Source: Idiomarina sp.
GTDB taxonomy: Bacteria > Pseudomonadota > Gammaproteobacteria > Enterobacterales > Alteromonadaceae
DNA length: 64,000 bases
Direction: 5' to 3'
NCBI GenBank assembly: GCA_020832105.1
Contig: JAFIFH010000052.1
Span: 1-64,000, forward strand
The notes below the pieces were generated by a model, which was not told where the DNA came from, made no database searches, and saw only the letters and a list, made by a program, of their open reading frames with translations. The position numbers and the translations under genes were made by a program. Every line of letters begins with the position of its first letter. Positions within the stretch are counted from its first letter, which is position 1. Positions 1 through 64,000 of this stretch are shown one piece after another.

Positions 1-16
1 GAAGTTGTACCAAATT

Positions 17-136
17 TGTCTGGCGGCCATAGCGACGTGGAACCACCTGAATCCTTTCCGAACTCAGAAGTGAAACATGTCAGCGCCGATGGTAGTGTGG
101 GGCTTCCCCATGTGAGAGTAGGACACCGCCAGGCAT
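17..136 (+). rRNA. rrf: 5S ribosomal RNA
   Basis: The stretch starts with a TGTCTGGCGGCC block and ends with CGCCAGGCAT, which pair as helix I of 5S rRNA. In between it carries the conserved CCGAACTCAGAAGTGAAAC loop and the GCGCCGATGGTAGTGTGGGG segment, nearly base for base as in E. coli 5S. Length is about 120 nt, as expected. It is the last gene of an rRNA operon whose 16S and 23S lie upstream of the window. A strong intrinsic terminator follows directly. Confidence 0.97.
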
Positions 137-148
137 CCAAATAGAACA

Positions 149-178
149 GCCCCTCGCTTATTGCGAGGGGCTTTTTTA
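149..178 (+). terminator. Intrinsic terminator of the rRNA operon
   Basis: A perfect 9-bp stem GCCCCTCGC/GCGAGGGGC with a TTATT loop is followed by a run of six T. It lies 12 nt after the 5S 3' end and is the expected end of the rRNA transcript. Confidence 0.95.
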
Positions 179-210
179 TTTGTGTGTTTGGAAGTGCTCT
201 GCTCGAGGAT

Positions 211-327
211 GGGGTTCCATGTGACCAACTTGCCGGGAGCAAGTTGGCCCGCTGTCGCGAAGCGACGGCGACCCGAAGGGCGCAGGGCAGGATGCCCGGA
301 GTAAAGTAGGACACCGCCAGGCATCCA
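211..327 (+). pseudogene. Interrupted remnant of a second 5S rRNA 3' end
   Basis: The segment GTAGGACACCGCCAGGCATC is repeated exactly from the 3' end of the intact 5S gene (119 onward). About 80 bp before it, GGGGTTCCATGTGA resembles the 5S segment GGGGCTTCCCCATGTGA that should directly precede it. Between them sits a hairpin-rich insert. I read this as a 5S tail broken by an insertion, left over from a tandem 5S duplication. No complete 5S fold is possible. It keeps its own terminator downstream. The 3' repeat is seen directly; the 5' homology is short and less certain. Confidence 0.6.
225..300 (+). repeat. Multi-hairpin insert inside the 5S remnant
   Basis: Three inverted repeats lie in a row: CCAACTTGC/GCAAGTTGG (225-247, perfect 9 bp), CGCTGTCGC/GCGACGGCG (250-270, 9 pairs with one G-T) and GGGC/GCCC around AGGAT (about 284-296). 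The piece is GC-rich, has no credible ORF and would fold as RNA if the rRNA transcript read through. No second copy was seen in this window, so calling it a mobile miniature element is inference. Confidence 0.5.
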
Positions 328-336
328 AACGAAAAG

Positions 337-364
337 AACCCCAGCCATAAGGCTGGGGTTTTTT
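337..364 (+). terminator. Second rRNA-region terminator
   Basis: A perfect 10-bp stem AACCCCAGCC/GGCTGGGGTT with an ATAA loop runs into a T-tract. It follows the 5S remnant at the same spacing as the first terminator follows the intact 5S, which supports a former tandem 5S-terminator duplication. Confidence 0.93.
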
Positions 365-398
365 CGTTTGTATCCCCGCCGTGTCCCCCAAGACCTCG

Positions 399-456
399 GT
401 AGGTCAGGCTTGGCCTGACGTTAACCATCGCAGAACGTCAGGCAGGGCCTGACCTA
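399..456. repeat. Composite REP element (inverted pair)
   Basis: Two palindromic units face each other: GTAGGTCAGGCTTGGCCTGACG (399-420) and AACGTCAGGCAGGGCCTGACC (434-454). The spacer contains GTTAACCATCGCAG, whose reverse complement matches the spacers of the other two composite copies (near 18.4 and 55.7 kb). This copy is in the opposite orientation to them. Confidence 0.85.
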
Positions 457-511
457 AGCTCGAACCGAACATCGTGGTTCATCAAGCGGGCGCGTGAATT
501 CAATATCTGGG

Positions 512-534
512 AACGTCAGGCGCAGCCTGACCTA
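512..534. repeat. Single REP palindrome
   Basis: AACGTCAGGCGCAGCCTGACC matches the half unit of the window's REP family. It lies in the gene-free stretch before sodC. Confidence 0.8.
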
Positions 535-590
535 CATGCGAACCAACATCATGATGAATCGAGAGCACGCGTGAGCATCCAACATCCGCG

Positions 591-614
591 AACGTCAGGC
601 AGAGCCTGACCTAC
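591..614. repeat. Single REP palindrome
   Basis: AACGTCAGGCAGAGCCTGACC is another half unit, 57 bp after the previous one. The stretch 365-700 holds these palindromes and no gene I can support; the last ~90 bp before sodC must hold its promoter, but no clear -35/-10 pair was found. Confidence 0.8.
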
Positions 615-710
615 ACGAACGCACAGGATGAGGCGCTGAACGACAATGATTAATTGGCCGGCAGATGCTAACCTATTAAGGTAATTAACTTTTCTTAAGC
701 AGGTTAAATA

Positions 711-1250
711 ATGAAGCGATTTCTAAGTGTATTAATTCCAACCCTGGCTTTAACCGCATGTGGAGGGCAAAACCCTACCGTAGCGGAATCTGGAGTCGAG
801 CTTTTCACGTCAACGATCGTGCCTACCGAAGGCAATAGTGCCGAGGGCGTGGTGACTTTCCGGCGCACCGGTGATGGCATAGCTGTCGTTGCTCACATCG
901 AGGGTCTGGAGCCTAATACTCGTCATGGTTTTCATATTCATCAGTATGGCGATTGCACAGCCAGCGATGGAAGCTCTGCCGGTGGCCACTTCAATCCCAC
1001 AGGTGAACGTCACGGTGGTCGGCATGACGATGAGCGCCATGTTGGAGACTTAGGTAACCTTGAGTCCAATGATAGTGGGGTCGCCAGCCTGGAATACATT
1101 GACGATCGCTTATCTATGGATGGTAGATACACGATACTTGGCCGGGGGGTGATTGTTCATGCCCAGGCGGATGATTATGAAACACAGCCCACCGGTGACG
1201 CGGGTGGCCGAATTGGCTGTGGCGTAATTGGCGTAGCCGAACGCGAATAG
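711..1250 (+). CDS. sodC: Cu/Zn superoxide dismutase, lipoprotein
   Basis: Converts superoxide to hydrogen peroxide and oxygen in the periplasm. The N-terminus is a lipoprotein signal with lipobox LTAC, so Cys17 should be lipidated and the enzyme membrane-anchored. Family motifs are all present: GFHIHQYGDC (copper His ligands and disulfide Cys), GGHFNP, GDLGN, GRGVIVHAQADD and GDAGGRIGCGVI. The 179-aa length fits the bacterial SodC group. An AGG lies about 8 nt before the ATG. The gene stands alone between the REP cluster and a bidirectional terminator. Many SodC proteins have a plain cleavable signal; the lipobox form is the only notable feature. Confidence 0.93.
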   Translation: MKRFLSVLIPTLALTACGGQNPTVAESGVELFTSTIVPTEGNSAEGVVTFRRTGDGIAVVAHIEGLEPNTRHGFHIHQYGDCTASDGSSAGGHFNPTGERHGGRHDDERHVGDLGNLESNDSGVASLEYIDDRLSMDGRYTILGRGVIVHAQADDYETQPTGDAGGRIGCGVIGVAERE

Positions 1251-1280
1251 TAATAACGTATTTAGCTGAAAAACCAACGA

Positions 1281-1319
1281 AAAAGCCCCAATGATACCTG
1301 ACTTATCATTGGGGCTTTT
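1281..1319. terminator. Bidirectional terminator between sodC and tamB
   Basis: A 16-bp inverted repeat AAAAGCCCCAATGATA/TATCATTGGGGCTTTT encloses CCTGACT. The A-run on one side and T-run on the other let it end both the sodC transcript and the converging heme/TAM operon. Confidence 0.92.
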
Positions 1320-1375
1320 CTATATGGAGCTTAGGTTTTCGAGGTCTTATTTGTGGACATTAAACCGCAATGCCG

Positions 1376-4300
1376 TTATCGCTCAATAGTATAGAAGAGA
1401 TCGGCACCACTCTGCTCATTGCCGGTGCGGGACTCAAAATTTAGATTGTCAGTGAGTCTGTATTGGATGAAAAATGTAGAAACAGGCTCAACCAGGCCCA
1501 CGCCATATTTGATATAAAGCCGTGATGAGAGTTGCTTGCCGATATACAGAGACGTTGACTCGAAGGTATCGCCAGAATCCAGGCTGATTTCATCAACTCC
1601 GAACGTGTCCGACAGGCGCTCACCTAATCGATTACCACCACTCATGCCTAGCGCGAGGGTCGCTCGGGCCAACATATTCTGTTCACCAGTACTCCCTTGC
1701 CCCGGTCCTCGACCGAATATCAGGTAAGACAATATTGCACTGTCCTCCATACTTGGCGTTGAGAACAAGTTCAGCGTCGGGTTTTCAAGCGTCCCACCGA
1801 CGCGAGCGCCCACTGTCACACTCTGAGCATCGATATTTCTTTCAACGCGCAGGTCCAGCCCTGGGTTCGCCACAGGCCCACCGGTGAAAATAAGTCGGCC
1901 ACGCTCAATATTCAATGCCTGACCGTAAATTTCATACACACCGGACGCAACGTCGATGTTGCCAACCCCAGCGGTTTCCTGGCCACTTCTTTCAATGATG
2001 CGCAACTGACCTTCCAGGCGGCCTTCAAACCCAAAGGCACTAACCTGAACATCGTCGCCGAGGACGACGTTTAGATCCATATCGATTGGCAACGCACCGA
2101 GGCTTTGGTCGTAAGGGCCACCTTCACCACCCACTAATACTGTATCGCTGGACACTGTGTCTACGGTTTCAATATCTGGTGGTGTAATCCGAGCCCGTGG
2201 CACTTGTACGTCCCCTCGCAAGCGAAGCAGTTCAGGGGTATATTCAATCTCCAGATCAGGCGCAATAGTCACTTGCAGATCGCGGGTGTTTAACGCTGGA
2301 AAAGCGGCTCCCTGAATCGCCAGCACCGCGCGCTGCTCGCGCAGGTAGTATTCACCATTCAACGCAAGTTGACCTTCACCTGCGTCAACTGAGCCTTCAA
2401 GCACAAAAGGCGCTTCATTAGTTTCAGGTGCCGCAATCATGACGTTCAGGTTTCTGAGTTCGAGACCCGTGGCTGGAATTTCGGCAGAGCCGTCTCTCAA
2501 CTCAACGCCCCCTCCTATGCTGAGATCATCAAAGGCTCCGTTAAAATCAATTCGTCCGTTTAAGTGCCCGGTCATATTCTGAATATCGGGCGCTAACACT
2601 GAAATCAAACTGAATGAGCGTATATCGATACCCAGCTCACCATCTATCCGACGATCCTCAGCAAGCGCGTTACTAAGCACTGCATTTGCCTCAACACCCC
2701 CTTCCAGTTGTTCGGAGAGTATTCGTAACTGCATCTCCAGTGTTTCCTGATCTCCCTGAATACGTAGTAGTTCACCACCATCAAAGTCTACGCGAAGTTC
2801 TTGCGCTGGTACCCGCACTGACGTATCAGTAATATTGAGGCGGATATCAGTAGTGAGTTGCTCAGCGACGCGATCAATGTTGGCAACAAGGCTAAATTCC
2901 CCTAATAGTTGAATATCGTCTGGGATCCAAGGGTTAAACAACTGATAGGGCACGTCTTCAGCGCGCACAGCCAGATGTATATCACCACTCTCTGCTGCCC
3001 AGCGGCCATCAGCACACAGCTGCGACTCGCGAGTACTGATAATGAGACAGAAATCACCAAGCTGAGCCTGTTGTGGTGACACCAGCAAGGTTGCCGGGTT
3101 ACTCAAATTCCATCTGCCAATGTCAGGGTAGCGCAGTTGCATGCGGTGCAGCTCACCTTGCCATGCTTGCTGTTCGAGATCCCAGATGCCGCGTAATGCG
3201 AGTCTGGCTTGCAGGTCTCCATAATCGATGTCAGCTTCAACGGTGTGCTGTTCGTTTTCGCGCATACGTACATCGATGCTTTCAACCAGCTGATCGTTGA
3301 CCTGTAAATGCCGAATTCTGATATCGCCCACAGGCAGAGTCGCTAAGGTGCCGTCGATCTCAACGTTTATGGCAGACTCCTCTAGCTGGTAAACGTCCCA
3401 GCGAAAATCGTTAACGTTGAGCTCAAGTTGTAATCGAGGTTGCGACTGGGAGCCTACGACCTGCCCCCGTGATTGAATGCGGCCTTCACCGTCGGGTAAT
3501 AAGTTTGCCAGATTCGGGACATCAACCAACCAGGTCAAGTCTAAGGTGTCCGGGCTGTAGTGACCGTCAGCCTGAATGGTTGCGTCGCCCCAGACAATAT
3601 CGATGCTATCTGCAGTGAAGGTGTCACCCTGCACTCTGAGTTCACCCTGCCCAGCGATACTGTGCTCGAAAATATTGCCGCTCAGCTGACCGATATTGAC
3701 GTACAGTTCAAGAATTTCATCGAGCTGGCCTGTGGTCAGCAACTCAAGAGCAAGTTCACCCTGTAAGTTTTCATTCAGGTCCGCAAGGTTGACCTCACTC
3801 AGCTGAACCGCCAGATCCCAGCTTAAATAAGGCTGCCACAACAGGCTGCCGCTAATCTCTGCCTGGCCTTGTGGAATATCGAGGGAGAGGGTTAAATCTT
3901 GCGCACCGGTCTCATCACCTGTCGCGCGTAATGAAAACTCGCTGACAGTAAAGCCGAGGATGTCTGCGTAGCCGCGGATATCAACATCAAGAATATCGCC
4001 AAATGCGGCAGTCCCTTCGATTTCCACATAGGCAGGGCGGTCTTCAAAATTGGCTTCTAACTCATGGATGACTAGCTGCATATCCTGCCATGCCAGGTGC
4101 CCGCTTAGATCAACCAGGCCATGTTCAACCGTTTCAATATCACCATCCAGTATTACCTCGAAGGTTTCTAACGATCCCTCACTCTGAATAGCCACGGATA
4201 AGGCTCTGACCTGTTCATACAGGGCGTCATGGCGGACTGCGTCAAGCTGTAAACCTGCCTGCCAGGTCAACGCATCAATCCGTAACAGATCGTCCACTCG

Positions 4301-5047
4301 CGCCGTTAGCTCGGCATCAGCGAGGCCTTCGCTCACTACTTTGACATGGAGAGTATCTAAGTCCCCGTCAAGGTCGGCCTGAACGTTCAGCTGATGAAGG
4401 TCCGGTAGTGACAGTGAGCTTTGCACGGAAAGATTCAGCGGATAATTAGCGCGGGTTTCGATTACACCACTTGCGGTCACTTCGCCTTCTTCTATCCGTA
4501 CTAAAAGGTGCTCAATATGTTGCTCATAACCGCGGCTTTCAGCCACAAGTTCGATGCGCTCGATATGCTGTGAAAAGGTGCCAATCTGTAGGTTAATATT
4601 ATTGAGGTGAACCCGATCAATCAGCACATCTACTGGCAAGTTTATATCCACTAGCTGGAAGTCGGCTTGCTGATCATCTTCGTCCTCAACGGTCGAGGGC
4701 TCGAAGTTTACTACCATGGAGGCAAATTCGAGGTTTTTAACGTGAAGTGTATTCGCTAGCAATTGCCGTGGTCGCCAATCAACAAGCAGTTGCTCGATTT
4801 CGAGACTCAGGGTCTGGTCTGCATAAGTCACTCGCTGCAGCGCTAGTTCGCCGATTAAGCTGCCATGCTGATGCTCAACTACCAGTTCACCAGGCGCGAA
4901 TCGCTCAGCCAGATTCAGGGTGACGCGGGTGCCGCGCTCAGTACTTACAAGCAACCCGATCAAGATTATCAGCGACAATAAGAAGATTAGGACACCAGCC
5001 AAAAGAATACCCGTGGTTCGTCCTGCGCTGCGCCAGTCTATATTCAT
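1376..5047 (-). CDS. tamB: Translocation and assembly module subunit TamB
   Basis: Inner-membrane-anchored, periplasm-spanning partner of TamA. TamB-type (AsmA-like) proteins form a long beta-taco groove linked to outer-membrane protein assembly and phospholipid transport. One N-terminal membrane segment (about residues 10-33) is followed by more than 1,100 residues of repetitive beta-rich sequence. The conserved TamB C-terminal domain (DUF490) occupies about the last 350 residues and ends in a beta-barrel-like FIQYRLTDNLNFESRTG stretch. At 1,223 aa it is close to E. coli TamB (1,259). Its ATG overlaps the tamA stop by 4 nt, implying coupled translation. It is the last gene of the heme-TAM operon. 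Confidence 0.93.
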   Translation of the reverse strand: MNIDWRSAGRTTGILLAGVLIFLLSLIILIGLLVSTERGTRVTLNLAERFAPGELVVEHQHGSLIGELALQRVTYADQTLSLEIEQLLVDWRPRQLLANTLHVKNLEFASMVVNFEPSTVEDEDDQQADFQLVDINLPVDVLIDRVHLNNINLQIGTFSQHIERIELVAESRGYEQHIEHLLVRIEEGEVTASGVIETRANYPLNLSVQSSLSLPDLHQLNVQADLDGDLDTLHVKVVSEGLADAELTARVDDLLRIDALTWQAGLQLDAVRHDALYEQVRALSVAIQSEGSLETFEVILDGDIETVEHGLVDLSGHLAWQDMQLVIHELEANFEDRPAYVEIEGTAAFGDILDVDIRGYADILGFTVSEFSLRATGDETGAQDLTLSLDIPQGQAEISGSLLWQPYLSWDLAVQLSEVNLADLNENLQGELALELLTTGQLDEILELYVNIGQLSGNIFEHSIAGQGELRVQGDTFTADSIDIVWGDATIQADGHYSPDTLDLTWLVDVPNLANLLPDGEGRIQSRGQVVGSQSQPRLQLELNVNDFRWDVYQLEESAINVEIDGTLATLPVGDIRIRHLQVNDQLVESIDVRMRENEQHTVEADIDYGDLQARLALRGIWDLEQQAWQGELHRMQLRYPDIGRWNLSNPATLLVSPQQAQLGDFCLIISTRESQLCADGRWAAESGDIHLAVRAEDVPYQLFNPWIPDDIQLLGEFSLVANIDRVAEQLTTDIRLNITDTSVRVPAQELRVDFDGGELLRIQGDQETLEMQLRILSEQLEGGVEANAVLSNALAEDRRIDGELGIDIRSFSLISVLAPDIQNMTGHLNGRIDFNGAFDDLSIGGGVELRDGSAEIPATGLELRNLNVMIAAPETNEAPFVLEGSVDAGEGQLALNGEYYLREQRAVLAIQGAAFPALNTRDLQVTIAPDLEIEYTPELLRLRGDVQVPRARITPPDIETVDTVSSDTVLVGGEGGPYDQSLGALPIDMDLNVVLGDDVQVSAFGFEGRLEGQLRIIERSGQETAGVGNIDVASGVYEIYGQALNIERGRLIFTGGPVANPGLDLRVERNIDAQSVTVGARVGGTLENPTLNLFSTPSMEDSAILSYLIFGRGPGQGSTGEQNMLARATLALGMSGGNRLGERLSDTFGVDEISLDSGDTFESTSLYIGKQLSSRLYIKYGVGLVEPVSTFFIQYRLTDNLNFESRTGNEQSGADLFYTIER

Positions 5048-6804
5048 AAGTCAGGCCCCAAGGTTAAGTGCAGACGAACATTATCGCCTTCTGGCCCGAA
5101 CCCATGTGCGAGGTCAATACGGATAGGGCCGACCGGGCTTTGCCAGCGAACACCGAAACCCACACCATGGCGAGTTGCTGAAGTTATGTCATCAAATGCG
5201 TTACCAGCGTCCCAAAAGGTAGCGACCCGCCAGTTCGGACGGAATTCATAGTCGACCTCGGCGCTTCCCACCATAATATGGCGGCCGCCTAACATGATGC
5301 CTTCTTCATTGCGTGGTCCGACTGTGCGGTATCCATAACCGCGGATACTGTTGTCACCACCAGCGTAGAATCTTAATGAGGTAGGGATGCGTTCAAAATC
5401 GCTGGCGACTGTCGTACCAAGTTCAGCGCGGGTCAGCATTCGGAAGCGCTCAGCGAATGGCCATACATATTTGCCCGACACATTGACCTGGGCAAAGTCA
5501 GTACTGGAAAGAATGTCCTCGGACGCGCCGCGTATCGTCAGGGTGGTGCGGTAGCCTTCACGCACATTCAGGCGGTTCGGTGTGTGTACTCTGTCCCATT
5601 GAACACTAGGAATTAAAAATTGGGTATCACGACGTTCGCCCCCAAAGGTGTCGCGTTCGTCTTGCCAATCCAACGCAACGGTACGCTGGGTTCGCTCTAA
5701 CTGATGTTGCCAGCTAACCCCTAAATTAAGCAACTCGGATCGGGTTGTACTGGTATCTTCATCGCGCCAGGCAGCGCGCAATACATATTGATCGGTTTGT
5801 GGTTGAGCACCGGGAATAATATAGTTTGTGCCGACAGCTGAGATCTGTTCTGAAAATTGAAACTGAGCATTAAAGCGGTGGCCGCGGGTATTCACCCACC
5901 GGCGATTCTGCTCAAAAATAACCCGGGCACCCGTATCAGTTCCGTAACCGATACCTGCTCGGTAATGGGTCCGCTTGTTAGGCTCAACAGAGATCGAAAC
6001 CGGTACGATTGCATCATCGTCCGCTTCGCCCCAAATCGGCTGAATTTGTACGCGACTAAAGTAATTACTGTCTGACAGCGCCATCTGCAGCTCCACCAGC
6101 TCATCAGAGGAAATGTAATCGCCCTCTTCAAATTGTACAAAACGCTGCAGAATGTCGTCGTCGAGCTGCGAGTCACTAAATATAACGCGGCCGAACCGAT
6201 GGCGTTGGCCGGAATCAAAGTCGAGGAAGATATCCGCGGCATAATCTTCTAAATCAATGCGTAACACACTACTTTCAAAACGACCGTTTCGATAACCTCT
6301 ATCCGCCGCAAGGCTGCGAATGCGGCTTTTAGCATTTTCGTAGTTGCGGTGGTGCAGGTTCTGCCCGGGCTGGATATTCAGGTCCTGAATTAAACGGCGA
6401 AAGGCGTCATCGCCCTCTGCATCGCCACGAATCTGGATGTCGACCTCGCGAATTTGCATCGTGGCACCAGGATCGATGCGATAGGTTAGTCGCCATTCAC
6501 CATTTAAGCGTTCAAATTCGGTATCAACACTGGCTTGATAGTGGCCTGACGGGGCAAGCGCACGCAATATCTCTTGCTCTGCCCGCCGGTGCAGATAACG
6601 CACGCGTGCGGGCCCAGGGGAAGGTTGTTGGTGATATGCATATATTGACAAGCGATTACGAACGTTGGTTAGTTGCTGCCCGCTGATACCTTCAATCCTG
6701 ATGGTTAGTTGGGGACGCTCTTCGTCACTATCATCCTGGTCAAGCGCTACAACGACCCCAGAAAACAACCATAGGGCAGCGCTTAACAGCAGCCAATTGC
6801 GCAT
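5044..6804 (-). CDS. tamA: Translocation and assembly module subunit TamA (Omp85 family)
   Basis: Outer-membrane barrel protein that works with TamB to insert certain outer-membrane proteins. It has a signal peptide (residues 1-20), a POTRA region (about 25-270) and a C-terminal 16-strand-type barrel (about 270-586). The Omp85 signature is visible as SIRGYGYRTVGP. Length (586 aa) matches E. coli TamA (577). The gene lies only 15 nt after hemY with no terminator, so it is probably cotranscribed with the heme genes, and it overlaps tamB by 4 nt. Confidence 0.92.
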   Translation of the reverse strand: MRNWLLLSAALWLFSGVVVALDQDDSDEERPQLTIRIEGISGQQLTNVRNRLSIYAYHQQPSPGPARVRYLHRRAEQEILRALAPSGHYQASVDTEFERLNGEWRLTYRIDPGATMQIREVDIQIRGDAEGDDAFRRLIQDLNIQPGQNLHHRNYENAKSRIRSLAADRGYRNGRFESSVLRIDLEDYAADIFLDFDSGQRHRFGRVIFSDSQLDDDILQRFVQFEEGDYISSDELVELQMALSDSNYFSRVQIQPIWGEADDDAIVPVSISVEPNKRTHYRAGIGYGTDTGARVIFEQNRRWVNTRGHRFNAQFQFSEQISAVGTNYIIPGAQPQTDQYVLRAAWRDEDTSTTRSELLNLGVSWQHQLERTQRTVALDWQDERDTFGGERRDTQFLIPSVQWDRVHTPNRLNVREGYRTTLTIRGASEDILSSTDFAQVNVSGKYVWPFAERFRMLTRAELGTTVASDFERIPTSLRFYAGGDNSIRGYGYRTVGPRNEEGIMLGGRHIMVGSAEVDYEFRPNWRVATFWDAGNAFDDITSATRHGVGFGVRWQSPVGPIRIDLAHGFGPEGDNVRLHLTLGPDL

Positions 6805-6819
6805 ATTACACCTTTTTAG

Positions 6820-7980
6820 TTACGGCTGAGCCGCTTCGCGATAGGCATCCAGAGCTGGCTGGCTTTGCCCGGACGCCAGATAGGCATCACCGAGTAAACG
6901 ATAACGGTCCGCTGACGGTTGAATCTGAATAGCATGGCGCAGTGCTCGTTGAGCAAGGTCCTGGTCCCCTTGTTGGAGGGCGACACTGCCAAGCAGTGTT
7001 AGTGCGTCCGCATCATTCGGTGCTTGTTTTACATGACCCTGAATGAACTCGCTCAATTCCCCCTGCTGTTGCCAGTTTAGTGTACTTGAGGGGTGGATCA
7101 AGTGAGAAGCAGACAGCGAATTTTTACGTAATCCTTGCAGAATCACCTTCTCAGACGCACCGTAGTGGCCAGACTGCTGCAGCGCACTTGCGTATGCTAC
7201 ACGCGGTACTGCGCGTAGTCGCTCTTTTTTCGGTAGATCTTGCCAACTACGATGGAGCTTTTCAATGCTTGGCGAGGCAGCCGCAAAATAGGCCTCATAC
7301 ACAAATACCCGGTATTGATGCAGTCGTTCAGCATCAACCAACTCATGTTTATCGAGTAACGGTAACAATTCAAATAACGGCTGCCACTGCTGGTGCTGGT
7401 AAAAAATTTCAGCCGCAATACGTTTTACCCCGATATGGTCCGGGTATTGTTGTAGCAGGTTCTTCGCGTTGGTGACTGCGGTAACGGGTGCAGCGCGCTT
7501 CGCATGGTGCAGTTGCAGCGCCAGGCTCTGCTCGTCACGTTCCGCAGCTGCCTTTTGTAACAAGCTTTGTTTCGCAACAACATCGCCGTGCTGCTCTGCG
7601 GCAAGCGCTGCCATTAGATAAGCCTGTTCCTTGTCCGTTGTATAATGGGCGGCATCCTCGGCGTCACGCTGTGCTTGCTCATAATTAGCCGTCAGCAAAT
7701 GATTACATGCATTGTTCATAAGCTGGCGGGCCTTCCTTGCTTTGCGTCGGCGAGACCAGCGCATGCTCATGCGGGTGCCACCACTAATTTTACGAACCAG
7801 CCACTCAATTAACCAAAGCAGGAAAATCACCAGCAGAATACTCAGTGCCAGCACCACTAGACTAGTTTCCAGGGTGTAACCCGCGATTGCGATGAGCACG
7901 TAACCGGTTTGCCCCGAAAGCAGGGGGCCGACAATAAAGCCAGCAACAATAATGAGCAGCAAAATCAGTGCTTTAGCCAC
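6820..7980 (-). CDS. hemY: HemY-type TPR membrane protein
   Basis: Inner-membrane protein encoded after hemX in many gammaproteobacteria; its role is ascribed to a late step or organisation of heme synthesis but is not firmly defined. It is not the protoporphyrinogen oxidase of Gram-positives with the same name. Two N-terminal membrane segments (about 3-23 and 37-60) are followed by a basic linker and tetratricopeptide-like helices. The C-terminal TPR reads ALRHAIQIQPSADRYRLLGD. It starts with GTG, sharing one base with the preceding TAG stop (TAGTG), which implies coupling to hemDX. Confidence 0.9.
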   Translation of the reverse strand: MAKALILLLIIVAGFIVGPLLSGQTGYVLIAIAGYTLETSLVVLALSILLVIFLLWLIEWLVRKISGGTRMSMRWSRRRKARKARQLMNNACNHLLTANYEQAQRDAEDAAHYTTDKEQAYLMAALAAEQHGDVVAKQSLLQKAAAERDEQSLALQLHHAKRAAPVTAVTNAKNLLQQYPDHIGVKRIAAEIFYQHQQWQPLFELLPLLDKHELVDAERLHQYRVFVYEAYFAAASPSIEKLHRSWQDLPKKERLRAVPRVAYASALQQSGHYGASEKVILQGLRKNSLSASHLIHPSSTLNWQQQGELSEFIQGHVKQAPNDADALTLLGSVALQQGDQDLAQRALRHAIQIQPSADRYRLLGDAYLASGQSQPALDAYREAAQP

Positions 7981-9971
7981 TAGTTAGCTCCCTGTAATAA
8001 TTCATCCACCGCATCGCGCAACATTGCTTCAGACAGTAGACGCGTTGGGTAGCTGGGGTCTAAATCATATTCGCTCAAGGCCTCAAGCTCTTGTAAGGTA
8101 CGCTGCACGGCCTGATTGTCGGTATCGAAATATGCGTCAATCCATTCGGCTGATTGCAGCAGCGATTCACGGTAACTGACGGTTTGACGTTGCATCAGCG
8201 CTTGCTGAGCGAGTTGCAACTGGAGCTCGAGCTGACTGATTAATAAAGAGCGTTGCTCCTGGCCGATTTGCAATGCTGGCAGCTCATCGGTGCGTTGAAT
8301 GCGGATAAAGTCATCAGTGAAGGACGCCCAGGCTTTTGATAAATTAGCCCGCCATTCGGAAAAGTCACTGCTAATCTCTTCATCAACCGGCTCACCGTCG
8401 ACACCATACTCTTGTTCAAGTAATGGCAGGTTGCGGATTTGCCGGCGCTGGGTACTGATACGCATGGCTAATGCATCCAGGTCCTGATCTTCGGTACCTT
8501 CTAACAGCTCAATGTCATTGCGTAGCTGTTGGCGAATGGGAAGGAGGTGACTGCGATTTGCGTCTGCCAATAGCCGCTCTGCGCGCTCAAGTAACTGGAT
8601 TGCACTACGTCGATCGTAGTCAAGCCAGAGCTTGCGGCCTGCTGCAAGTACCAGGTCGCGGGCCTCGACCAAATAGAGATCTTCGGAAACGCGTAAATTG
8701 GCGGTATCGACCTCGGATTTAAGACGCTCGAGATCGGCAGTCTGTTGCTCAAATGCCTCACGCATTGCCTGTCTTTCTTCATCCGCAGCTTCCCGGTCTT
8801 GCCGAGCCTGACGCGATCGCTCTTCTTGCAACTGACTAAGTCGCTGATTAAGCTGACTTTCCAGGCTTTCCATTACATTGCCCTCAAGTGCTTGCTGGGA
8901 ACGGTTGGACTGCTCAATACGCTGATTAAGCTCAGCAAACTGAGCATTGGTTTGTTGGCGGAAATCTTCTTGTTGTGCCCACACCCAATAACCACCGGCG
9001 CCAAGAATCAAAACACAGAGCAGCAGGATAAAAGTCAGGAATGTTGTAAATGGAGAACGTTTAGATGAACTGGTCATGGTCTTCTTCTCTGCTTGCGGTG
9101 GGGTAGAGGGTTGCTCGTCTGGCGTCGACCGTTCGGGGATAGCAGCACTTTTATCCTGCTCATTCGACGCACCTGGTTGCTTTGTTGATGTCTCTGCTTG
9201 TGTCGCAGCAGATTGGCTAGGCTCCAATTGCTTGATGGTATGCAATAAGGCTTCATGAGTCGCATTCTGGGCAATATGGATATTGCTTTTCGCGATATCG
9301 TGACCAGCCAGAATGCTTTGTAAACGTTCACTGGATACCACCCAATCACATTGCTCCAGCCACTGGGTTGCGCCGGGAATGTCTTTCAACCCTTCGAAAA
9401 AGAGCGTTATCTGCTGTTCACTGGTCACCACAATAACCTGAACTTGTTCAGTCCAGTCGCTCAACGGACCATGCAAATCAGGGTGTAAGGGCTGACGCTG
9501 GTAAACCTCGAGGATGTCCAGTTCGGCACCGCGCTCTCGCAAAGTGTCTGCAATCAGGGGCCGCCCGCCCCCGCCGGTAATCAATAACCAGCGCTGATTA
9601 TCAAGTTGTTGCAGCGGATGCAGTTGTAATAGCGCTTCTGCAGTATGTTGAGGCGCCGGGTAGGTTGCTGCCTGGCCGCAAAGCGGCACCAACCGCTCAG
9701 CAGTCCCGCTGCCGACGCAATAATATGCGGCTGCAGGCCATGACTGCTGTTTTGCTTTTAGCTGTTCATCAAAATAGGTTGCGGCTGCAGGGCTCACTAC
9801 CACGACACCGTCAAATGTTTGTGCCAGGCGCTGCCAGTCGTTATCACTCAAAGTGACCGACTGCGTTTCAATCACCGCCTGGCGAAACACTCGCATGCCT
9901 TGCTCAGCAAGTGCCTGCTCAAGGTGATTCGCCTGGTCGTGCGGTCGAATGAGTAAAACGCCTGTGCGCAT
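7980..9971 (-). CDS. hemD-hemX: Fused uroporphyrinogen-III synthase (HemD) - HemX protein
   Basis: Residues 1-250 are uroporphyrinogen-III synthase, which closes hydroxymethylbilane to uroporphyrinogen III (TGVLLIRP start, VVVVSPAAATYF, WLLITGGGGR). A Gln/Ser/Pro-rich linker (about 251-305) leads to a membrane helix (about 308-330), then a long coiled coil (about 335-430) and the HemX domain to the end. In E. coli these are separate genes. The ORF track starts 57 nt upstream, but ATG 9971 has GGAG 6 nt before it and lies 1 nt after the hemC stop, so I prefer 663 aa. An in-frame ATG (residue 299, MTSSSKRSP) just before the membrane helix could give a separate HemX. Confidence 0.9.
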   Translation of the reverse strand: MRTGVLLIRPHDQANHLEQALAEQGMRVFRQAVIETQSVTLSDNDWQRLAQTFDGVVVVSPAAATYFDEQLKAKQQSWPAAAYYCVGSGTAERLVPLCGQAATYPAPQHTAEALLQLHPLQQLDNQRWLLITGGGGRPLIADTLRERGAELDILEVYQRQPLHPDLHGPLSDWTEQVQVIVVTSEQQITLFFEGLKDIPGATQWLEQCDWVVSSERLQSILAGHDIAKSNIHIAQNATHEALLHTIKQLEPSQSAATQAETSTKQPGASNEQDKSAAIPERSTPDEQPSTPPQAEKKTMTSSSKRSPFTTFLTFILLLCVLILGAGGYWVWAQQEDFRQQTNAQFAELNQRIEQSNRSQQALEGNVMESLESQLNQRLSQLQEERSRQARQDREAADEERQAMREAFEQQTADLERLKSEVDTANLRVSEDLYLVEARDLVLAAGRKLWLDYDRRSAIQLLERAERLLADANRSHLLPIRQQLRNDIELLEGTEDQDLDALAMRISTQRRQIRNLPLLEQEYGVDGEPVDEEISSDFSEWRANLSKAWASFTDDFIRIQRTDELPALQIGQEQRSLLISQLELQLQLAQQALMQRQTVSYRESLLQSAEWIDAYFDTDNQAVQRTLQELEALSEYDLDPSYPTRLLSEAMLRDAVDELLQGAN

Positions 9972-9972
9972 A

Positions 9973-10920
9973 TTATGCTCCGTCGTTGGCTTGTGCGTAG
10001 ACAGCGGCAAGGATATCGCCGGCACCACGGCTTAGCAGGTCTTCAGCGAGGGCGGTGCCAATCGCTTCAGGATCATTCACCGAGCCACTGCGCTCGCCAC
10101 GAATAATCGTGCTGCCGTCGATGCTGCCGACAAGTCCACGTAAAAATATAGTGTCGTCATTCAATTGTGCAAACGCCCCAATCGGGACCTGGCAGCCGCC
10201 TTCTAAACGCCGGTTCATGGCTCGCTCGGCAAGCACACATGCGCGTGTTTGCAGGTGCTCCAAAGGCTTTAAAAGCGCCTTAATGCGATCATCGTCACTA
10301 CGGCACTCGATCCCTAATGCCCCTTGACCATTTGCAGGTAACGACTGCTCAGCTGGCAGCCGCAGGCGAATCCGGTCTTCCAGCTCAAGACGAACTAACC
10401 CAGAGGTCGCTAATATGATTGCGCCAAACTCGCCGTCATCCAGTTTGCGTAAGCGGGTTTGCACGTTGCCGCGCAAATCCTTAATTTTAAGGTGAGGAAA
10501 ACGCTCCGCAATCTGGCAACGACGTCGCAAGCTGCAGGTCCCCACGATGGCCCCGTCTGGCATATCTTCAAGGCTGGCATACTGATTAGACACAAAGGCG
10601 TCGCTAGGGTCTTCACGCTCACAGATGGTGTAAAGCTCAAGACCTGGCGGAAACTCCACCGGTAAATCTTTCATCGAGTGAACCGCTAAATCAGCACGAC
10701 CTTCGATCATCGCGACTTCAAGCTCCTTCACAAATAACCCTTTCCCACCAATTTTGGCAAGGGGGGTGTCGAGGATCACGTCACCGCGGGTACTCATCGG
10801 GAGCAGCTCTACCAGCAATCCAGGATGAAGCGCTTCTAAGCGCGCTTTGATGTGCTCGGCTTGCCACAGTGCTAATGCACTTTTACGCGTGGCAATGGTA
10901 ATGGTTTCGGGTTTGCTCAT
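9973..10920 (-). CDS. hemC: Porphobilinogen deaminase (hydroxymethylbilane synthase)
   Basis: Cytosolic enzyme that joins four porphobilinogens into hydroxymethylbilane, the substrate of the HemD domain encoded next. The dipyrromethane cofactor Cys is C243 in [11 protein letters not shown], aligning with C242 of E. coli. Other motifs are [25 protein letters not shown] and LRGNVQTRL. Length 315 aa is typical. The start ATG fits the family N-terminus. It heads the hemC-hemDX-hemY-tamA-tamB run, with the DUF2914 gene 35 nt upstream. Confidence 0.96.
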
Positions 10921-10955
10921 GAAATAACTCTACTGCCTGAAAAGTGAAGCAGCGC

Positions 10956-11387
10956 TTAACGCTGCACAACAAAATGGTGAACGACCAGTTCTTCGTCACG
11001 GTCATTAATAACGCGAACCGTCCATTCGCCGGTCGCCATGCGGCCTATTTGACGGCTTGAATATGTTCGCCAGCTGTTGCTGCCAACAGCAAGGCTTATC
11101 TCAGCATCCAGCTCACCGCCATGGTACCAACGGTGGGCTATACCGCGGCCGTCGTGATTGATGATATGGGTAAAAAATGTCAGACGATCAAAATCGTTGC
11201 CACTATGGGTATATTGGTCACCAATATCATCAACAGGTTCACGATTTTCCACTGAGGTGGTCAGTATCGCACGCTCAATATAGTTTTCATCGAGCTGTTG
11301 ACGCTGGTCTGATTGGTTTGCATAGCTACTAAATGCACAAAGCCAGATAAGTGGCAGGCCAAGTACGACAAGTTTCTTAAGTAACAT
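10956..11387 (-). CDS. DUF2914 domain secreted protein
   Basis: Function unknown. The 143-aa product has a signal peptide (about residues 1-23, cut near SSYAN). The remainder fits the DUF2914 family: HRWYHGGELDAEISL, then SNSWRTYSSRQIG, GEWTVRVINDRDEEL and a final HHFVV strand. This is probably a small beta-sandwich in the periplasm. AAGGA lies 7 nt before the ATG. It is 35 nt upstream of hemC on the same strand, in the position where E. coli has cyaA divergent from hemC, and may be cotranscribed with the heme operon. Family assignment is from the conserved pattern only. Confidence 0.75.
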   Translation of the reverse strand: MLLKKLVVLGLPLIWLCAFSSYANQSDQRQQLDENYIERAILTTSVENREPVDDIGDQYTHSGNDFDRLTFFTHIINHDGRGIAHRWYHGGELDAEISLAVGSNSWRTYSSRQIGRMATGEWTVRVINDRDEELVVHHFVVQR

Positions 11388-11481
11388 GTGAAGTCCTTAT
11401 GTAGAGTTGCGGCCCCGTGGTGACAAAAGTACCTATGAATGCGATTATAGGTCTTTTACGACTTTAAGTGTAACGTGAGCC

Positions 11482-11658
11482 ATGACAAAACGCATCATCA
11501 AGCTGGCAAGTGGAATGATAGCGCTGCTCCTCATCAGCGCTTGCGGCCAGAAAGGGCCGTTGTATATGCCACCAGAGCGGGAAACTACCGACGCAGAAGA
11601 ACAGCGTCGGGAATCGCCAACTGAGCTGCCTCAGCTCACACACCTGAATGATAGATAA
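11482..11658 (+). CDS. lptM: LptM (YifL) small lipoprotein
   Basis: A 58-aa ORF missing from the supplied track. It has a lipoprotein signal ending in LLLISAC and then CGQKGPLYMP, the hallmark of LptM/YifL, which in E. coli binds the LPS translocon LptD-LptE and helps its maturation. The Cys would be lipidated and the protein held in the outer membrane. The acidic, charged tail (ETTDAEEQRRE) is not conserved in the family. It lies 32 nt before lysA in the classical lptM-(lysA)-dapF order, which strengthens the call. The start has only a weak ribosome-binding sequence (GTGAGC). Confidence 0.88.
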   Translation: MTKRIIKLASGMIALLLISACGQKGPLYMPPERETTDAEEQRRESPTELPQLTHLNDR

Positions 11659-11690
11659 AGCCTGAGTTTTGGCAGGATAAGTTAGAGACA

Positions 11691-12953
11691 ATGACTGAAT
11701 TTAGCTATATAGATACGCAGTTGCATGCAGAATCATGCAGTATTCCGGACTTAGCAGAGCGTCACGGCACGCCGCTTTACGTGTATTCGCGTGCAGCCAT
11801 TGAAGCGAACTGGCGGGCTTTCAATCAACACCTCCCCAGCCCCCATCGCGCCTGTTACGCCGTCAAAGCCAACGGTAACCTTGCGGTGCTGCAAGTACTG
11901 GCAAGGCTAGGTGCCGCTTTTGATGTTGTCTCCGGTGGTGAAATTGCGCGAGTCTTGCGCGCTGGTGGGCGAGCTGAGCACATTGTATTTTCCGGCGTGG
12001 CGAAATCACATGAAGAAATCGCTTACGCACTGCAAGTGGGTATTTTGCAGTTTAACGTAGAGTCTGTTGCAGAGCTTGAGCGCATCAGTCAGGTCGCTAG
12101 TGCTACCAGCCAGGTTGCACGCATTTCATTGCGAGTGAACCCCGATGTGGACGCAAAAACCCATCCCTATATCGCGACGGGCCTGGAAGCCAACAAATTT
12201 GGCATCCCTATGCGCGACGCGGTGGCTGCGTTTCGTCTGGCGAGTCAGTTGCCAGGTCTTGAGGTCATCGGGGTGGATTGTCATATCGGCTCACAACTGA
12301 CCGAGCTTTCCCCATTTCTTGATGCCATGGATCGCATGCTGGCGCTGGTGGATGAGCTTAACGACGCAGGTATTGAAATTACCCACCTTGATATGGGAGG
12401 CGGTCTTGGGGTGACCTATGCAGACGAAACGCCGCCGAATGTGAGCGACTATATAAAAGCCATGCTAACGAAGCTGGATGATTATCCGCAGCTGGCGCTC
12501 TATCTTGAGCCTGGCCGCGCTATCGTCGCTAATGCTGGTATCTTAGTCACTCGGGTCGAATACTTTAAACCCAGTGAGAAGAAAGATTTTGTGATCGTTG
12601 ATGCGGGCATGAACGATATGTTGCGGCCATCGTTGTACCAGGCGTTTCACCGTATTGAAAACGTTAACCAGAACCAGCATACGTCGACGACTGGTAAACC
12701 TTGTGACGTTGTCGGGCCGGTGTGTGAAACCGGAGACTTCCTTGGCCAGGACCGCCAGCTTCAGGCCGCAGAGGGAGACCTGCTCGCAGTATTTGGCGCC
12801 GGTGCATATGGTTTTGCAATGAGCTCGAACTACAATACTCGGGTACGCCCCGCTGAAGTGATGGTTGATGGTGAGCAAGACTATTTGGTGCGTGCACGGG
12901 AAACTTTGGATGACCTTTGGCAGCATGAACGTTTACTGGAGCACGAATGTTAA
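11691..12953 (+). CDS. lysA: Diaminopimelate decarboxylase
   Basis: PLP enzyme that decarboxylates meso-diaminopimelate to L-lysine, the last step of lysine synthesis. The PLP lysine lies in CYAVKANGN. Other family motifs are [28 protein letters not shown] and GPVCETGDF, the last holding the substrate-contacting Cys. Length 420 aa is typical. It overlaps dapF by 7 nt, so the epimerase making its substrate is translated with it. The lptM-lysA-dapF order is as in Pseudomonas, unlike E. coli where lysA is elsewhere. Confidence 0.97.
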
Positions 12954-13774
12954 TTCACTTCTCGAAAATGCATGGCCTGGGCAATGATTTCATGGTGATT
13001 GATAATGTCACTCAGAATATCTTTTTGAACAATGACCAAATTGCCAGCCTGGCTGACCGTCATCGAGGGGTGGGCTTTGATCAGTTGCTCATAGTCGAAC
13101 CGCCCTATGACCCGGACGTCGACTTTCATTATCGGATATTCAATGCCGATGGTTCCGAAGTGCAGCAGTGCGGCAATGGCGCACGTTGTTTTGGGCGCTT
13201 CATTCGGCACAAAGGGCTGTCTAATAAAAGTCGGTTTAAGGTCAGCACGAAGAAAGGTGTGCTTGAGATTACTCTGCTTGGCGATACCCAGGTGCAGGTT
13301 GACATGGGGCAGCCCATTTTTGAGCCTCAACAGATTCCGTTTCGTGCTAATAAGACTGAAACCACCTACATTCTGCGAGCAGCGGAGCAGACTTTCCTGT
13401 GTGGCGTGTTAAGCATGGGCAATCCGCACTGCGTGATCCTGGTAGATGACGTAGACACCGCGCCGGTTGCCGAAGTGGGCGCACTGCTGACCCAGCACGA
13501 ACGTTTTGCTGAGGGTGCAAACATTAGCTTTCTACAAATCATCAGCCGCAGTGAGGCGCGCCTGCGGGTATTCGAGCGCGGTGTCGGTGAGACGCAGGCA
13601 TGTGGCAGCGGCGCCTGCGCAGCCGCAGTATGGGCTATGATGCAAGACAAGCTTGCTGCAGAAGCAATGATTCAACTTCCTGGTGGCACCTTACAAATCG
13701 CCTGGCAAGAAGGTCAGAGTGTCATGATGACTGGCGGCGCGACCCACGTTTATGATGGACAGATGGTATTATGA
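12947..13774 (+). CDS. dapF: Diaminopimelate epimerase
   Basis: Interconverts LL- and meso-diaminopimelate for lysine and peptidoglycan, using two cysteines without cofactor. Both active-site blocks are present: [13 protein letters not shown] and [14 protein letters not shown]. The N-terminus [13 protein letters not shown] is canonical. Length 275 aa matches E. coli (274). It overlaps lysA upstream by 7 nt and the DUF484 gene downstream by 4 nt (ATGA), so three proteins are translationally coupled. Confidence 0.97.
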
Positions 13775-14469
13775 GAGATTTAGGTGAGCGTTTAGACAAC
13801 AATTTAATGCGCTTGGATGACCAGGCAATCGCTGAATACTTGCAGGAAAATCCTGACTTTTTTGAACGGCATCCTGCGCTGTTGAGTCAGATGAGTATTC
13901 GCCACGAAGCCCAGGGCTCGATTTCGCTGATTGAACGCCAGCAGAAAATCCTCCGCGAGCAAATAGGCTTGCTGCAGGAAGAAATCACCACCCTAATGGC
14001 AAACGCGCGGCGCAATGAACGAATTTTTCATGGCTACAGCGAACTCTATATGAAGCTGCTGCGCTGCAAATCAATAGAAGAGGTTGAAGCCGCGCTTCAG
14101 CAGTGTTTTTTAGCGGAGCTTAATCTGGCCCAGCTCAGCCTTAAATTGTTTGCGCCCCTGTCAGGGCATGCTGCTCGTCTCCAGTTCAGCGCCGACACTC
14201 ATAAGCAGTTACTGAGTAAACGATTTACCAACGACCCGGTGTACCTCGGGCGCTTGACCCAAGACGAGCATCGTTTGCTCTTTGCAGACTCAGTTGCCGC
14301 AGAGCATATTGAGTCGGTGGCATTGCTATTGCTGGGTGGGGACGAAAAACTGGGTATTCTGGCATTGGGCAGCCATGACCCATCGCACTTTGAACCCAGT
14401 ATGGACTACCTGCTGATCAGTCAGTTGCAGGCTTTACTCAGTAGCATTCTGCCCGATTTGGCTGAGTGA
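13771..14469 (+). CDS. DUF484 family protein
   Basis: Function not established; DUF484 proteins have a GAF-like fold and sit between dapF and xerC in many gammaproteobacteria. The sequence shows the typical start of the family ([19 protein letters not shown]), a helical coiled-coil section (about 50-95, [19 protein letters not shown]) and a GAF-like C-terminal half with [19 protein letters not shown]. Length 232 aa is normal. It overlaps dapF by 4 nt and is followed 24 nt later by xerC. Whether it aids XerC or dapF is not known. Confidence 0.88.
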
Positions 14470-14493
14470 ACAGGTAACCGAAGAGTGTAGCCA

Positions 14494-15411
14494 ATGAGTC
14501 TTCCCCAGGCCCTGACCCAACCAATCGATGATTTTATTGATTACCTGCGTGGTGCCCGTGGATACTCGGCGCATACCTGCAGTGGCTATCAACGCCAGCT
14601 CGGGGTCATTACAGAAGCCCTGCACCAGCAAGGCTTCAAGGACTGGTCGACCCTTGCCCCTCGCGCGATTGAGTCGATGGTGATTAGCTGGCGCCGTCAG
14701 GACATTGGTATTGCGACTATTCAGCAACGTTTAGCGGCGCTGCGAAGCTTATGCGACTTTTTAATCAGCAAAGGCCTCCTCAGCAGTAATCCGGCCCGTT
14801 CGGTACGCGCGCCCAAGGGCGGTAAACGATTACCAAAGAATATGGACGTAGACGGTGTTGCCCATCTGCTTGATGATACCCCAAGCGATCCCTTAGGTAT
14901 TAGAGATCGGGCAATGTTCGAGCTGATCTACAGTTGCGGCCTGCGCGTATCAGAACTGGTTAGCGTTGATCTAGCAGATTTGAATTCACAGCGTGAGCTG
15001 CGAGTCACCGGTAAGGGCAATAAAACCCGGATTATACCTTACGGGCGCGAAGCGGATAAATGGTTACAAGCGTGGGTAAAAGTGCGCGGCCAGCTGTTAA
15101 GTACAACCGGACAGCGAGGTAACCAAGCGCTGTTTCTCGGGCAACGCGGGACTCGGCTGACCACGCGTTCAGTTCAGTTACGTTTGCGCCAGTGGGCTCA
15201 GCAGCGGGGAATCGCAGACCATGTGCACCCACATAAGCTACGCCATAGTTTCGCTTCACATATGCTTGAATCCAGTGGTGATTTGCGCGCAGTGCAGGAA
15301 TTACTGGGGCATGCGAACCTGAGCACGACTCAGGTGTACACCCACCTTGATTTTCAGCATTTAGCCAGTGTGTATGACAACGCCCACCCACGAGCGCGGA
15401 AAAAATCTTAA
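14494..15411 (+). CDS. xerC: Tyrosine recombinase XerC
   Basis: Works with XerD at the chromosomal dif site to resolve dimers. The SAM-like DNA-binding domain (about 8-95) and the catalytic domain (about 110-290) are complete. All catalytic residues are visible: R151 (GLRVSEL), K174 (VTGKGNKTR), H247 and R250 (HKLRHSFASH), H273 (LGHANLSTTQ) and nucleophile Y282 (VYTHL). Length 305 aa matches E. coli (298). Position between the DUF484 gene and yigB is the conserved chromosomal location, so this is not a phage integrase. Confidence 0.95.
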   Translation: MSLPQALTQPIDDFIDYLRGARGYSAHTCSGYQRQLGVITEALHQQGFKDWSTLAPRAIESMVISWRRQDIGIATIQQRLAALRSLCDFLISKGLLSSNPARSVRAPKGGKRLPKNMDVDGVAHLLDDTPSDPLGIRDRAMFELIYSCGLRVSELVSVDLADLNSQRELRVTGKGNKTRIIPYGREADKWLQAWVKVRGQLLSTTGQRGNQALFLGQRGTRLTTRSVQLRLRQWAQQRGIADHVHPHKLRHSFASHMLESSGDLRAVQELLGHANLSTTQVYTHLDFQHLASVYDNAHPRARKKS

Positions 15412-15436
15412 AGCCACTCCACTCACAGGTAGCAGT

Positions 15437-16156
15437 ATGATCCAGTTTCATCGGCGTTTACGACCCGTTAAAGTCATCAGTTTCGATCTCGATGACACTC
15501 TTTATGACAACGAGCCAGTGATGCTTCGGGCAGAGCAGGCACTGCTTACGCACTTGCACACCGAACACCCACAAACTCAGCGCTTACAGCTTAATGACTG
15601 GCGGTCATTGAGAGATCGGCTGGCCGCCAGCGATACCACATTGGCGAGTAATATGACCGCGTTACGCCTGGCAACCTTGAATGAGGGATTGATTCAAAGT
15701 GGTGTTGCAAAATCCGCAGCCACTGCAGCAAGTGAGGAGGCGATGGCGCATTTTCTAAGTCATCGCAATGATGTGGATATCGCCGCGGAGGTACATCAAT
15801 TACTCGCGGCATTAGCTGGACGCTTTCCATTGTTAGCGATTTCCAATGGTAATGCAGACATTCAAAAGCTGGGGCTTCAGGATTACTTCACTCAAGCGTG
15901 GCAGCCCAGCCCCACGCTGCGCGGTAAACCGACCACTGACATGTTCGAGGCTGCACGCCAGGATCTTGGTTTTGCGCCTGCTGAATTACTCCATATCGGT
16001 GACCACCCAGTCAGTGATGTCCAGGGTGCAGCGCGATTTGGCGCGCAGAGCGTGTGGCTCAATGAGTCCGGGCTGCATAGCAAGCAATTGACCTGGTTAC
16101 CTACGGTTACGATTACCCATTTACCAGCGTTGCAACAGGTACTCGATGGCCATTAA
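15437..16156 (+). CDS. yigB: HAD phosphatase YigB (flavin biosynthesis)
   Basis: E. coli YigB dephosphorylates 5-amino-6-(5-phospho-ribitylamino)uracil in riboflavin synthesis. HAD motifs are complete: ISFDLDDTLYDN (motif I nucleophile Asp), AISNGN (motif II), RGKPTTDMF (Lys motif III) and IGDHPVSDVQGA (motif IV). The ORF track begins 69 nt earlier, inside xerC; ATG 15437 with AGGT upstream fits the family N-terminus better, giving 239 aa (E. coli 238). It lies 25 nt after xerC, in the conserved order. Confidence 0.88.
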   Translation: MIQFHRRLRPVKVISFDLDDTLYDNEPVMLRAEQALLTHLHTEHPQTQRLQLNDWRSLRDRLAASDTTLASNMTALRLATLNEGLIQSGVAKSAATAASEEAMAHFLSHRNDVDIAAEVHQLLAALAGRFPLLAISNGNADIQKLGLQDYFTQAWQPSPTLRGKPTTDMFEAARQDLGFAPAELLHIGDHPVSDVQGAARFGAQSVWLNESGLHSKQLTWLPTVTITHLPALQQVLDGH

Positions 16157-16166
16157 GCCAGGCATG

Positions 16167-16182
16167 CTGGTTGCATATACAG
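16167..16182. promoter_or_regulatory. Probable LexA (SOS) box upstream of uvrD
   Basis: CTGGTTGCATATACAG fits the CTG-N10-CAG core of the gammaproteobacterial LexA operator, with the alternating AT centre ATATACAG. It lies 65 nt before the chosen uvrD start. uvrD is SOS-regulated in E. coli, so position and gene agree. Position 4 (G instead of T) departs from the consensus. Confidence 0.75.
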
Positions 16183-16246
16183 TATATGGCGCTTAGACTA
16201 TGCAAACAGGCTATATAGCGAACTGATTAGTGACTTGGGGCAGGTT

Positions 16247-18421
16247 GTGGACGTATCTTATTTACTCGATGGTTTAAACGATAAACAGCGCCAGGCAGTG
16301 AGCGCTGAAGAGCAGGACATGCTAGTGCTGGCCGGGGCTGGTAGTGGTAAGACCCGAGTACTGGTGCATCGTATCGCCTGGTTGATTCAGGTGATGAACC
16401 ACTCGCCACTGTCGGTGATGGCTGTGACCTTCACCAATAAAGCTGCGGCCGAAATGCGAGGGCGTATTGAAGCTTTAATGGGTCGTGATGTCCGTCAGAT
16501 GTGGATTGGTACTTTCCATGGCCTTGCTCATCGCCTCCTGCGCGCGCACTATAAAGACGCAGGCCTGCCACAAAATTTCCAAATCCTCGACAGTGATGAT
16601 CAGCTGCGGCTGGTTAAACGCACCATTCGCGCCCTCAATATAGATGAGAAACAATGGCCGGCAAAGCAGGCTCAGTGGTATATCAACGGTAAAAAAGATG
16701 AGGGCCTGCGCGCCCATCATATCGATGCTTATGATGTTGCTGAACAGACCCACAAACAAATTTATCAGACCTACCAGGAATCCTGCGACCGCTCTGGCTT
16801 AGTCGACTTTGCTGAATTGTTGCTGCGTGCGCATGAGCTGCTGCGAGACAATCAGTATGTACGAGAGCATTACCAACGTCGCTTCCGCCATATTCTGGTA
16901 GACGAATTCCAGGACACTAACGCAATTCAGTATGCATGGGTGCGTTTGCTCGCTGGCAAAGATAACCGGGTAACTATTGTCGGCGATGACGACCAGTCCA
17001 TCTACGGCTGGCGCGGCGCACAGGTTGAAAACCTGCAGCATTTTTTACGTGATTTTAAAGGTGCGGAAACTATTAGGCTGGAGCAGAATTATCGTTCCAC
17101 CAGCACCATTTTGAATGCGTCCAACCAGGTCATCGCGAATAACAGCGACCGTTTAGGTAAAGATTTATGGACCGACGGCGCTGCTGGTGATCAGATTAAA
17201 GTGTATTCGGCATTTAACGAGCAGGACGAAGCGCGCTACGTGGTCGGCAGTATTCAGCAGTGGCTTGAGCAGGGCAATGCATTACAGGACGTCGCGATTC
17301 TATATCGCTCCAATGCGCAGTCGCGGGTGCTGGAAGAGACGCTGTTATATGCCAACATCGCCTATCGCATTTATGGTGGTTTACGTTTCTTTGATCGCCA
17401 GGAAATTAAAGACGCGCTGGCGTACTTGCGACTGATTAGTAACCGCATTGATGATGCTGCCTTTGAACGGGTCATTAACACGCCAAGCCGCGGCATTGGT
17501 GATCGCACTCTGGGCCTGATTCGGGAAGCGGCAAAAGATCAGCAACTACCGATGTGGGAGGCTGCGCGCTTCCTGGTGCGCGAAAACCGTCTGACCGGGC
17601 GGGCAAAGAATGCGGTAGCGAGCTTTGTAGAGTTGATTAATCAACTGGAAGACGAATGCACAGATCTCTCGTTGTCAAAGCAAACGGATATTGCGATTAA
17701 GCGCAGCGGCCTGATGGCGATGTATAAATCGGAAAAGAGCGAGAAAGCGGAGACCCGGGTGGAAAACCTCGGCGAACTGGTGAGTGCGACCGAGAGCTTT
17801 ATGCCGAGCGGGGAAGAGGATATGCCGCCCCTGGCCGAATTCCTCGCCCATGCCGCGCTTGAAGCCGGCGAAGAGCAGGCCGATGAACATCAGGACGCGG
17901 TGCAGTTGATGACACTTCACAGTGCCAAGGGGCTCGAGTTCCCCTTGGTGTTTATGGTTGGTGTGGAAGAAGGGCTATTTCCTTCTCAGCAATCTATGGG
18001 CGAACCTGGCCGTCTTGAAGAGGAGCGTCGGCTTTGTTACGTCGGGATGACCCGGGCGAAGCAGCAGTTGGTCATTACCTACGCGGAGAGCCGACGTTTG
18101 TACGGGCAGGAGCAGTTCCACCGCAAGAGCCGATTTATTGGTGAAATGCCTCCAGAGGCATTGGACGAAGTGCGTATGCAAACCAAAGTGACGCAACCAG
18201 CTGCCACACGAGGTCGGTTTCATTCCGGGGCAAGCCATGAAACCTTTGAGCAAACCGGTTATCAGTTGGGCCAGCGGGTGTTGCATGCCAGCTTCGGTGA
18301 GGGTACGGTGCTTAATTACGAAGGCAGCGGCCCGCAAAGCCGGATTCAAATCAATTTCGACGAGCGCGGTAGTAAATGGCTGGTAGTCGCCTATGCGAAA
18401 TTGACGCCGATTGCGTCGTAG
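16247..18421 (+). CDS. uvrD: DNA helicase II UvrD
   Basis: 3'-5' superfamily-1 helicase for nucleotide-excision and mismatch repair. All motifs are present: LAGAGSGKTRVL (Walker A), TFTNKAAAEM (Ia), VDEFQDTN (II), GDDDQSIYGWRGA (III), LEQNYRST (IV), TLHSAKGLEF (V) and VGMTRAKQQL (VI). The C-terminal Tudor-like domain is also present (QRVLHASFGEGTVLNYEGSG). I place the start at GTG 16247, which begins VDVSYLLD like E. coli MDVSYLLD and has GGGG 6 nt upstream; the track uses a TTG 12 nt earlier. The TAG stop lies inside a REP element. Confidence 0.96.
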   Translation: MDVSYLLDGLNDKQRQAVSAEEQDMLVLAGAGSGKTRVLVHRIAWLIQVMNHSPLSVMAVTFTNKAAAEMRGRIEALMGRDVRQMWIGTFHGLAHRLLRAHYKDAGLPQNFQILDSDDQLRLVKRTIRALNIDEKQWPAKQAQWYINGKKDEGLRAHHIDAYDVAEQTHKQIYQTYQESCDRSGLVDFAELLLRAHELLRDNQYVREHYQRRFRHILVDEFQDTNAIQYAWVRLLAGKDNRVTIVGDDDQSIYGWRGAQVENLQHFLRDFKGAETIRLEQNYRSTSTILNASNQVIANNSDRLGKDLWTDGAAGDQIKVYSAFNEQDEARYVVGSIQQWLEQGNALQDVAILYRSNAQSRVLEETLLYANIAYRIYGGLRFFDRQEIKDALAYLRLISNRIDDAAFERVINTPSRGIGDRTLGLIREAAKDQQLPMWEAARFLVRENRLTGRAKNAVASFVELINQLEDECTDLSLSKQTDIAIKRSGLMAMYKSEKSEKAETRVENLGELVSATESFMPSGEEDMPPLAEFLAHAALEAGEEQADEHQDAVQLMTLHSAKGLEFPLVFMVGVEEGLFPSQQSMGEPGRLEEERRLCYVGMTRAKQQLVITYAESRRLYGQEQFHRKSRFIGEMPPEALDEVRMQTKVTQPAATRGRFHSGASHETFEQTGYQLGQRVLHASFGEGTVLNYEGSGPQSRIQINFDERGSKWLVVAYAKLTPIAS

Positions 18422-18476
18422 GTCAGGCTCTGCCTGACGCCGCACAGTGGTTAACGTCAGGCAGAGCCTGGCCTAC
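18418..18476. repeat. Composite REP element overlapping the uvrD stop codon
   Basis: GTAGGTCAGGCTCTGCCTGACG (18418-18439) and AACGTCAGGCAGAGCCTGGCC (from 18453, one mismatch) form an inverted pair around CACAGTGGTT. The uvrD stop TAG (18419-18421) is part of the first unit. It sits between the converging uvrD and rarD genes and may act as transcript end or mRNA 3' stabiliser. Confidence 0.87.
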
Positions 18477-18492
18477 GAAACCAGCAATGCCC

Positions 18493-19452
18493 TCACCGAA
18501 CCCGTGCCGCCTTGACCGCCTGGCGGTGGGTGCGGGCTGCATCAAATGAATAAATCGCCAGTGCACTCCAGATAATGGCGAAGGTAATCATCTTATCCAC
18601 GGTAAATGCCTCGCCATATACTCCAACAGCCAGCACAAACATTAAGCTCGGCCCGATATACTGAAAAAAGCCGAGTGTTGAATAACGAATTCGCTGTGCC
18701 GCACCGGTGAAAAACAACAAGGGTACCGTGGTAATCACCCCAGCCATTACCAGCAAGGTGTTCAATTGCCAGCTATTTTGCAATAAGTTGGTGGTGTCGC
18801 TTTGTGCAAAGAATGCAAACCAGATCAAAATAAATGGCAGTAACAGCAGGATCTCAAGCCATAGCCCGGTTAGCGAATCAAACGGCAACTTCTTACGAAT
18901 CGCGCCGTAAATTGCAAAGGAGCTGGCTAGCGCAAGCGCAACCCAAGGCACAGAACCGAAGGTCACTAATTGAATCAAGACCCCAAGCAACGCCATCACC
19001 ACCGCAATAATTTGTAAGCGGCGCAGGCGCTCGGCAAAGAACACCATACCTATCACCACGTTAAATAGCGGGTTAATGTAATACCCCAGGCTCGCTTCAA
19101 GAATAAAATCATTGGCCACCGACCATATAAACAACAGCCAGTTAAAGCCAATTAAACAGGCGGCGATGGCCAGTTTTGCCAGTAACGCAGGGTGTTTAAA
19201 TGCCGCCACCACCCGCTGCATACGGCCGGTAGCGATAATGAGCACCAGCACCAGAATAAAGGCCCAGATGATGCGGTGAGCTAGCACTTCAAATGCGGGC
19301 ACATGGGCTACTGCCTTGAAATAAATCGGTGCCAGCCCCCAAATCGTATAGGCGGCTATAGCAAAGAGCACGCCCTCTCGAGCACGCTTTTCTTGTTCCT
19401 GCACAAATTCATTGCTGCCAGTACTGGTTGTTGCTGCACTACTCTCTTTCAA
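18493..19452 (-). CDS. rarD: RarD protein, EamA/DMT superfamily transporter
   Basis: Inner-membrane protein of the drug/metabolite transporter superfamily with about ten helices in two EamA repeats. The substrate of RarD is uncertain, though a role in chloramphenicol sensitivity has been described for the family. The start AIAAYTIWGLAPIYFKAV and the PLLFFTGAAQRIRYSTLGFFQYIGPS block are characteristic. Length 319 aa against 296 in E. coli; the extra part is a hydrophilic N-terminus of about 25 residues. It lies 3 nt after the thioesterase gene on the same strand, matching the E. coli rarD-yigI neighbourhood. Confidence 0.9.
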   Translation of the reverse strand: MKESSAATTSTGSNEFVQEQEKRAREGVLFAIAAYTIWGLAPIYFKAVAHVPAFEVLAHRIIWAFILVLVLIIATGRMQRVVAAFKHPALLAKLAIAACLIGFNWLLFIWSVANDFILEASLGYYINPLFNVVIGMVFFAERLRRLQIIAVVMALLGVLIQLVTFGSVPWVALALASSFAIYGAIRKKLPFDSLTGLWLEILLLLPFILIWFAFFAQSDTTNLLQNSWQLNTLLVMAGVITTVPLLFFTGAAQRIRYSTLGFFQYIGPSLMFVLAVGVYGEAFTVDKMITFAIIWSALAIYSFDAARTHRQAVKAARVR

Positions 19453-19455
19453 AAT

Positions 19456-19914
19456 TTACCCCACCATATATGTGCCGGTACCAAAGGCAATCAGCATGTT
19501 GTCCTGATTGTGTAATTCCATCCGCGCTACCGCTACTTTGTTACCTGAACGGATAATGTGCGCGGTAGTAATAAAGGTCTCACCGCGTCCGGGGCGCACA
19601 TAATCGACGCGAAGATCGATAGTGCCACAGCGGCTGATTCGCTTGATGACTTCTTCTGGGGCGGTGTCATGGGGCAGTTTCTCAACCACACTGGCAATGC
19701 CTACCAAGCCGCCACACATATCCAGCGCAGTGGCAGTGACGCCACCATGTAAAATCCCCTGGGGGGCGTTGCCAATTAGTTCAGGTTTCCAGCGAAACTG
19801 AACTTCCGAAATATCGGACGCGAAGCGTGTCACCTCAAGCCCGATAAGGCGATGAAAGGGAATTTGTTCGTTCATTAAGGTCGAAATTTGAGCAAGCAAG
19901 GGAGAAGTCGGCAT
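19456..19914 (-). CDS. yigI: YigI-type hotdog-fold thioesterase
   Basis: Probable acyl-CoA thioesterase of the PaaI/YigI hotdog group. The product has the family pattern NAPQGILHGGVTATALDMCGG with its catalytic-loop acidic residue, then IDLRVDYVRPGRGETF and the final MELHNQDNMLIAFGTGTYMV strand. I start at ATG 19914 (152 aa; E. coli YigI is 155), since the 42 extra residues in the track have no family match and would run into the divergent recQ promoter. It precedes rarD by 3 nt, as in E. coli; pldA, which lies between yigI and recQ there, is absent. Confidence 0.82.
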   Translation of the reverse strand: MPTSPLLAQISTLMNEQIPFHRLIGLEVTRFASDISEVQFRWKPELIGNAPQGILHGGVTATALDMCGGLVGIASVVEKLPHDTAPEEVIKRISRCGTIDLRVDYVRPGRGETFITTAHIIRSGNKVAVARMELHNQDNMLIAFGTGTYMVG

Positions 19915-19986
19915 TTGTAAATGGTTATTGAGGGTCGGGACGCATACAATAGGGGGCGAAGAAAATTCCGTCAACTGGTTATCCTG

Positions 19987-21828
19987 ATGCAACAACCTTA
20001 TGAGCACAATCTGGCCGTGTCTGCAGACACCATGACCCACGCACTTGGCGTGCTCAAACGCGTATTCGGTTATCAGGTCTTCCGTGATGGTCAGGAAGAC
20101 GTTATCGATGCCGTATTACACGGGCGTGATGCGGTGGCGTTAATGCCTACCGGCGGCGGTAAATCATTGTGTTACCAGTTACCGGCGCTCATTCTGCCTG
20201 GGTTGACCGTGGTGGTGTCGCCGCTGGTTTCCTTAATGGATGACCAGGTTAGCGCGATGCAAGCCATGGGCGTGCCGGCAGGGGCCATTCACTCGGGTAT
20301 GCAAGGCCATGAAGTGATGGAGGTGCTCAGAGCGTTGCAGGACGGTACCATTAAACTTCTGTATGTCGCACCAGAGCGAATTCTCACGCCGGCCTTTGCT
20401 GAGCGCTTGCAAACCCTGCAGGTGTCACTGGTGGCGGTGGATGAAGCGCACTGTATCTCGCAGTGGGGGCATGACTTCAGGCCTGAATACGGTCGCCTTG
20501 GCGAGTTACGTCAGTTATTACCCCAGGTGCCGATTCTTGCTCTTACCGCTACCGCCGACCACGTTACCCGTGACGATATTCTGCATCGCCTGGCGTTGCG
20601 CGACCCGGTGGTGTTTCAAAGCTCATTTGACCGGCCGAATATTCGTTATCTGGTGCAGGAAAAATTTAAACCACTGAAACAGGTAGTGGAATACGTCAAA
20701 TCTCAGCGCGGCGTATCAGGCATTATTTATTGCGGCAGTCGCAAAAAAACCGAAGAGCTGGCGCTTAAGCTAAGCATTGAAGGGGTCAAAGCATCCCCCT
20801 ACCACGCCGGCCTCCCTCACGACGAAAAGCGCGCCACCTTGCATGGTTTTTTACGCGACGACATTGACGTGGTGGTCGCCACCATTGCGTTTGGTATGGG
20901 CATCAACAAGCCCAACGTGCGGTTTGTACTGCACTACGACATTCCACGCAGTGTTGAAGCCTATTATCAGGAAACCGGCCGGGCCGGGCGTGACGGCGTA
21001 GCATCAGAAGCGGTAATGTTTTATGAACCCGGTGACGCCGCATGGATTTGGCGCTTGTTTGATGAGCAGCCGGACAGTGAGCGAATTCGTGTGGAGCGGC
21101 AAAAGTTTCATGCGATGACCTCGTTTGCCGAAGCGCAGACCTGTCGCCGTTTGGTACTTCTCAATTACTTTGGCGAATACCGCGAGAAGCCTTGTGGTAA
21201 CTGTGATCTTTGCTTGCAACCGCCCAAGCAATACGACGGCACTGTGGACGCGCAAAAAGCGTTAAGCTGTGTCTACCGAAGCGGCCAGCAGTATGGGGTC
21301 AATTACATTGTTGAAGTATTACGTGGTGCGCAGACGCAAAAGATTAAGCAGCAAAAGCATGACCAGTTAAGCACCTATGGCATTGGCAAAGAAGAGTCGG
21401 TCGAGCATTGGGTCTCTGTCATCCGCCAGCTCATCCACCGTGGGCTGTTGATCCAGGACATTCGTCGTCATAGCGCGCTGCACCTGGCAGAAAACGCGCG
21501 GCCGGTGTTGCGTGGCGAAGTAGCGTTGACTCTGGCCAAACCACGATTACAGGCTATCCAAACCAGTGCGAAGGTGGTGGACCGGGGTAATCACGACAAG
21601 GTCCTCTTTGGTCGCTTACGCAAGTTACGTAAACGCATTGCTGAACAGGCTGAAGTTCCGCCTTACGTGGTATTCGGCGATTCCTGTTTGCAGGATATGG
21701 CCACCCGTTTACCCACTACACCCGCTGAATTTCTGCAGGTGTCAGGGGTTGGTCAGGTGAAGCTTGAGCGCTATGGTGAAGCCTTCCTCAATGAAATTTC
21801 TGACTACCTCGCTGCAGACGTCGAATAG
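19987..21828 (+). CDS. recQ: ATP-dependent DNA helicase RecQ
   Basis: 3'-5' superfamily-2 helicase in recombination repair and fork processing. The domains run helicase core (MPTGGGKSLCYQ, VDEAHCISQWGHDFRPEY, LTATAD, YYQETGRAGRDG), zinc-binding RQC (AQTCRRLVLLNYFGE, CGNCDLC), winged helix and C-terminal HRDC (about 530-605). The Q-motif FGYQVFRDGQE is near the start. The track begins 66 nt earlier in the intergenic region shared with the divergent thioesterase. ATG 19987 (MQQPYEHN, 613 aa) gives a length close to E. coli RecQ (609), though ATG 20032 is also possible. Confidence 0.94.
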   Translation: MQQPYEHNLAVSADTMTHALGVLKRVFGYQVFRDGQEDVIDAVLHGRDAVALMPTGGGKSLCYQLPALILPGLTVVVSPLVSLMDDQVSAMQAMGVPAGAIHSGMQGHEVMEVLRALQDGTIKLLYVAPERILTPAFAERLQTLQVSLVAVDEAHCISQWGHDFRPEYGRLGELRQLLPQVPILALTATADHVTRDDILHRLALRDPVVFQSSFDRPNIRYLVQEKFKPLKQVVEYVKSQRGVSGIIYCGSRKKTEELALKLSIEGVKASPYHAGLPHDEKRATLHGFLRDDIDVVVATIAFGMGINKPNVRFVLHYDIPRSVEAYYQETGRAGRDGVASEAVMFYEPGDAAWIWRLFDEQPDSERIRVERQKFHAMTSFAEAQTCRRLVLLNYFGEYREKPCGNCDLCLQPPKQYDGTVDAQKALSCVYRSGQQYGVNYIVEVLRGAQTQKIKQQKHDQLSTYGIGKEESVEHWVSVIRQLIHRGLLIQDIRRHSALHLAENARPVLRGEVALTLAKPRLQAIQTSAKVVDRGNHDKVLFGRLRKLRKRIAEQAEVPPYVVFGDSCLQDMATRLPTTPAEFLQVSGVGQVKLERYGEAFLNEISDYLAADVE

Positions 21829-21893
21829 CAACCCCCTTTCTGAATGACAACTTTACCTCGTTCACTTAATCGACTGTTTACCCAGCTCAAAAC

Positions 21894-21926
21894 AAAAAGC
21901 CCGTCAGTTGCCTGACGGGCTTTTTA
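21894..21926. terminator. Bidirectional terminator after recQ
   Basis: AAAAAGCCCGTCAG/CTGACGGGCTTTTT with a TTGC loop is a perfect 14-bp inverted repeat with A- and T-tracts. It lies between the converging recQ and TonB-receptor genes. Its GTCAG/CTGAC core resembles the REP family only by chance. Confidence 0.93.
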
Positions 21927-21968
21927 CTATGTTGTGACTAAACGCTTATCTCAACCACATGGGGTGGA

Positions 21969-24900
21969 TTAGAAGCGGTAGCGAACACCAATTTTCGCAG
22001 TCCAGGTAGAGGCACGTGCGTTGTAGTTAGTCACGTTGTCCATACCGTCGTCCCAGTTGTTGAACGGGCTGCCGTAAATGTACTGACCAGTTTCGCTGTC
22101 GATACCGATAGACGCTAACTGCATACCAGTGTCAGAGAAGCTGACGGTGTGGCGCTCGTTATCAACACCCATCAGGGCGAAGACGTTGCGGATATCAATG
22201 TACAACGAACCTTTATGACCTTCCATGAAACCAGGGATTTCTTGCTCAAAGCGGAAATCAAGGTTGCTGTTCCAAGGGCCACGGCCACTCTCGTTACGTG
22301 GTACGTAACCACCGGCATAGCGAGCTAAACCAGCTTCATCGATGTAGCGTGACAACTCTTCGTAGCTGAAGTTGTCAGCATAACGCACTGTCGTGTCATC
22401 CGGACCAGTTGGGATGTATGGCAGGTAGTTAGACGAGCTCCACAGGTTGTTAGCTGAGCCGTCGCCGAAGCCGCGGAAGCGGAACGCATCATGGACGTGG
22501 CTGTATGGGCGGCCAGAAGCACGGTCCCAGAACAGCGCGAAGTTCGAAGCGTAACCTTGAATGAACTCTTTACGGAAGTTCAAAGACGCAAGGAAGCGAT
22601 GCTCAACTTCAAACGACGCAGTACCAACCGCTGGGTTTTGCTTGTCAATTGCGGTCTGGAAGTTGTAGTTCGAGTGCGCCGTTGATGAACCACCAGAGGT
22701 GATATCACGTACGTCCTGGTTGGTGTAAGCAGCACGGAAGCTTAAACCGTTGTCCCAAGCGTTACCTAAACTAAAGGTAGACACGATGCTGCGGCCGCCA
22801 GACACGTTGGTCAACATCACGTCGAAACGATCCGTGTTGAAGCCACCGATTTGATCCGGGCGATCACCAGCAAGTGGGTCATGGCTCACGTACAGAGGGC
22901 GTCCGCCCAGTGAAGTGACCTGATTGCCGCTATCATCCAATAATGGCACTTTAGCCAGGTTAGTCCATGCGACTTCGCGGTCTTTCTCTGTGTAGATAAA
23001 CTCTGCTGATGCAAACCAGCCTTCACCCAGGTAACCAAAGTTCAGGTTGTCATAATCAACTGCTAAAGAGTAGCGCGTGTCATATGGCATTTTGAAGTTA
23101 GGGTCGATTGGGTTGGTGTTACCATCGCCAGGAATCAGGTTCAGCATTTCTTCTGGAACTGTGACCAGATTGACGCCTTCAACGTTATCCAGGCGAGGTG
23201 CCTGTACCAGAGTAACACCATCATTGGTAAATGCGTTGGAGATCCAAACATTAGGGCGGCCACCGGAGAAACGACCTACACCACCGCGTACGGTAATGTC
23301 GTCATTGACACGGTAGTCAAAGCTGATGCGCGGCAACCAAAGGTCTTGTCCATCCAGGCTTGTGTCATTACCAAAGCCATAGCGGTCAAAGAAGGTTTGG
23401 TTAAACGCAGGCGTGTCATTACCGGTAATACGCTCATAGCGTAAGCCAAAGTTCAGGGTCAAATCCCAGGTTACGTCCCAGCTGTCCTGAATATACGCAG
23501 CCAGTGTGCCGTAAGAGAACTCGGCAGCAGCGTCACGAACGTCGTTGGTGAACGCGTTCTGGTAGTTAACTGTAGTTGCGAACTGGTTCTCAAAGTCAGC
23601 CAGGCTCTCAAACACGTATGAACCTAATGAATCCTGTACGAACTCGTTGAATACGTCGATATCTGTGTACTCAACACCAGCAGTAATACGGTGGTCATTC
23701 AATTGATACTCAGCGTGACCCTGAATTTCAGTGGTGGTGGTAGCTAAGCTGTTTGCGTGACGTGAGCGGTCTGGACCAATGTTAATTTGACCAGCGCCGC
23801 CAGCAGCGTTCTCTTCTTCCAGGAAGCGAATCTGTGCCTGACCGTAGTTACGGCCGAGGTATGGGTCTTGCCCAGTTGAGACATCTTTAACTGAGACTTT
23901 AAATTCAGTGCTGAAGTCTGGTGTCCAGTTTGAATATAACTGTGCAGCAAAGTTGTCCATTTCCTGGGTGCGAGCATACCAATGCGAGCTCAGGTTCAAA
24001 GAGGTAGAACCACCGGTGGTGGTGTTGTTCGCCGCTTCGTCTTCTGCACGCTGGTAAGTGAAGGCCAGACGATGGTCATCGTTGATGTTCCAATCCAGCT
24101 TAAGCAGGATTTTTTCATCGTTTTGCGTTGGGTTAACGTTCCAGTCACCTGCTTCAACACCATACACGTCATTCGCAATACGCTGAACTTCGCTGATTAG
24201 GTCTGGTGAAATGTTTTTCGGCGTGACAACTGAAGAACCAGCTGGGCCTTGAGCAATTGAGGTCGGCTCTTCATAGCGCTCGTAAGCCGCGAAGAAGAAC
24301 AAACGGTCGCGTAAAATTGGACCGCCAAGCGTGAAACCAATAGATTCTTCTTTGAATTCAAGGTTAGGACGGCTTGCATTCTCGTCAGTGTTAAAACGGC
24401 TGACAGGTGGTGTTCCAGCTAAGCTGTCGCTTGCGTACTCGTAAAAGACAGAGCCGCTGAAGTCATTCGTACCTGAACGGGTAACCGCATTGATACGTGC
24501 GCCAGTGAAACCACTGTAACGAGCGTTGAATGGAACCGCTTCAATTGAAACCTGCTCGATAGCGTCGATAGAGATAGGTGAACGGTTGGTTGGGTAACCA
24601 CCGCTGTTCAGACCAAAGTCATCGTTCTGGCCGATACCATCAACCGTGATGCTGTTAAAACGCGGGTTGTTACCAGCGACAGTCAGCTGGCGGTTGCTAT
24701 CGCCAAGGTCAGCAGCTAATGGGTTCTGACGCACAACATCTTTCAGGTCGCGGTCGAAAGTTGGCATGTTCTGAATTTCTTGAGCACCCCAGGTGCTTGA
24801 AGAGCCAGCTTGTAAAGATGTAGTGTTAATGGCACGACCGGTAACTGCGATACGCTCGTATTGAGTCTGTCCCTGTGGCGCAAGTTCTGCAGAAAGACGG

Positions 24901-25223
24901 TAAGCATCACCTAATTGAAGAAAGATGTCTTCAATGGTTTTCGCTTCGAAACTGGCGTTTTCAAGTACGACGCGGTACGGGCCACCAACGCGAAGGCCTG
25001 ACGCCGTGAAGTTACCATTTTGGTTTGTAGTAACGGTCGTAGTTGTTCCAGAAGGAACGTGGATAATGATGACGCGCGTGTCGGAGACAACCTGACCCTG
25101 CTGGTCAAGAATTTGTCCGCGAATTGACGATGAAGTTTCCTGAGCCATGACGGCCGCAGAAGACATCCCAAGGGTTAGCGCGACTGCCGCTGCGATACGG
25201 GTCAGTTTCGTCTTATTAGTCAT
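21969..25223 (-). CDS. Oar-like TonB-dependent outer-membrane receptor
   Basis: Large outer-membrane active transporter, 1,084 aa. It has a signal peptide (about 1-27, ending AVMAQ), a carboxypeptidase-regulatory-like beta-sandwich (about 30-115, SIRGQILDQQGQVVSDTRV), a plug (about 125-250) and a barrel ending in the aromatic sequence KIGVRYRF. This layout matches the Oar family of proteobacteria, often tied to peptide or protein-fragment uptake; the substrate cannot be read from sequence. I use ATG 25223 because AGGA lies 7 nt before it; the track start is 15 nt earlier. It stands alone and is divergent from cstA, another nutrient importer. Confidence 0.88.
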   Translation of the reverse strand: MTNKTKLTRIAAAVALTLGMSSAAVMAQETSSSIRGQILDQQGQVVSDTRVIIIHVPSGTTTTVTTNQNGNFTASGLRVGGPYRVVLENASFEAKTIEDIFLQLGDAYRLSAELAPQGQTQYERIAVTGRAINTTSLQAGSSSTWGAQEIQNMPTFDRDLKDVVRQNPLAADLGDSNRQLTVAGNNPRFNSITVDGIGQNDDFGLNSGGYPTNRSPISIDAIEQVSIEAVPFNARYSGFTGARINAVTRSGTNDFSGSVFYEYASDSLAGTPPVSRFNTDENASRPNLEFKEESIGFTLGGPILRDRLFFFAAYERYEEPTSIAQGPAGSSVVTPKNISPDLISEVQRIANDVYGVEAGDWNVNPTQNDEKILLKLDWNINDDHRLAFTYQRAEDEAANNTTTGGSTSLNLSSHWYARTQEMDNFAAQLYSNWTPDFSTEFKVSVKDVSTGQDPYLGRNYGQAQIRFLEEENAAGGAGQINIGPDRSRHANSLATTTTEIQGHAEYQLNDHRITAGVEYTDIDVFNEFVQDSLGSYVFESLADFENQFATTVNYQNAFTNDVRDAAAEFSYGTLAAYIQDSWDVTWDLTLNFGLRYERITGNDTPAFNQTFFDRYGFGNDTSLDGQDLWLPRISFDYRVNDDITVRGGVGRFSGGRPNVWISNAFTNDGVTLVQAPRLDNVEGVNLVTVPEEMLNLIPGDGNTNPIDPNFKMPYDTRYSLAVDYDNLNFGYLGEGWFASAEFIYTEKDREVAWTNLAKVPLLDDSGNQVTSLGGRPLYVSHDPLAGDRPDQIGGFNTDRFDVMLTNVSGGRSIVSTFSLGNAWDNGLSFRAAYTNQDVRDITSGGSSTAHSNYNFQTAIDKQNPAVGTASFEVEHRFLASLNFRKEFIQGYASNFALFWDRASGRPYSHVHDAFRFRGFGDGSANNLWSSSNYLPYIPTGPDDTTVRYADNFSYEELSRYIDEAGLARYAGGYVPRNESGRGPWNSNLDFRFEQEIPGFMEGHKGSLYIDIRNVFALMGVDNERHTVSFSDTGMQLASIGIDSETGQYIYGSPFNNWDDGMDNVTNYNARASTWTAKIGVRYRF

Positions 25224-25497
25224 GCCATTTTCCTGCATAGTTGTGAGAGAGTTTGAGAGTAAAGCTATTGAATGCGTGAGGTTACATCCGTTTTGTTACA
25301 ACACCATGACAATTTCGGCGCCATTTTATGACAAAAAGTGACCAGTTTCACACTTTTTTTCGTATTTACCTGGTTTTCCAGGGAACTTATTCTCAGGGGG
25401 AAGAATTAATCCATACTATACCTTGGTCTAAGGTCACTAGATTCACGACAATGATAAACTTCAGCCACTTGTTAGCCCAAAAATAAGAGAGCAACAC

Positions 25498-27183
25498 ATG
25501 AACGCTATTTTTGTTTTAATTGTTGGCCTCGGCGCGATGGCGCTGGGTTATATATTCTATTCAAAATTTATTGCCGAAAAAATCTTTCGCCTGGACGCTA
25601 AATTTCGCACCCCAGCGCATGAGTTCGAAGACGGCGTCGACTTTGTACCCACCAATAAATTCGTCCTTTGGGGCCATCATTTCACGTCGGTGGCTGGCGC
25701 AGCGCCGATCATTGGACCTGCCATAGCGGTGATTTGGGGCTGGGTGCCCGCGTTCATCTGGGTCGTGCTTGGCACAATCTTCTTCGCCGGGGTGCATGAC
25801 GCTGGCGCCATTTGGGCGAGCAACCGCAATAAAGCCAAATCTATGGGGGCGTTGACCGGTGATGTGGTGGGCAAGCGTGCGCGTAGCCTGTTCATGATCG
25901 TCATCTTCCTGGTGTTACTCATGGTCAACGCTGTGTTCGCCACGGTTATTGCCGGGCTGCTGGTGGACTTTCCAAGTGCGGTCATTCCAGTTTGGGGTGC
26001 CATTTTTGTTGCGCTGATTATCGGCCAATTGATTTACCGCAAATATATCGGCTTACTCACCGTATCTATCGTTGGTGTAATCGCACTGTACGCGCTGATT
26101 GGTATCGGCCCAATGATGCCCATCTCGCTTCCGGAAGCGGTGGGTCCATTGTCTGACCGGGCGACCTGGATTATTGTTTTATTTGGCTATGCGGCCATTG
26201 CGTCGTTATTGCCAGTCTGGATGCTGTTACAACCGCGCGACTATATCAATGGCTTACAGCTTTTCATTGGTCTGATCCTGATTTATGCAGCGGTATTGTT
26301 GATGGGGCCAGAGATGATTGCACCCGCATTCAATACGGATGTACCGGAAGGCACGCCGTCAATGATTCCGCTGCTATTCGTGACCATCGCCTGTGGGGCT
26401 ATCTCAGGGTTCCATGGCCTGGTGGCTGGCGGTACTACGTCAAAGCAGCTGGATAAAGAAACTGATGCGCGTTTTGTTGGTTACTTTGGTGCAGTGGGCG
26501 AGGGGTCACTAGCGCTGGCGGCGATTATTGCGGCCACCGCAGGTTTCGCGACCATTGCGGATTGGAACGCCGTGTATTCGTCATTCGGGCAGGGCGGGGT
26601 CAATGCCTTTGTCGAAGGTGGCGCATACATCATCAATAACGGTATTGGCTTAGAAATCGGCCTGGCGGAAACGCTACTGACGGTGATGGCAGTATTATTT
26701 GCTGGGACGACGATGGACACAGGTTTACGTCTGCAGCGCTATATCTTTCAGGAGTGGGGCAGCATTTATGACATTAAATGGATGCAGAAAGTCATTCCTG
26801 CAACCTTGCTCGCGGTCGGTACCTGTTTGCTGCTGGCGTTTGGGGCCGGTGGCGCCGACGGCTCAGGTGGCTTATTGATATGGCCACTGTTCGGCACTAC
26901 CAATCAGCTATTGGCGGGCCTGACCTTAATGGTGATCACAGTGATTCTGGTGCGCATGGGTCGTCCGATGTATTACACATTGGTTCCTTTACTGTTCCTC
27001 TTAGTAATGACAGTAGCGGCGCTGGTGCTGCAATTGAAGACCTTCTACGTGGCCGGTGACTGGTTCTTGTTCCTGCTCGACATTGTGGTGTTGATTGCAG
27101 CTATCTTTATTGCCTTTGAGTGTGCGGCTACACTTAAACGGCTACATAAAGATAAACAGCAAGGCAGTCATGAAAATTCATAA
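25498..27183 (+). CDS. cstA: CstA-family carbon-starvation transporter
   Basis: Inner-membrane transporter family that takes up pyruvate or peptides in enterobacteria. The N-terminus (ALGYIFYSKF), FVPTNKFVLWGHHFTSVAGAAPIIGP core, GVHDAGAIWASNRNKAKS and AISGFHGLVAGGTTSKQL blocks are canonical. Around 14-16 hydrophobic segments are visible. At 561 aa it is shorter than E. coli CstA (701) but similar to other short CstA forms. It overlaps the next ORF by 14 nt. The usual YbdD/YjiX partner is missing; a different CC-ending small protein takes that position. SD-like AAGAGAG lies before the ATG. Confidence 0.93.
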   Translation: MNAIFVLIVGLGAMALGYIFYSKFIAEKIFRLDAKFRTPAHEFEDGVDFVPTNKFVLWGHHFTSVAGAAPIIGPAIAVIWGWVPAFIWVVLGTIFFAGVHDAGAIWASNRNKAKSMGALTGDVVGKRARSLFMIVIFLVLLMVNAVFATVIAGLLVDFPSAVIPVWGAIFVALIIGQLIYRKYIGLLTVSIVGVIALYALIGIGPMMPISLPEAVGPLSDRATWIIVLFGYAAIASLLPVWMLLQPRDYINGLQLFIGLILIYAAVLLMGPEMIAPAFNTDVPEGTPSMIPLLFVTIACGAISGFHGLVAGGTTSKQLDKETDARFVGYFGAVGEGSLALAAIIAATAGFATIADWNAVYSSFGQGGVNAFVEGGAYIINNGIGLEIGLAETLLTVMAVLFAGTTMDTGLRLQRYIFQEWGSIYDIKWMQKVIPATLLAVGTCLLLAFGAGGADGSGGLLIWPLFGTTNQLLAGLTLMVITVILVRMGRPMYYTLVPLLFLLVMTVAALVLQLKTFYVAGDWFLFLLDIVVLIAAIFIAFECAATLKRLHKDKQQGSHENS

Positions 27184-27451
27184 ACTCAGTGCCATCAAAG
27201 ACTGGTGGCACAAAGCCAACCACTTCGCGGAGGAGGCCTACAACGCCCCCTACCGCGCGGCGGTGGCACGAGCAAAACGCGAGCAGGATGATTTGTTTAT
27301 GCTGCTGGTTTTTTCTGAAATGATGGGCGTGCCGAACCCGGCAAGCTACTACACCCTCGAACTGCAACCTCTTCTTCTCGAACGATTCCATGACTGGCAT
27401 GTGCGAATGGGCATGGAAAAGTCACCTTTGGATCATTTCAAATGCTGTTAA
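27170..27451 (+). CDS. 93-aa CC-tailed small protein coupled to CstA and ArsA-like ATPase
   Basis: The product is 93 aa, helical, with no signal or membrane segment. It carries a GVPNPASYYTLELQP block, then FHDWHVRMGM, and ends exactly in two cysteines (DHFKCC-stop), its only cysteines. I believe it fits the small family NCBI names 'cory-CC-star' and associates with ArsA-like ATPases, but this is recall and unverified. YbdD/YjiX, the normal small partner of CstA, also ends in RCC but is otherwise different. The start is ATG 27170 with AAGG 5 nt upstream; the track's ORF starts within cstA. It overlaps cstA by 14 nt and the ATPase by 10 nt. Confidence 0.82.
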   Translation: MKIHKLSAIKDWWHKANHFAEEAYNAPYRAAVARAKREQDDLFMLLVFSEMMGVPNPASYYTLELQPLLLERFHDWHVRMGMEKSPLDHFKCC

Positions 27452-28464
27452 CAGATAAAAGCGTCATCCTGGTGGGCGGCAAAGGCGGTGTGGGTAAAAC
27501 CACCATGTCGGCAACCCTCGCCAGGCTCGCGGCGTCCCGCGGGCGCAAAACGCTGGTGGTTTCCACTGACCCTGCACATAGCCTGGCGGATGCCTTCGGT
27601 GTGCCTATCGGTGACCCGAAAGGGGGGCAGGGCGTAAAGCTTGAAGCCAACTTGTGGGCACTGGAAATCGACCCTGACCGTGAGGTCAAAGTGCATATAG
27701 ATCGAGTGGCTGCGGAGATGAAAAAGCTTACCCGGCCCGAGATGTTTGCTGAAATTGAACGCCAAATGCGGTTAACCCAGCAATCACCGGGGGCGCAGGA
27801 AGCGGCACTGCTTGAACGGATTGCCAGAATACTGGATGACGGGCTAAGCACCGGGGGTTTTGATTTGATCATCTTTGATACCGCACCAACAGGGCATACA
27901 TTGCGCCTACTGAGCCTACCCGAGGCGATGGCTGCCTGGACACAGGGGCTGCTCAAACATGACAACCGCTCGCAAAAGCTGGCTGGGGTGCTTGACCATC
28001 TAACCCCCAAACAGGGCCGAGATATTAACAACCCGATGACAGATCCGCAGGAACATGCGACGTCAGGCATGAGTGAGCGCAATGAAGCCATTACTGAGCG
28101 CCTGCTTGCAAGACAACGGCTGTTTCAGCGTACCAGGCGGATCTTTACCGACCCGCAAAGCACAGCAATACTTTTTGTCCTTACCCCGGAGAAGTTGCCC
28201 GTGCTAGAAACTCAGCGTAGTGTGGCAACCCTTGCAGCAGAAAAATTACCCCTTGCCGGTTTGATCATCAATCGCGTCCTGCCGGACGATGCAGATGGCA
28301 ACTTTCTTGCCCGGCGACGAGAGCACGAACAGCAGTATCTGCAACAAATAGCGTCGTCTTTTGCACCTTACGCGCGTTTTTATGTGCCACTGCAGGCGAT
28401 GGATATAGAAGGCATGCAGGGTCTTGCGCATATGCAGGGCTTACTAGAGCAAGCAGGTCTTTGA
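27442..28464 (+). CDS. ArsA/GET3-family ATPase, cysteine-free
   Basis: Soluble P-loop ATPase of the ArsA/TRC40 group, 340 aa, one ATPase unit. The deviant Walker A GGKGGVGKTTMSAT, switch I STDPAHSLADAFG and switch II IIFDTAPTGHTLRLLSLP are intact. The whole protein has no cysteine, so it lacks both the metal cysteines of arsenite-pump ArsA and the CxxC zinc pair of Get3. No arsB, arsC or arsR lies nearby. It overlaps the CC-tailed gene by 10 nt and is probably translated with it. A role in arsenite export is therefore unlikely; handling or assembling a partner membrane protein is a possibility. Confidence 0.88.
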   Translation: MLLTDKSVILVGGKGGVGKTTMSATLARLAASRGRKTLVVSTDPAHSLADAFGVPIGDPKGGQGVKLEANLWALEIDPDREVKVHIDRVAAEMKKLTRPEMFAEIERQMRLTQQSPGAQEAALLERIARILDDGLSTGGFDLIIFDTAPTGHTLRLLSLPEAMAAWTQGLLKHDNRSQKLAGVLDHLTPKQGRDINNPMTDPQEHATSGMSERNEAITERLLARQRLFQRTRRIFTDPQSTAILFVLTPEKLPVLETQRSVATLAAEKLPLAGLIINRVLPDDADGNFLARRREHEQQYLQQIASSFAPYARFYVPLQAMDIEGMQGLAHMQGLLEQAGL

Positions 28465-28488
28465 CTCAATCACAAATAAGGAATTCCT

Positions 28489-29472
28489 ATGAGAGCTGTA
28501 CTAGCGAGTCACGGTCAACTTAAAGATATTGAAACCGACAAGCCGTCTCCAGGGCCGCATGATTTATTGGTGCAAGTGAACGCTGTGTCGGTCAACCCAG
28601 TTGATACTAAGGTGCTGGCGCGGGCGAAAGATACTGGCGATGACAAGATTCTTGGCTTTGATGCGGTGGGAACTGTGGTTGACATGGGGGCTGAGGTCAA
28701 AGGCTTCACAGCGGGCGATCGTGTTTGGTATGCAGGGGATGTGACGCGACCGGGCAGCAATGCCGAGTACCAATGTGTAGACGCTCGCATCGCCAGCATC
28801 GCACCCCAGAGCCTGAATGATGCAGAAGCTGCGGCATTGCCGTTGACCAGCCTGACTGCCTGGGAGCTGCTGTTCGACAGAATGCATTGTCCAGCGGTTT
28901 ATGATGACCGGGTAATTTTGGTCATCGGCGGTGCTGGCGGAGTGGGCTCAATACTGATCCAACTAGCAAAAAAACTCACCAAGGCGACTGTGGTGGCGAC
29001 CGCGTCCAGGGATGAATCGAAAGCCTGGGTTAAAAACTTAGGGGCAGATTATGTGATTGATCACAGCGAGCCTTTAAGTGCGGGGCTGGCTGCCGCAGGG
29101 CTTGCCGATGTGACCGATGTAGTGTCCCTGACTCACACCGAGGTGCACTTCGACGATGTCATGCAAATCATTCGCCCTCAAGGTCGGTTTGCCTTGATTG
29201 ATGACCCGGCAACGCCATTGGATATCAGTGCGATGAAGCAAAAATCATTGTCGCTGCACTGGGAGTTTATGTTTACCCGGACCATGTTTAAAACCGAAGA
29301 TATGCGTCGCCAGGGAGAAATCCTGGCACAGGTAGCCAGCCTGATTGATGATGGTCAACTGCGCACCAGCCTGAGTAAGACGTTATCGCCTATTAATGCG
29401 GAGACCTTAACTGAGGCCCATCAACTGGTGCTCAGCCAACACATGACGGGTAAGGTCGTGGTGAGTCGCTAG
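28489..29472 (+). CDS. Medium-chain dehydrogenase/reductase, quinone-oxidoreductase type
   Basis: NADPH-dependent reductase of the zinc-free MDR branch, 327 aa; the substrate is unknown. The N-terminal GroES-like domain has VNPVDTKVLARAK and GFDAVGTVVDMGAEV. The Rossmann domain has VIGGAGGVGSILIQLAKKL. The catalytic and structural zinc cysteines of alcohol dehydrogenases are absent, so the frequent label 'zinc-binding alcohol dehydrogenase family' is misleading here. It starts 24 nt after the ArsA-like gene with AAGGAATT upstream and shares its transcript up to the terminator at 29479. Confidence 0.87.
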   Translation: MRAVLASHGQLKDIETDKPSPGPHDLLVQVNAVSVNPVDTKVLARAKDTGDDKILGFDAVGTVVDMGAEVKGFTAGDRVWYAGDVTRPGSNAEYQCVDARIASIAPQSLNDAEAAALPLTSLTAWELLFDRMHCPAVYDDRVILVIGGAGGVGSILIQLAKKLTKATVVATASRDESKAWVKNLGADYVIDHSEPLSAGLAAAGLADVTDVVSLTHTEVHFDDVMQIIRPQGRFALIDDPATPLDISAMKQKSLSLHWEFMFTRTMFKTEDMRRQGEILAQVASLIDDGQLRTSLSKTLSPINAETLTEAHQLVLSQHMTGKVVVSR

Positions 29473-29478
29473 AATAGC

Positions 29479-29506
29479 GGAACCCGCAATGAAGCGGGTT
29501 CCTTTA
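29479..29506. terminator. Terminator between the MDR gene and the tricorn-like gene
   Basis: A perfect 9-bp stem GGAACCCGC/GCGGGTTCC with an AATGAA loop is followed by TTTA on the plus side. It lies between two converging genes. The T-tract is short, so strength is uncertain. Confidence 0.75.
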
Positions 29507-29520
29507 TCTGCGCTAAGCAG

Positions 29521-32500
29521 CTATAAAATATCGTCTGCTACTGGCATCAGTAATGGCTGGCTGCGTAACTCAGGAATAGGTTCGTCCTGCAGGCGACGCT
29601 GCAATAGATCCACTGCGTATTCCAGTTGCGCGTCGTAGCCGTTGAACGTCGCATGTGGCAGATTGTCGATTTCGATATCCGGTTCTACACCGAAACCTTC
29701 TAATACCCAGCGCCCGTCCATGGCAAATTGCGCAGTTTCGGCAACTCTTGCGACACCGCCATCGGCAAGGGTGTTTCGACCTGATAGCCACACTCCGGCA
29801 CCTGTGGTGCGCTTACCCACTAATGGTCCCAGCCCAAGCGCTTTAACACCGGCCGAGAAAGTCTCACCGTCTGAGTAGGTCAACTCGTCAGTCAGCACTA
29901 CCAAATGGCCGCGGAAGGTTTGCTGCATATTAGTGTATGGCGCACCATGGGTGTTTGGTTCCCAGAACGACCAAGCCCGGCGTAACAGCTTCTCAATAAT
30001 CCAGCTATCGATGTTGCCGCCACGATTACGGCGTACGTCAATAATCAGACCTTTGCGATCCACATTGGCATAAAAGTCCCGCGCAAAACTGGCAATGTCA
30101 TTCGCACCCATTGCGTAGAGGTGGAGGTAGCCGATGTCCTGATTACTGGCATTATCTACTTTATTGCGATTGCGCTGCACCCAATCTTCATACCGTAAGC
30201 GATGGTCGCGCTGCACGGTCACTGGCTCAACGATAGTTTGCAGACTGTTTTGATCTCGTCTCAGGTTGAGCAATACTTGTTTGCCTGCCTGGTTGCGCAG
30301 GGCCTGATGCAACTCAGCCTGGTTACCTACCCGACGACCATTGACTGCCTCAATAATGTCCCCTTCCCGTGCGTTCACCCCAGGTTGCTGTAGCGGCGAT
30401 GCCTGGGCTGGCATTTCCGGGTCGGTTGCGTAAATATGGCGGATCCGAACGCCAGCACTGGTTGACTCAAGGGCCGCGCCGAGAGTTGCCGCCTGGGGGC
30501 GGTCGCTGGCTTGCGGGTAATCCCCGCCTCTCACCTGTGAGTGAAGCACATTCAATTCACTCATCATTTGCGATAATAAATCATCGAGCTCATGGCGGTC
30601 GGTGAGCCGTGCAAGCAGCGGCTCGTACTTCTCGCGTGTGGCGTTCCAGTTGACGCCGCGTAAGTCTGCGTCAAATAAAAAGTCACGATGCATGAGCCAG
30701 GCATCACGGAACATTTGCTGCCATTCCGCCACCGGGTTAAACGCCATTTGCCATTGGCTAGTGGGCAGGCGAGCCTGCGCGAGGTCGTTAGGTGCAGTGG
30801 CTTGGGCTGAGACGGTAAAGAGATCGTTGTCCCGGGTACGCCAATAGATCTTCTCCCCGTCAGCAGAGAGTTGAAATTCACTCACATTATTCGTAAACCG
30901 CTCAACTTTGGCATCGTTGGGGTCAATGGCAATGCTGACCAGCGAGCTGTTCCAGCTGTCAGCATCACGCCGCTGCGCAAAAAGAAAATTCTTGCTGGCC
31001 CGTAAATTGCTGTAGTTATCAGCGCTGACCGGCACCGGCCATAAACGATTGGTTAGACCGTCCCAGTCAACCCTTTGTGCCCGGCGTCCAGAGCGTGACT
31101 CAGTCGCGGCCTCATCATCACAAATACTCACTTCTCTTGGTAGCTGAAAAGGAAAGCATGCCTGGGTTTTGAGGCTGATAGCAAAAATCTGCCCGCGTTT
31201 ATCAAAGGCAGGGCCCATGTTGCGATCGCCCCAGGGGGAGCGAGGGCTCGCTGAAAAATTGCGGTCGGAGAGAAAATATAACCAGTTGCCGTCAGTGCTA
31301 AAGGTAGGGGAGTAAGATTCGTACTTATCGCTGGTGAGCGTCATCTCGCGCTCTTCCGCGATGGAATACAGGTTTATCCGGTTGCGTGAACCGTCCTGCG
31401 TACTGCGCGTAAACGCGAGTAGCTCGCTGTCCGCAGACCAGACAATATCGGCGTATGGCTGATGGCCCCAGCCACCTTCGGAAATTTTAGTGTTGGCACC
31501 ATTACTCAGGTTGAGTAACCACAAATCGCCATTTTTATCGTCATGCGCAATATATTGGCCGTTCGGCGACAGGTGGACGCCCCAACGGAATGTCTGACCG
31601 TCGTCGGTGAGCTGGCTTGCACCGGCGGAACCATCGGCGGGGAACCGCCAAATTTCATTTTCGCCGCTGTGATCATTGAGCGCATATACCCATTGCCCGT
31701 CCGGGCTTAATACAGCATTGCGTGAACGGCTTCGGGCGGGCGTGCTCACTTCAATTAAGCGCTGTGACGATTTACCTACAATCGCAATTTGTGAGCGCGC
31801 GGTCAGGGCAACGCGCTCAAGTTCGCCACTAAAATGACTTGCAGTCAGATACTCAAGCGGCTTTTCCAGCCAGCGCTCCTGACGCGCTGAGTAATCGCTG
31901 GTTAACTGGATATCTAACGTGTGACTCTGCCCCTCTTCAGGATCAAAGATTTTTAGATCAGCACCATGCTGATAAATAACCCGGCCGTTATTCACACTCG
32001 CAGACCATACCTGAAAGTCATTGTATTGAGTTAACTGGGTAAGATCGTCGCCTTGCGCATCCATTGACCACAAGTTTGGTGTGCCATCGGCGTCAGAGAT
32101 AAAATATACGCGGGTACCGTCAACCATCGGACGCCGGACTGAGCCCATATGGCCGCTGGTCAGTAACGTTGCTTCTTCATCACCCTGGGTGAAACGCCAA
32201 ATCTCACCCATCGCGCCACCTCGATAAATGCGAGCATTGTCACCAGTCGCCTGCAAGCCAAAGCGGGCAAAAAACAATGTTTCGGGGTTAATCGGATCTA
32301 TGGTGGTGGTGGTTATATCATACTCGCCGTCCTGATTAGGCTCAGCAGACGGCTCTTCCAGCACAAGGCCTTCAGCACGCAGGTTATAGCTGCCTTCCAT
32401 AGCATCAGTCAGCGGTAAAGTACGGGTTTCTAAAGTATCAGGATTAACTGCGCGTAGGAGCCATTGGTTGGCGGGGCCCATGACATGGTCGGTGCTATAC

Positions 32501-32871
32501 AGAACGTGCCCCTGAGGGGTCCAGCCGTGCACTCGCACGCGGCTGTTCTCAAAGCTAACTCGCTGGGGTTGACCGCCATTGATGGGCATCATATAGGCTT
32601 CGGGTGCGCCTTCATAATCAGCCACAAAGGCGATAGATTGACCGTCTGGGGAAATAGCGGCGTAGCGCTCTTCTGCCGGGTGAGTGGTCAGGCGAACCGC
32701 ATAACCACCGCGGGTACTGGTGCGCCACAAATCACCTTCAGCGGTGAACACCACGATATCCTGGTGGAGTGCTGGGTTGCGATAGTAACCAAGATTGGAT
32801 TCGTCACCGTAGGCGCTTGCACACACACCTACTAATAGCGTCCCAGACGCCAGGTATAGCGCTAACTTCAT
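29521..32871 (-). CDS. Tricorn-like periplasmic serine protease (S41 family)
   Basis: Large exported peptidase, 1,116 aa, likely trimming peptides in the periplasm. It has a signal peptide (about 1-22), a beta-propeller section with repeated ISPDGQSIAFVAD-type blades (about 30-330 and 370-660), a core domain, a PDZ domain (GVNAREGDIIEAVNGRRV) and a C-terminal S41 catalytic domain. The nucleophile region reads LTDELTYSDGETFSAG, as in tricorn homologues. RNRGGNIDSWIIEKL is the preceding conserved block. It is the last gene of the minus-strand run, 22 nt after the DUF502 gene. Together with the Oar receptor it fits a peptide-eating marine lifestyle, which is inference. Confidence 0.9.
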   Translation of the reverse strand: MKLALYLASGTLLVGVCASAYGDESNLGYYRNPALHQDIVVFTAEGDLWRTSTRGGYAVRLTTHPAEERYAAISPDGQSIAFVADYEGAPEAYMMPINGGQPQRVSFENSRVRVHGWTPQGHVLYSTDHVMGPANQWLLRAVNPDTLETRTLPLTDAMEGSYNLRAEGLVLEEPSAEPNQDGEYDITTTTIDPINPETLFFARFGLQATGDNARIYRGGAMGEIWRFTQGDEEATLLTSGHMGSVRRPMVDGTRVYFISDADGTPNLWSMDAQGDDLTQLTQYNDFQVWSASVNNGRVIYQHGADLKIFDPEEGQSHTLDIQLTSDYSARQERWLEKPLEYLTASHFSGELERVALTARSQIAIVGKSSQRLIEVSTPARSRSRNAVLSPDGQWVYALNDHSGENEIWRFPADGSAGASQLTDDGQTFRWGVHLSPNGQYIAHDDKNGDLWLLNLSNGANTKISEGGWGHQPYADIVWSADSELLAFTRSTQDGSRNRINLYSIAEEREMTLTSDKYESYSPTFSTDGNWLYFLSDRNFSASPRSPWGDRNMGPAFDKRGQIFAISLKTQACFPFQLPREVSICDDEAATESRSGRRAQRVDWDGLTNRLWPVPVSADNYSNLRASKNFLFAQRRDADSWNSSLVSIAIDPNDAKVERFTNNVSEFQLSADGEKIYWRTRDNDLFTVSAQATAPNDLAQARLPTSQWQMAFNPVAEWQQMFRDAWLMHRDFLFDADLRGVNWNATREKYEPLLARLTDRHELDDLLSQMMSELNVLHSQVRGGDYPQASDRPQAATLGAALESTSAGVRIRHIYATDPEMPAQASPLQQPGVNAREGDIIEAVNGRRVGNQAELHQALRNQAGKQVLLNLRRDQNSLQTIVEPVTVQRDHRLRYEDWVQRNRNKVDNASNQDIGYLHLYAMGANDIASFARDFYANVDRKGLIIDVRRNRGGNIDSWIIEKLLRRAWSFWEPNTHGAPYTNMQQTFRGHLVVLTDELTYSDGETFSAGVKALGLGPLVGKRTTGAGVWLSGRNTLADGGVARVAETAQFAMDGRWVLEGFGVEPDIEIDNLPHATFNGYDAQLEYAVDLLQRRLQDEPIPELRSQPLLMPVADDIL

Positions 32872-32893
32872 TGCTAATTTCCCGTTGTTATCA

Positions 32894-33517
32894 TTATTTA
32901 GTCGAGGTATCCGGTGCCTTTTGACTGCCTAAACCGCCGCTGAGTACGAGTTGTAACGCTTCAGCAGGTTTCATACTTAGATTGCGGGTACAGGACTTCG
33001 GCACTATAATCATATAGCCACCAACGTTGTACGCCATCGGTAAAAAGACTGCAAGTTGTTCTTCGCCCATTAAATCGGCAATTTTATCATTTTGTTCCGT
33101 TCCTTTTTTGGTCACAATGCCGATCAATTCCACTTCAGAATTTGGCATTTTAACCATCACCACTGACTCGTCTTCAAAATTCTCCCCACTCATAACTTCA
33201 AAGAGATCCTGAATAATGCCGTAGACTTTGTTGATGCCAGGTATGGATGCCAGGATCCGCCCCGGAAATTTCCAAAACCTGGCACCTTTGCGCGAATATG
33301 CAGTGAAACCAACCAGCGCACATAGTGCGAGAAAGGCGAGCATCGCCATCCCAGGAATGTACCAATGCGCGGGTACAAAGGCCTCTACTGCTGGGGATAG
33401 CATGCTTTCGATGGTGCTAAGCAACCAACGGACCAATTCTATAGTGATCAGCAGGGGTAAAATTATGAACAGCCCGCGGACAATAAATCGGGATAACTTG
33501 CGCATGGTGAGGCGCAT
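32894..33517 (-). CDS. DUF502 inner-membrane protein
   Basis: Function unknown. The 207-aa product has two membrane segments (about 7-30 and 50-72), then a soluble domain with the family pattern IPGINKVYGIIQDLFEVMSG, VVMVKMPNSEVELIGIVT and FLPMAYNVGGYMIIVPKS. These features match DUF502, found in many bacteria and plants. The track begins 21 nt earlier; ATG 33517 has AAGGAG 6 nt before it and gives the standard basic start MRLTMRKLSR. It lies 22 nt upstream of the tricorn-like gene on the same strand. Confidence 0.87.
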   Translation of the reverse strand: MRLTMRKLSRFIVRGLFIILPLLITIELVRWLLSTIESMLSPAVEAFVPAHWYIPGMAMLAFLALCALVGFTAYSRKGARFWKFPGRILASIPGINKVYGIIQDLFEVMSGENFEDESVVMVKMPNSEVELIGIVTKKGTEQNDKIADLMGEEQLAVFLPMAYNVGGYMIIVPKSCTRNLSMKPAEALQLVLSGGLGSQKAPDTSTK

Positions 33518-33632
33518 ACAGCACTCCTTGTAAATCAATAGGTTAGTTATTCAGTTGATGATGTCGCAAGGGCAGCGATACGCCTGCTCTTGCGAATTTA
33601 ACTATAGTGCAGGAATGCTAAAGTGGGGCGGT

Positions 33633-34058
33633 CTAGAAAAGCGCCATCAAACCAACCACCAGAAGAACCAGATTCGTGAGCCAGGCCAACATAAAAAAGT
33701 AGCTTCTCGGGCTCGGGTTCTTTTCCGTCGCAATGGCATAATAAAGAACCATATGCACAATCCGCGCAAGTACCATAATCCAGATTAGCCAACCCACGAC
33801 CACCGCACTGGCACCGGCGAGAATCGCTAAAAAGCTGGCACCTAGCATAGTGCCGAGGTTTTCAAGTGTGTTCTGGTGGGTGCGCCAGGCACGAAAAGTA
33901 AAGTCCAGAGGGGTCATCTCTATTGGTGGTTTACCGGGAACTGCGCCCGGTTGTTTTGCTTTGCGGCCGCTGGCAATGAGCCATTGCACAAACACCATTA
34001 AAAGAAGCACCCCAATGCCCAGGAGGCTTGCCTGATAACTGCTTGTATCAATATTCAT
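33633..34058 (-). CDS. MAPEG family membrane protein
   Basis: Small four-helix membrane protein of the MAPEG superfamily (eicosanoid and glutathione metabolism in animals; mostly uncharacterised in bacteria). The family pattern is visible as FRAWRTHQNTLENL followed by LARIVHMVLYYA. At 141 aa with about four hydrophobic segments it is the expected size. It starts 4 nt after the methyltransferase stop and is presumably in its operon. Glutathione-transferase activity is possible but not shown. Confidence 0.85.
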   Translation of the reverse strand: MNIDTSSYQASLLGIGVLLLMVFVQWLIASGRKAKQPGAVPGKPPIEMTPLDFTFRAWRTHQNTLENLGTMLGASFLAILAGASAVVVGWLIWIMVLARIVHMVLYYAIATEKNPSPRSYFFMLAWLTNLVLLVVGLMALF

Positions 34059-34062
34059 ACTA

Positions 34063-34794
34063 TTATTTTCCTTGTGCTAAACACTCAGGTTTAGCTTCTC
34101 GAGTTTGCCAGATAATCACATTACGGTCACGATAGCACTCTTTTAATAACCACCGGTCTGAGATGTAACGAAGCGCCTGGTTGGTATAAAAGCTGATATG
34201 CGTAGGATCTCTAATATAACCCCAGTTCGCGAAGTTGTCCTGCTCATCTGGACGTTGCATCATCAGCGCAAGAAAACCACCCGGTTCTAAATTGGTGTTT
34301 AACTGATCAAGAACCTTTGCAGGCTCGGCGAGATGCTCAAACACTTCGGTTGCGGTAATAAACCCATACTCAGCCTGTAATCGCTTCGCTTCGGGGGCAT
34401 AGAAGATATCGTAATCGACACAGTTGAACCCCTGCTCTCGCATGATTCCAGATAGTGTCGGCCCGGGGCCAGAACCAAAATCGAGGCCTTCTGGTGGCCA
34501 CTGCGAAAAAACGCTTTGGTGTTGATTGAGCAACTTGATCAAGGGCGTGGTGAGCTGGCTTAAAAAAAGCCGGTAGTGCGCATCACCTGGATCATTACCA
34601 TGCAAATCATACACACTTTTTTCTTCAGTCAGGCTTAGCCGATGGCGTTGTTCAACCTGGATCAGTCCGCAGTGGTTGCACCTGAGGTACCGTCGCCCTT
34701 GGATAGGGCGAGCTGAGTGTTGATGAACAAAACTGGCACTTTGGCCCGAGCAAAGTCCACAACAATGGTCAGCTGCGGACGTGAACTGGTGCAT
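34063..34794 (-). CDS. Class I SAM methyltransferase with N-terminal Cys4 motif
   Basis: Probable SAM-dependent methyltransferase, substrate unknown. The 243-aa product starts with a CGLC...CNHC pair that may bind zinc (about residues 12-45). The SAM-binding loop GLDFGSGPGPTL follows, then TEVFEHLAEP and LEPGGFLALMMQRP. I choose ATG 34794, 4 nt after the ABC transporter stop and with GGAGG about 12 nt upstream; the track ORF adds 25 residues encoded inside that gene. The family is common in marine gammaproteobacteria. Tight packing with the ABC gene and MAPEG suggests one transcript. Confidence 0.85.
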   Translation of the reverse strand: MHQFTSAADHCCGLCSGQSASFVHQHSARPIQGRRYLRCNHCGLIQVEQRHRLSLTEEKSVYDLHGNDPGDAHYRLFLSQLTTPLIKLLNQHQSVFSQWPPEGLDFGSGPGPTLSGIMREQGFNCVDYDIFYAPEAKRLQAEYGFITATEVFEHLAEPAKVLDQLNTNLEPGGFLALMMQRPDEQDNFANWGYIRDPTHISFYTNQALRYISDRWLLKECYRDRNVIIWQTREAKPECLAQGK

Positions 34795-34798
34795 AGGT

Positions 34799-36631
34799 TT
34801 AAATATCCTCCGCCAGGAAGCCACCAGACTGACGCCGCCAGAGCTTGGCATAGAGCCCATCCTGGGCAATCAGTTGTTCGTGCGTGCCCTCTTCAATGAC
34901 CTCGCCCTTGTCCATCACTATCAGCCGATCCATCGCGGCGATAGTGGACAGTCGATGGGCAATCGCAATCACAGTTTTGCCCGCCATCAGGTTATACAGG
35001 TTCTCCTGAATAGCGGTCTCTACCTCACTGTCCAGGGCCGAGGTGGCTTCGTCGAGAATTAAGATAGGTGCGTCTTTGAGCATGACCCGGGCAATGGCAA
35101 TTCGCTGACGCTGACCACCGGAAAGCTTCACCCCGCGCTCGCCAACATGAGCATCATAACCAGTGCGGCCCTGGTGGTCGCTGAGGTCACCGATAAATTC
35201 GTCGGCCTGAGCTCGGTGGGCGGCGTGGATGAGCTCTTCCTCGCTTGCACTTGGGCGCCCGTACATGATGTTGTCGCGCACTGAGCGATGCAGTAACGAG
35301 GTGTCTTGGGTGACCATGCCAATGTGCGCACGCAGGGTGTCTTGCTGCACATCCGCAATGTTCTGGCCATCAATCACAATGCGCCCGCCCTGCACGTCGT
35401 AAAAGCGCAGTAGTAAGTTCACCAGAGTCGATTTACCAGCCCCGGAACGGCCCACAATCCCAACCTTTTCACCCGCACCGATACGTAGGTTGAGGTTCTC
35501 CATCACGCCGCTTTCCTTGCCATAATGGAAGCGCACCTGATCAAAATCAATCGCGCCACGCTGAACCTGCAGGGGCAGCGCAGCGGGTTTGTCTTCCACT
35601 GTGCGGGACACTGCAATAGAGCCGATCCCATCTTGCACGGTACCAATGGCTTCAAATAGTTGTGTGAGTTGCCACATCACCATTTGCGACATACCAAACA
35701 AACGCAGCACTAAACCTATGACTACGGCTACCGCACCAAGGGACACTGCTTCTTCTAGCCAAAGCCCGATAGCCAACGCTGCCGAAGAAAACAGTAACAA
35801 GCAATTAATGACATAGAGTAAGCCATAGAGTTGAGTTACCAAACGCATTTGCTTGTGCACGGTGACCAGGAAATCGTCCATACCTTCACGGGCAAATGAG
35901 GTTTCACGTTCGCCATGAGAAAACAGCTTCACGGTTTGAATATTGGTGTAGCTATCTACGATCCGCCCGGTCATGATCGAGCGCGCGTCGGCCTGATCTT
36001 TTGAGATACTGCCTAAACGCGGCACATAGTAATAGAGCAGCACCGCATACAGCACCACCCAGCCTGCCAATGGCAGGATTAAGCGCCAGTCGGCATTGGC
36101 AATGATCACAAACATGGCAAGGAAGTAGACGCCAATATAGTTGACCACTTCAATTAAACTGATCACCACCTGTCTTACCGACAGCGATGTCTGCATCAGT
36201 TTAGTGGCAACTCGTCCGGGGAACTCGTCCTGATAGTAGCTCATCGATTGCTTGAGCAAGTAACGGTGTACCAGCCAGCGAATCCGCATCGGGTAGTTAC
36301 CGAGCAGCGTTTGATGCAAAAACAGTGATTGAAACCAGACCAACAGGGGCAGGCCAATCAGCACCACCGCAGACATCGCGGTAAGCTTAATCCACTCATT
36401 GGCAAGAAACGCGTCCCGCTCCTGTTCTGACAGCCAGTCCACAATGCTGCCGAGAAAGCCAAATAGCCAGACCTCAGTGATTGCCACCAAAGCCATCAGA
36501 ATGGCCACAGCAATCAGGTATTTCTCAGAGCCTTTGGTGAAGTGGTAGCAAAAAGCGAAAAAGCCTTTCGGCGGTTGCGAAGGCTCTATGGTGGGGAAAG
36601 GGTCAAGGCGTTTTTCAAACCAGCGGAACAT
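34799..36631 (-). CDS. ABC exporter with fused permease and ATPase
   Basis: Half-size ABC exporter, 610 aa, presumably a homodimer in the inner membrane. The six-helix transmembrane domain (about 25-320) is followed by the nucleotide-binding domain with Walker A VGRSGAGKST, signature LSGGQRQR, Walker B ILILDEATSALD and H-loop AIAHRLST. The substrate is unknown; the closest broad group is MsbA/multidrug-type exporters. ATG 36631 has AAGGA 6 nt upstream; the track's TTG two codons earlier is less likely. It heads a run with the methyltransferase and MAPEG genes. Confidence 0.92.
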   Translation of the reverse strand: MFRWFEKRLDPFPTIEPSQPPKGFFAFCYHFTKGSEKYLIAVAILMALVAITEVWLFGFLGSIVDWLSEQERDAFLANEWIKLTAMSAVVLIGLPLLVWFQSLFLHQTLLGNYPMRIRWLVHRYLLKQSMSYYQDEFPGRVATKLMQTSLSVRQVVISLIEVVNYIGVYFLAMFVIIANADWRLILPLAGWVVLYAVLLYYYVPRLGSISKDQADARSIMTGRIVDSYTNIQTVKLFSHGERETSFAREGMDDFLVTVHKQMRLVTQLYGLLYVINCLLLFSSAALAIGLWLEEAVSLGAVAVVIGLVLRLFGMSQMVMWQLTQLFEAIGTVQDGIGSIAVSRTVEDKPAALPLQVQRGAIDFDQVRFHYGKESGVMENLNLRIGAGEKVGIVGRSGAGKSTLVNLLLRFYDVQGGRIVIDGQNIADVQQDTLRAHIGMVTQDTSLLHRSVRDNIMYGRPSASEEELIHAAHRAQADEFIGDLSDHQGRTGYDAHVGERGVKLSGGQRQRIAIARVMLKDAPILILDEATSALDSEVETAIQENLYNLMAGKTVIAIAHRLSTIAAMDRLIVMDKGEVIEEGTHEQLIAQDGLYAKLWRRQSGGFLAEDI

Positions 36632-36704
36632 GAGCAATCCTTACAGCAAGTCAGAGCTTGATTATGCCATAAAAACGCTGTCTGCGGTGGTCCTGGCGGG
36701 AGGA

Positions 36705-38177
36705 TTAAAGCTCATCCACATTAATATAAAGAGATTGCCCTCGTTGCTCAATGGTGGTGGTCGCTTTGTGCTCAAACTGCACGCCCTCCCAATCCAAGCT
36801 AAGGGAATCCAGTTCGCAGGTAAGCACTCGGGTGCCATCTGGGTTGAACGAGCAAAGTGCTGGCAGGCTCTCTACTTTGATCTGCAAACGCAGGGCCGGG
36901 GTGTCATCCCGCGGCGACATGAGATGAGTCGCTGGCCCTTCGATGAGTAGTGAGGTGTTGGCTCCATGCACAGATACAGATAATGGCTCAGGCAGCATGT
37001 AAGAACCGGCCAGAGGTTGACTAAAGCCCTGCAGGCCACTGGAAAAATTGACGTTCAGCGCCGCTGCGGCTGCGGCGCTGTGCATGTTGATTCGAATATC
37101 TAAGGTGGCAGGGGTGAGCGCTGCAAAATTGGATAAGCTGAGGCTCCTTTCCGTCTGCTCGTCGCGAGTGGCCCAATCCAGCCAGTGGGAATACCGCAGT
37201 TGCCGATATAGTCTTGCTGGTGACGGAGGCTCTGCGGGTAAGTTGAGTTGCGATAGTATCTGTTGATCGACCAGCTCGGTAGCCAGCATTCGCTGATAAT
37301 TGGGGTCGAGTTGCGCCAATATATAAGCACTCGCCGCACCAGTGCCGTAAGCGTAAAAGCGCAGGTCGCTGGCGCTGTGAACACTGCCCTGGCGGCTGCT
37401 CAAGCCGTCTACAAGGTTCGCCCGCAGAGACGCGGCGAAATCAATCCTGCGGGTAGTTTCAGGTAAGCTTAGGATTTGTGCCCGAGTGCCGACAAGTTCA
37501 GCGCTGCCTTCAATTAATTCAAGTTGGTATAAGCGTTCTATGATCGAATCCCCAAGGTTCTCTCGCAGGAGGTCATCAATCGTTCGCAACGCACCGACCG
37601 TATTCGCTGAAAGGTGCTGGTGAGTCAGCGCTGTACTCAGTACTTCGCGACGCATTTGCAGCAAGGCCCGGACGTGAGGGTCGGCAAAGGCATCATCATT
37701 CACATAGCGTGAGTCCATACGTTGCTTGAAATGGGTGCTCTGCCAGGCGTGAAACGCTTCATGAAACAGCAGCCCCGCGGTTTGCTCCCCGTTGCTTTGC
37801 AGGACAACTGCAGTGACAGTGGTCTCTGGTAAAGGGTAGCGCAGAAAAATGGAGTCAGTGAGTCGCTCTAGCCCGTCGGCATATAGATAAGTATGAGGCG
37901 CGACCTGGTCGCCACCAGGTATGGGGGTGCTATGTGTATATAGAAGTGCTGGGCCCTGACGAATATAGAGCAGAAACCCCTGTTCGTGGTCCCAGAAGTT
38001 TTGCCAGATAAGCTCATGCCGAGCGCCTGCACGATGGATATATTCAGCGTGCTCAAGCAGGCGATTTATGTCAGGCGAGAAATTGTCTGCGGTTCGCGAG
38101 GATGCGCTGCAACCGGGGAGAGCCCCAAGCAGGAAAAGCAGAACGATTAACCGACGTATGCAAAGGTTAAGTGGCAT
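36705..38177 (-). CDS. Putative zinc-metalloprotease lipoprotein (HExxH)
   Basis: Not a family I recognise. It has a lipoprotein signal with lipobox ALPGC (Cys23), so it should be membrane-anchored outside the cytoplasm. Residues 139-143 are HEAFH, a gluzincin-type HExxH, in a hydrophobic LLFHEAFHAWQ context; ELIEGSAEL at about 220-228 offers Glu223 as a third zinc ligand at a spacing common in such enzymes. The C-terminal 150 residues look like beta strands and may be a separate domain. It is monocistronic, with 67 nt to the ABC gene. Protease function is inferred from the motifs only. Confidence 0.7.
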   Translation of the reverse strand: MPLNLCIRRLIVLLFLLGALPGCSASSRTADNFSPDINRLLEHAEYIHRAGARHELIWQNFWDHEQGFLLYIRQGPALLYTHSTPIPGGDQVAPHTYLYADGLERLTDSIFLRYPLPETTVTAVVLQSNGEQTAGLLFHEAFHAWQSTHFKQRMDSRYVNDDAFADPHVRALLQMRREVLSTALTHQHLSANTVGALRTIDDLLRENLGDSIIERLYQLELIEGSAELVGTRAQILSLPETTRRIDFAASLRANLVDGLSSRQGSVHSASDLRFYAYGTGAASAYILAQLDPNYQRMLATELVDQQILSQLNLPAEPPSPARLYRQLRYSHWLDWATRDEQTERSLSLSNFAALTPATLDIRINMHSAAAAAALNVNFSSGLQGFSQPLAGSYMLPEPLSVSVHGANTSLLIEGPATHLMSPRDDTPALRLQIKVESLPALCSFNPDGTRVLTCELDSLSLDWEGVQFEHKATTTIEQRGQSLYINVDEL

Positions 38178-38320
38178 GAATTCATATTCGCTGAATAAAA
38201 GTAATAAATATAGTGCAAAAAATGCGAGAAGAAATCAGCCTTTGTTCGGCTTTATGCCCTTGGGATCTCCCCTGTCTGGACGCATAACTAAGCCAATCGT
38301 AAAATGGCGTAGGAGCCTGT

Positions 38321-39364
38321 ATGTATTCCCAGTTGTTCACCCCGATCAAGCTCAATAATACTTTGACCCTGAAAAATCGTATCGCGATGGCGCCGCTGAC
38401 TCGCTGTATGGCTGGGCCGGGCCTGGTGCCGACGAAAGAGATGGCTGCATATTACGCACGCCGCGCTGACGTCGGTTTAATCATCTCAGAAGCGACGATT
38501 ATTCGCGCGGACGCTCAGGGCTATCCGGATGTGCCGGGGATCTGGAGCCCTGCGCACATTGAGGGCTGGCAGCAGGTGACCGATGCGGTGCATGACAATG
38601 GTGGCACTATGTTCTGCCAGCTGTGGCATGTTGGCCGTGTATCACATCAGGTGTTTCACGGCACCCGGCCGGTGTCCGCCTCGGCGATTGGCCTTAACGA
38701 GCGGATTCCACGCATGCCAGGCCTGAGCTACCCGGTGCCGCGGGCTTTGGCATCCGGTGAAATTGAGCAGTTAATTGAGGATTATGCGACAGCGGCATCC
38801 AATGCCCGCGCAGCTGGTTTTGACGGCGTGGAAATCCATGGTGCCAATGGCTACTTGCTGGATCAGTTCCTGCATCATGCCAGTAATCATCGTGACGATG
38901 AATTCGGCGGAAGTGCAGACAACATGGTGCGATTCCCGCTGGCGGTCGTTGATGCGGTCATTGCAGCCGTGGGTGCTGAGCGGGTTGGTCTGCGTCTATC
39001 GCCTGGTGCGTACGCGCATATGACCGAAGATAAGCGCGACAAAGCCGTGTTTGAACTATTGCTTAAAGAACTAGATAAGCGAGATCTGGCCTACCTGCAT
39101 GTGGGTATCTTTGATGACAGCATGACCTTTGAATCCCTTGATGGAATGCGCTCGAGCGAGTTCTTACGCGCTAACTATCAGGGGACCTTTATCGGCTGTG
39201 GTAGCTATACCGCCGAGCAGGCGGACCAGGGTATCAGTGACGGTTTGTATGACCTGGCCGCCATCGGCCGTCCATTAATTGCGAACCCTGACTATGTCAG
39301 TCGGATTCAATCCGGTGAGGGGTTGGTTGATTACGATGTTGAGATGCTAAAAACCCTGGTATAG
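38321..39364 (+). CDS. Old Yellow Enzyme family alkene reductase (NemA-like)
   Basis: FMN-dependent, NAD(P)H-using reductase of activated alkenes or nitro compounds, cytosolic. The TIM barrel begins LFTPIKLNNTLTLKNRIAMAPLTRC. FMN and substrate motifs include QLWHVGRVSH, GFDGVEIHGANGYLLDQFL, NHRDDEFGGS and AIGRPLIANPDY. Length 347 aa is typical (E. coli NemA 365). AGGAG precedes the ATG by 6 nt. It converges with the next gene with an 11-nt gap. A scrap of a second OYE gene lies about 2.2 kb downstream. Confidence 0.93.
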   Translation: MYSQLFTPIKLNNTLTLKNRIAMAPLTRCMAGPGLVPTKEMAAYYARRADVGLIISEATIIRADAQGYPDVPGIWSPAHIEGWQQVTDAVHDNGGTMFCQLWHVGRVSHQVFHGTRPVSASAIGLNERIPRMPGLSYPVPRALASGEIEQLIEDYATAASNARAAGFDGVEIHGANGYLLDQFLHHASNHRDDEFGGSADNMVRFPLAVVDAVIAAVGAERVGLRLSPGAYAHMTEDKRDKAVFELLLKELDKRDLAYLHVGIFDDSMTFESLDGMRSSEFLRANYQGTFIGCGSYTAEQADQGISDGLYDLAAIGRPLIANPDYVSRIQSGEGLVDYDVEMLKTLV

Positions 39365-39375
39365 CTATACCCGGT

Positions 39376-40044
39376 TTAATCGACCTGATAACTCGCACTG
39401 CGGTGAATAATGATCCGCAGTTGCGGGATGTCGTCAATCACAATCGGTTGAATCGACATTGCGCCGGATTCAACACCGGTTGCCATTAATGCCCCGACAA
39501 ACTCCAGCACGGCGTCTTCGCTATCGTTGTTGAATGCAATACCACAAAACACATCATTGCAGTTCAGCACACGCAGCCTCAGCCGGTTATCAAGGACCGG
39601 GTCCATTCGGTTAATCGCATCCAGCAAGCGAGCTTCACGCTCAAAGGCCTCAGGTAAGGTTTTTTCAAGGCCGCGGATTACATCATCAAACTCACGCTCT
39701 GCCATCAATGATTGCGCCATTGCGCCGTGTAATCGCTGGGGGTCAGACAGCACGGCAATCGTACTTTGCACCTCTACGTGATTGCTGTCAGTTAATTCAC
39801 TATGCTCGATAGGCTCAGGAATCGGGTCTGTTGTCTGTGCTGCAAATTCAGCTTGCGCTGGGTCGGTGGTAGCCCGGCTACCTGATGGTTCAGTGCTGGG
39901 GGGGCGAGCCTCGCTGTGGTTGCGGGGCTGGGCATCGGAGCTGCGTTCAGCAAAATAGGGGTGAGTGACAATGGTGTAGGCAAGCAAATAGCCTATTGCG
40001 GCGAAAACCAAAATTGCGGCGATGATACGTTGGTTCTTGCTCAT
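39376..40044 (-). CDS. Hypothetical single-pass membrane protein
   Basis: Not recognised. The 222-aa product has one membrane segment (about 7-30), a Pro/Ser/Thr-rich linker (about 35-90) and a soluble C-terminal domain with a LRVLNCNDVFCGIAF strand containing two close cysteines, followed by ATGVESGAMSI. The topology suggests a periplasmic C-domain with a possible disulfide. ATG 40044 is chosen because GGAAG lies just upstream; the track adds seven residues. It follows the APC permease by 27 nt and may be cotranscribed. Confidence 0.7.
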   Translation of the reverse strand: MSKNQRIIAAILVFAAIGYLLAYTIVTHPYFAERSSDAQPRNHSEARPPSTEPSGSRATTDPAQAEFAAQTTDPIPEPIEHSELTDSNHVEVQSTIAVLSDPQRLHGAMAQSLMAEREFDDVIRGLEKTLPEAFEREARLLDAINRMDPVLDNRLRLRVLNCNDVFCGIAFNNDSEDAVLEFVGALMATGVESGAMSIQPIVIDDIPQLRIIIHRSASYQVD

Positions 40045-40071
40045 AGCGCTTCCTTTGCGAGGCATTGCCGG

Positions 40072-41361
40072 TTAGCGATCAACTGAGCGACTATTATTAA
40101 ACCGAATAAAGTGCCACAGCAAGCCCGCCGCTATAAAAACGCAGCCGCTGGCGAACACATACCAGTCAATAAAGAACACCAGCACGAGGCAGCTCAAAAG
40201 CCCTAGTATGGAGACCAAGCGGGGCACAAAACGTTGGCTCGCGGGTACCCGTAACGCCGCCAGATTGGTGATACCATAATAGGTCAGCACCGTGAATGCA
40301 CTGAACGACCAGGCCAATTGAACATCCCCTAACAGGGCCAGCAACATCATCACCGCGGTGGTCACATAGACTGCATTGGGTGCTGAGGTATTATCCTGGT
40401 TAAGGCGCGCGAACGCCGGGGGCAGGTCATTACGCCGGCCCATGGCAAGCACCACCCGCGATACCCCCAGAATGAGATTAAGGATAACCCCAAGTAAGGC
40501 GATAACCGCACCACTCAGCACCACGGCACGCAGCCAGCTCTGCTCAGTCAGGGCGATAAGCGCAAGCTGTTGACTGTTGCCCGCCAGGCTTTGGCTGAAT
40601 AAGTCGGTATGCAGCAGGGCGTAACCAATCAGCACGTAAAGTAAGGCGGTAACTACCAGAGTAGTGATAATAGCGATGGGGATCGTACGCTTTGGGTGAC
40701 TCACTTCTTCGCCCATGGTGGCAATTCGGCCATATCCGGTAAAGGCGACAAAAAGTAACGCCGCCGCGCCGAGAAACTCACGCCAGCCAATGCTATCGGC
40801 AATGGCTGTATCGAAATTGAAAACTTCATTGCGCTGAGCAACGTCCGCATTGGTGATGGCATGCAGCGAAAAGATCATCAGTGCACTGATACTAAGCACC
40901 ACAATGACCAGGTTCGCCCGGTTGGAACGGCGCATGCCGCCATTTACCAACAGCATTAACAGCGCCAATAGCACAATCGCCAACGGGATTTGCCAGTGCT
41001 GGGAGACACCCAGAGCGGGCAGCAAATACAGGCCGAACGCCAGTGCGGCGGTAGCCGCTGACGCACTTTTTGCCGCCACAAACAGCCAGCCTGCGGTAAA
41101 TCCCGCCCAGTGATTGAGAAATTGATACCCATATTCATACGTGCCGCCACTGACTGGGTGGACTGCGGCCAGCTGGGCGCTGGACAAACCATTACAGGCA
41201 GCCACAAAGGCCGCTAGCAATATAGCTAGTAACACCCAGGACCCGGTAATTTCCGTAGCCAACGCGATGGACACATAGGCACCCGTACCGACAATGGCGC
41301 CGAGCCCTAACAGTATTGCCCCACTCAGTGAGGTATGACGGACTAAGGAGTTATTAGACAT
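40072..41361 (-). CDS. APC-family amino-acid permease
   Basis: Inner-membrane transporter of the amino acid/polyamine/organocation superfamily, 429 aa with about 12 membrane segments. The first helix has the broken-helix pattern GAILLGLGAIVGTGAYVSIA typical for APC substrate binding. FVAFTGYGRIATMGEEVSHPKRTIP is the conserved region after helix 6. The substrate cannot be inferred. Its upstream region (41362-41729) contains the OYE remnant, and the hypothetical membrane-protein gene follows on the same strand. Confidence 0.88.
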   Translation of the reverse strand: MSNNSLVRHTSLSGAILLGLGAIVGTGAYVSIALATEITGSWVLLAILLAAFVAACNGLSSAQLAAVHPVSGGTYEYGYQFLNHWAGFTAGWLFVAAKSASAATAALAFGLYLLPALGVSQHWQIPLAIVLLALLMLLVNGGMRRSNRANLVIVVLSISALMIFSLHAITNADVAQRNEVFNFDTAIADSIGWREFLGAAALLFVAFTGYGRIATMGEEVSHPKRTIPIAIITTLVVTALLYVLIGYALLHTDLFSQSLAGNSQQLALIALTEQSWLRAVVLSGAVIALLGVILNLILGVSRVVLAMGRRNDLPPAFARLNQDNTSAPNAVYVTTAVMMLLALLGDVQLAWSFSAFTVLTYYGITNLAALRVPASQRFVPRLVSILGLLSCLVLVFFIDWYVFASGCVFIAAGLLWHFIRFNNSRSVDR

Positions 41362-41552
41362 GCTGCCCTTTTAAAGGTTGTGTTGCTTAAACTCAAAAAG
41401 ATGGAAAATCAATAAGCGTGTCGTTAAGCGACGTGCAAAGCGGCGGCGTTCTGCCATAGGGCGGTTCATCAGCTAGTATCTACGAATATAATCTAGACTA
41501 CGTACCTTTCCAGCATAGCTCAATGCCTACAGATATATTTCTTAACTGGCGC

Positions 41553-41655
41553 GAGGTTCGCATCGGCAATGAGCATATCCCGCGACGCTTAGGCTTGAAC
41601 TACCCGGTGCCCCCGTGAATTGGCTGCCGGTTGAACAGATTGAATTGACCTGCTA
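41553..41655 (+). pseudogene. Fragment of a decayed Old Yellow Enzyme gene
   Basis: One frame reads RIGNEHIPRRLGLNYPVP and then stops; removing one C from the C5 run restores PRELAAG, followed after another frame change by EQIE. The intact OYE gene of this window has NERIPRMPGLSYPVPRALASGEIEQL in the same order, so at least 15 residues match. Two frameshifts and no start or flanking homology make it a dead fragment. The rest of the 368-bp gap 41362-41729 shows no gene I can support; AT-rich DNA before 41730 probably holds the promoter of the Sel1 gene. Confidence 0.7.
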
Positions 41656-41729
41656 TGTTGAAACTGTGTTAAGTTGGTTTAAAAAATATACGACATTTAT
41701 GCACTGACATATAATAAACAGGTGCCTCA

Positions 41730-42617
41730 ATGATTCAAATTAACCGATATTTCAAATGGTTGCCTATGGCAGCTCTCCCTCTACTGTGGGCAACCACGGT
41801 TCCAGCTCAGGCGGAGTCGTGTGACACCGCAGAATGCAAAGCGCAGATGCAGAAGCTGGTTGAATATGCCCGTTATGGTAATGCCGAGGCGCTTGCGATC
41901 ATTGCGGTGGCCTATGCCACCGGTGACGGTTTAGAGAAGGATGAAGTCCAGGCCCGGCGCATGTTGCGCGAGTCAATTCGCTTAAATAGCGGTGTCGGCA
42001 TGTATGTAAAATCAAAATGGCGCGCGAGTGGATTTATATTTGAGCAGGATCAGGAACGTGCTGAGTACTTTCTTCGTCGCTCAGCAGAATATGGACATGA
42101 GCCAGCCAGTTACAAATTAGCTGCGCGGAGCTTTGAAGCGGGGCCGGAACAAGTTGATGAAGGTATCGCACACCTCAATAAAGCCGCAAAAAATGGTTAT
42201 ATACCGGCTCAATACACGTTGGCGCGAATGATGGAAGATACGGCACATACCACCGACGAACTGATGTTAGTGGCAGATATCTATGTTGAAACTTCGACCC
42301 GCAATTACCGGGATTCTCGCCAACGCCTTAACGCTACAATCGCCCGCTTGGAAAATGAACTGAACGATGATCACGAGGGCTTGACGCGTCTGCGTCAACT
42401 GCGCGACATGGAAGTGATTCATGTGAGTGGGCAAGAGTTTAATATCGAGAGCAGCCTGCAGCGTGTGACATCTTACATGGCTGAGGGTGGTTATTATGAC
42501 CGCCGCACGACGGGTAGCCGAATTCGCCGCCAGCGCCCGTGCTATTTAGACGCACACTGTCGGGTAGTGACCCCTCACGAGTCAGTGGCTCGCCTTACCG
42601 ATCTGTTCAGGAACTAA
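41730..42617 (+). CDS. Exported Sel1-repeat protein
   Basis: Sel1-like repeats are TPR-related helix pairs that bind proteins. The 295-aa product has a signal peptide (about 1-28, ending PAQAES). Sel1 units are visible in ALAIIAVAYATGDGLEKDE, QERAEYFLRRSAEYGHEPAS and GIAHLNKAAKNGYIPAQYTLARM. The C-terminal third is charged and has two cysteines (RPCYLDAHC). It is likely periplasmic; partner unknown. Its stop lies only 7 nt from that of the converging HI0933-family gene, with no terminator between them. Confidence 0.85.
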   Translation: MIQINRYFKWLPMAALPLLWATTVPAQAESCDTAECKAQMQKLVEYARYGNAEALAIIAVAYATGDGLEKDEVQARRMLRESIRLNSGVGMYVKSKWRASGFIFEQDQERAEYFLRRSAEYGHEPASYKLAARSFEAGPEQVDEGIAHLNKAAKNGYIPAQYTLARMMEDTAHTTDELMLVADIYVETSTRNYRDSRQRLNATIARLENELNDDHEGLTRLRQLRDMEVIHVSGQEFNIESSLQRVTSYMAEGGYYDRRTTGSRIRRQRPCYLDAHCRVVTPHESVARLTDLFRN

Positions 42618-42624
42618 TTGGTGG

Positions 42625-43812
42625 TTACAACGCCTCACCACATACGTAGGCACTCGACCATGCCCATTGGAAGTTATAACCGCCAAGCCAGCCGGTGACA
42701 TCAAGAACCTCACCGATGAAGTACAGTCCTGGCTGGCGCTTACTTTGCATGGTTTTAGAGCTGACTTCGTCAACGTTAACCCCGCCTAAGGTGACTTCAG
42801 CAGTGCGATAGCCTTCTGTGCCATTGGGTTTAAGTGGCCAGTGGTGAAGGCGCTCAGCAATAACCTTTAATTCAGCATGGCTGTAATCGGCCATGTTTTT
42901 TTGTGGCCAGGTTTCGCGCTCCAGCAGCATGGTGACAATGCGCTTTGCGAAATGAGTGCTTAACCAGGCTTTTAAGCCGGCTTTAGGTTGCTCGGCCTTT
43001 GCCTGTTTAAGTGCACTAAGGGCATCGATATGTGGCAATAAGTTAATGCTCACTTTTTCGCCAGGCTGCCAATAGGAAGAGATCTGTAAAATACCCGGTC
43101 CGCTAACCCCGCGGTGGGTAAATAGCATGGCTTCTTTGAAGCTGGCGCGCTGATTCTCAGCAATGACATCACAGGCAGTGCCGGACAGCGGCTCGAACTG
43201 TGTTTTATCGTCATCGTGCAAGGTAAAAGGCACAAGCCCGGCGCGCACCGGCATAATACTGTGGCCAAACTGCTCTGCAAGCTTAAAACCAAACGGGGTC
43301 GCGCCGAGTTTTGGCATTGAGAGGCCACCAGTGGCAACCACCAACGCCGGGGTTTGATAGTCACCTTGCGAGGTGGTTATCTGATAGCTTTCGTTGCGGT
43401 AATTCACACTAAGAATATCAGTGCGCAGTTGGACCGTCGCGCCGTTATCGCTGCACTCTTTCATCAGCATGCGCACAATGTCTTTGGCCGAGTGATCGCA
43501 AAATAACTGACCTAAGGTTTTCTCGTGGTAAGCGATACCATGGCGGTCAACCTGAGCGATAAAGTCCCACTGGGTATAACGACTTAACGCAGATTTGCAA
43601 AAATGCGGATTGGCAGAAATGAAATTGTCCGGCGCGGTGTACATATTGGTGAAGTTGCAGCGACCACCACCAGAAATCAGAATTTTCTTACCCGCTTGTT
43701 TGGCGTGATCCAGCACCAACACATTTTTTCCGCGCTTGGCGGCGGTGGCGGCACAATGCAAACCAGCAGCGCCCGCGCCTAGCACAATTACGTCAAAAGT
43801 CTTTACTTCCAT
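42625..43812 (-). CDS. HI0933/YhiN-family NAD(P)/FAD-dependent oxidoreductase
   Basis: Flavoprotein of unknown substrate, 395 aa. The dinucleotide-binding start VIVLGAGAAGLHCA, the family hallmark GKKILISGGGRCNFTN and VATGGLSMPKLGATPFGF are present. The C-terminus FIGEVLDVTGWLGGYNFQWAWSSA is equally diagnostic (GEVLD, GGYN). These match E. coli YhiN and H. influenzae HI0933. It appears to be transcribed alone. The upstream region 43813-43994, shared divergently with the YfcC-like gene, shows no obvious regulatory motif. Confidence 0.92.
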   Translation of the reverse strand: MEVKTFDVIVLGAGAAGLHCAATAAKRGKNVLVLDHAKQAGKKILISGGGRCNFTNMYTAPDNFISANPHFCKSALSRYTQWDFIAQVDRHGIAYHEKTLGQLFCDHSAKDIVRMLMKECSDNGATVQLRTDILSVNYRNESYQITTSQGDYQTPALVVATGGLSMPKLGATPFGFKLAEQFGHSIMPVRAGLVPFTLHDDDKTQFEPLSGTACDVIAENQRASFKEAMLFTHRGVSGPGILQISSYWQPGEKVSINLLPHIDALSALKQAKAEQPKAGLKAWLSTHFAKRIVTMLLERETWPQKNMADYSHAELKVIAERLHHWPLKPNGTEGYRTAEVTLGGVNVDEVSSKTMQSKRQPGLYFIGEVLDVTGWLGGYNFQWAWSSAYVCGEAL

Positions 43813-43994
43813 TTACTTAGCGCCACGTTATCAAACCATTTCTAAATGAGTCAGGTCATCGGGGGAGTGAAAAAAAGCTCGCTTAACACCTGCAAAGCGG
43901 GCATTTTAGCACATTCGGTGGCAAATCGGATTTGCGCCGCGCCACGCTTTTGCATAGTCTAGAGCGCGTTTAAATTCGGGGAACATATACCATT

Positions 43995-45368
43995 ATGTCA
44001 AAAATAAAAATTCCACATACGCTGGTGCTGATGTTCATCATGATGATGGTCGCGCTGGTTTTAACCTGGGTGCTACCCACCGGGACTTATGAACGGGTCG
44101 AGATGGATGGCCGTACCGTGGTCCAGCCGGGTAGTTTTGAAGTGCTCGAAGAGGCACCAAAATTAAGCCCGTTGCGCCTGCTCACAGTGATTCCCGAGGC
44201 CCTGGCCTCTGCCCAGGACGTCATTTTCTTTGTCTTCCTGATTGGTGGTGTGCTGGGTATTATCCGTCACACTGGCGCGCTGGACGCAGTGATAGGCAAG
44301 TTGCTGGAGAAATTTGGCAGTCGCATGGGCTTACTGATTTTCGGCGGTATGTTTATTTTCGGGTTGTTCTCGTCGGTGATCGGGATGGCTGCCGAGTATG
44401 TGGTTTTCGTCGCTTTATTGGTGGGGCTTTGTAGGGCAATCAAACTCGATGCGATGGTGGCAATGGGGATTCTCGTCGTCGGCTATGGGGTCGGGTATGG
44501 ACTCTCCCTGACCAACCCGTTCACGGTTATGATCGCTCAGGCCATCGCGGAAGTTCAACCAGGTAGCGGTAACTGGTTGCGGATTTTACTGCTGGTACCG
44601 ATTTTCGCGGTGGGCTTTCATCATGTCTATAGCTACGCGAAGAAGGTCAAAGCAGACCCTGCCAACTCTTTATTAGCAGATTTACCTGCAGCAGATGTGC
44701 AGGAAGACCCAGACGCCTACCCTAAAATGAGCAAGACCCACATCGCGGTGATTTCTGCGTTTGCGCTGACCTTAGCGCTGCTGGTGTTTGGTATTCAGGT
44801 GTATGGCTGGTATCTGACTGAGCTGAGTGCGCTGTTTGTGGGCCTGGGTATCGCAACCATCTTTATTGGCCGTTTGGGCTTTGATGAAGCCGCGCAAAAA
44901 TTCATTGACGGTGCCGCGCAACTGACTGCCACAGCATTGCTGGTCGGGTTCGCGCGAAGTATTGCGATGATCATGGAAGATGGTCTGGTGCTCGACACGG
45001 TTATCCATTACCTGTCGATGCCGGTGGACGCCTTAGGCTCTTACTTTGGCGCTGTGGGCATGCTGTTCATTCAGTCATTCCTCAACCTGTTTATTCCATC
45101 AGGTTCAGGTCAGGCCTTTGTGACCATGCCCATCATGGTACCTATTGCGGATACCGCTGGGATTGGTCGTCAGGTGGCGGTACTTGCGTTCCAGATGGGT
45201 GACGGTTTCATGAATATGATTGTTCCAACCAACCCGGTACTGATGGGTATTCTGGGCTTAGCGGGTATTCCGTACGATCGTTGGTTCCGCTTTATGATGC
45301 CGCTGATGCTGAAGTTACTGGTGGTGTGTTCGCTGGCGCTGATGTTTGCGGTGTTTGTTGGTTACTAG
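43995..45368 (+). CDS. YfcC-family membrane transporter
   Basis: Inner-membrane protein of the YfcC/DcuC/ArcD-like group (C4-dicarboxylate or basic amino-acid carriers), 457 aa with about 11-12 segments. Characteristic parts are the start PHTLVLMFIMMMVALVLTWVLPTGTYER, GMAAEYVVFVALLVGL and the second half motif NLFIPSGSGQAFVTMPIMVP. The substrate cannot be determined. It is monocistronic and ends at a strong bidirectional terminator. Confidence 0.88.
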   Translation: MSKIKIPHTLVLMFIMMMVALVLTWVLPTGTYERVEMDGRTVVQPGSFEVLEEAPKLSPLRLLTVIPEALASAQDVIFFVFLIGGVLGIIRHTGALDAVIGKLLEKFGSRMGLLIFGGMFIFGLFSSVIGMAAEYVVFVALLVGLCRAIKLDAMVAMGILVVGYGVGYGLSLTNPFTVMIAQAIAEVQPGSGNWLRILLLVPIFAVGFHHVYSYAKKVKADPANSLLADLPAADVQEDPDAYPKMSKTHIAVISAFALTLALLVFGIQVYGWYLTELSALFVGLGIATIFIGRLGFDEAAQKFIDGAAQLTATALLVGFARSIAMIMEDGLVLDTVIHYLSMPVDALGSYFGAVGMLFIQSFLNLFIPSGSGQAFVTMPIMVPIADTAGIGRQVAVLAFQMGDGFMNMIVPTNPVLMGILGLAGIPYDRWFRFMMPLMLKLLVVCSLALMFAVFVGY

Positions 45369-45394
45369 CCAAGCATTCATAATGCGAGGTCAGT

Positions 45395-45431
45395 AAAGCC
45401 CTGTATCAGTTCACTGATACAGGGCTTTTTT
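45395..45431. terminator. Bidirectional terminator after the YfcC-like gene
   Basis: AAAGCCCTGTATCAGT/ACTGATACAGGGCTTT is a perfect 16-bp stem with a 2-nt centre, followed by a T-tract. It separates the plus-strand transporter from the end of the aroK-dam-rsmJ operon. Confidence 0.94.
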
Positions 45432-46755
45432 AATAGGCTTGTTTGATATAAATGTCGAAGCGATGTTTCTTGCTAGTGACCTGGGCATGCGGCTCGCGGT
45501 TAGCTAAGAAAGGTGCCTTCGCTGGGCGTTTGACCACCACCCGGTGGGTTGCCAGGCCAAGTGCAGCGTCCAGTAAGGCGTTGCTATCTTGATCGTTACC
45601 CACCAGCTCCTGCAACATCTGCATGTCTTTTTTAACCGCTGCAGATTTATCCCGGTGAGGGAACATCGGGTCTAGGTAGATCGCCATCGGCGGTCGGGTC
45701 ATTAGCTGGGCGGCATAGGCTGGCTCAAGAATACTCCCTGCAGGGAGCACTCGCACCCGTTCACTAACCCAAGGGCCGATGTGAGCGTCGTGACTGGCTC
45801 GGTACACTGCATCACTTAACAGCGCATGAATGGCTCGATTACGCTCAAGGAACCTCAGGTTACAGCCTGCGTGCGCAAGAATCATCCCATCCCGGCCAAG
45901 GCCGGCTGTGGCATCTAAAATATCCGGGCGATGACCTTTTTGAATACCCAGAGCACGCACAATGGCTTCATCACGCTGTGGTCCCGCCTGACGCCGCCAG
46001 GCTTGTTTACCGCCAGTAAAATCTAACACTAGCGGATTTACTTTAGGGTGATGCTGCCAGCGCAGTTGCAGGCCTTCCTGAGTCAGCTCCAGCACAAAGG
46101 GGTGTTCATTTGCACCTTCTGGCAGTTGCAGCTCTTGAGCTAAATGCAGCGCCGCTGGCGCCAACTCTGGATCGCCTGCCAGCAACGCAGGTAACTCCGT
46201 TTGAGGGATAGATTTAGGTTCAGCCGTATCGCTTGAAGCTGCTGGATGCGTTGGCTGGCTGTGGTGCGCCGCTGACAAGCGCATGTCCTGATGAGGAATA
46301 TTATCTTCCAGGTATTCATGCCCTTCATCGACAAAGCCGAGGGAGTGATAGAAATCAAGCAGGTAAGTCTGCGCACCAATTAATATATCGGTGTCAGGGT
46401 CAGCGGCAAAGGCTAACTGCATCGCCCTGTGCATCAGTTGGCGACCGAGTTGCTCGCCGCGGGCCTTAGGCGCGACAATCACCCGGCCAATGCGATGCGC
46501 ACCGTGGCTGGCGCCATGGTTCAGTGTGGTTGTTTGCTGATCATCATTCAGCGCAGCGAATACCCGGGCATAAGCCACTAAATCACCATCAACATAGCCC
46601 ATGACATGCAGTGCCAGGTGGTCTTCGCCATCAGCGTCCTGATAAGGACATTGCTGCTCAACCACAAAGACCTGCTGGCGCAGGGCCAGGATCTGATAAA
46701 GCTCATCCAGGCTCAGGGCGGTGAAAGTTTTACTGTACCAACGTAGTTTGCTCAT
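45430..46755 (-). CDS. elaA-rsmJ: ElaA-RsmJ fusion: GNAT acetyltransferase + 16S rRNA m2G1516 methyltransferase
   Basis: Residues 1-160 match ElaA, a GNAT acyltransferase: LRQQVFVVEQQCPYQDADG, then IGRVIVAPKARGEQLGRQLM (acetyl-CoA loop) and GAQTYLLDFYHSLGF. A Ser/His/Pro-rich linker (about 161-190) leads to RsmJ (about 190-441), which methylates G1516 of 16S rRNA. The RsmJ SAM motif is DATAGLGRDG (281-290); YLDPMFPHRDKSA and VVVKRPAKAPFLA are also diagnostic. In E. coli these are separate, unlinked genes. It follows dam by 12 nt, ending the operon. No stop or internal start signal separates the domains. Confidence 0.93.
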   Translation of the reverse strand: MSKLRWYSKTFTALSLDELYQILALRQQVFVVEQQCPYQDADGEDHLALHVMGYVDGDLVAYARVFAALNDDQQTTTLNHGASHGAHRIGRVIVAPKARGEQLGRQLMHRAMQLAFAADPDTDILIGAQTYLLDFYHSLGFVDEGHEYLEDNIPHQDMRLSAAHHSQPTHPAASSDTAEPKSIPQTELPALLAGDPELAPAALHLAQELQLPEGANEHPFVLELTQEGLQLRWQHHPKVNPLVLDFTGGKQAWRRQAGPQRDEAIVRALGIQKGHRPDILDATAGLGRDGMILAHAGCNLRFLERNRAIHALLSDAVYRASHDAHIGPWVSERVRVLPAGSILEPAYAAQLMTRPPMAIYLDPMFPHRDKSAAVKKDMQMLQELVGNDQDSNALLDAALGLATHRVVVKRPAKAPFLANREPHAQVTSKKHRFDIYIKQAY

Positions 46756-46767
46756 GAGAGCGCCTCG

Positions 46768-47592
46768 TTAAAAAATGCGGGCGGGATAATACGCGAGCAG
46801 TTCGGCGACTTTATTGCGCGTATCACCTTTTTGCGAAATATAGCGGTTCACTTGAAGTGGCGTTAATTCCGCCTGTTGATAATAGATCCTGCTTAAGCTG
46901 GTGTCATGGTTGCTAATCAAGACTGAAATCCCACGCTTAAATGCCGCCTGCTCCGCTTTCTTGGCCAATACCGCCTGTTCATCCAGGCTGAAGCCGCCAC
47001 TGGCATAGCTGGTAAAGCTGGCAGTAGGGCTAAGCGGCAGATACGGCGGGTCGCAATAAATAACCTGGCCTTTACGCGCCCGCCGAAAACTGCTTTGAAA
47101 AGGCTGACAGGTAAAGGTCGCCTTTTTCGCTTTCTCGGCAAAAAACTCCAGCTCTGCTTCCGGAAAATAGGGTTTCTTATATTTGCCGAAGGGCACGTTG
47201 AACTGGCCACTGGCATTGTAGCGACACAACCCATTGTAGCCGTGGCGATTGAGGTATAAAAACAGCAGCGAGCGGTGATAGGTGTCGGTGCTAAGATTAA
47301 ACTCGCGACGCAGGGCATAGAAGGCATCAGCCTGGTTATAGCGGCTACTAAAAAAGCGCCGGGCATCGTTAATATAAGTTTTCGGGCGGCGCTTCACGAC
47401 TTGGTAGAGGTTAATCAGGTCCGCGTTGATATCGTTTAGTAGATAGTGCTCATAGTCGGTGTTTAAAAACACCGATCCCGCGCCTACAAATGGCTCAACC
47501 AGCTTATCACCGGGAGGCAGAACGTGATTAATGGCATCCACCAGCGAATATTTGCCGCCGGCCCATTTTAAAAATGCGCGCTGTTTTTTCAT
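46768..47592 (-). CDS. dam: DNA adenine methylase Dam
   Basis: Methylates the adenine of GATC for mismatch-repair strand choice and replication control. The family order is present: FLKWAGGKYSLVDAI, PFVGAGSVFLN (SAM site) and VIYCDPPYLPLS (catalytic DPPY). Length 274 aa matches E. coli (278). It lies in the aroK-aroB-damX-dam order, 5 nt after damX, which shows it is the housekeeping Dam and not a phage or restriction enzyme. Confidence 0.96.
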   Translation of the reverse strand: MKKQRAFLKWAGGKYSLVDAINHVLPPGDKLVEPFVGAGSVFLNTDYEHYLLNDINADLINLYQVVKRRPKTYINDARRFFSSRYNQADAFYALRREFNLSTDTYHRSLLFLYLNRHGYNGLCRYNASGQFNVPFGKYKKPYFPEAELEFFAEKAKKATFTCQPFQSSFRRARKGQVIYCDPPYLPLSPTASFTSYASGGFSLDEQAVLAKKAEQAAFKRGISVLISNHDTSLSRIYYQQAELTPLQVNRYISQKGDTRNKVAELLAYYPARIF

Positions 47593-47597
47593 TTTAA

Positions 47598-49226
47598 TTA
47601 GTTATTATCCTGAGCGCTGTTGTTCATCACCGGTGCGAGATCTTGATGGACCAGGCGTACCGCTTTTAGCCATGGTTGTATGCTCTGTAAGTCGTCATTG
47701 CTGGCCAGATACGCTTGCGCTGCGTTGGCACTGGTAAAGTCACCAATCACCACCATATACCAGGGCTGTTGATCGCGAAGCGTTTGGTAAATGGCCATCT
47801 CAGGGTGCTCGAAACCGGCCAGAAACTGCATCAGTCGGGGTTCACTGTTAAACGCCGCGACCTGAAAAACGTACCGATTTGCGTCTCTTTGCCACAATTC
47901 AAGATTATCATAGGCGTGCAGCCAGGGGTTGAGGTTTTCTGCTTCGACGACCTCTTCTTCTTCATCAACAGAAGGGCTTTGCTCTGTAGCGGCTTCTTCA
48001 GTCGGTGGTTCGTCAGCCTGTTCAGCATCTGGCTGGGTTGTAACCGATTCTTCTTGCGCTTGGTTTTGCAAATAATTGACGGGCTGCACCAGTTGGAATT
48101 GTATGTCACGCGGTGGTGGTTGCGTATCTGCCCGCTCACGTAACCGCTGCATGGCCTGTTGATAGTCCATCACCGGGGCAGTGGTGTCTTCACTCTCTTG
48201 ATGAATCTCTGCTTCATCAGTGGGTAAAATAGGTGGTGTAAATGTGGCAGTGGCAGGTTCTGATTCAACTGTCGCGGGCTCATTATCCTGGGTGGTATGC
48301 AGCCAGGCAGCCACTGCGATGGCAATAATCGCCGCAAGGCCAACTAACACGAACACGAGTTGATTACTGGTCAGTTTTTTAGCCGCAGCGGGAGTCGCCT
48401 GGGTGGCTGTGCTGGCAAGCTTGCGGTTACGCGCCTGCATCGCTTTCTCAGTGTAAGGTTGCACCAACAGTTGGTCTTCCAGCTGGGCCTGGATCTGGCC
48501 TGGAAAGCCCTGGGTTTGATTGAGTAAATCGTTAATGGCGGCTTCGTCTAAGGCGTTAATCTTAGCATCGACGACGTCGTTCTGATTTTGTTGAGTGGCG
48601 ATGAGCTTGCGCGCAAACCATTGCTGTTCGCGCTTAAAGAAGGCCGGCACCTCCACCAGCACAGGTGGTTCGCTATTCCCCAGCGCGACGCCCTTACTGG
48701 CGCGCTTGACCCAGCCGCTTTCACCGGCGATCACCACACTCACACGATGTTCAGGGTTGAACAGATGGCGACTACTGACCAGCTCCTGTAATTCACTGAG
48801 GATTCTGCCAGGTAAACTCGGGCCATTATCGATGCAGATAACCAGGTGTTGGCGACCCGGCTTAATATTGCGTTGTAATGCTTCGAGCAGGCTATCGTCG
48901 GTGGAATAGGCATCGAGCGAGACCAGCTGACGCAGCAGTTTGGTGCGTAAGGCATCGGCGGAGCCTTTACCCGGCTCGGCGCTAAACGCGAGGTTGGCAT
49001 AATCCGAAGCTTGCTCAAGAAACACCTCTAGAATAGTGCTCTTTCCGGCGCCCACCGGGCCACTTAAAAATATTAGGGTTTCACTAAAGGCCACATGATT
49101 ATGTAGCTGGTCAAGCACACTTTGCTGACTGGTGGTTATCTTGGTGGGGATCGCCAGGCCAGGATCGCGATCATCGGTGGCTGACTCGTTCGCAAGATGA
49201 TTGGCTGGTCTTGGTTGATATGCCAT
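47598..49226 (-). CDS. damX: DamX-like cell-division protein with AAA and SPOR domains
   Basis: Inner-membrane protein whose SPOR domain binds denuded septal peptidoglycan. The 542-aa product has an N-terminal cytoplasmic AAA-type ATPase domain (Walker A SGPVGAGKSTIL; about 30-270), one membrane helix (about 290-312), an acidic Glu/Pro-rich periplasmic linker and a C-terminal SPOR domain (about 455-535, RYVFQVAAFNSEPRLMQFL). E. coli DamX is shorter (428) and lacks a clear ATPase domain; Vibrio-type DamX proteins have one. It lies 3 nt after aroB and 5 nt before dam. Confidence 0.9.
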   Translation of the reverse strand: MAYQPRPANHLANESATDDRDPGLAIPTKITTSQQSVLDQLHNHVAFSETLIFLSGPVGAGKSTILEVFLEQASDYANLAFSAEPGKGSADALRTKLLRQLVSLDAYSTDDSLLEALQRNIKPGRQHLVICIDNGPSLPGRILSELQELVSSRHLFNPEHRVSVVIAGESGWVKRASKGVALGNSEPPVLVEVPAFFKREQQWFARKLIATQQNQNDVVDAKINALDEAAINDLLNQTQGFPGQIQAQLEDQLLVQPYTEKAMQARNRKLASTATQATPAAAKKLTSNQLVFVLVGLAAIIAIAVAAWLHTTQDNEPATVESEPATATFTPPILPTDEAEIHQESEDTTAPVMDYQQAMQRLRERADTQPPPRDIQFQLVQPVNYLQNQAQEESVTTQPDAEQADEPPTEEAATEQSPSVDEEEEVVEAENLNPWLHAYDNLELWQRDANRYVFQVAAFNSEPRLMQFLAGFEHPEMAIYQTLRDQQPWYMVVIGDFTSANAAQAYLASNDDLQSIQPWLKAVRLVHQDLAPVMNNSAQDNN

Positions 49227-49229
49227 CCG

Positions 49230-50309
49230 CTACCCTCGCTGGCGGCTGACCGCCTGTCGCAACGCTGACTCGCTCACGTCGGCGGTGACAACCGCCTGGC
49301 CAAGACCTTGCGGCAGTATAAACCGGACTTGTCCTGCTTTGACCTTTTTGTCCCGTAACATCAGCTGTTGCCACTCAGCCCACGCCATCGACTCTGGTGC
49401 CGATACGGGCAGGTGGGCGGCTTTGAGTAACGCCACCACCCGCGAATATTCATCGTCAGTCATCCAGCCTTGCTGCTGACTGACATCACAGGCAATGGCG
49501 ATACCTGCAGCTACGGCTTCACCGTGCAGCCAGGTGCCAAAGCCCTGTGATTTTTCAATGGCATGGCCAAAGGTATGGCCAAGATTCAGCAACGCGCGCT
49601 GTCCTTGCTCGCGCTCGTCTTCACTCACCACCTGCGCCTTACAGGCACAGCTACGCAGAATCGCTTCGGTGAGTGCGGCGTCATCGAGGTCGGTCAGCCG
49701 GGTTATATTGATTTCAAGCCAGCTAAAAAACTCTGCGTTTGCCATGACCCCATATTTTATCACTTCGGCAAGGCCGGCACTCAGCTCTCGCGCTGGAAGG
49801 GTATGCAGACACTGGGTATCAATAAGTACTGCACGGGGCTGGTGGAAGGCACCAATTAAATTTTTGCCGCGCGGGTGATTCACTGCCGTTTTTCCACCCA
49901 CTGAAGAATCCACCTGAGACAGCAATGTCGTGGGGAGCTGGACGAAGTCAACACCGCGATGGAAACTAGCGGCAACAAACCCAGCAAGATCGCCGACCAC
50001 GCCACCACCTAGGGCAACTACGGTGCAATCTCGGGCGAAACCGCTGCCAAGTAACGCATCGAGTGCGTCCTGCCAAGTGGCTAAGCTTTTTGCGGATTCG
50101 CCATCAGGCATGCAAAAAACCATAACCTCATGGTTGGTCAACGCCAATTGCACCTGCTCTAGATAGAGAGGTGCGACCACGTCATTGGTAACAATAAAGA
50201 TTTGTTGGTTAAGGGCAGCAGATAAGGTGTCTGCAAGTGTCGGCAGTAGGTTACTGCCGACATAGATCGGGTAGCTGCGCGAGCCTAATTCGACTGAAAG
50301 CTGTTGCAT
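49230..50309 (-). CDS. aroB: 3-dehydroquinate synthase
   Basis: Second shikimate-pathway step, turning DAHP into 3-dehydroquinate with NAD and a divalent metal. Motifs are DGESAKSL, the NAD loop GGGVVGDLAGFVAA, TTLLSQVDSSVGGKTAVN and LNLGHTFGHAIE (metal His). Length 359 aa matches E. coli (362). It is 26 nt after aroK and 3 nt before damX in a conserved operon. Confidence 0.97.
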   Translation of the reverse strand: MQQLSVELGSRSYPIYVGSNLLPTLADTLSAALNQQIFIVTNDVVAPLYLEQVQLALTNHEVMVFCMPDGESAKSLATWQDALDALLGSGFARDCTVVALGGGVVGDLAGFVAASFHRGVDFVQLPTTLLSQVDSSVGGKTAVNHPRGKNLIGAFHQPRAVLIDTQCLHTLPARELSAGLAEVIKYGVMANAEFFSWLEINITRLTDLDDAALTEAILRSCACKAQVVSEDEREQGQRALLNLGHTFGHAIEKSQGFGTWLHGEAVAAGIAIACDVSQQQGWMTDDEYSRVVALLKAAHLPVSAPESMAWAEWQQLMLRDKKVKAGQVRFILPQGLGQAVVTADVSESALRQAVSRQRG

Positions 50310-50335
50310 AGAGATACCCTGGTGCAGAGAGACAG

Positions 50336-50854
50336 TTAAAAACCGAGCTTCTCAATGATTTGAGTTGCTACAACTTTAGCACTTTGATCATCAGTTTCTA
50401 CCACCACGTCCGCAATTTCTTCGTAAAGCGGATCGCGAAATTCAGCCAGATCTTCGAGTACTTCCCGCGGATTTTCAGCTTCAGCAATCAACGGTCGGCG
50501 TTTGTCTCGCTCGGTCCGCGCCACTTGCTTGTCAATTGTGGTTTTCAGATATACCACAATGCCGCGAGCCGACAGCCGGTTACGGTTTTCTTTACTCACA
50601 ATTGAGCCGCCACCGGTGGCCAGCACAATACCCATATGCTCTGTGAGCTCTTCGATAACTTTCTCTTCACGCGCACGGAAGCCTGCTTCACCCTCAAGCT
50701 CAAACACCCAACTAATATCCGCACCGGTGCGTTTTTCAATCTCGGCGTCAGAATCAAAAAATTCAAGGTGGAGCGAGCGTGCGATTTGACGGCCAATGGT
50801 GCTTTTACCAGCTCCCATCGGGCCTACAAGGAATATATTACGTTTTTCAGCCAT
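50336..50854 (-). CDS. aroK: Shikimate kinase I
   Basis: Phosphorylates shikimate at the 3-OH with ATP. The P-loop GPMGAGKST is at residues 11-19; [23 protein letters not shown] and LATGGGSI bind shikimate, and [10 protein letters not shown] is the lid. I start at ATG 50854 (172 aa; E. coli 173). The track's extra 13 residues have no family match. It is the first clearly essential gene after the pilus-like pair upstream and may share their transcript, with 109 nt between. Confidence 0.96.
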
Positions 50855-50963
50855 ATCTTTGTTTACTTCACTTTCATAGCTGTGACTCACCAAAAGAAAC
50901 GAGTGTTTTTAATTAGCACCCCTGAACTTGCAAAAAAGACACGGGATTATGGCAAAAATAGGG

Positions 50964-51734
50964 CTAAAGGGCAACCGTAAAGGATTCACCCTGAGGACAG
51001 GAGGGAGACGCAGCATGCCAGCGAAATTCAACGGATTCGCTACCAATTCGCAACAATTGCCACGAATATTCGAGCATTTGGTTAACTGCCAGGCGTTCGC
51101 TACGACCATTGAAGATGATCTGAATATACCCTCTTGAAGGCCATACTGCCTGCACAGTCATGTCAGGAAATACAGCAACCTGGCAGTCGCGACCATGGTC
51201 TGCGGTGGTTGCCGGTGTGCGCTCATCGGGCTCGCTTAACGCTATCGGCTGGGCACTATTGTCTTGATATCTACCGGGGGCAAGCTGCAGCTCCATGGTA
51301 ACTAGCGGTGCGTCATTCGCAGCTCGAGTCCAGCGTAACTGATAGTTTTGTGGTGCCAGATTACTTTGCGCTATCTGGTTAGTGAAGGTAGCGAACGCAC
51401 GCCAATTGGCAGAGAACGTTAGGCTAAAGCTTTCCCTTTGTTGAGTCATCGCGGGGCTTTGCAACTCACGCATGAATTCGTATAGCATCGCGCTACTTAA
51501 AGCGGGTAGCCTGGGCGCCGCCGGTGAATTGTCGATGGCGCTGACCGGGGTAGTTGGCATAGCAACTGGGAGAGGCTGGTTATGATGCCGCCAATACTGA
51601 TGAGCAACCACCAGCAGCGCACCTGTCAGTGTGGCGGCCGTGACCGCGCGGCGAAGCTTGCGTGGTAGATGAAGCCAGGCGCTCAATAATGGAGTAAGCC
51701 ATGGCAATTTAAACACCCAGTCAGTCGTTAGCAT
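50964..51734 (-). CDS. PilO/PilP-like (HofO/HofP-like) membrane protein
   Basis: Not recognised as a standard family. The 256-aa product has a membrane helix (about 28-45), a central domain of PilO-like appearance (about 75-160) and a C-terminal beta-rich segment with PSRGYIQIIFNGRSERLAVNQML, reminiscent of PilP/HofP domains. Its start overlaps the upstream stop (TAATG), so it is coupled to the PilM/PilN-like gene. It lies between mrcA and aroK, exactly where pilMNOPQ or hofMNOPQ occurs. The role is inferred mainly from location and architecture. Confidence 0.55.
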   Translation of the reverse strand: MLTTDWVFKLPWLTPLLSAWLHLPRKLRRAVTAATLTGALLVVAHQYWRHHNQPLPVAMPTTPVSAIDNSPAAPRLPALSSAMLYEFMRELQSPAMTQQRESFSLTFSANWRAFATFTNQIAQSNLAPQNYQLRWTRAANDAPLVTMELQLAPGRYQDNSAQPIALSEPDERTPATTADHGRDCQVAVFPDMTVQAVWPSRGYIQIIFNGRSERLAVNQMLEYSWQLLRIGSESVEFRWHAASPSCPQGESFTVAL

Positions 51735-52903
51735 TATTGATGAAGCTCTAAGTCAATGTGAGTTAAGCCGTTGTCACTTCGGCTTGCGCTGGTCAGGACT
51801 CGCCAGGGAGATCTCGACAGCTCGGTGGGTTTATCTTCCGGCCATAGGTTCAAATATTCACCCAGCTCAGTTATCCAGGCGTCAGCGACACCAGGGTTTT
51901 GCGCCTGTATCTGCAATACCCAGCTATCACGGCGAAACTCCAATCGTTTCACTTCAACCTGACGGCCGTTTAGTGCGTGTAGCTGTTGCCAAATATGGGC
52001 ATGGGTAAATAGCGGGTGAACCGGAAGTGGAGTCGCCTGAGGAGCGGCGGCAAGCCCGGTATCAAGCGGTATGGGCCGGTCCATTGCCTGCCAGCTCCAG
52101 GCCACCCCAATAATCAGCAGCGCGCTCAGGGTGGTGGCACTCTGAATAAAAGCGTTTCTATATTGTGTGGTGACCCGGGCGACCAGGTTATTTGCCAGAT
52201 TCACCGGTTGGCTCAAGCCTGTTTGCTGCGCAGTGCTCTCGCTCTTGGCGAGATATTTGTTTGCAGACTGTGTGTTTAAAACGCTAAGTACCGCTTGTAG
52301 CTGACTATCACTGAGCCAGGGCCCGCAGATATCCGTCGCCTCAGTGCCAGGTGTTGTACTGTCGGCGATCAGCATCATTAAACGTTTTCTGGCTATCCCG
52401 AGACGCTGAAGAAACCCCTCGACCGTCGCAGTTTCAATTAAGGTCACAGCGTAAGACGCTGCGTGCCCGTCACCCTGGCTAATCTTAGTCGCGTCCCATA
52501 GCCAATCTGTTAGGGGCGAAAAACCCTGCTGTTGCAGTGCCCAGGTTAATGTTGGACCGATGTCCTGGGGCGCTAGGTCCGCAGGGGCAGAGATACTCAC
52601 CCGGGTAAAACTCGCCGCTGGTAAAATAATTGTAATGGGGGCTGAACTTTCTAGCTGGGCGAGTATCCTATGAATGTGAGAGAGAGTAAGTGACTGGGTT
52701 AAAGACGAAGTAATGCTTCGGCTACCCAGTCTTTTTTTTGCCTGTTGATTATGATGCTGTGTCCCGGATGCTGCGCCCGTCGCTGGTATTCCAAGGGTGA
52801 CCACATCCGACCCAATATAGATCACTGCATGAATTCGCTTTGCAGAAAAATTTTTGCTCAGGTTTACAATCTGTTGCGTCCATAATCGTGGAACTTTTAG
52901 CAT
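51734..52903 (-). CDS. PilM/PilN-like fused (GspL-type) membrane protein
   Basis: The 389-aa product has a cytoplasmic N-terminal half resembling the PilM/HofM actin-like fold (IHAVIYIGSDVVTLGIP, then ITIILPAASFTRV and an ADSTTP segment), one membrane helix (about 253-274) and a periplasmic PilN-like part (WQQLHALNGRQVEVKRLEF). This layout equals GspL, or PilM joined to PilN. The nucleotide-binding residues of PilM are not evident. AGGA lies 9 nt before the ATG. It is divergent from mrcA as hofM/pilM is in other gammaproteobacteria. Assignment is inferential and rests on position and topology. Confidence 0.58.
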   Translation of the reverse strand: MLKVPRLWTQQIVNLSKNFSAKRIHAVIYIGSDVVTLGIPATGAASGTQHHNQQAKKRLGSRSITSSLTQSLTLSHIHRILAQLESSAPITIILPAASFTRVSISAPADLAPQDIGPTLTWALQQQGFSPLTDWLWDATKISQGDGHAASYAVTLIETATVEGFLQRLGIARKRLMMLIADSTTPGTEATDICGPWLSDSQLQAVLSVLNTQSANKYLAKSESTAQQTGLSQPVNLANNLVARVTTQYRNAFIQSATTLSALLIIGVAWSWQAMDRPIPLDTGLAAAPQATPLPVHPLFTHAHIWQQLHALNGRQVEVKRLEFRRDSWVLQIQAQNPGVADAWITELGEYLNLWPEDKPTELSRSPWRVLTSASRSDNGLTHIDLELHQ

Positions 52904-53021
52904 CTCAGGCTATCCTTTCAAAAACCCGAGTCACTCCGTCTACTCGGCTGTAATAAGCATAGAGTGCTTGTTACCCCGATGCAGGCGAATGTTTGTCAGT
53001 CATGACGCAAATTAAAACTGG

Positions 53022-53049
53022 TTAAAATTAGCGCGAAAACCGGTATAAT
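53022..53049 (+). promoter_or_regulatory. Probable sigma-70 promoter of mrcA
   Basis: A perfect -10 TATAAT (53044-53049) is preceded by a 16-nt spacer and TTAAAA (53022-53027) as a weak -35. It lies 30 nt before the mrcA ATG and no competing promoter is evident. Confidence 0.65.
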
Positions 53050-53078
53050 GTGTTGTTGTTTTATTTACCGTCCCCGTT

Positions 53079-55655
53079 ATGAGGCTCGCCTTGAAGTTAA
53101 TTAAATACCTGTTGGTTACCATTGCTCTCCTTACGCTGTTAGGGGTCGGAAGCCTGGTCGCTTTGTATTATTACGTTAAGCCCGATTTACCGAGCGTGGA
53201 AACGATACGCGACGTGCGCCTGCAAGTGCCGATGCAAGTCTACACGGCTGACGGTAAGCTGATTTCTCAGTTTGGTGAACAGCGCAGAACCCCTTTGCGG
53301 CTGGACGAAATTCCACAGCAGCTGATCGACGCTATCATCGCCACCGAAGACAGCCGCTTTTATGATCACTTTGGTATCGACCCGATAGGTGTTGGCCGTG
53401 CGGGTATGGTGTTACTCACAACTGGCGAAATCAGAGAAGGTGCGAGCACCATTACCATGCAGCTGGCGCGCAATTACTTTTTGACTCGCGAGCGCGCCTG
53501 GATGCGTAAAATCAAAGAGGCTTTTATTGCGCTGCACATTGAAGAGCAGCTGAGTAAAGACGAAATTCTTGAGCTCTACCTGAATAAGCTGGCGTTAGGT
53601 CAGCGTGCGTATGGTGTAGGTGCAGCGGCGGAGGTTTATTATGGGCGCAGCTTACATGAGCTGACGCTGGCTGAAATCGCAACCATTGCAGGCCTGCCTA
53701 AGGGCCCTTCGATCTTAAACCCTATTTCAAATCCGCCTGCGTCTGTGGAGCGCCGCCGCATTGTACTGCGGCGTATGCTTGATGAGGGCTATATAACCCG
53801 CGAAGAATACGATGTGGCGTTTAATGCGCCGGTGACCGCGCGTTTGCATGGTGCCACCATTGAAGTGTCGGCACCTTACCTGGCCGAAATGGTGCGCAAT
53901 GAGATGGTCGAGCGTTACGGTGCCGAAGAAGCCTATACCGGTGGGTATCAGGTGTATACCACAGTGTCGTCAACACATCAGTTGGCTGCAGAACGCGCGC
54001 TGCGTGACAATCTACATGCATATGATGAGCGCCATGGGTATCGGGGTCCGGTGAATCGATTGTGGGGCGAGCTTGCACAAACTGAGCTTGATATTGATGA
54101 GTCAGCAATGACTGTAGGTATCATTAACCCTGAAACCATGGCAATTCCAGAGGCTCGCGGCAATGACCCTTGGTCGACAGACGAGATTGTGGCGTATTTG
54201 CGTCGACAACCCGTGTATGGCCCGCTCACACCTGCGGTAGTCACGCAGGTGGGTGAGCGAGAGGCACAGATTGTGCTTCGGGGCGGTCAGCAAACGACTT
54301 TGAGCTGGGCAGGGATGGACTGGGCCAGACCTTATATTACCGAGCGTTCACAGGGCCCGGCACCGCAGCAGGCCAGTGATATATTGACTGCGGGCGATCA
54401 TATTTGGGTGCGACGTGAAACGGATGACAGCGATTACAAGCTTGCGCAAATACCTGCCCCAGGTTCAGCAATGGTGGCGATGCATCCGCATAATGGTGCG
54501 CTGGCGGCTGTAGTCGGTGGCTACAGTTTTCAGATGAGTCAGTACAACCGGGTGGTGCAGGCTAAGCGTCAGGTCGGTTCAACGATTAAACCTTTCATTT
54601 ATGCAGCAGCGCTGGAAGACGGATACACCTTATCGACCATCATGAATGACGCGCCGATCACCCAGTGGAACCCGGGTTCCGGCTCGGCCTGGCGTCCGCG
54701 TAACTCCCCAGAAGTGTATGATGGCCCTATCCGCCTGCGTAAAGCGCTGGCGCGATCTAAGAACGTCGTCTCAGTACGTTTGATTCGTTCAGTTGGCGTG
54801 GACCGCACCGCTGATTTCATGCAGCAATTTGGCTTTGACGAAGCGGATATTCCGCGCAATGAGTCTTTGTCCTTAGGTTCCGCCTCCTTTACTCCGCTGG
54901 AGCTGACACGTGGCTTTGCAGTGTTTGCTAACGGCGGGTATCTGGTAGATCCGCATTTTATCGCCCGGGTGGAAACCATCGAAGGTGAGGTCCTTGAAGT
55001 TGCCAGCCCTGTGTATGCATGTGCTGAATGTCGATCGCAGGAGCTCTATGAGGACTGGTGGGAACACGAATTGCCGCAAGCGCCCAGAGTACTGAGTGAG
55101 CAGACCGCATTCTTAATCAGTGATGGCCTGACGTCGACGATTTGGGGCGGCGGTAGCTGGCCAAATCAAACCGGTTGGAATGGTACCGGCTGGCGTGCGC
55201 AGTCATTAAGAAATCGCAATATTGCAGGTAAAACTGGTACCACCAATGAGGTCAAAGACGCCTGGTTTGTGGGCTATGGTACCGGGATTGTGGCGACCAC
55301 CTGGGTTGGCTTTGATAACGTTGAGAATGCCTTAGGTAGCGTGACCTTAAACGCAAACCTGGGCCGCGATCGGCAACCCATTGTCGGCTCTGAAGCCGGT
55401 GCTACGACCTCATTGCCTGGTTGGCTAAGCTTTATGAGTGAAGTGATCGATGATTTCTCCACCGAGCCATTTCAGTTGCCCCCGGACGTTGTGTCGGTGC
55501 GTATAGATGATGATACCGGCATGCTGAGTAACCAGTCCGGGTATACCAGCTTGTTCGAGTACTTTTTACGCGGCACTGAACCGACCGAGTTTGTCGATAG
55601 CGACGAAAGTTCGCCGCGCCTGTTCGAAGACAGCGACGACGAGTTGTTTCGCTGA
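53079..55655 (+). CDS. mrcA: Penicillin-binding protein 1A
   Basis: Bifunctional peptidoglycan glycosyltransferase/transpeptidase anchored in the inner membrane. It has an N-terminal membrane helix (about 9-30), GT51 domain (ATEDSRFYDHFGID with catalytic Glu, GASTITMQLARN, AYGVGAAAEVYYG), an OB-like inserted domain and the transpeptidase domain. Transpeptidase motifs are STIKPF (SxxK serine), SKN and KTGTT. Length 858 aa matches E. coli PBP1A (850). It is transcribed away from the pilus-like genes, and REP elements begin 7 nt after its stop. Confidence 0.96.
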   Translation: MRLALKLIKYLLVTIALLTLLGVGSLVALYYYVKPDLPSVETIRDVRLQVPMQVYTADGKLISQFGEQRRTPLRLDEIPQQLIDAIIATEDSRFYDHFGIDPIGVGRAGMVLLTTGEIREGASTITMQLARNYFLTRERAWMRKIKEAFIALHIEEQLSKDEILELYLNKLALGQRAYGVGAAAEVYYGRSLHELTLAEIATIAGLPKGPSILNPISNPPASVERRRIVLRRMLDEGYITREEYDVAFNAPVTARLHGATIEVSAPYLAEMVRNEMVERYGAEEAYTGGYQVYTTVSSTHQLAAERALRDNLHAYDERHGYRGPVNRLWGELAQTELDIDESAMTVGIINPETMAIPEARGNDPWSTDEIVAYLRRQPVYGPLTPAVVTQVGEREAQIVLRGGQQTTLSWAGMDWARPYITERSQGPAPQQASDILTAGDHIWVRRETDDSDYKLAQIPAPGSAMVAMHPHNGALAAVVGGYSFQMSQYNRVVQAKRQVGSTIKPFIYAAALEDGYTLSTIMNDAPITQWNPGSGSAWRPRNSPEVYDGPIRLRKALARSKNVVSVRLIRSVGVDRTADFMQQFGFDEADIPRNESLSLGSASFTPLELTRGFAVFANGGYLVDPHFIARVETIEGEVLEVASPVYACAECRSQELYEDWWEHELPQAPRVLSEQTAFLISDGLTSTIWGGGSWPNQTGWNGTGWRAQSLRNRNIAGKTGTTNEVKDAWFVGYGTGIVATTWVGFDNVENALGSVTLNANLGRDRQPIVGSEAGATTSLPGWLSFMSEVIDDFSTEPFQLPPDVVSVRIDDDTGMLSNQSGYTSLFEYFLRGTEPTEFVDSDESSPRLFEDSDDELFR

Positions 55656-55661
55656 TTTGTT

Positions 55662-55721
55662 GTAGGTCAGGGCTGCGCCTGACGTTCCGCTATGGTTAAC
55701 GTCAGGCGAAGCCTGACCTAC
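55662..55721. repeat. Composite REP element after mrcA
   Basis: GTAGGTCAGGGCTGCGCCTGACG and AACGTCAGGCGAAGCCTGACC form an inverted pair around TCCGCTATGGTT. It has the same orientation and spacer pattern as the uvrD copy and lies just after the mrcA stop. Confidence 0.87.
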
Positions 55722-55781
55722 GGCCGAATCAGGCAACAAGCCATGACCCGCAAACGCCGGCTCACGACGCAGCTATGGTAG

Positions 55782-55805
55782 ACCGTCAGGCAGAGCCTGA
55801 CCTAC
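55782..55805. repeat. Single REP palindrome containing the metL stop codon
   Basis: CCGTCAGGCAGAGCCTGACC plus TAC is a half unit of the family. On the minus strand its GTAGG end provides the TAG stop of metL (55802-55804). Confidence 0.85.
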
Positions 55806-58267
55806 ACTGACAGCCTTGCTAGCAGCTGGTGCAGGTCTGACTGTACACCACCAGCGGTGACTGCACGGCCGGCGCCGGGGCCTGAAATCACCAGCGGCAT
55901 TTCCTGGTACCAATCACTGTGGATCACAAAGATGTTTTCACCTGGGATCAGGTTCGCCAGCATGTCACCTTCAGCAATAAATTCAATGCCAACTCTGGCA
56001 TAGCTGCGCTGCTCATCTACTGAGAAGCTCGCCATCAGTCGCGGCACTTTGCCTTCTTGTTGCGCTTCTTCCCATAACGCCTGCATCGGCTCGTCCAGTT
56101 CATCGATCCGCTCCCAGAACTCTTCAGGGCTGACCTGTTGTAATTGCCATGGCACCAGACCGCTTACCTCAACGTCCTGCCAATCAAGCTGCGCACCGAT
56201 ATCACGGGCAACAATCAATAGCTTACGCACGATGTCATGACAGGATAAATCTTCACGTGGGTCGGGCTCGGTTAAACCAATACCTTTTGCTTCGCGCAGC
56301 AGGTCACTGAACTTCACTTTGCCGTCGAACTTTTCGAATAGCCAGCTCATGGTGCCGGAGAAGATTCCCGCAATGCTGCGAATATGATCACCTGAGCGCA
56401 TTAAATCATTGATCGCGTAGTTGAGCGGCAGGCCAGCGCCGACTGTGGTGTTGTACAGCCACTCACGCTTGTACTCGTGCTGAATGGTCCGAATCTCACG
56501 GTAGAGGGCCTCTTCCGCCGCACCCGCTCGCTTATTCGCACCGATAATATGCATGCCGTTGGCGAAGAAACTTGGATATAACCGGGCCACTTCACGGGCA
56601 TCGGTTAAATCCATGACGATCAGCTCGTCATATGGCGCATTGGGTAGCTCGCGTAGTAATTCGGTGATGACATAAGGCCGTGCGAGACGCTCAAAATTAT
56701 CCGCCCAGTCCTGTAAATCAACCCCACTGTAGTCAAGCCACAGGCGCGAGGAGTTGGCGATGCCCATGATTCGCACATCAACGTTTTCATTCAAACGATC
56801 ACGCTGCTGGCGGAACATATCAAGCCATTGACTACCAATGTTGCCGCGGCCCAGTACCAGAATGCCAATACTTTTACGGAAGGTGAACAGCAGGCTATGT
56901 AAACGGTTTAATAAGCGCTGGTCGAGCCGCTGTCCAAGAATAGCGACGGCTGAATTCTTATTCTCTGCGAGCAGGAATTTACGTAGGTCCTGGTCTTCCA
57001 CCTCGCGTTTAAGCACCTGATATTGCGGGCTTTCAGCAATACGTGCACCAACCAGTGCAACCATACTGTAGCCGCTGACTTCATGTACGTGATGCTCTGC
57101 GTCTTGCTCGGTTAGCCAGCGCTGAATGAACTCAAGGTGATTTTGGTGAAAGGCATAAAATTTCCGTGCTGGTTCACCTTCGGTCCAACTGACCAATGGG
57201 GTCAGGTTCATTGACTCAAAGTTACTCAGCACGTCAGGTTGTGCCAAAGGAATGCTGTAAAGTACCACGTCAGAAAGCGAGGTCAGGACCTTGGCCTGCG
57301 CTTCCGTAAAGTCATACTGGCCAATACGGGTTTGCTGATTCTCAACCTTTAAACTGGAGCGCACATTAATGATCATGCGCTCGCGATTGACTGGCTGAAA
57401 CGTGCGTGGGTGCAATACCGGGCTACCTAAGCGAGCAAGTTCTTCAGCTTCTGACCAGTCCAGGCTTGGCAGGCTGACGACACGCTCTACTTTGCGCGGG
57501 TCTGCAGAATACACGCCAGCAACATCTTTCCAAATCGTTACCTGGCGCACGTTAATCAGGCTGCCAATGAGCGTAGCAGAGTAGTCACTGCCGTTGCGGC
57601 CCAGCAGCAGTGTGCGGCCAGTGCCGCTTTCAGCACAGATAAAGCCGGTGACGATAAAACGCGTGCCTGCGTGAGGGGCAATACGTTTAAGCAAGGCCTG
57701 GCGACTTGCGCCCACATCAATGGCCGGCTCAGCTGCGTCTGTGGCAGTCAGAAAGGTGCGGCTATCGATGTAATCTGCCCGTGTGCCCTGTTTTTGCAGC
57801 AAGGCGGCGAGCAAGCGTGAGGACCAAAGTTCACCGTACGCACAGAGTTCAGCACTGGAGATATCTTCATCGCCAATTAACCATGACTGCAGGCGAGCAA
57901 AATCAATTTCTGATTTTGCCATGACATCGTCAAGATTGCGCCCGGACAAGAGCTCGTCGATTAAACCTTGTTGATAGCTTTTTAAGGCCTGTAATAAGGT
58001 AGCGGCGTACTCAGGCTGGCTGATTCGTGCGTCGATGATGGCAAGAATACGGTTGGTGGTATCGCCCGCAGCTGACACCACCACAAGGTCACTTGCGCCA
58101 GCATACTCGGTAACGATTCTGGCGACGCGGCGGTAACAATATGCATCAGCCAGGCTACTGCCACCAAATTTATGCACCTGTACCTGGTCGGCAATGGCTT
58201 CACTTCTTTCTTCACTGATAGCGGTTTCGCTAGCAACGGCACTGCTGGCCGCGGATGTCTCAGTCAT
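55802..58267 (-). CDS. metL: Bifunctional aspartokinase II / homoserine dehydrogenase II
   Basis: Catalyses aspartate to aspartyl phosphate and later aspartate semialdehyde to homoserine, feeding methionine and threonine synthesis. The N-terminal kinase begins VHKFGGSSLADA, with LLGRNGSDYSAT in the core. The central part is ACT-like. The dehydrogenase has the NAD(P) motif ILVLGRGNIGSQW, GANKRAGA and TVGAGLPL. Length 821 aa matches MetL (810) and the divergent metJ nearby favours MetL over ThrA. No metB precedes it, unlike E. coli metBL. The TAG stop is provided by a REP unit. Confidence 0.94.
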   Translation of the reverse strand: MTETSAASSAVASETAISEERSEAIADQVQVHKFGGSSLADAYCYRRVARIVTEYAGASDLVVVSAAGDTTNRILAIIDARISQPEYAATLLQALKSYQQGLIDELLSGRNLDDVMAKSEIDFARLQSWLIGDEDISSAELCAYGELWSSRLLAALLQKQGTRADYIDSRTFLTATDAAEPAIDVGASRQALLKRIAPHAGTRFIVTGFICAESGTGRTLLLGRNGSDYSATLIGSLINVRQVTIWKDVAGVYSADPRKVERVVSLPSLDWSEAEELARLGSPVLHPRTFQPVNRERMIINVRSSLKVENQQTRIGQYDFTEAQAKVLTSLSDVVLYSIPLAQPDVLSNFESMNLTPLVSWTEGEPARKFYAFHQNHLEFIQRWLTEQDAEHHVHEVSGYSMVALVGARIAESPQYQVLKREVEDQDLRKFLLAENKNSAVAILGQRLDQRLLNRLHSLLFTFRKSIGILVLGRGNIGSQWLDMFRQQRDRLNENVDVRIMGIANSSRLWLDYSGVDLQDWADNFERLARPYVITELLRELPNAPYDELIVMDLTDAREVARLYPSFFANGMHIIGANKRAGAAEEALYREIRTIQHEYKREWLYNTTVGAGLPLNYAINDLMRSGDHIRSIAGIFSGTMSWLFEKFDGKVKFSDLLREAKGIGLTEPDPREDLSCHDIVRKLLIVARDIGAQLDWQDVEVSGLVPWQLQQVSPEEFWERIDELDEPMQALWEEAQQEGKVPRLMASFSVDEQRSYARVGIEFIAEGDMLANLIPGENIFVIHSDWYQEMPLVISGPGAGRAVTAGGVQSDLHQLLARLSV

Positions 58268-58338
58268 TTACTGCGCTCACACAATACTGGTTTAACTACA
58301 TATAGTAGGCGAAAGGATACCCAAAGCTAAAGTTAAAT

Positions 58339-58354
58339 AGAAGTTTAGATGGCC
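58339..58354. promoter_or_regulatory. Possible Met boxes (MetJ operator) between metL and metJ
   Basis: Two adjacent 8-mers AGAAGTTT and AGATGGCC match the met box AGACGTCT at 6/8 and 5/8. MetJ dimers bind tandem 8-bp boxes, and the divergent metJ-metL gap is where they are found in E. coli. Matches are imperfect. Confidence 0.5.
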
Positions 58355-58417
58355 AAATTGTGCAAAAAAAGCGATAATTGCCGGGTCATAAGCTTATAAC
58401 TAAATGAGGTTTACCCC

Positions 58418-58750
58418 ATGCAATGGAATGGTGATTATATTTACCCTTATGCTCAGCACGGCAAGAAAAGTGAGCAGGTGAAAAAAGTAACCGTATCGAT
58501 TCCCACGCGTGTATTGAAAGTACTGACGGATGAGCGTACCCGCCGACAGGTTCAGAATTTACGCCACGCCACCAATAGCGAACTGCTCTGTGAGGCTTTT
58601 TTGCACGCCTTCACCGGTCAGCCACTGCCAACAGATGAAGATTTACGCAAAGACAATCCACATAAAATCCCGCTGCAGGTAAGAGAGATTCTGGCAGAGC
58701 GGGGCATCGAGATTGGGCCGGATGATCTTTACGGTGGCGACGACGAGTAG
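58418..58750 (+). CDS. metJ: Methionine repressor MetJ
   Basis: Ribbon-helix-helix repressor that binds met boxes with S-adenosylmethionine as corepressor. The 110-aa product is almost identical to E. coli MetJ in its core: [18 protein letters not shown] (DNA-binding strand), [20 protein letters not shown] and [16 protein letters not shown]. Only the C-terminal tail differs. GAGG lies 8 nt before the ATG. It is divergent from metL and likely controls both. Confidence 0.97.
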
Positions 58751-58758
58751 TAGTAAGC

Positions 58759-58779
58759 ATTCAGTATTCAGTATTCAGT
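58759..58779. repeat. Heptamer tandem repeat (ATTCAGT)x3
   Basis: Three exact ATTCAGT units in a row are followed by a degenerate fourth (ATGTAGC). They lie in the 50-bp gap between metJ and gloA, just before the gloA ribosome-binding site AAGGAG. Confidence 0.8.
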
Positions 58780-58800
58780 ATGTAGCATCAAGGAGATTGT

Positions 58801-59370
58801 ATGAGCCGCCATTTTGAACAAGCCCCAGGGCTTTGTGAAGCACGTGATAGTGCTACGAATGACTATGTGTTTAACCAGACCATGTTGCGCATTAAAGATC
58901 CCGAGCGCACGCTGGATTTCTACACCCGTGTACTGGGTATGACCCTGGTCAAGAAGCTGCCATTCCCTGAGATGGAGTTCACCCTGTACTTTCTCGCGGC
59001 AATCGCGGATGACGAGCTATCGCAGTGGGCTAAGGAAGACGAGACACGGCTAGTACAGACCTTCGGTCGCCCGGCGATGCTTGAGCTTACCTATAACTGG
59101 GGTGACAAAGACAAGCCTGAGCTGGAATACCATAATGGCAACAGCGAGCCGAAAGGCTTCGGTCATATTGGGTTTGCGGTGCCAGACCTGGACGCTGCCT
59201 GTGAGCGATTTGATTCGTTAGGGGTTGAGTTCGTTAAGCGTCCGGAAGATGGCAAGATGAACAATATTGCGTTCATTAAAGACCCAGATGGCTACTGGAT
59301 TGAGATATTTAACCCCAACAACCTGCAGCAAGGGCTTGCAGCCCATTTAGGTGAAGATGTGGGTTCGTAG
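58801..59370 (+). CDS. gloA: Lactoylglutathione lyase (glyoxalase I), zinc type
   Basis: Converts the methylglyoxal-glutathione adduct to S-lactoylglutathione in the cytosol. At 189 aa it is the long form, like the human and Pseudomonas GloA3 enzymes, rather than the 135-aa nickel form of E. coli. Metal ligands are Q26 (FNQTMLRIKD), E95 (LELTYNWG), H122 (FGHIGFAV) and E168 (YWIEIFNP), the same Gln-Glu-His-Glu set as human glyoxalase I, predicting zinc. AAGGAG precedes the ATG by 5 nt. It ends at a clear terminator. Confidence 0.93.
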   Translation: MSRHFEQAPGLCEARDSATNDYVFNQTMLRIKDPERTLDFYTRVLGMTLVKKLPFPEMEFTLYFLAAIADDELSQWAKEDETRLVQTFGRPAMLELTYNWGDKDKPELEYHNGNSEPKGFGHIGFAVPDLDAACERFDSLGVEFVKRPEDGKMNNIAFIKDPDGYWIEIFNPNNLQQGLAAHLGEDVGS

Positions 59371-59393
59371 CTTTCTACTCAGGTCATAACAAG

Positions 59394-59427
59394 AAGGCGG
59401 GTACCCGTATTGGGCCCCGCCTTTTTT
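59394..59427. terminator. Terminator between gloA and malic-enzyme gene
   Basis: AAGGCGGG/CCCGCCTT brackets a 14-nt loop and is followed by TTTTTT. It ends gloA and lies directly beside the stop of the converging malic-enzyme gene. Confidence 0.87.
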
Positions 59428-59428
59428 G

Positions 59429-60679
59429 TTACTTGCGGTCCTGCATGTAGTTTTTCGGTAGGTCGATGCGCGCCACACCTGTGGCTACCGCTGCATCAGC
59501 GACTGCGCGCGCTACCCGGGCGCATAAGCGCGGGTCGATAGGCTTCGGAATAATATAGTCTGGCCCAAACTCTAGCTTATCGGCACCCGCTGCAGCAACC
59601 ACTTCAGCGCTCACCGGTTCTTTGGCCAGGCTGCGAATGGCTTCAACCGCGGCCAGCTTCATTTCATCATTAATCGCACTGGCCCGAACATCAAGCGCGC
59701 CGCGAAAGATAAATGGAAAGCACAACACGTTGTTGACCTGGTTCGGATAATCCGAGCGACCAGTTGCCATAATTAAATCACTACGGGTGGCCAGTGCAAG
59801 CTCAGGTCGAATTTCCGGGTCCGGGTTAGAGCAGGCAAATACGATAGGCTTAGGTGCCATCAAGGATAACGCTTCGGCACTGAAGAGATCAGGCCCGGAA
59901 ACCCCAACAAAAATGTCTGCGCCGGTGATCACATCTTCTAAGGTGCGCTTGTCAGTGTTGTTGGCGAACAGCTGTTTGTATTGATTGAGGTCGTCGCGGC
60001 GAGTGTGAATCACGCCTTTGGAATCGAGCATATAAATGTTTTCACGCTGGGCGCCACATTTGATCAACAGCTCCATACAGGCAATGGCGGCTGCGCCGGC
60101 CCCCATACAAACAATTTTTGCGTATTCAATATCTTTGCCCTGGATTTCCAGTGCATTGAGCAAACCCGCCGAGGTTACAATTGCAGTACCATGTTGATCG
60201 TCATGAAATACCGGGATATCGCAGCGTTCAATCAATGCCTGTTCAATTTCAAAGCATTCCGGGGCCTTAATATCTTCCAGGTTAATCCCACCAAAGGTGT
60301 CGGCAATATTCGCCACTGTGTTGATAAAATCCTGCGTGGTGCGGTGTTTTACTTCAATATCGATGGAGTCCAGGCCTGCAAAGCGTTTGAACAGCAATGC
60401 TTTACCTTCCATCACCGGCTTAGATGCTAACGGACCCAGGTTGCCAAGACCCAGAATGGCGGTGCCGTTACTGATCACCGCGACCATATTGCCCTTCGCT
60501 GTATACCGATACACGTCGTCCGGGTTTTCTGCGATAGCGCGCACAGGCTCCGCAACACCGGGACTGTAAGCCAAAGCGAGGTCTTTGCTGGTGGCGGCGG
60601 GCTTCGTCAATTCAATGCTGATTTTTCCAGGAGTGGGTAAGGCATGATAATCGAGTGCTTGCTGACGAAAGTCTGTCAT
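59429..60679 (-). CDS. Malic enzyme, short form (MaeB N-terminal type)
   Basis: Oxidative decarboxylation of malate to pyruvate with NAD(P). The 416-aa product covers the malic domain (YSPGVAEPVRAI, GNLGPLASKPVMEGKALLFKRF, DDQHGTAIV) and NAD(P)-binding domain (MGAGAAAIACMELL, ACSNPDPEI). E. coli MaeB (759 aa) has an extra phosphotransacetylase-like C-terminal domain missing here, so acetyl-CoA control through that domain is not expected. It is close to the ytsJ-like bacterial short enzymes. The ATG start fits the family N-terminus. Confidence 0.93.
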   Translation of the reverse strand: MTDFRQQALDYHALPTPGKISIELTKPAATSKDLALAYSPGVAEPVRAIAENPDDVYRYTAKGNMVAVISNGTAILGLGNLGPLASKPVMEGKALLFKRFAGLDSIDIEVKHRTTQDFINTVANIADTFGGINLEDIKAPECFEIEQALIERCDIPVFHDDQHGTAIVTSAGLLNALEIQGKDIEYAKIVCMGAGAAAIACMELLIKCGAQRENIYMLDSKGVIHTRRDDLNQYKQLFANNTDKRTLEDVITGADIFVGVSGPDLFSAEALSLMAPKPIVFACSNPDPEIRPELALATRSDLIMATGRSDYPNQVNNVLCFPFIFRGALDVRASAINDEMKLAAVEAIRSLAKEPVSAEVVAAAGADKLEFGPDYIIPKPIDPRLCARVARAVADAAVATGVARIDLPKNYMQDRK

Positions 60680-60892
60680 GAATAAGGCCTATCGCTGAAG
60701 TGAGTGGGAGGGTTATGAATTAAAACTAGAATAAGTGTAGCGGCTTTGAGTTAGCAAACAAATCTTACCTGCAGGCGGGCGGCCCGGCAACCCGCAACTT
60801 GCGTCGCAGACCTGCAGCAGGTTATTGTGTCGCACTGAATATAGGGCCGCTCAGTAATACAGAGCGTAGTAAACAGATGAAAAGGCAGGACC

Positions 60893-61897
60893 ATGAAACA
60901 CTGGACACAGTTTTGGAATACCACAGCGACGCTCAGCAGTTTTGCTGAAGGCGATGCTGCTGCAGGCTACGATGGGGAGTTAAAATCATTCTGGGAGCAG
61001 GTATTTAATCGCGCACCGCAGTCTGCAACTGTGCTTGATATCGGCACGGGTAACGGCGCCCTGGCGTTTCTGGCCAATCAGTACAGTGAAGCACATGGCA
61101 AAGGGTTTGAGGTTCATGGTAGTGATGCGGCGAAGATAGATCCTGCGGCAACGTTTGCGAACCAGCCAGAGGTAGCCCAGGCGCTGCAAAAGATTACATT
61201 TCATAGCGAAGCGGTGAATGAAAAGCTGCCGTTTGAAGATGAGTCGGTAGACCTGGTGACCAGCCAGTTTGCGTTTGAATACGGCCAGCCACGAGAGTCC
61301 CTGGCGGAGATATTGCGGGTGCTCAAACCCGGTGGCGCTGCGGTACTGATGCTTCATCATGCTGACTCTGAAATCGTCAAAGAATCTCAGCTTGGGCGCG
61401 ACATTATTCAATATGCACTTGGTGAAACGCCCCTATTCATTCAGGCTGATCTACTACTGCGCATTGCGCATCAGTTTCTTGAGAATGGTAGCCTGGAGGA
61501 ATGGCAGAAAAGTCAGCACTGCCACGCGACCACTAAAACCACACAGTGGATTATGAAGGAGTTGCGTAACCGTTACAGTGAACCACAGCAGCGTATGTGG
61601 GTAGACGATGTTATCGGTCGGGTAGCGCGGATGATGCAGGATCTGCAGAAAGGTGAAACCATGCAGCGCCTGCAAGGGCTGGCGATGCAGTACGAGGCGT
61701 TGGCAGCGCACTCGATGCGCCTGGATGACCAGCTCAAGGCGGCCTATGACAAAGCTGCGGCGAATAACCTGTTAGATATGGCGCAAAGTATGCGCGCTAA
61801 AGCCAGTGTTGAACCATACTCTTTGGTCGTGAATGCTGAGCAGAACGACAAGAAATCGTTGTTTGCGATGAAAGTGGTGATTGGCAAAGCTGGTTAA
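60893..61897 (+). CDS. Class I SAM-dependent methyltransferase
   Basis: Substrate unknown. The 334-aa product has the SAM motif VLDIGTGNGALAFLAN, VDLVTSQFAFEYG and LRVLKPGGAAVLMLHHAD (about 45-165). The C-terminal half is helical and Gln-rich, with no family I can name. AGG lies 6 nt before the ATG. The upstream gap (60680-60892) contains no recognisable gene. It ends at a bidirectional terminator facing rpmE. Confidence 0.85.
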   Translation: MKHWTQFWNTTATLSSFAEGDAAAGYDGELKSFWEQVFNRAPQSATVLDIGTGNGALAFLANQYSEAHGKGFEVHGSDAAKIDPAATFANQPEVAQALQKITFHSEAVNEKLPFEDESVDLVTSQFAFEYGQPRESLAEILRVLKPGGAAVLMLHHADSEIVKESQLGRDIIQYALGETPLFIQADLLLRIAHQFLENGSLEEWQKSQHCHATTKTTQWIMKELRNRYSEPQQRMWVDDVIGRVARMMQDLQKGETMQRLQGLAMQYEALAAHSMRLDDQLKAAYDKAAANNLLDMAQSMRAKASVEPYSLVVNAEQNDKKSLFAMKVVIGKAG

Positions 61898-61921
61898 CTG
61901 AGTTAACCAAGGCCAGAAACG

Positions 61922-61951
61922 AAAAAAGGTTGCCACAAGGCAACCTTTTTT
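61922..61951. terminator. Bidirectional terminator between methyltransferase gene and rpmE
   Basis: AAAAAAGGTTGCC/GGCAACCTTTTTT with an ACAA loop is a perfect 13-bp inverted repeat with A- and T-tracts for both converging transcripts. Confidence 0.95.
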
Positions 61952-61965
61952 GCTGAAGCTTTGGC

Positions 61966-62178
61966 TTACTTAGACTTAAGTGCACCAAAACGCTTCTTGA
62001 AGCGGTCAACACGTCCACCAGTATCCAGAACTTTCTGCTTACCAGTGTAGAATGGGTGACATTCTGAACATACGTCTACGTGCAGGTTTTCACAGCGAGT
62101 AGAACGAGTTTCAAAAGCATGGCCACAAGAGCAAGTTACTTGAATGGCTTCGTACTTAGGATGGATACCTTCTTTCAT
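61966..62178 (-). CDS. rpmE: Ribosomal protein bL31 (zinc-binding type)
   Basis: Large-subunit protein at the inter-subunit bridge. The 70-aa product starts [13 protein letters not shown] and has CSCG (C16, C18) and [10 protein letters not shown] (C37, C40), the zinc ligands of the C+ paralogue. E. coli L31 is also 70 aa. The track's 125-aa ORF starts too early; ATG 62178 has GAGG 8 nt upstream. Position divergent from priA is conserved in gammaproteobacteria. A zinc-free paralogue (ykgM type) is not in this window. Confidence 0.96.
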
Positions 62179-62386
62179 GGGGGTTACCTCATATTTGGGC
62201 CGCATCGCCATCCGTGCTTTCCACGAACACCATGCGCAACTAGCTTGGTTAAAAGAGCGGCGGATTTTACCTTGCAATAGCCCAATGATCAAGCGCCGCG
62301 TGCACAAATTCTGGTGGTCGGGGGGGGCTGCAATGGTTAACATAGAAGGCCTGAAGTATCAGCAAACCAACGGCAAGGACAATGAC

Positions 62387-64000
62387 GTGCGACTGATTCG
62401 AGTAGCGTTACCTGTACCAATGATGCGGCTGTTTGATTATCGTCTGGCTGACGATACCGCCTCAATGGCGGCGCAATACGAACCCGTGGTGGGTGCACGG
62501 GTACGCGTTTCCTTTGCGAACCGCGAACTGGTGGGCTTTATTACCGCAATCGATGTGACCTCGGACTTTGCCGCAGACAAAATCAAGGCTGCTGGCAAGA
62601 TCCTTGACGCACAGCCGTTGTTTCCCGCGCCACTGTGGCATTTACTGCATTTTGCGGCGCAGTATTACCATCACCCGCTGGGTGAGGTGCTGCAACATGC
62701 CGCGCCTGCGGCTCTGCGCAAAGGCGATCTGGCGGACTACCAAAGTGTACGCCAGTATCAGCTGACCGAAGCTGCCCAGGCGTGTGCTGCCGAGGACTTC
62801 AAGCGTGCACCTCAACAATGGCGTTTACTTAACGCGCTGCGCACCCGAGCCTATACCCCCAGTGAGTTACGCGACGAGGACTTTAGCCCCAGTGCACTGA
62901 AAGCCCTGCAGGATAAAGGCTTAATTGCCAGTGAAGATGTTGTACCCACGCTCACTGGTTGGTCTTTTCAGGCTGGCGCCGAGGGCCATGATCTCAATCC
63001 AGAGCAAGCGTTGGCAGTAGCGGCGCTGAGCCAGGCCACTGCAAAGTCATCGGGCAGTGTCTGGTTACTCGAGGGGGTTACTGGTAGCGGTAAAACTGAG
63101 GTGTATTTACAAGCCATGGTCGCGGTACTAAAAGCTGGTAAGCAGGTGTTGGTGCTGGTACCAGAGATTGGCTTGACCCCACAAACGGTGGCCCGCTTTA
63201 AAGAGCGCTTTCACGTGCCAGTGGTGGCGTTACATTCGGGCTTAAGCGATGGGGAGCGCCTACAGGGCTGGCTGCAGGCCCGTGATAATGAAGCCGCGAT
63301 TATTATTGGCACGAGGTCAGCTATTTTTACACCCTGCAGTGCGCTGGGCTTAATTGTTCTGGATGAGGAGCATGACAACTCATTTAAGCAGCAAGACGGC
63401 TTTCGCTATAACGCCCGGGATTTAGCCGTGAAGCGCGCTTACGATCAAAAGGTACCGCTGGTGCTGGGCACCGCCACGCCGTCGCTGGAGAGTATTGCTA
63501 ACGTGGAGAGCGGGCGTTACCACCACCTGCAACTCAGTATCCGCGCCGGCAATGCCAGCATGGCCAAACATCGGGTGATTGATCTTAAGCTTGAGCGCTT
63601 AAAGCATGGGCTGAGTGAATCACTACTTGGGCGCATGAAGCAACATCTTGAAGCCGGCAATCAGGTGTTACTGTTCCTCAACCGGCGCGGCTTCGCCAGT
63701 GCGTTGATGTGTCATGAGTGTGGCTGGGTGGGTGAATGTGCGCGCTGTGAGCGGCCGTTCACCGTGCATCAACAGCAGCATAATTTGCAATGCCACCACT
63801 GCGGAGCTGAACGGGCCATTCCTCGTCAGTGTCATGCCTGTGGCAGTACCCAGCTGATCACCCAGGGGCTTGGCACCGAGCAGCTCGAAGAGGTGCTAAC
63901 CGAAGCACTGCCCGACTACCCTGTGTTGCGTATTGACCGTGACAGCACCCGTAAAAAAGGCCAGTTGGCGGCACATTTAAGCGCCGCAGCCGCAGGTGAG
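62387..64000 (+). CDS. priA: Primosomal protein N' (PriA helicase), 3'-truncated by the window
   Basis: Restarts stalled replication forks by loading DnaB. 538 codons are visible of about 730. N-terminal VRLIRVALPVP matches E. coli MPVAHVALPVP in length if GTG 62387 is used, and AAGGA lies 7 nt upstream. An ATG at 62333 would add 18 unmatched residues. Helicase motifs are EGVTGSGKTEVYL (Walker A) and VLDEEHDNSFK (DEEH). Zinc pairs CHECGWVGECARC, CHHCG and CHACG follow. The frame is open to the last base, so the gene is intact and simply cut by the window edge; it is not in the ORF track. Confidence 0.95.
   Translation, partial: MRLIRVALPVPMMRLFDYRLADDTASMAAQYEPVVGARVRVSFANRELVGFITAIDVTSDFAADKIKAAGKILDAQPLFPAPLWHLLHFAAQYYHHPLGEVLQHAAPAALRKGDLADYQSVRQYQLTEAAQACAAEDFKRAPQQWRLLNALRTRAYTPSELRDEDFSPSALKALQDKGLIASEDVVPTLTGWSFQAGAEGHDLNPEQALAVAALSQATAKSSGSVWLLEGVTGSGKTEVYLQAMVAVLKAGKQVLVLVPEIGLTPQTVARFKERFHVPVVALHSGLSDGERLQGWLQARDNEAAIIIGTRSAIFTPCSALGLIVLDEEHDNSFKQQDGFRYNARDLAVKRAYDQKVPLVLGTATPSLESIANVESGRYHHLQLSIRAGNASMAKHRVIDLKLERLKHGLSESLLGRMKQHLEAGNQVLLFLNRRGFASALMCHECGWVGECARCERPFTVHQQQHNLQCHHCGAERAIPRQCHACGSTQLITQGLGTEQLEEVLTEALPDYPVLRIDRDSTRKKGQLAAHLSAAAAGE

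Follow-up and report, generated by a model that had tools for sequence, protein, structure and literature searches.

Between mrcA and aroK, where E. coli carries hofMNOPQ (order mrcA-hofMNOPQ-aroK-aroB-damX), the window, a stretch of 64,000 nucleotides, has the same flanking order and only two open reading frames, p389 and p256. This raises the question of what these two proteins are, and what a pilus-assembly locus without its secretin could still do. The two frames overlap as TAATG and occupy the pilMNOPQ position, as the earlier note had described; mrcA lies upstream and is divergent, and aroK, aroB and a DamX-like gene follow downstream (Table 1). In agreement with that note, the ORF list of the window contains no secretin ORF between mrcA and aroK. 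The host genome (3.03 Mb, 77 contigs, 93% complete) has Aliidiomarina soli, A. sedimenti and A. maris as its nearest named species, and literature searches brought up no work dealing with these genes in Aliidiomarina. Elsewhere in the window, a 441-aa ORF (45430-46755) fuses a GNAT acetyltransferase domain to a SAM methyltransferase domain (PF04445).

Table 1 Features of the condensed locus, the pilABCD cluster and the topA-adjacent secretin regions.
Feature	Source	Position	Strand	Remarks
mrcA (PBP1a)	window	53079-55655	+	conserved left neighbour; Pfam
p389	window	51734-52903	-	389 aa; PilM-like + membrane helix + PilN-like fusion, GspL-like layout
PilM-like cytoplasmic domain, ~half of full PilM	window, p389	52229-52843	-	residues about 21-225; secondary structure
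PilN-type 'NLA' segment and following membrane helix	window, p389	52088-52210	-	residues about 232-272
PilN/GspL-type periplasmic ferredoxin-like domain	window, p389	51737-52021	-	residues about 295-389
p256	window	50964-51734	-	256 aa; membrane helix + PilO/GspM-like + PilP-like fusion
PilO/GspM-like ferredoxin domain	window, p256	51270-51494	-	residues about 81-155
PilP-like beta-domain	window, p256	50967-51185	-	between two cysteines (C184, C246)
aroK	window	50336-50860	-	conserved right neighbour
pilA	window genome, contig C17 (L169)	3905-4456
pilB	window genome, contig C17 (L169)	4456-5559		367 aa
pilC	window genome, contig C17 (L169)	5552-6754
pilD	window genome, contig C17 (L169)	6782-7645
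topA-adjacent secretin region	window genome, L061	8726-10704
Reduced topA-folD cluster	L188	6842-9365
Reduced topA-folD cluster	L190	10320-12843
Reduced topA-folD cluster	L191
Reduced topA-folD cluster	L201

The AF2 model of p389 from the genus alignment (mean pLDDT 69.8) consists of a PilM-like half-domain, a long helix (residues 236-273) and a C-terminal αββαββ domain, in the order helix-strand-strand-helix-strand-strand. Foldseek analysis of this model revealed PilM chains as the top matches, including P. aeruginosa PilM 5eox (E 3.4e-5), as well as cyto-EpsL 1yf5 (E 6.1e-5), the XcpY periplasmic domain 6ghu (TMt 0.69) and further XcpY/PulL C-terminal domains. The PilM-like part aligned over 165-185 columns with PilM chains of about 350 residues; the actin-like PilM fold is present, at only about half its extent. 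Model and structural matches agree with the PilM + TM + PilN layout first read from the letters. The 'NLA' segment aligns with separate N proteins of the genus that begin MLNLARP, and of the 13 N and six NP proteins 10 and five, respectively, have a PilN-type start motif ahead of the membrane helix, the 'VNLA' of the window being recognised by eye. The traits of PilN (N-terminal NL(L) segment, single TM, periplasmic ferredoxin-like domain) are thus present, with a weak match at the level of sequence profiles. The PilM_2 profile (PF11104) matched neither p389, by hmmscan, nor any other protein of its own genome, no family of Pfam or NCBIfam was matched by p389 or p256, and hmmsearch of PDB sequences with the MN profile returned nothing meaningful.

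The corresponding model of p256 (mean pLDDT 78.2) comprises a helix, an αββαββ domain and a six-strand domain with its strands within residues 192-255. The top relevant Foldseek matches were the PilO chain of 3jc8, the PulM C-terminal domain (TMt 0.69) and PilO 2rjz, none of them below E 0.001, and no PilP structure was found among the top 50 matches. The PilO/GspM trait, a ferredoxin-like domain after one TM helix, is present. Orthologues of p256 match Pfam T2SSM (5.4e-5), HofO (0.063) and HofP, and the OP profile scored 14.4 bits against E. coli HofO and 7.2 bits against HofP, scores reached by 0 of 400 shuffles in either case; among PDB sequences hmmsearch with this profile detected GspM only (E 0.04). 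The proposed TM + PilO + PilP layout is supported by the model, Foldseek, the orthologues' Pfam matches and the HofO/HofP scores. The last domain, with its strands and Cys pair, is a putative PilP-like beta-domain of the Cys-bracketed, PilQ-binding kind, and the PilP-type Cys pair is present in all 52 canonical PilP, in all three Idiomarina proteins and in 18 of the 19 Aliidiomarina proteins. In one genome, G001 (L042 1021-1635), the OP reading frame is missing the first of these PilP cysteines and appears frame-shifted at its C-terminal end. pTM was low for both models (0.43 for p389, 0.38 for p256); the predicted domains appear credible, the predicted domain arrangement does not.

The mrcA-aroK interval was read in all 19 Aliidiomarina genomes, the window genome included. 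Relatives of the locus were found by synteny, since a protein search with p389 in 61 genomes hit only five other than its own, in one case weakly and at a different place in the genome. Every Aliidiomarina genome has a condensed locus. Three ORFs (M, N and OP) are found in 11, MN and OP in two (the window genome and A. maris), and M and NP in five; in the NP protein the start and helix of PilN continue directly into the PilP-like domain, PilO having been lost. In G011, a single-contig genome, M and NP lie in one 355-aa ORF (L052 1156-2223) with a PilM-like domain, a PilN-type helix and a PilP-like domain, the sole pil gene left at the site. PilO and PilP are fused in 13 of the 19. An assembly artefact as the source of the M-N fusion was ruled out by A. 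maris, a separately sequenced isolate with the same fusion (L048, 377 aa). On the mrcA+aroK tree each condensation step fits one event, with one branch of the M+NP clade weakly supported (56). The collapse of the five-gene set into fused, fast-diverging proteins, proposed earlier from the window, extends over the whole genus; it proceeded stepwise, not in one event. A related condensed locus at the same site in 18 of 18 other Aliidiomarina indicates that p389 and p256 are more than chance ORFs.

Outside the genus, full pilMNOPQ is present at this site in Pseudidiomarina and other Alteromonadales genera. Idiomarina carries M, N, a fused OP and a 432-aa secretin (L089, L090, L092, about 4680-7890), and hhalign related the short secretin to PilQ (7e-97), N to PilN (2.9e-4) and OP to PilP (1.5e-4). 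Since Idiomarina is sister to the complete Pseudidiomarina on the mrcA+aroK tree, its reduction is independent, O-P fusion and shrinkage happened twice, and Idiomarina was dropped as a direct intermediate.

Search of the genomes for the rest of the machine recovered pilB, pilC and pilT throughout Aliidiomarina, with pilA-pilB-pilC-pilD at the nadC-coaE site in 19 of 19. PilB is reduced to its catalytic core: it is 326-409 aa long, compared with 565 aa for the full protein, to which it aligns from near residue 170-200, so that the N-terminal domains are missing. The two CxxC motifs are absent as well. Its best family is TIGR02538 (366 bits in the window genome, below the family cut-off of 676); a loss of PilB, as this cut-off would imply, was dropped because the short pilB sits at the pilABCD site. 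PilB conforms to a strict P-loop pattern in 17 of the 19 genomes, and its MxGEIRD motif is found in every one of them. PilT is encoded once per genome in all 19, including genomes without an MshL-type secretin, and no second PilT-family protein above the cut-off (PilU) was detected in these genomes. PpdD- and HofC-like partners are encoded in the window genome, as judged from family matches. Idiomarina PilB is similarly short (420-443 aa; L162, L165, L166), and in A. maris nadC is separated from pilA by two additional ORFs (L178 2456-3933). Among family members, PilB above the TIGR02538 cut-off is missing in G021, G023, G024, G028, G029, G032, G033 and G034, and the three of these that were read at the mrcA-aroK site (G021, G024 and G029) all carry the complete set of five pil genes there.

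Selection was estimated from Nei-Gojobori counts for one species pair, A. soli and A. sedimenti. The dN/dS values of M (0.31), N (0.24) and OP (0.28; pooled 0.269, bootstrap 0.19-0.38) revealed purifying selection on all three, which likewise argues that p389 and p256 are more than chance ORFs. These values are about 3.7 times that of pilABCD (pooled 0.073, with pilA and pilB at about 0.02); mrcA reached 0.033.

The absence of PilQ noted in the window holds for the window genome, at the locus and among its own secretins, and for the whole genus (19 of 19). An incomplete assembly as the cause was dropped, since a single-contig genome is among the 19. The window genome encodes four other secretins, all below the PilQ cut-off: GspD in the T2SS operon, MshL in the MSHA operon, a 388-aa protein in the Tad operon, and a 504-aa lipoprotein-type secretin adjacent to topA, whose best fit is the PilN type IVb family (209 of 288 bits, below cut-off). 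As assigned by length, score and place, GspD-, Tad- and topA-type secretins are present in 19 of 19 genomes, and the MshL type is missing from four. The topA-adjacent secretin is older than the genus, being found also in Idiomarina and Pseudidiomarina, and is under constraint (dN/dS 0.089). A type IVb-like cluster occupies the topA-folD interval of 14 species, nearly all of which have genes for an ATPase, a platform protein and a pilin in it, whereas G007, G010, G012 and G013 have only pL, the secretin and a TadE-like gene left there. This reduced form is found in four of the five genomes of the window clade, the fifth being the window genome itself, in which the contig ends after the secretin. 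Shrinkage of the cluster has left the secretin orphaned in this clade, a pattern that amounts to one loss event. In one genome an additional ATPase of the pilus type and a secretin of 695 aa (G008:C14:47729-57350) point to a further pilus or secretion system, not seen in most of the genus.

Taken together, p389 and p256 most likely constitute the inner-membrane alignment subcomplex of a stripped-down, live type IVa pilus or competence-type machine, as predicted from the sequences and models. From what is known of the family, the subcomplex would be connected to the motor and platform, PilB and PilC, through its PilM part and the 'NL' segment of PilN, and the PilP part would reach the periplasmic domains of a secretin; PilP has been reported to connect the inner complex to PilQ (PMC10191384). 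As the machine no longer has a PilQ, its PilP part may dock on the secretin of another system; secretins have been co-opted repeatedly (PMC6668835). The leading candidate gates would be the orphaned topA-adjacent secretin and GspD of the T2SS. That one clade has both a machine lacking its gate and a gate lacking its machine suggests that the two may work together; a link of p389 and p256 to any particular secretin is putative. The identity and liveness of the machine, taken on their own, we regard as highly probable; the borrowed gate lowers the whole reading, a live type IVa assembly core pared to a minimum and served by the secretin of another system, which we favour with modest confidence. 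We infer that a filament is formed, and likewise infer its gate and the function of the machine.

Among the closest known systems, the type IVa PilMNOP(Q) of Pseudomonas and Pseudidiomarina shares with the locus the mrcA-aroK site, the order M-N-O-P, the folds, the PilP-type Cys pair, and the accompanying pilABCD and pilT, whereas in the window PilM is about halved, M-N and O-P are fused, PilQ is absent, and PilB in the same genome is without its first ~175 residues and its CxxC motifs. HofMNOPQ with PpdD-HofB-HofC of E. coli is alike in the site, the small proteins, the HofO/HofP similarity and the PpdD-/HofC-like partners, but comprises five separate genes including the secretin HofQ, which is required for DNA uptake (PMC3330819). 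Filaments of the type IVb and monoderm (Com) kinds resemble it in having fewer inner-membrane partners, a short extension ATPase, or no secretin (PMC10191384), although the Aliidiomarina set is type IVa-derived and belongs to a diderm.

The absence of PilQ from the whole genus also fits a live machine that has no gate at all, its filament being a periplasmic pseudopilus on the inner membrane with a task in the envelope, such as transport of DNA or protein inside the periplasm or cooperation with the cell-wall enzyme of the adjacent mrcA. Retention of the PilM-N-O-P parts despite the loss of the gate is consistent with this, and precedents exist: N. meningitidis pilQ pilT mutants form filaments without a secretin that are trapped in the periplasm (PMC10191384), as are those of Thermus when PilW is absent (PMC13039148). 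However, the putatively secretin-docking PilP-like domain is kept with its Cys pair even in the most reduced genomes, and the retained PilT fits a dynamic surface pilus; we consider a gateless machine unlikely. That a diderm genus would run a gateless type IVa core as a permanent periplasmic filament with an envelope task, one species having its PilM-N-P as a single 355-residue protein, appears somewhat less likely still.

A T2SS- or MSHA-type origin of the two proteins, with L/M/C parts replacing the pil genes at the site, was suggested by profile scores. The OP profile prefers GspM of its own genome (24.0 bits) to PilO (3.0 bits), MshI (9.7 bits) and GspL outscore PilM with the Aliidiomarina M profile, p389 repeats the PilM-like + TM + PilN-like layout of GspL, reached through PilM-PilN fusion, and p256 joins a GspM-like domain to the would-be counterpart of the GspC homology region. 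In addition, hhalign of the Aliidiomarina domains with PilM/N/O/P of the sister genera produced weak matches, insufficient alone, so that the assignment of origin rests on position and fold. Against replacement, the reduced HofO of E. coli is also GspM-like (Pfam 'HofO EspM-like domain') and, with HofP, is scored by the OP profile; the site, gene order and PilN-type start motif are those of the pil genes; in contrast to GspL, M and N are encoded by distinct genes in 11 species; and the gsp operon of the window genome, with its own GspL and GspM, lies on another contig, p389 and p256 being outside it. Replacement is therefore improbable. A decaying relic, in which the loss of PilQ ended type IVa function and the other genes are now disappearing too, had also been offered and is very improbable: M/N/OP shrink stepwise, fuse and diverge fast, and one OP reading frame looks damaged (L042), but pilA, B, C, D and T and the condensed locus are retained in all 19 species, the PilB motifs are conserved, and every part tested is under selection, from M, N and OP (0.27) to the strongly constrained pilA and pilB.

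The type IVa machine of Aliidiomarina, shrunken yet selected, would either borrow the gate of another system or work inside the cell envelope. For filaments to be assembled in N. meningitidis, eight proteins (PilD, E, F, G, M, N, O and P) suffice, PilQ not included (PMC10191384), and natural gene loss in Aliidiomarina appears to have led to nearly this laboratory-defined set, which selection has kept. The genus provides a naturally graded reduction from five genes down to one, which asks what PilM, PilN, PilO and PilP each must do and bears on the sharing of secretins between machines and on the use of pilus motors inside the envelope.
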